This document shows, one piece after another, positions 1-7,216 of a stretch of DNA of 7,216 nt. The DNA is from an uncultured Holophagaceae bacterium. GTDB taxonomy: Bacteria > Acidobacteriota > Holophagae > Holophagales > Holophagaceae. Both the position numbers and the translations under genes were made by a program. Every line of letters starts with the position of its first letter. Positions within the stretch are counted from its first letter, which is position 1. The notes below the pieces were generated by a model, which did no database searches, was not told the DNA's origin, and worked only from the letters and a program-made list of their open reading frames with translations. The stretch lies in the NCBI GenBank assembly GCA_903927605.1, contig CAIYNT010000324.1, forward strand, positions 1 to 7,216. The letters run 5' to 3'.

Positions 1-634
1 AGACGAGGATGGGCAGCTTGTTGTCCATGCAGAGCGCGATGGCGGGCGCGTCCATGACCTTCAGTCCCTTTTCGAGCACCTCCTGGAAGCTGATGCGGTC
101 GAAGCGGGTGGCCGATGGATCTTTCTTGGGGTCGGCGCTGTAGATGCCGTCCACGTTGGTCGCCTTCATCACCACCTGTGCAGAGATCTCGTTGCCACGC
201 AGCGCCGCCGCAGTATCGGTACTGAAGTAGGGGTTGCCGGTGCCCGCGCCGAAGATGACCACCCGGCCCTTCTCCAGATGGCGCGTAGCGCGACGGCGGA
301 TGTAGGTTTCGGTCACCTTGGGCATCTCCAGCCCCGACAGCGTGCGCGTCACCACGCCCTTGTGCTCCAGGGCGTCCTGGAGAGCCAGGGCATTGATCAT
401 GGTGGCCAGCATGCCCATGTGGTCCGCGGTGGTGCGGTCCATGCCCTTGGTGGCACCCGCCACGCCCCGGAAGATGTTGCCCCCGCCAATGACGAGACCC
501 ACCTCCACACCCATCTCGCGGATCGTCTTCACCTGGTCGGCGATCATGGAGACAACGGCCGGATCGATGCCGTACTTCTGATCGCCCATGAGGGCTTCAC
601 CGGAGAGCTTGAGGAGGATGCGCTTGTACTTCAT
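1..634 (-). CDS. pyrH: UMP kinase PyrH, 3' end cut by the window edge
   Basis: UMP kinase phosphorylates UMP to UDP with ATP in the cytoplasm, the first dedicated step from UMP to UTP and CTP; the bacterial enzyme is an amino-acid-kinase-fold hexamer. Reading leftwards from ATG at 634, about 211 residues are visible. They include KLSGEAL (residues 9-15, phosphate-binding start of the fold), GGGNIFRG (50-57), DHMGMLAT (71-78), [11 protein letters not shown] (about 131-141, UMP/ATP site) and [13 protein letters not shown] (157-169). The family is usually near 240 residues, so roughly the last 30 lie outside the window. A GAGG Shine-Dalgarno sits 5 nt before the ATG, which fixes the start. It follows tsf by about 80 bp, as in many bacteria where frr comes next. 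A strong hairpin lies in that gap, so expression may depend on read-through or an unrecognised promoter. Confidence 0.97.
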
Positions 635-666
635 GGAAGCCTCGTAGGTGCGATAGGTCGGTCCAG

Positions 667-704
667 CTACAAGAAGGGCGGCCCAGAGGCCGCCCTTCTT
701 GTAG
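667..704 (-). terminator. 17-bp perfect hairpin between tsf and pyrH
   Basis: Positions 667-683 pair perfectly with 688-704 around a CAGA/TCTG tetraloop. The GC core (GGGCGGCC with GGCCGCCC) is followed, in either reading direction, by TTCTTGT, which pairs with an A-rich stretch on the other side. This resembles a bidirectional intrinsic terminator with a short, imperfect U tract. It begins 11 nt after the tsf stop and lies 32 bp before the pyrH start. It could end most tsf transcripts, act as an attenuator before pyrH, or protect the 3' end of tsf mRNA. The absence of a clean T run keeps this uncertain. Confidence 0.6.
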
Positions 705-715
705 CAGAGAAAAGA

Positions 716-1366
716 CTACTTGGCGGCGGCCACTTCTGCGGCGAAGTTCTCGCTGCGCTTCTGCAGGCCCTCGCCCATGATGTACTTCGTGAAACGGCGG
801 ATGCTGAGCTTCTCGCCGATTTCCGCAGTCCTCTGGGAGAGATACTGCTGGATGGTGAGGTCGGGGTTCATGATGAAGGGCTGCTCGAGGAGGCAGACCT
901 CCTTGAAAATGCTGTTCATCTTGCCCTCGACGATCTTCTCGATGATGTTCGCAGGCTTGCCTGTGGCCAGGGCCTGCTCCATGGCGATGCGCTTCTCGGT
1001 CTCCAGGAAATCCTGGGTGACCTCCTCCTTGGTTACGAAGCGGGGCGCGGGATCGGCGGCCGCGATGTGCATCGCGATTTCCTTCACCAGACGCTGGAAG
1101 GCCTCGTTGCGCGCCACGAAGTCAGTCTCGGAGTTCACTTCAACCAGCACCCCCACACGGCCGCCGGGATGGATGTAGGCCTCCACGATGCCTTCGGCGG
1201 CGATGCGGTCGGCCTTCTTGGCAGAGGCGGCCATGCCCTTCTTGCGCAGCCACTCGATGGACTGCTCCATGTTGCCGTTGTTCTCTTCCAGGGCCTTCTT
1301 GCAGTCCATCATGCCGAGGCCGGTCTTCTCGCGCAGCGATTTCACGTCTAGGGCGGTAAATGCCAT
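716..1366 (-). CDS. tsf: Elongation factor Ts
   Basis: EF-Ts is the guanine-nucleotide exchange factor that recycles EF-Tu from GDP to GTP during translation. The 216-residue product has the N-terminal UBA-like EF-Tu-binding domain (about 1-50, with [16 protein letters not shown]), followed by the core domain with the signature TDFVAR at 81-86. The C-terminus ([17 protein letters not shown]) is typical of the family. At 216 residues it is much shorter than the E. coli protein (about 283) and resembles the compact forms known from Thermus and cyanobacteria, so it is not truncated. The ATG at 1366 is preceded by AGGAG at a 7-nt spacing. It lies 85 bp downstream of rpsB on the same strand and is probably co-transcribed with it. 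Confidence 0.98.
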
Positions 1367-1399
1367 GGGTTGTCTCCTGATCGTTGGGGATTCAAACCA

Positions 1400-1432
1400 T
1401 CAGCCATCAGCGGGAGCACCACCGACGGCTGA
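1400..1432 (-). other. Weak stem in the rpsB-tsf gap
   Basis: TCAGCC (1400-1405) is complementary to GGCTGA (1427-1432), with 21 nt between. It lies in the 85-bp spacer between rpsB and tsf. A 6-bp stem with a long loop is weak evidence for structure. No promoter or T run is evident, which fits a co-transcribed rpsB-tsf pair. Confidence 0.25.
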
Positions 1433-1451
1433 CGAATGGATAGGTGAGGGT

Positions 1452-2204
1452 CTAGCCCTCGACTTCCATTTTCTCGGCCATCATCTTCTTCATCTCGTCG
1501 CTGTCGCTCTTGTCCTTGAAGGAGTGGCGGCCTTCGAGGATGGAGTCGGCCACGCGCTCGGAAAAGAGCAGGATGGAGCGGATCGCGTCGTCATTGGCGG
1601 GAATCACGTAGTCCACCATGTCGGGATCGCAATTGGTATCGACGATGCCCACGACCTTGATGCCGATCTTCTTGGCCTCGGTGACAGCGATGTCCTCGCG
1701 GTGCGGGTCGATGACAAAGATGATGTCGGGCAGCGAACGCATGTCGCGGATGCCGTGGAAGGAGGCTTCCAGCTTCAGGCGGGTGCGGTTCAGGGTGAGC
1801 AGTTCCTTCTTGGAGAGCAGGGCCGTGCGGGCGGGATCCGCGAGGGTGGACTCGATCTCGCGGAACTTCTCGAGGCTCTTCTTGATGGTGGCGAAGTTGG
1901 TCAGCATGCCGCCCAGCCAGCGGTTATTGACATAGAAGGCGCCACAGCGGGCGGCCTGCTCGGCGATGAGTTCCTGGGCCTGGGGCTTGGTGGCCACGAA
2001 GAGGAAGTTCTTCCCCTCGCTGGCGGCCTTGGTGAGGAAGTTCGCGGCGGTGTTCCAGAGGCGCAGCGTCTTCTGGAGGTCGATGATGTAGATGCTGTTG
2101 CGGGCCCCGAAGATGTACTTTTTCATCTTGGGGTTCCAGCGCTTGGTCTGGTGGCCGAAATGGGCACCGGCCTCGAGGAGTTCCTTCATCTGGATGGCAG
2201 CCAT
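1452..2204 (-). CDS. rpsB: 30S ribosomal protein S2
   Basis: S2 is a late-assembling protein of the small ribosomal subunit, bound between head and body. The 250-residue product carries the family signatures: GAHFGHQTKRWNPKM (about 13-27), NNRWLGGMLTNF (93-104), LPDIIFVIDP (about 158-167) and GIVDTNCDPDMVDYVIPAND (about 187-206). It ends in a charged tail (KMMAEKMEVEG). I chose the ATG at 2204 rather than the upstream in-frame ATG at 2231. An AGGGAGG Shine-Dalgarno lies 5 nt before 2204, and MAAIQMKELLEAG matches a normal S2 N-terminus. It follows rpsI after a 186-bp gap that holds a likely terminator, so rpsB-tsf probably form their own unit, although I could not place a convincing rpsB promoter. 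Confidence 0.98.
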   Translation of the reverse strand: MAAIQMKELLEAGAHFGHQTKRWNPKMKKYIFGARNSIYIIDLQKTLRLWNTAANFLTKAASEGKNFLFVATKPQAQELIAEQAARCGAFYVNNRWLGGMLTNFATIKKSLEKFREIESTLADPARTALLSKKELLTLNRTRLKLEASFHGIRDMRSLPDIIFVIDPHREDIAVTEAKKIGIKVVGIVDTNCDPDMVDYVIPANDDAIRSILLFSERVADSILEGRHSFKDKSDSDEMKKMMAEKMEVEG

Positions 2205-2320
2205 GCTGGCCTCCCTGGTCAAGCGGCGCATGCGAGTGAAGGGGCGCCGCGGGTGGGATGAAAGGCGGGGACGCCGCCTCGAATCGGCCGCCTTTCCTGC
2301 AAGTGCCGGGGGCGGCCCGG

Positions 2321-2348
2321 TAAAACCAAGGGGACCAAAGCCCCCTTG
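2321..2348 (-). terminator. Likely intrinsic terminator of rplM-rpsI
   Basis: Read on the minus strand, CAAGGGG and CCCCTTG form a 7-bp stem around an 8-nt loop (positions 2348 to 2327), followed directly by GTTTTA. It lies 43 bp past the rpsI stop. A GC-containing stem followed by a U-rich stretch is the expected form of a Rho-independent terminator. The stem is short, so strength is uncertain. The remaining 120 bp up to rpsB hold no promoter I can call with confidence. Confidence 0.6.
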
Positions 2349-2364
2349 TAAGTCTTTTCCATCG

Positions 2365-2389
2365 CTTTTTTCGGCGCAGCCGAAAAAAG
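2365..2389 (-). other. 11-bp hairpin directly after the rpsI stop
   Basis: CTTTTTTCGGC (2365-2375) pairs perfectly with GCCGAAAAAAG (2379-2389) around a 3-nt loop. It starts 1 nt after the rpsI stop codon. The T run is in the 5' arm and the A run in the 3' arm on both strands, so it lacks the downstream U tract of a terminator. It may serve as an mRNA 3'-end stabiliser or processing site next to the terminator at 2321-2348. Confidence 0.5.
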
Positions 2390-2390
2390 T

Positions 2391-2783
2391 CTAGCGCTTG
2401 CTGAACTGGAAGCGGCGACGGGCAGCCCTGCGACCGGGCTTCTTGCGCTCCTTCATGCGGGGGTCGCGGGTCAGGAGACCGGCGCCGCGCAGGAGGGCCT
2501 TGAGCTGCTCGTTGTAGCCCAGCAGGGCGCGGGAGATGCCCATGCGGATGGCCGAGGCCTGGCCGGCGGGGCCGCCGCCGGTGACGCTGATGATCATGTC
2601 GAACTTGCCGTCGAGGTCGGCCAGCACCAGGGGCTGGTGGACCATCATGCGGAGCACGGCATTCGGGAAGTAGTGCTCGAGGCTGCGGCCGTTGACGGTG
2701 ATCTTGCCGGTGCCGGGGCGCAGGAAGGCGCGAGCGGCCGCACTCTTGCGGCGACCGGTTCCGTAGTTCTGGGTGATGGCCAT
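2391..2783 (-). CDS. rpsI: 30S ribosomal protein S9
   Basis: S9 is a small-subunit head protein whose C-terminal tail reaches the P-site tRNA. The 130-residue product has the usual length and signatures: [14 protein letters not shown] (8-21), [20 protein letters not shown] (67-86), the basic stretch [16 protein letters not shown] (109-124) and the conserved terminal SKR. The ATG at 2783 is preceded by GAGG at a 5-nt spacing. It starts 14 nt after the rplM stop, so it is translated from the same transcript as rplM. The same reading frame stays open much further upstream (to 3191), but that extension lies inside rplM in another frame and is not coding. Confidence 0.98.
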
Positions 2784-2797
2784 GGGGTCCTCGCCTC

Positions 2798-3232
2798 TTA
2801 CTTCTGGATGGTCATGATCTGGGGCTGCTGGGCGGACTGATCGTGCTCGGGGCCCGCGTAGACCTTGAGCTTGCGATACATCGCCCGGCCGAGGGGACCC
2901 TTGGGCAGCATGCCCTTGATGGCACTCTCGACGATGCGCTCGGGGAAGGTGGTCTTCATGACCTCGGCGCGGACTTCCTTCATGGAGCCGGGCTGGGTGG
3001 TCGTGCGGCGGTACATCTTCTGCACGCCTTTCTTGCCAGTCAGGACGGCCTTCTCGGCGTTGATGACGATGACGTGATCGCCGGTGTCGAGGAAGGGGGT
3101 CCAGGTCGGCTTGTTCTTGCCGGACAGGACGTCCGCTACGGCGGTGCTCAGGCGGCCGACGGGAATGCCGGTGGCATCCACCAGGAACCACTGGCGCTTC
3201 AAATCATTGGCTTTCGGGAAGTACGTGCTCAT
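2798..3232 (-). CDS. rplM: 50S ribosomal protein L13
   Basis: L13 is an early-assembling large-subunit protein that binds 23S rRNA. The 144-residue product (E. coli has 142) begins [20 protein letters not shown] and contains [16 protein letters not shown] (26-41), [13 protein letters not shown] (49-61), the [20 protein letters not shown] segment (106-125) and [11 protein letters not shown] (127-137), all typical of the family. The ATG at 3232 has GGAG 6 nt upstream. An in-frame extension to 3292 has no family support. It is the first gene of the rplM-rpsI unit, with its own promoter at 3302-3330. A repeat element has inserted only 40 bp behind that promoter. Confidence 0.98.
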
Positions 3233-3301
3233 GGCCTGCTCCGGAATCACGGTCGCGCTGCGAAGACACCACCCCAAGGGCAACGAATCCACAGAAGGGA
3301 A

Positions 3302-3330
3302 AGCCTATCGTTAAGAGGCCGAAGGGTCAA
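3302..3330 (-). promoter_or_regulatory. Sigma70-type promoter of rplM-rpsI
   Basis: On the minus strand TTGACC (3330-3325) and TAGGCT (3307-3302) are separated by exactly 17 bp. Both are close to the TTGACA/TATAAT consensus. Transcription would start near 3295, giving a leader of about 60 nt before the rplM Shine-Dalgarno and start. The mobile element at 3370-3638 ends 40 bp upstream of the -35 box, so any UP element beyond that was replaced by element sequence. Confidence 0.7.
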
Positions 3331-3369
3331 GCCGCGATTTCAGGTGGACGCCTGGGAGCGTGTTACTAA

Positions 3370-3638
3370 GAGCTTGTCCGTAAATTAGCCATGCCCGCGA
3401 AGGCGCTCAGCCGCGTGATCCAGCAAGGAAGAGGCCGCAGTGCGATGTGGTGGCATCGTGCAAGGCCGCTGACGTCGCTGGGCGCGCGGCTGAGCCCGTC
3501 CCTTCGGGCTGGGGCGGCGGGCGTCGCCTGGCTTTGTCAGGCGCCTTGCCCGTAGTCACCACTACGGTCTTCGACGCCTTCCGTGCCATGCTCGCCCGGC
3601 GCTCCCAGCGCGGGTGCGGCTAATTCATGGACAAGCTC
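3370..3638 (+). mobile_element. 269-bp MITE-like structured repeat, copy 1
   Basis: Terminal inverted repeats run GAGCTTGTCC(GT)AAATTAGCC at the left and the complement at the right (3618-3638), pairing at 19 of 21 positions. A direct TAA flanks both ends (3367-3369 and 3639-3641), as expected for a 3-bp target duplication inside CTAAG. These features fit a non-autonomous IS5-family (IS1031-like, TNA target) element; the family link is inference. The interior (3408-3522) closely matches copy 2 at 6835-7103 in reverse. Arms visible: CAGCCGCG (3408-3415) with CGCGGCTG (3485-3492); CCAGC (3420-3424) with GCTGG (3477-3481); GTGCGATG with CATCGTGC (3440-3461); CCGTAGT with ACTACGG (3550-3567). No conserved protein is encoded. 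Confidence 0.85.
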
Positions 3639-4705
3639 TAAGCCAGCCCCGCCAATTCCTGGGCGATGCGCGCGGCGGCCAGGCCATCCACCAGGGCCAT
3701 GCCGTCCTTGACCTGCTCCTGCCGGTTGTCCTGTCCTTCGGGGCCGAGCCACTGGGCCAGGGCGTCCCGCACGATCACGAGATCAGCCTCAGGCCCCACG
3801 CCCAGGTCGAAGCAGCCATTGGCCATGGCCAGATCGGACAGGATGGCGTGCTGCCGCTCGTTCTGGCCCCAGACCGCGGCGGGAATGCCCATGCAGAGGG
3901 ATTCGGCGAGGGTGACTCCGGCCGAGCACCAGATGGCATCAAAGCTCGGAATGCGGCGGGTGAGCTGCGGGACACCGTCCACGACGGTGCAGCCGGAGAA
4001 GGGCTCACCCTGGATCCCGTTGGGGGCGAGCAGGGTGCAGGCGCCGCGCCAGCGGTCCTCAGCAGCGAGGCGGGCGAGGGTGTCGAAGGCCTTCTGGGAC
4101 AGGTTGGGCCCGTCGCTGCCGCCGAAGGTGACGAGCAGCTTGTGGACCGCGAGAGGCTGGAGCGGCATCCGCTTGGGCCGCAGGTCCAGGGCGGTCCTGT
4201 CCACCACGATGAAACCCGATCCCCGCAGCACCCGGCAGGCGCCGGAGGTCGTTTCGAAGGGGCGCACCTTGCGGCCCTTCACCACCTTCATGGGATGGTC
4301 CGGCCAGCGCACGCCCTCCAGGAAGGGCTGGAAGAGCAGGTCCGCGGATTCGTGGGCATCCGTGTCGTCCTCCAGGATGGCCACCTTCAAGGGGCGCAGC
4401 GCCTGGAGGAAGGCGGCCGTGGCATCCCACTGATCCACCAGTACCACCGAGGCCCGGGCCTTGAGGTCCTCCGGGAGCGGCGCGTGGAGATCTTCCCCGA
4501 GGTAGTGGGCCTCGCAGGGCAGGGGCTGCTCCAGGAAGGGGTGGGTGCCACCGCCCACCCGCCGGGCCCGGTCATCGCCCGTGATGGCGATGCAGGCCTG
4601 CCCTCCCAGGGCGCGCCAGGACTCCTGCAGGGCGAGGGCCCGGGCCACATGGCCCAGCCCAAGGCGCAGATCAGCGTGGACACGGAGGATCAGCAGCGGG
4701 GACAT
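3638..4705 (-). CDS. PseG/SpsG-like nucleotide-sugar hydrolase or GT-B glycosyltransferase
   Basis: The 355-residue product looks like the PseG/SpsG group, GT-B-fold enzymes that remove UDP from 2,4-diacetamido-trideoxy sugars in pseudaminic-acid-type pathways or act as related glycosyltransferases. The N-terminal domain opens with LRVHADLRLGLGHVARALAL; His19 in GLGHVAR corresponds to the PseG active-site His. Further matches are the VVLVDQWD strand (87-94), the hinge FGGSD (194-198) and the nucleotide-binding SAGVTLAESLCMGIP (261-275). It is longer than Campylobacter PseG (about 274). The ATG at 4705 has no clear Shine-Dalgarno, but the first beta strand follows at once, so I keep this start. 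No other sugar-acid synthesis or flagellar glycosylation gene is in the window, so the substrate is open. The TAG stop is formed by two bases of the TAA duplication plus the first base of the inserted element. Confidence 0.7.
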   Translation of the reverse strand: MSPLLILRVHADLRLGLGHVARALALQESWRALGGQACIAITGDDRARRVGGGTHPFLEQPLPCEAHYLGEDLHAPLPEDLKARASVVLVDQWDATAAFLQALRPLKVAILEDDTDAHESADLLFQPFLEGVRWPDHPMKVVKGRKVRPFETTSGACRVLRGSGFIVVDRTALDLRPKRMPLQPLAVHKLLVTFGGSDGPNLSQKAFDTLARLAAEDRWRGACTLLAPNGIQGEPFSGCTVVDGVPQLTRRIPSFDAIWCSAGVTLAESLCMGIPAAVWGQNERQHAILSDLAMANGCFDLGVGPEADLVIVRDALAQWLGPEGQDNRQEQVKDGMALVDGLAAARIAQELAGLA

Positions 4706-4788
4706 GGTCCGGTGAGTCTAACCCTGCTTGCAGGGGATGGGGAAGGGGATAGCCGGGGCCTTGAGGCACGCCCGCTCGGGGAAGGGGT

Positions 4789-4882
4789 GGCCAACCTGGT
4801 TGTGATGCTCAGCCCCCCGGGTGCCCGGCAGTGACTGTGGGGGCCAACCTGATTGTGATGCTCAGCCCGCCGGGTGCCCGGC
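4789..4882. repeat. Two tandem 41-bp direct repeats, 53-bp period
   Basis: Positions 4789-4829 and 4842-4882 match at 39 of 41 positions by eye, separated by 12 bp. Each copy contains GTGATGCTCAGCCC and the near-palindrome CCGGGTGCCCGG; copy 1 also holds CAACCTGGTTG. They lie in the 224-bp gap between the carbonic anhydrase-like gene and the pseG-like gene, 84 bp before the latter's start. Two well-kept copies suggest a recent duplication, a pair of binding sites, or an interspersed repeat. I see no other gene in this gap and no convincing promoter. Confidence 0.85.
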
Positions 4883-4929
4883 TCGGAACGCAGCATCGCC
4901 GCGTCCCTCGCCACCCGGCTGGGCCTCAC

Positions 4930-5511
4930 TCATGGATAGGGATGCCCTTCGGCGAAACCTGGCCTGGGGTCATCGATCTTCGGGGCCTCGGCCACAGGCC
5001 ACCCGTCTGCAAAGTAGGCTTCCTTGTAGCGCACGTAACGGGTCCAGAGGCTGCCCACCAATTTGCGCTGGTCCTCGCTGAGCAGCCCCTTGACGGTCGC
5101 CGGCCAGCCGGCGACGAGGCTGTGGGGCGGCGCCTTGAAGCCTTCGCGCACCAGGCTTCCCGCGGCTACCAGACAGCCTTCACCGATCTCCGCCCCATCC
5201 ATGATCGTGGTGCTCATGCCGATGAGGGCGCCCTTCCGGATGGTGCAGCCGTGCAGCATCACGTTGTGGGCGACACTCACCTCCTCCTCGATCATCAGTG
5301 GCCATTTCTCGTTGGTGACGTGGAGGCAGCAGGCGTCCTGGATGTTGGTGCGGGCCCCGATGCGGATCCAGTTCACGTCGCCCCGGACCGCGCAGTTGAA
5401 CCAGATGCTGGCGTCGTCGCCGATGGCCACGTCGCCCAGGATGAGAGCGCTGTCCGCTGCAAACACCCGGGAGCCGAGCTTGGGTACCATGCCTTGAAAG
5501 GGGCGGATCAT
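4930..5511 (-). CDS. Gamma-class carbonic anhydrase-like hexapeptide protein
   Basis: The 193-residue product is a left-handed beta-helix protein of the gamma-carbonic anhydrase/YrdA/PaaY/CaiE group, normally cytoplasmic trimers with zinc at subunit interfaces. The three metal ligands appear as His64 (CCLHV), His82 and His87 (VAHNVMLHG). Supporting residues Arg43 and Asp45 (VRGDVNW) and Gln58 (NIQD) are present. The helix is followed by a C-terminal alpha-helical tail (LLSEDQRKLVGSLWTRYV). The acidic loop of the archaeal Cam enzyme is absent, as in the CamH/YrdA branch, some members of which have weak or no CO2 hydration activity. I chose ATG at 5511 because GGAG lies 5 nt before it; the in-frame GTG at 5517 overlaps that Shine-Dalgarno. 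It is divergent from the aminotransferase, sharing a 70-bp gap. Confidence 0.88.
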   Translation of the reverse strand: MIRPFQGMVPKLGSRVFAADSALILGDVAIGDDASIWFNCAVRGDVNWIRIGARTNIQDACCLHVTNEKWPLMIEEEVSVAHNVMLHGCTIRKGALIGMSTTIMDGAEIGEGCLVAAGSLVREGFKAPPHSLVAGWPATVKGLLSEDQRKLVGSLWTRYVRYKEAYFADGWPVAEAPKIDDPRPGFAEGHPYP

Positions 5512-5567
5512 GTGCACTCCAGGCGGGGAGCTTTAGGGTAGTTCCAACCAGATGGCGGTGCCTGCCT

Positions 5568-5573
5568 CATAAT
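5568..5573 (+). promoter_or_regulatory. Possible -10 box directly before the aminotransferase start
   Basis: CATAAT ends 8 nt before the ATG at 5582, so initiation would fall on or next to the start codon and give a leaderless or nearly leaderless mRNA. No Shine-Dalgarno is present before this ATG. The only -35-like match, TTCCAA at 5542-5547, is 20 bp away, which is too far for a good promoter. No clear promoter for the divergent gene is seen in the same gap. Confidence 0.35.
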
Positions 5574-5581
5574 CCTTGGAC

Positions 5582-6799
5582 ATGACCCGGCAGCTGATTC
5601 CCTCCCGTCGCGCCTTTCCCGCGGATGATCCCATCTTCGCCCTGAATGCCGAGGCCCTTGCCCGGCGGGCCGCGGGCGAGTCCATCCTCAATGCCACGGT
5701 GGGCGCCCTCCTGGACGACTCGGGCCAGCTGGTGGTGCTGGAGGCCGTGATGGACCTCTGGCGCGAATTGACGGCCCTGGAGATCGCTCCCTACGCGCCC
5801 ATCGCCGGGGATCCCCAGTTCCTCAAGGCGCTGGTGCGGCGGCACTGGCCCATGCTCACCACCGCGGGGGCCGCCTGTGCCACGCCGGGCGGGAGCGGCG
5901 CCCTGGCGGTGTCACTGAGGAACTTCCTCGAACCGGGACAGCGGGTGCTCACCACGGCGCCCTTCTGGGGACCTTACGCCACCCTCTCCGCCGAGAATGG
6001 CATGAGCCTAGCGACGGCGCCCTGGCCCGGAGCGGGTGAGCCCCTGGATACGAAGGCGTGGGAGGCGGCCCTGCGGGACTTGATGAGGGAGCAGGGCCGG
6101 GTGCTCCTGTGGCTCAACGATCCGTGCCATAACCCCACGGGCCGCAGTCTCTCCCCCGCTGACCGCGCAGCGCTGACCGGCCAGCTGCGCGGGATCGCAG
6201 CGCTCGGTCCCGTCACGCTGCTGCTGGATTTCGCCTACCTCGACTACACGCGGGAGCCTGGGGCCGTGGCCGCCGCCCTGGGCGACTACGCCGTCCTGGG
6301 TGCCGAGGGGCGCGTGCTGGTCGGAGCCTGCCTGTCGCTGTCCAAATCCATGACCCTCTACGGGGCGCGGTGCGGCGCCCTGGTCTTTCCCTGGTCCGTG
6401 GACCCGGCCCTGCAGGCGGCCCTGACGCAGTCCTGCCGGGGCACCTGGTCCAACTGCGCCAAGGCGCCCCAGGCCCTGCTGCTGAGGCTGGAGCAGGACG
6501 GAAAGGCCCAGGCACGGCTGGCGGCCGAGCAGCGCCACTGGTCCGATATCCTGGCAGCCCGGGCCATGGCGCTGGATGAGGCGCTGGCCTCCGAAGGCAT
6601 GAAACCAGTCCACTGGACCGGTGGCTTCTTTGTCTGTGTGCCCGTGGCCGATCCCGAGGCGACATGCCGCCGGATGAAAGCTGAGGGCGTCTTCACCGTG
6701 CCGCTCCCGGAAGGGCTGCGGGTGGGGCTCTGCGGCATGCGGGCGGCCGAGGCCCCGCGTCTCGTGCAGACCCTGCGTCGCGCCCTGACCGCTGGATGA
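5582..6799 (+). CDS. PLP-dependent class I aminotransferase (AspC/TyrB-like)
   Basis: The 405-residue product is a fold-type I aminotransferase that moves an amino group between an amino acid and a 2-oxo acid; it is cytoplasmic. Its motif layout follows the aspartate/aromatic aminotransferases: ATVGALLDDSG near the N-terminus, YAPIAGDPQF, TPGGSGAL (101-108, PLP phosphate), APFWGPY with Trp129 over the ring, CHNPTG with Asn184, DFAY with Asp217 and Tyr220, LSLSKSMTLYGARCG with the PLP lysine Lys255 and Arg263, and LRVGLCGM with the substrate-carboxylate Arg380. An Arg in SCRGTWSN (about 286) is at the place of the AspC side-chain-carboxylate Arg, so dicarboxylic substrates are possible, but specificity cannot be read safely. 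Start: ATG 5582 is preferred over TTG 5576; neither has a Shine-Dalgarno. It runs alone, divergent from the carbonic anhydrase-like gene. Confidence 0.88.
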   Translation: MTRQLIPSRRAFPADDPIFALNAEALARRAAGESILNATVGALLDDSGQLVVLEAVMDLWRELTALEIAPYAPIAGDPQFLKALVRRHWPMLTTAGAACATPGGSGALAVSLRNFLEPGQRVLTTAPFWGPYATLSAENGMSLATAPWPGAGEPLDTKAWEAALRDLMREQGRVLLWLNDPCHNPTGRSLSPADRAALTGQLRGIAALGPVTLLLDFAYLDYTREPGAVAAALGDYAVLGAEGRVLVGACLSLSKSMTLYGARCGALVFPWSVDPALQAALTQSCRGTWSNCAKAPQALLLRLEQDGKAQARLAAEQRHWSDILAARAMALDEALASEGMKPVHWTGGFFVCVPVADPEATCRRMKAEGVFTVPLPEGLRVGLCGMRAAEAPRLVQTLRRALTAG

Positions 6800-6808
6800 T
6801 TCCCCCGC

Positions 6809-6822
6809 CAACGCAGGCGTTG
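6809..6822 (+). other. Small hairpin after the aminotransferase stop
   Basis: CAACG and CGTTG form a 5-bp stem (6 bp if the loop is only AG) 10 bp past the stop codon. No T run follows, so it is at best a weak terminator. The large folded repeat starting at 6835 could block or end transcription instead. Confidence 0.3.
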
Positions 6823-6834
6823 TCGAGGATCTAA

Positions 6835-7103
6835 GAGCGTGTTTTAGAATTCGCACGGGCCGCGCTGGGAGCGTCGGGCGAGCCTGGCTAGGACAGGGCC
6901 CGCTGGCATGGTGGTTCCATGTTGAGGGCCCTGGACGACGCCATGCGAAGCCCGCCGCCCCAGCCCAGAGGGACGGGGGCCAGCCGCGCGCCCAGCGGCG
7001 TCACCGCGCTTGAACGATGTCACCGCATCGCCCTGCGCGCGCTTCCTTGCTGGATCACGCGGCTGGCCCCCGTCGTGGCTCGTGGGAATTCTAAAACACG
7101 CTC
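6835..7103 (-). mobile_element. 269-bp MITE-like structured repeat, copy 2
   Basis: The ends are perfect 18-bp inverted repeats, GAGCGTGTTTTAGAATTC at the left and its complement at 7086-7103, flanked by direct TAA at 6832-6834 and 7104-7106 in a CTAAG target. It has exactly the length of copy 1 at 3370-3638 and the reverse orientation. The core (6950-7065) matches copy 1 at about 86% by eye, including 24 identical bases at 7042-7065. The terminal repeats and the arm at 6894-6933 are different in sequence, but that arm still folds (CAGGGCCC with GGGCCCTG, then CATGG with CCATG). It lies 35 bp after the aminotransferase stop and 11 bp before the tRNA-Val promoter. No open frame is shared with copy 1. 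Confidence 0.85.
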
Positions 7104-7114
7104 TAAGGTCAGGC

Positions 7115-7143
7115 TTGGAAAGCCCCCTGTCCTGCAGTATTCT
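7115..7143 (+). promoter_or_regulatory. Promoter of the tRNA-Val gene
   Basis: TTGGAA (7115-7120) and TATTCT (7138-7143) are separated by exactly 17 bp. Transcription would start near 7150, a few bases before the mature tRNA 5' end at 7154. The -35 box lies only 11 bp from the end of the inserted repeat, so the promoter is intact but its upstream region is element sequence. Confidence 0.65.
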
Positions 7144-7153
7144 GATCGACCGT

Positions 7154-7216
7154 GGGCGTATAACTCAGCGGTAGAGTGCTACCTTCACACGGTAGAAGTC
7201 CCAGGTTCGAATCCTG
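7154..7216 (+). tRNA. tRNA-Val(CAC), 3' end cut by the window edge
   Basis: The cloverleaf can be laid out base by base. The acceptor 5' arm is GGGCGTA (7154-7160), followed by TA. The D arm is ACTC-AGCGGTA-GAGT (7163-7177). The anticodon arm is CTACC-TTCACAC-GGTAG (7179-7195), with anticodon CAC at 7186-7188 reading the Val codon GUG. The variable loop is AAGTC and the T arm CCAGG-TTCGAAT-CCTG. The window ends one base before the T stem closes, so the 3' acceptor strand is missing. The anticodon loop has U33 as expected. Confidence 0.93.

Follow-up and report, generated by a model that had tools for sequence, protein, structure and literature searches.

Prokaryotic MITEs are described in passages of PMC10969869 as elements of 50–500 bp, non-coding as a rule, with inverted ends, a target duplication and a strong predicted fold, which show a bias towards intergenic positions and are presumed to be mobilised in trans by IS transposases. 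The same passages of PMC10969869 give them usually one parent IS and an AT-rich composition, the latter typical rather than defining. The element described here resembles MITEs, as characterised there, in being short and non-coding, in its inverted ends, its target duplication and its strong fold, and in its intergenic bias. It differs from them in that the core is conserved and the ends are of many types (IS5-like and IS1182 among them), in that it is GC-rich, and in that relatives of it are found across the Acidobacteriota. MITEs are usually seen as evolutionary dead ends derived from a single parent transposon, whereas here the ends appear to change while the core stays.

REP, REPIN and BOX-type repeats are also palindromic, biased towards intergenic positions and built of modular hairpins. 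The present element shares the palindromic character and the intergenic bias, and its long copies carry a modular hairpin in the form of a 42-bp cassette, although it is much larger than those repeats, of near-fixed length, and has a DDE-type target duplication and IS-like ends. Among animals, the CORE-, V- and related SINEs have a central domain that is conserved and terminal parts that can be exchanged, drawn from differing autonomous partners. A conserved middle with exchangeable ends is likewise the pattern seen here, as an analogy only: SINEs are RNA-copied retroelements of eukaryotes, whereas the present element is a bacterial DNA element. The IS5- and IS1182-family ISs of the Holophagaceae also compare with it, several of them having terminal stretches of ~14–18 bp that match element end types and sharing TNA or CTAG/TA targets; these ISs differ in that they encode a transposase and lack the core. 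Our literature searches found no description of such an element family.

The window, that is, the whole 7,216-nt stretch of DNA analysed here, from an uncultured Holophagaceae bacterium, contains two copies of the element. We consider it probable that they belong to a family of non-autonomous, trans-mobilised, MITE-like DNA elements, with a structured core that takes up new ends of differing ISs. A wider reading, on which we find the balance even, is that of a transposase-agnostic mobile core spread over the whole phylum, in which one conserved three-armed DNA (or RNA) fold would persist by repeatedly exchanging its two ends for those of unrelated ISs, of IS5-like and IS1182 type alike, the fold and not the ends being the hereditary unit. 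If true, such a core would stand as the counterpart, in bacterial DNA, of the CORE-SINEs.

Two copies in the window and their insertion sites

Both copies are 269 nt long and they lie in opposite orientation, copy 1 at 3370–3638 on the plus strand and copy 2 at 6835–7103 on the minus strand. Just as a first-pass annotation of this DNA had it, each starts with GAGC and is flanked on each side by TAA (3367–3369 and 3639–3641 for copy 1, 6832–6834 and 7104–7106 for copy 2); each ends with GCTC, and both are visibly GC-rich. Without gaps, the two copies match in inverted orientation over at most 114 nt, at 80% identity, and the block of 24 identical bases that had been reported is present in columns 59–82 (CAGCCGCGTGATCCAGCAAGGAAG). 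After the common GAGC the end types differ. Copy 1 bears GAGCTTGTCCGTAAATTA as its left inverted end (3370–3387, plus strand), with the right inverted end at 3621–3638 (minus strand). In element orientation, copy 2 has GAGCGTGTTTTAGAATTC as its left end (7086–7103, minus strand) and its right end at 6835–6852 (plus strand); the closest core relative of this copy, L001, has GAGGGTGTCTGCAAATTC instead. The conserved core of copy 1, delimited by the alignment and the consensus fold, covers 3396–3612 on the plus strand and is made up of a long arm 1 (3399–3500, helices 3–7), a short central hairpin (3501–3507, helix 8) and a third arm (3508–3609, helices 9–14), all plus strand, the coordinates of the core and of arm 1 and the third arm being mapped by hand.

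The neighbours of copy 1 are two minus-strand frames, at 2798–3292 (presumably rplM) and at about 3638–4705, while copy 2 sits between a frame at 5576–6799, which we take to be aminotransferase-like, and a tRNA at 7154. In this aminotransferase–tRNA interval the element is absent from all 30 relatives fetched. The ancestral site is seen, almost letter for letter, in L164 (G031), which reads ...GATC TAA GGTCAGGCTTGG... with a single TAA at the place where the window has TAA, element and TAA, so the insertion of copy 2 is precise, with a 3-bp duplication. A duplication of this kind points to a DDE enzyme rather than a Y1 transposase. At the site of copy 1 the element is absent from 19 of 20 fetched relatives, and an identical element is present at the same site in G001, where the flank is 96% identical. 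The description of the element as an active MITE can therefore be kept in its MITE features (fixed length, inverted ends, a TNA/TA preference and the clean single-TAA empty site), and as to activity only in the sense of recent insertion, the sites being empty in the relatives just counted.

Three other features were noted. Two direct repeats of 44 bp, 93% alike and starting 53 bp apart (4786–4829 and 4839–4882), lie between two genes of the window. A short hairpin, CCCCGCCAACGCAGGCGTTGTCGAGG, at about 6803–6831, lies next to the place where copy 2 was inserted; hairpins like it occupy the same interval in L164, L144, L154 and L161 and are absent from most other relatives. Near the copy 1 site, upstream of the orthologue of window 3639–4705, genome G017 (L316) has a different palindrome of ~60 bp with GGAGCCTGTCC-type ends.

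Copy number, spread and target sites

The nucleotide search for further copies that had been proposed on the strength of the two window copies returned many. An exact 22-mer of the core is found in seven stretches of the genome collection, all of them Holophagaceae or Geothrix, and blastn gave 27, 15, 11 and 12 matches in four genomes and a match in 56 of the 77 Holophagaceae-family genomes. The cultured strain G. fuzhouensis SG12 is among the carriers. A covariance model, also suggested at that stage, was built from 116 copies; among 396 Acidobacteriota genomes it matches 70, of which 38 do not belong to those 77. Among the matches listed, which include mirror-strand hits, the distinct places number at least 21 in G002, at least 16 in G020 and at least 8 in G013. 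Many distant matches of the covariance model have near-equal scores on both strands, so the model in part rewards a shape that is generic. Of 20 far places that were fetched, 15 reach E 1e-3 with a profile of the core built on sequence only, five of these at 72–119 bits, and the other five (L297, L300, L303, L311, and L312) fall short of that value, the best reversed control standing at E 1.4. On these profile scores, homology beyond the Holophagaceae can be called firm for some lineages and is only suggested for others. Spread by plasmids or phages was considered and rejected, since no plasmid match was obtained with three elements as queries and no viral contig matched two exact patterns.

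From 143 catalogued copies, 125 with good ends and flanks were retained. Their terminal inverted repeats, as seen in MITEs, match at 15–18 of 18 end positions, which is also the rule by which this set was selected; the 18 other copies failed it, many of them being truncated. At least 114 of the 125 are 262–271 bp long, well within the short size of MITEs, and GC content was 0.58–0.72 in 20 relatives, away from the AT-richness typical of MITEs. The family has thus many copies, near-fixed length and inverted ends, the opposite of what the first-pass annotation had named as grounds for giving it up (no further copies, or copies that vary randomly in length and lack inverted ends). The same catalogue gave 117 copies of 255–290 bp, of which 116 were aligned, L101 being left out.

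Identical 3-bp flanks, which received a small bonus in the end-finding script, occur in 28 of the 125 copies with good ends, against a mean of 10.3 and a maximum of 23 when the flanks were paired by shuffling (1000 shuffles). Together with the empty site of copy 2, which is independent of that bonus, they give the target-site duplication known from MITEs. Preferences follow the type of end: copies with GAG-type ends favour 3-bp TNA duplications (identical 3-bp flanks in 23/73), and those with GGG-type ends favour TA within CTA/TAG (TA/TA in 20/34). A coding-like frame runs across the joined site in 31 of 96 copies versus 32 of 40 random nearby points.

The folded core

The folding energy is -176.7 kcal/mol for copy 1 and -185.3 kcal/mol for copy 2 (z -10.4 and -12.2), and of 200 dinucleotide shuffles of each none was as stable. 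The self-pairing arms that had been read from the two window copies alone (an outer stem, a long arm, a GCCC/GGGC-type hairpin and a third arm) are found again in the consensus fold of the 116 aligned copies, whose 85 pairs form a closing stem of 23 pairs, an arm 1 in which the internal loops are conserved, the short hairpin and the third arm. Two-sided changes are found in 78 of the 85 pairs. Pairing cells are paired in 94.0% of cases versus 74.8% when shuffled, and the covariation score is 0.487, compared to 0.152 for shuffled data and at most 0.095 with slid partners. The structure of the element is certainly conserved. So are some unpaired positions, namely AAGG and CAAG of the internal loops, which are invariant or nearly so.

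There is no protein and no transposase within the element. A 60-aa frame at 3407–3589 was taken up as a candidate coding sequence and rejected: no reading frame is open in all copies, and frames of at least 60 codons occur in 50–83 of the 116 copies per frame versus 49–64 when shuffled, so that some are slightly commoner than shuffled (maximum 83 vs. 64) and none is consistently open. A known RNA family was rejected as well, Rfam giving only the tRNA for the window at gathering scores and, with a limit of E 1, no match for any of five element loci.

The most recent changes were followed in 24 mutually nearest pairs of copies, with cores at least 93% alike. In these young pairs 97 of 3056 paired core positions have changed versus 90 of 2204 unpaired ones. 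Paired sites thus change about as often as unpaired sites, so resident copies seem to decay freely, with the pairing kept over longer times.

Seven copies are longer than 295 bp and have extra hairpins. In four long copies that belong to different subfamilies (L056, L183, L245, and L011), arm 1 carries at the same point, about nt 55, a hairpin cassette of 42 bp and of the type GTATCGCC..GGCGATAC. In L244, a 42-bp insert is located in the third arm.

Ends, putative insertion-sequence partners and rival readings

The alignments combine a conserved core with an outer ~15–18 bp of many types. IS ends were taken round transposase genes, independently of the elements, and 12 ISs were compared with the element ends. 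These 12 were hand-picked from 59 loci for clear GAG/GGG-like inverted ends around a transposase, leaving out further occurrences of an IS already chosen, loci whose ends were not clear and loci whose clear ends were of a different kind (e.g., L107, L109, or L116). Six of the 12 match element ends at both of their ends, in 14–16 of 16 positions (L076, L078, L079, L115, L125, and L089, whose right end runs past the end of its contig, its first five letters being supplied by us). The null, made of position-wise draws from the same ends, has its 95% point at 13, its 99% point at 14 and its maximum at 15; by that measure the matches of L076 and L115 are moderate (uncorrected single-end P of about 0.03 at three of the four ends of these two ISs), and those of the remaining six (L080, L082, L090, L092, L093, and L099) are not above it. 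L125 has an IS1182-family transposase (382.7 bits, cut-off 270), L076, L078, and L079 have IS5 transposases, and L089 and L115 have DUF4096 transposases, which we take as IS5-like. Among the matches listed there are also weaker ones, with two mismatches at both ends for L083 and two to four mismatches between the end type of copy 1 and the IS ends of L103, L102, and L094. GGAGCCTGTCC-type ends also bound other palindromes, of other sizes (e.g., L316).

The matching ISs are mostly in genomes other than that of the element. Six carriers (G002, G004, G009, G013, G015, and G023) have neither a PF01609 nor a PF13340 match, so in them the enzyme would be lost or would belong to a family outside the search with these two profiles. 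We also looked for, and rejected, an autonomous partner bearing ends of the copy 2 type within the same genomes: G002, G003, G009, G015, and G023 have GAGNGTGTNTTARAATTC nowhere but in inverted pairs of element size, G001 and G033 have single sites in addition, and G035 has no site.

An account in terms of ordinary MITE families would derive each end type once from its own IS, let the ends drift together with the IS ends by point mutation, and regard the core as old stuffer kept by descent. End types do cluster on a tree made from the core only, in which 16 end classes need 28 changes (minimum 15, shuffled 67.4; the classes were cut at 33% difference, and T12 and T14 mix sub-types, which inflates their change counts), and all IS5-like ends have a common GAG..TGT skeleton, which makes gradual drift an alternative to swapping. 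However, classes recur on separate core lineages: the GGGTCTGTTTTCAAA class occupies three lineages kept apart by well-supported branches, which implies at least three origins or losses, and the GGAGCCTGTCC class needs two changes when only well-supported branches are counted. Elements with the same ends on cores less than 72% alike agree up to nt 15, which is the stretch on which they were selected, and then lose identity at nt 16, with 0.07–0.55 at most positions of nt 16–26 (the second profile being blurred by register shifts). The core was found inside none of the 16 ISs examined, so there is no sign of an interior left from a parent IS and a decayed IS is unsupported, though size and ends agree with the definition of a MITE. 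The way in which sister ends differ speaks against this account too. Copy 2 and its nearest relative L001, with cores 93% alike, differ in five end pairs, all two-sided and none one-sided, and the pairs with cores 93–98% identical (copy 2/L001, L187/L188, L166/L171, and L061/L199) have five to six two-sided and zero to one one-sided end changes. We thus hold independent MITE families to be decidedly unlikely. Long imperfect palindromes are corrected by template switching, and such mutational pairing, in an inert fold-back sequence and with no selection, would account for the two-sided end changes as well. Over the 24 young pairs the end pairs show 37 two-sided and 31 one-sided changes versus 7 and 83 in the core (n=1528 core pair cells; Fisher 6.6e-11, with cells that are not independent); one-sided changes dominate in the core, so correction is not fast there. 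The internal-loop AAGG and CAAG, conserved and yet unpaired, speak against it too, and we regard this explanation as very unlikely.

It could also be that the core functions as a transcript and is under selection as RNA, with a role in the cell or in transposition, and that the IS ends are merely its carriers. The strong conservation of structure, with two-sided changes in nearly all pairs, would agree with this, as would the excess of G-U over A-C cells in the core (345 vs. 127 in the 116 rows), which is not seen in the end stem (71 vs. 91), and the two adjacent G-U pairs of arm 1 that are fixed in most copies. Against it, G-U and A-C are nearly equal (26 and 22) in 24 representatives once three G-U-rich pairs are removed, a test blurred by the decay of dead copies; for this reason, and in view of the fixed G-U sites, we do not take the equality as a pointer to selection on DNA. 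The orientation to neighbouring genes has no clear bias either (21 same-sense, 13 opposite), the Rfam search of five loci speaks the same way, and young copies decay equally at paired and unpaired sites, so that resident copies are not apparently kept for a host function. A mobile structured RNA is unlikely in our judgement; of the two readings left standing by the first-pass annotation, an active MITE and a mobile structured RNA, the MITE half is well supported, and the core itself may act as a DNA hairpin or as RNA. It appears that covariation alone is a risky basis for proposing a cellular RNA, resident copies seeming to decay while the lineage stays folded.

In the preferred reading, that of a structured core taking up the ends of differing ISs, the transposase of the IS with matching ends, mostly IS5-like and in one case IS1182, would move each end type in trans by cut-and-paste. 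Judged by what is established for ISs, the target duplication together with the IS-like ends suggests a DDE transposase acting in trans. A lineage could outlive the loss of one transposase by means of the ends of another, acquired at both ends together. The two-sided, block-wise nature of the end changes suggests that both ends may be renewed by fold-back copying of one from the other or, alternatively, by exchange with a short palindrome or a sister element that has the new ends; palindromes of this short kind, bounded by such ends, are indeed present (e.g., L316). Selection would act on source copies, i.e., on which copies propagate, and the folded core would then probably help propagation whichever transposase cuts. 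If true, the loss of any one transposase need not be the end of a non-autonomous element, which can switch to another partner; this would explain the carriers without an obvious matching enzyme and would turn the role of the folded core into a direct experimental question.

Two genomes are mentioned for the relation of element and transposase in them. G066, of the Holophagaceae family, has 54 DUF4096 transposase matches and no blastn copy of the element. In G067 (L101), an IS5-like element (1398–2897) and a 269-bp element (2900–3168) lie back to back with only TA between them, an arrangement that would be explained by insertion into a CTAG made by the other element.
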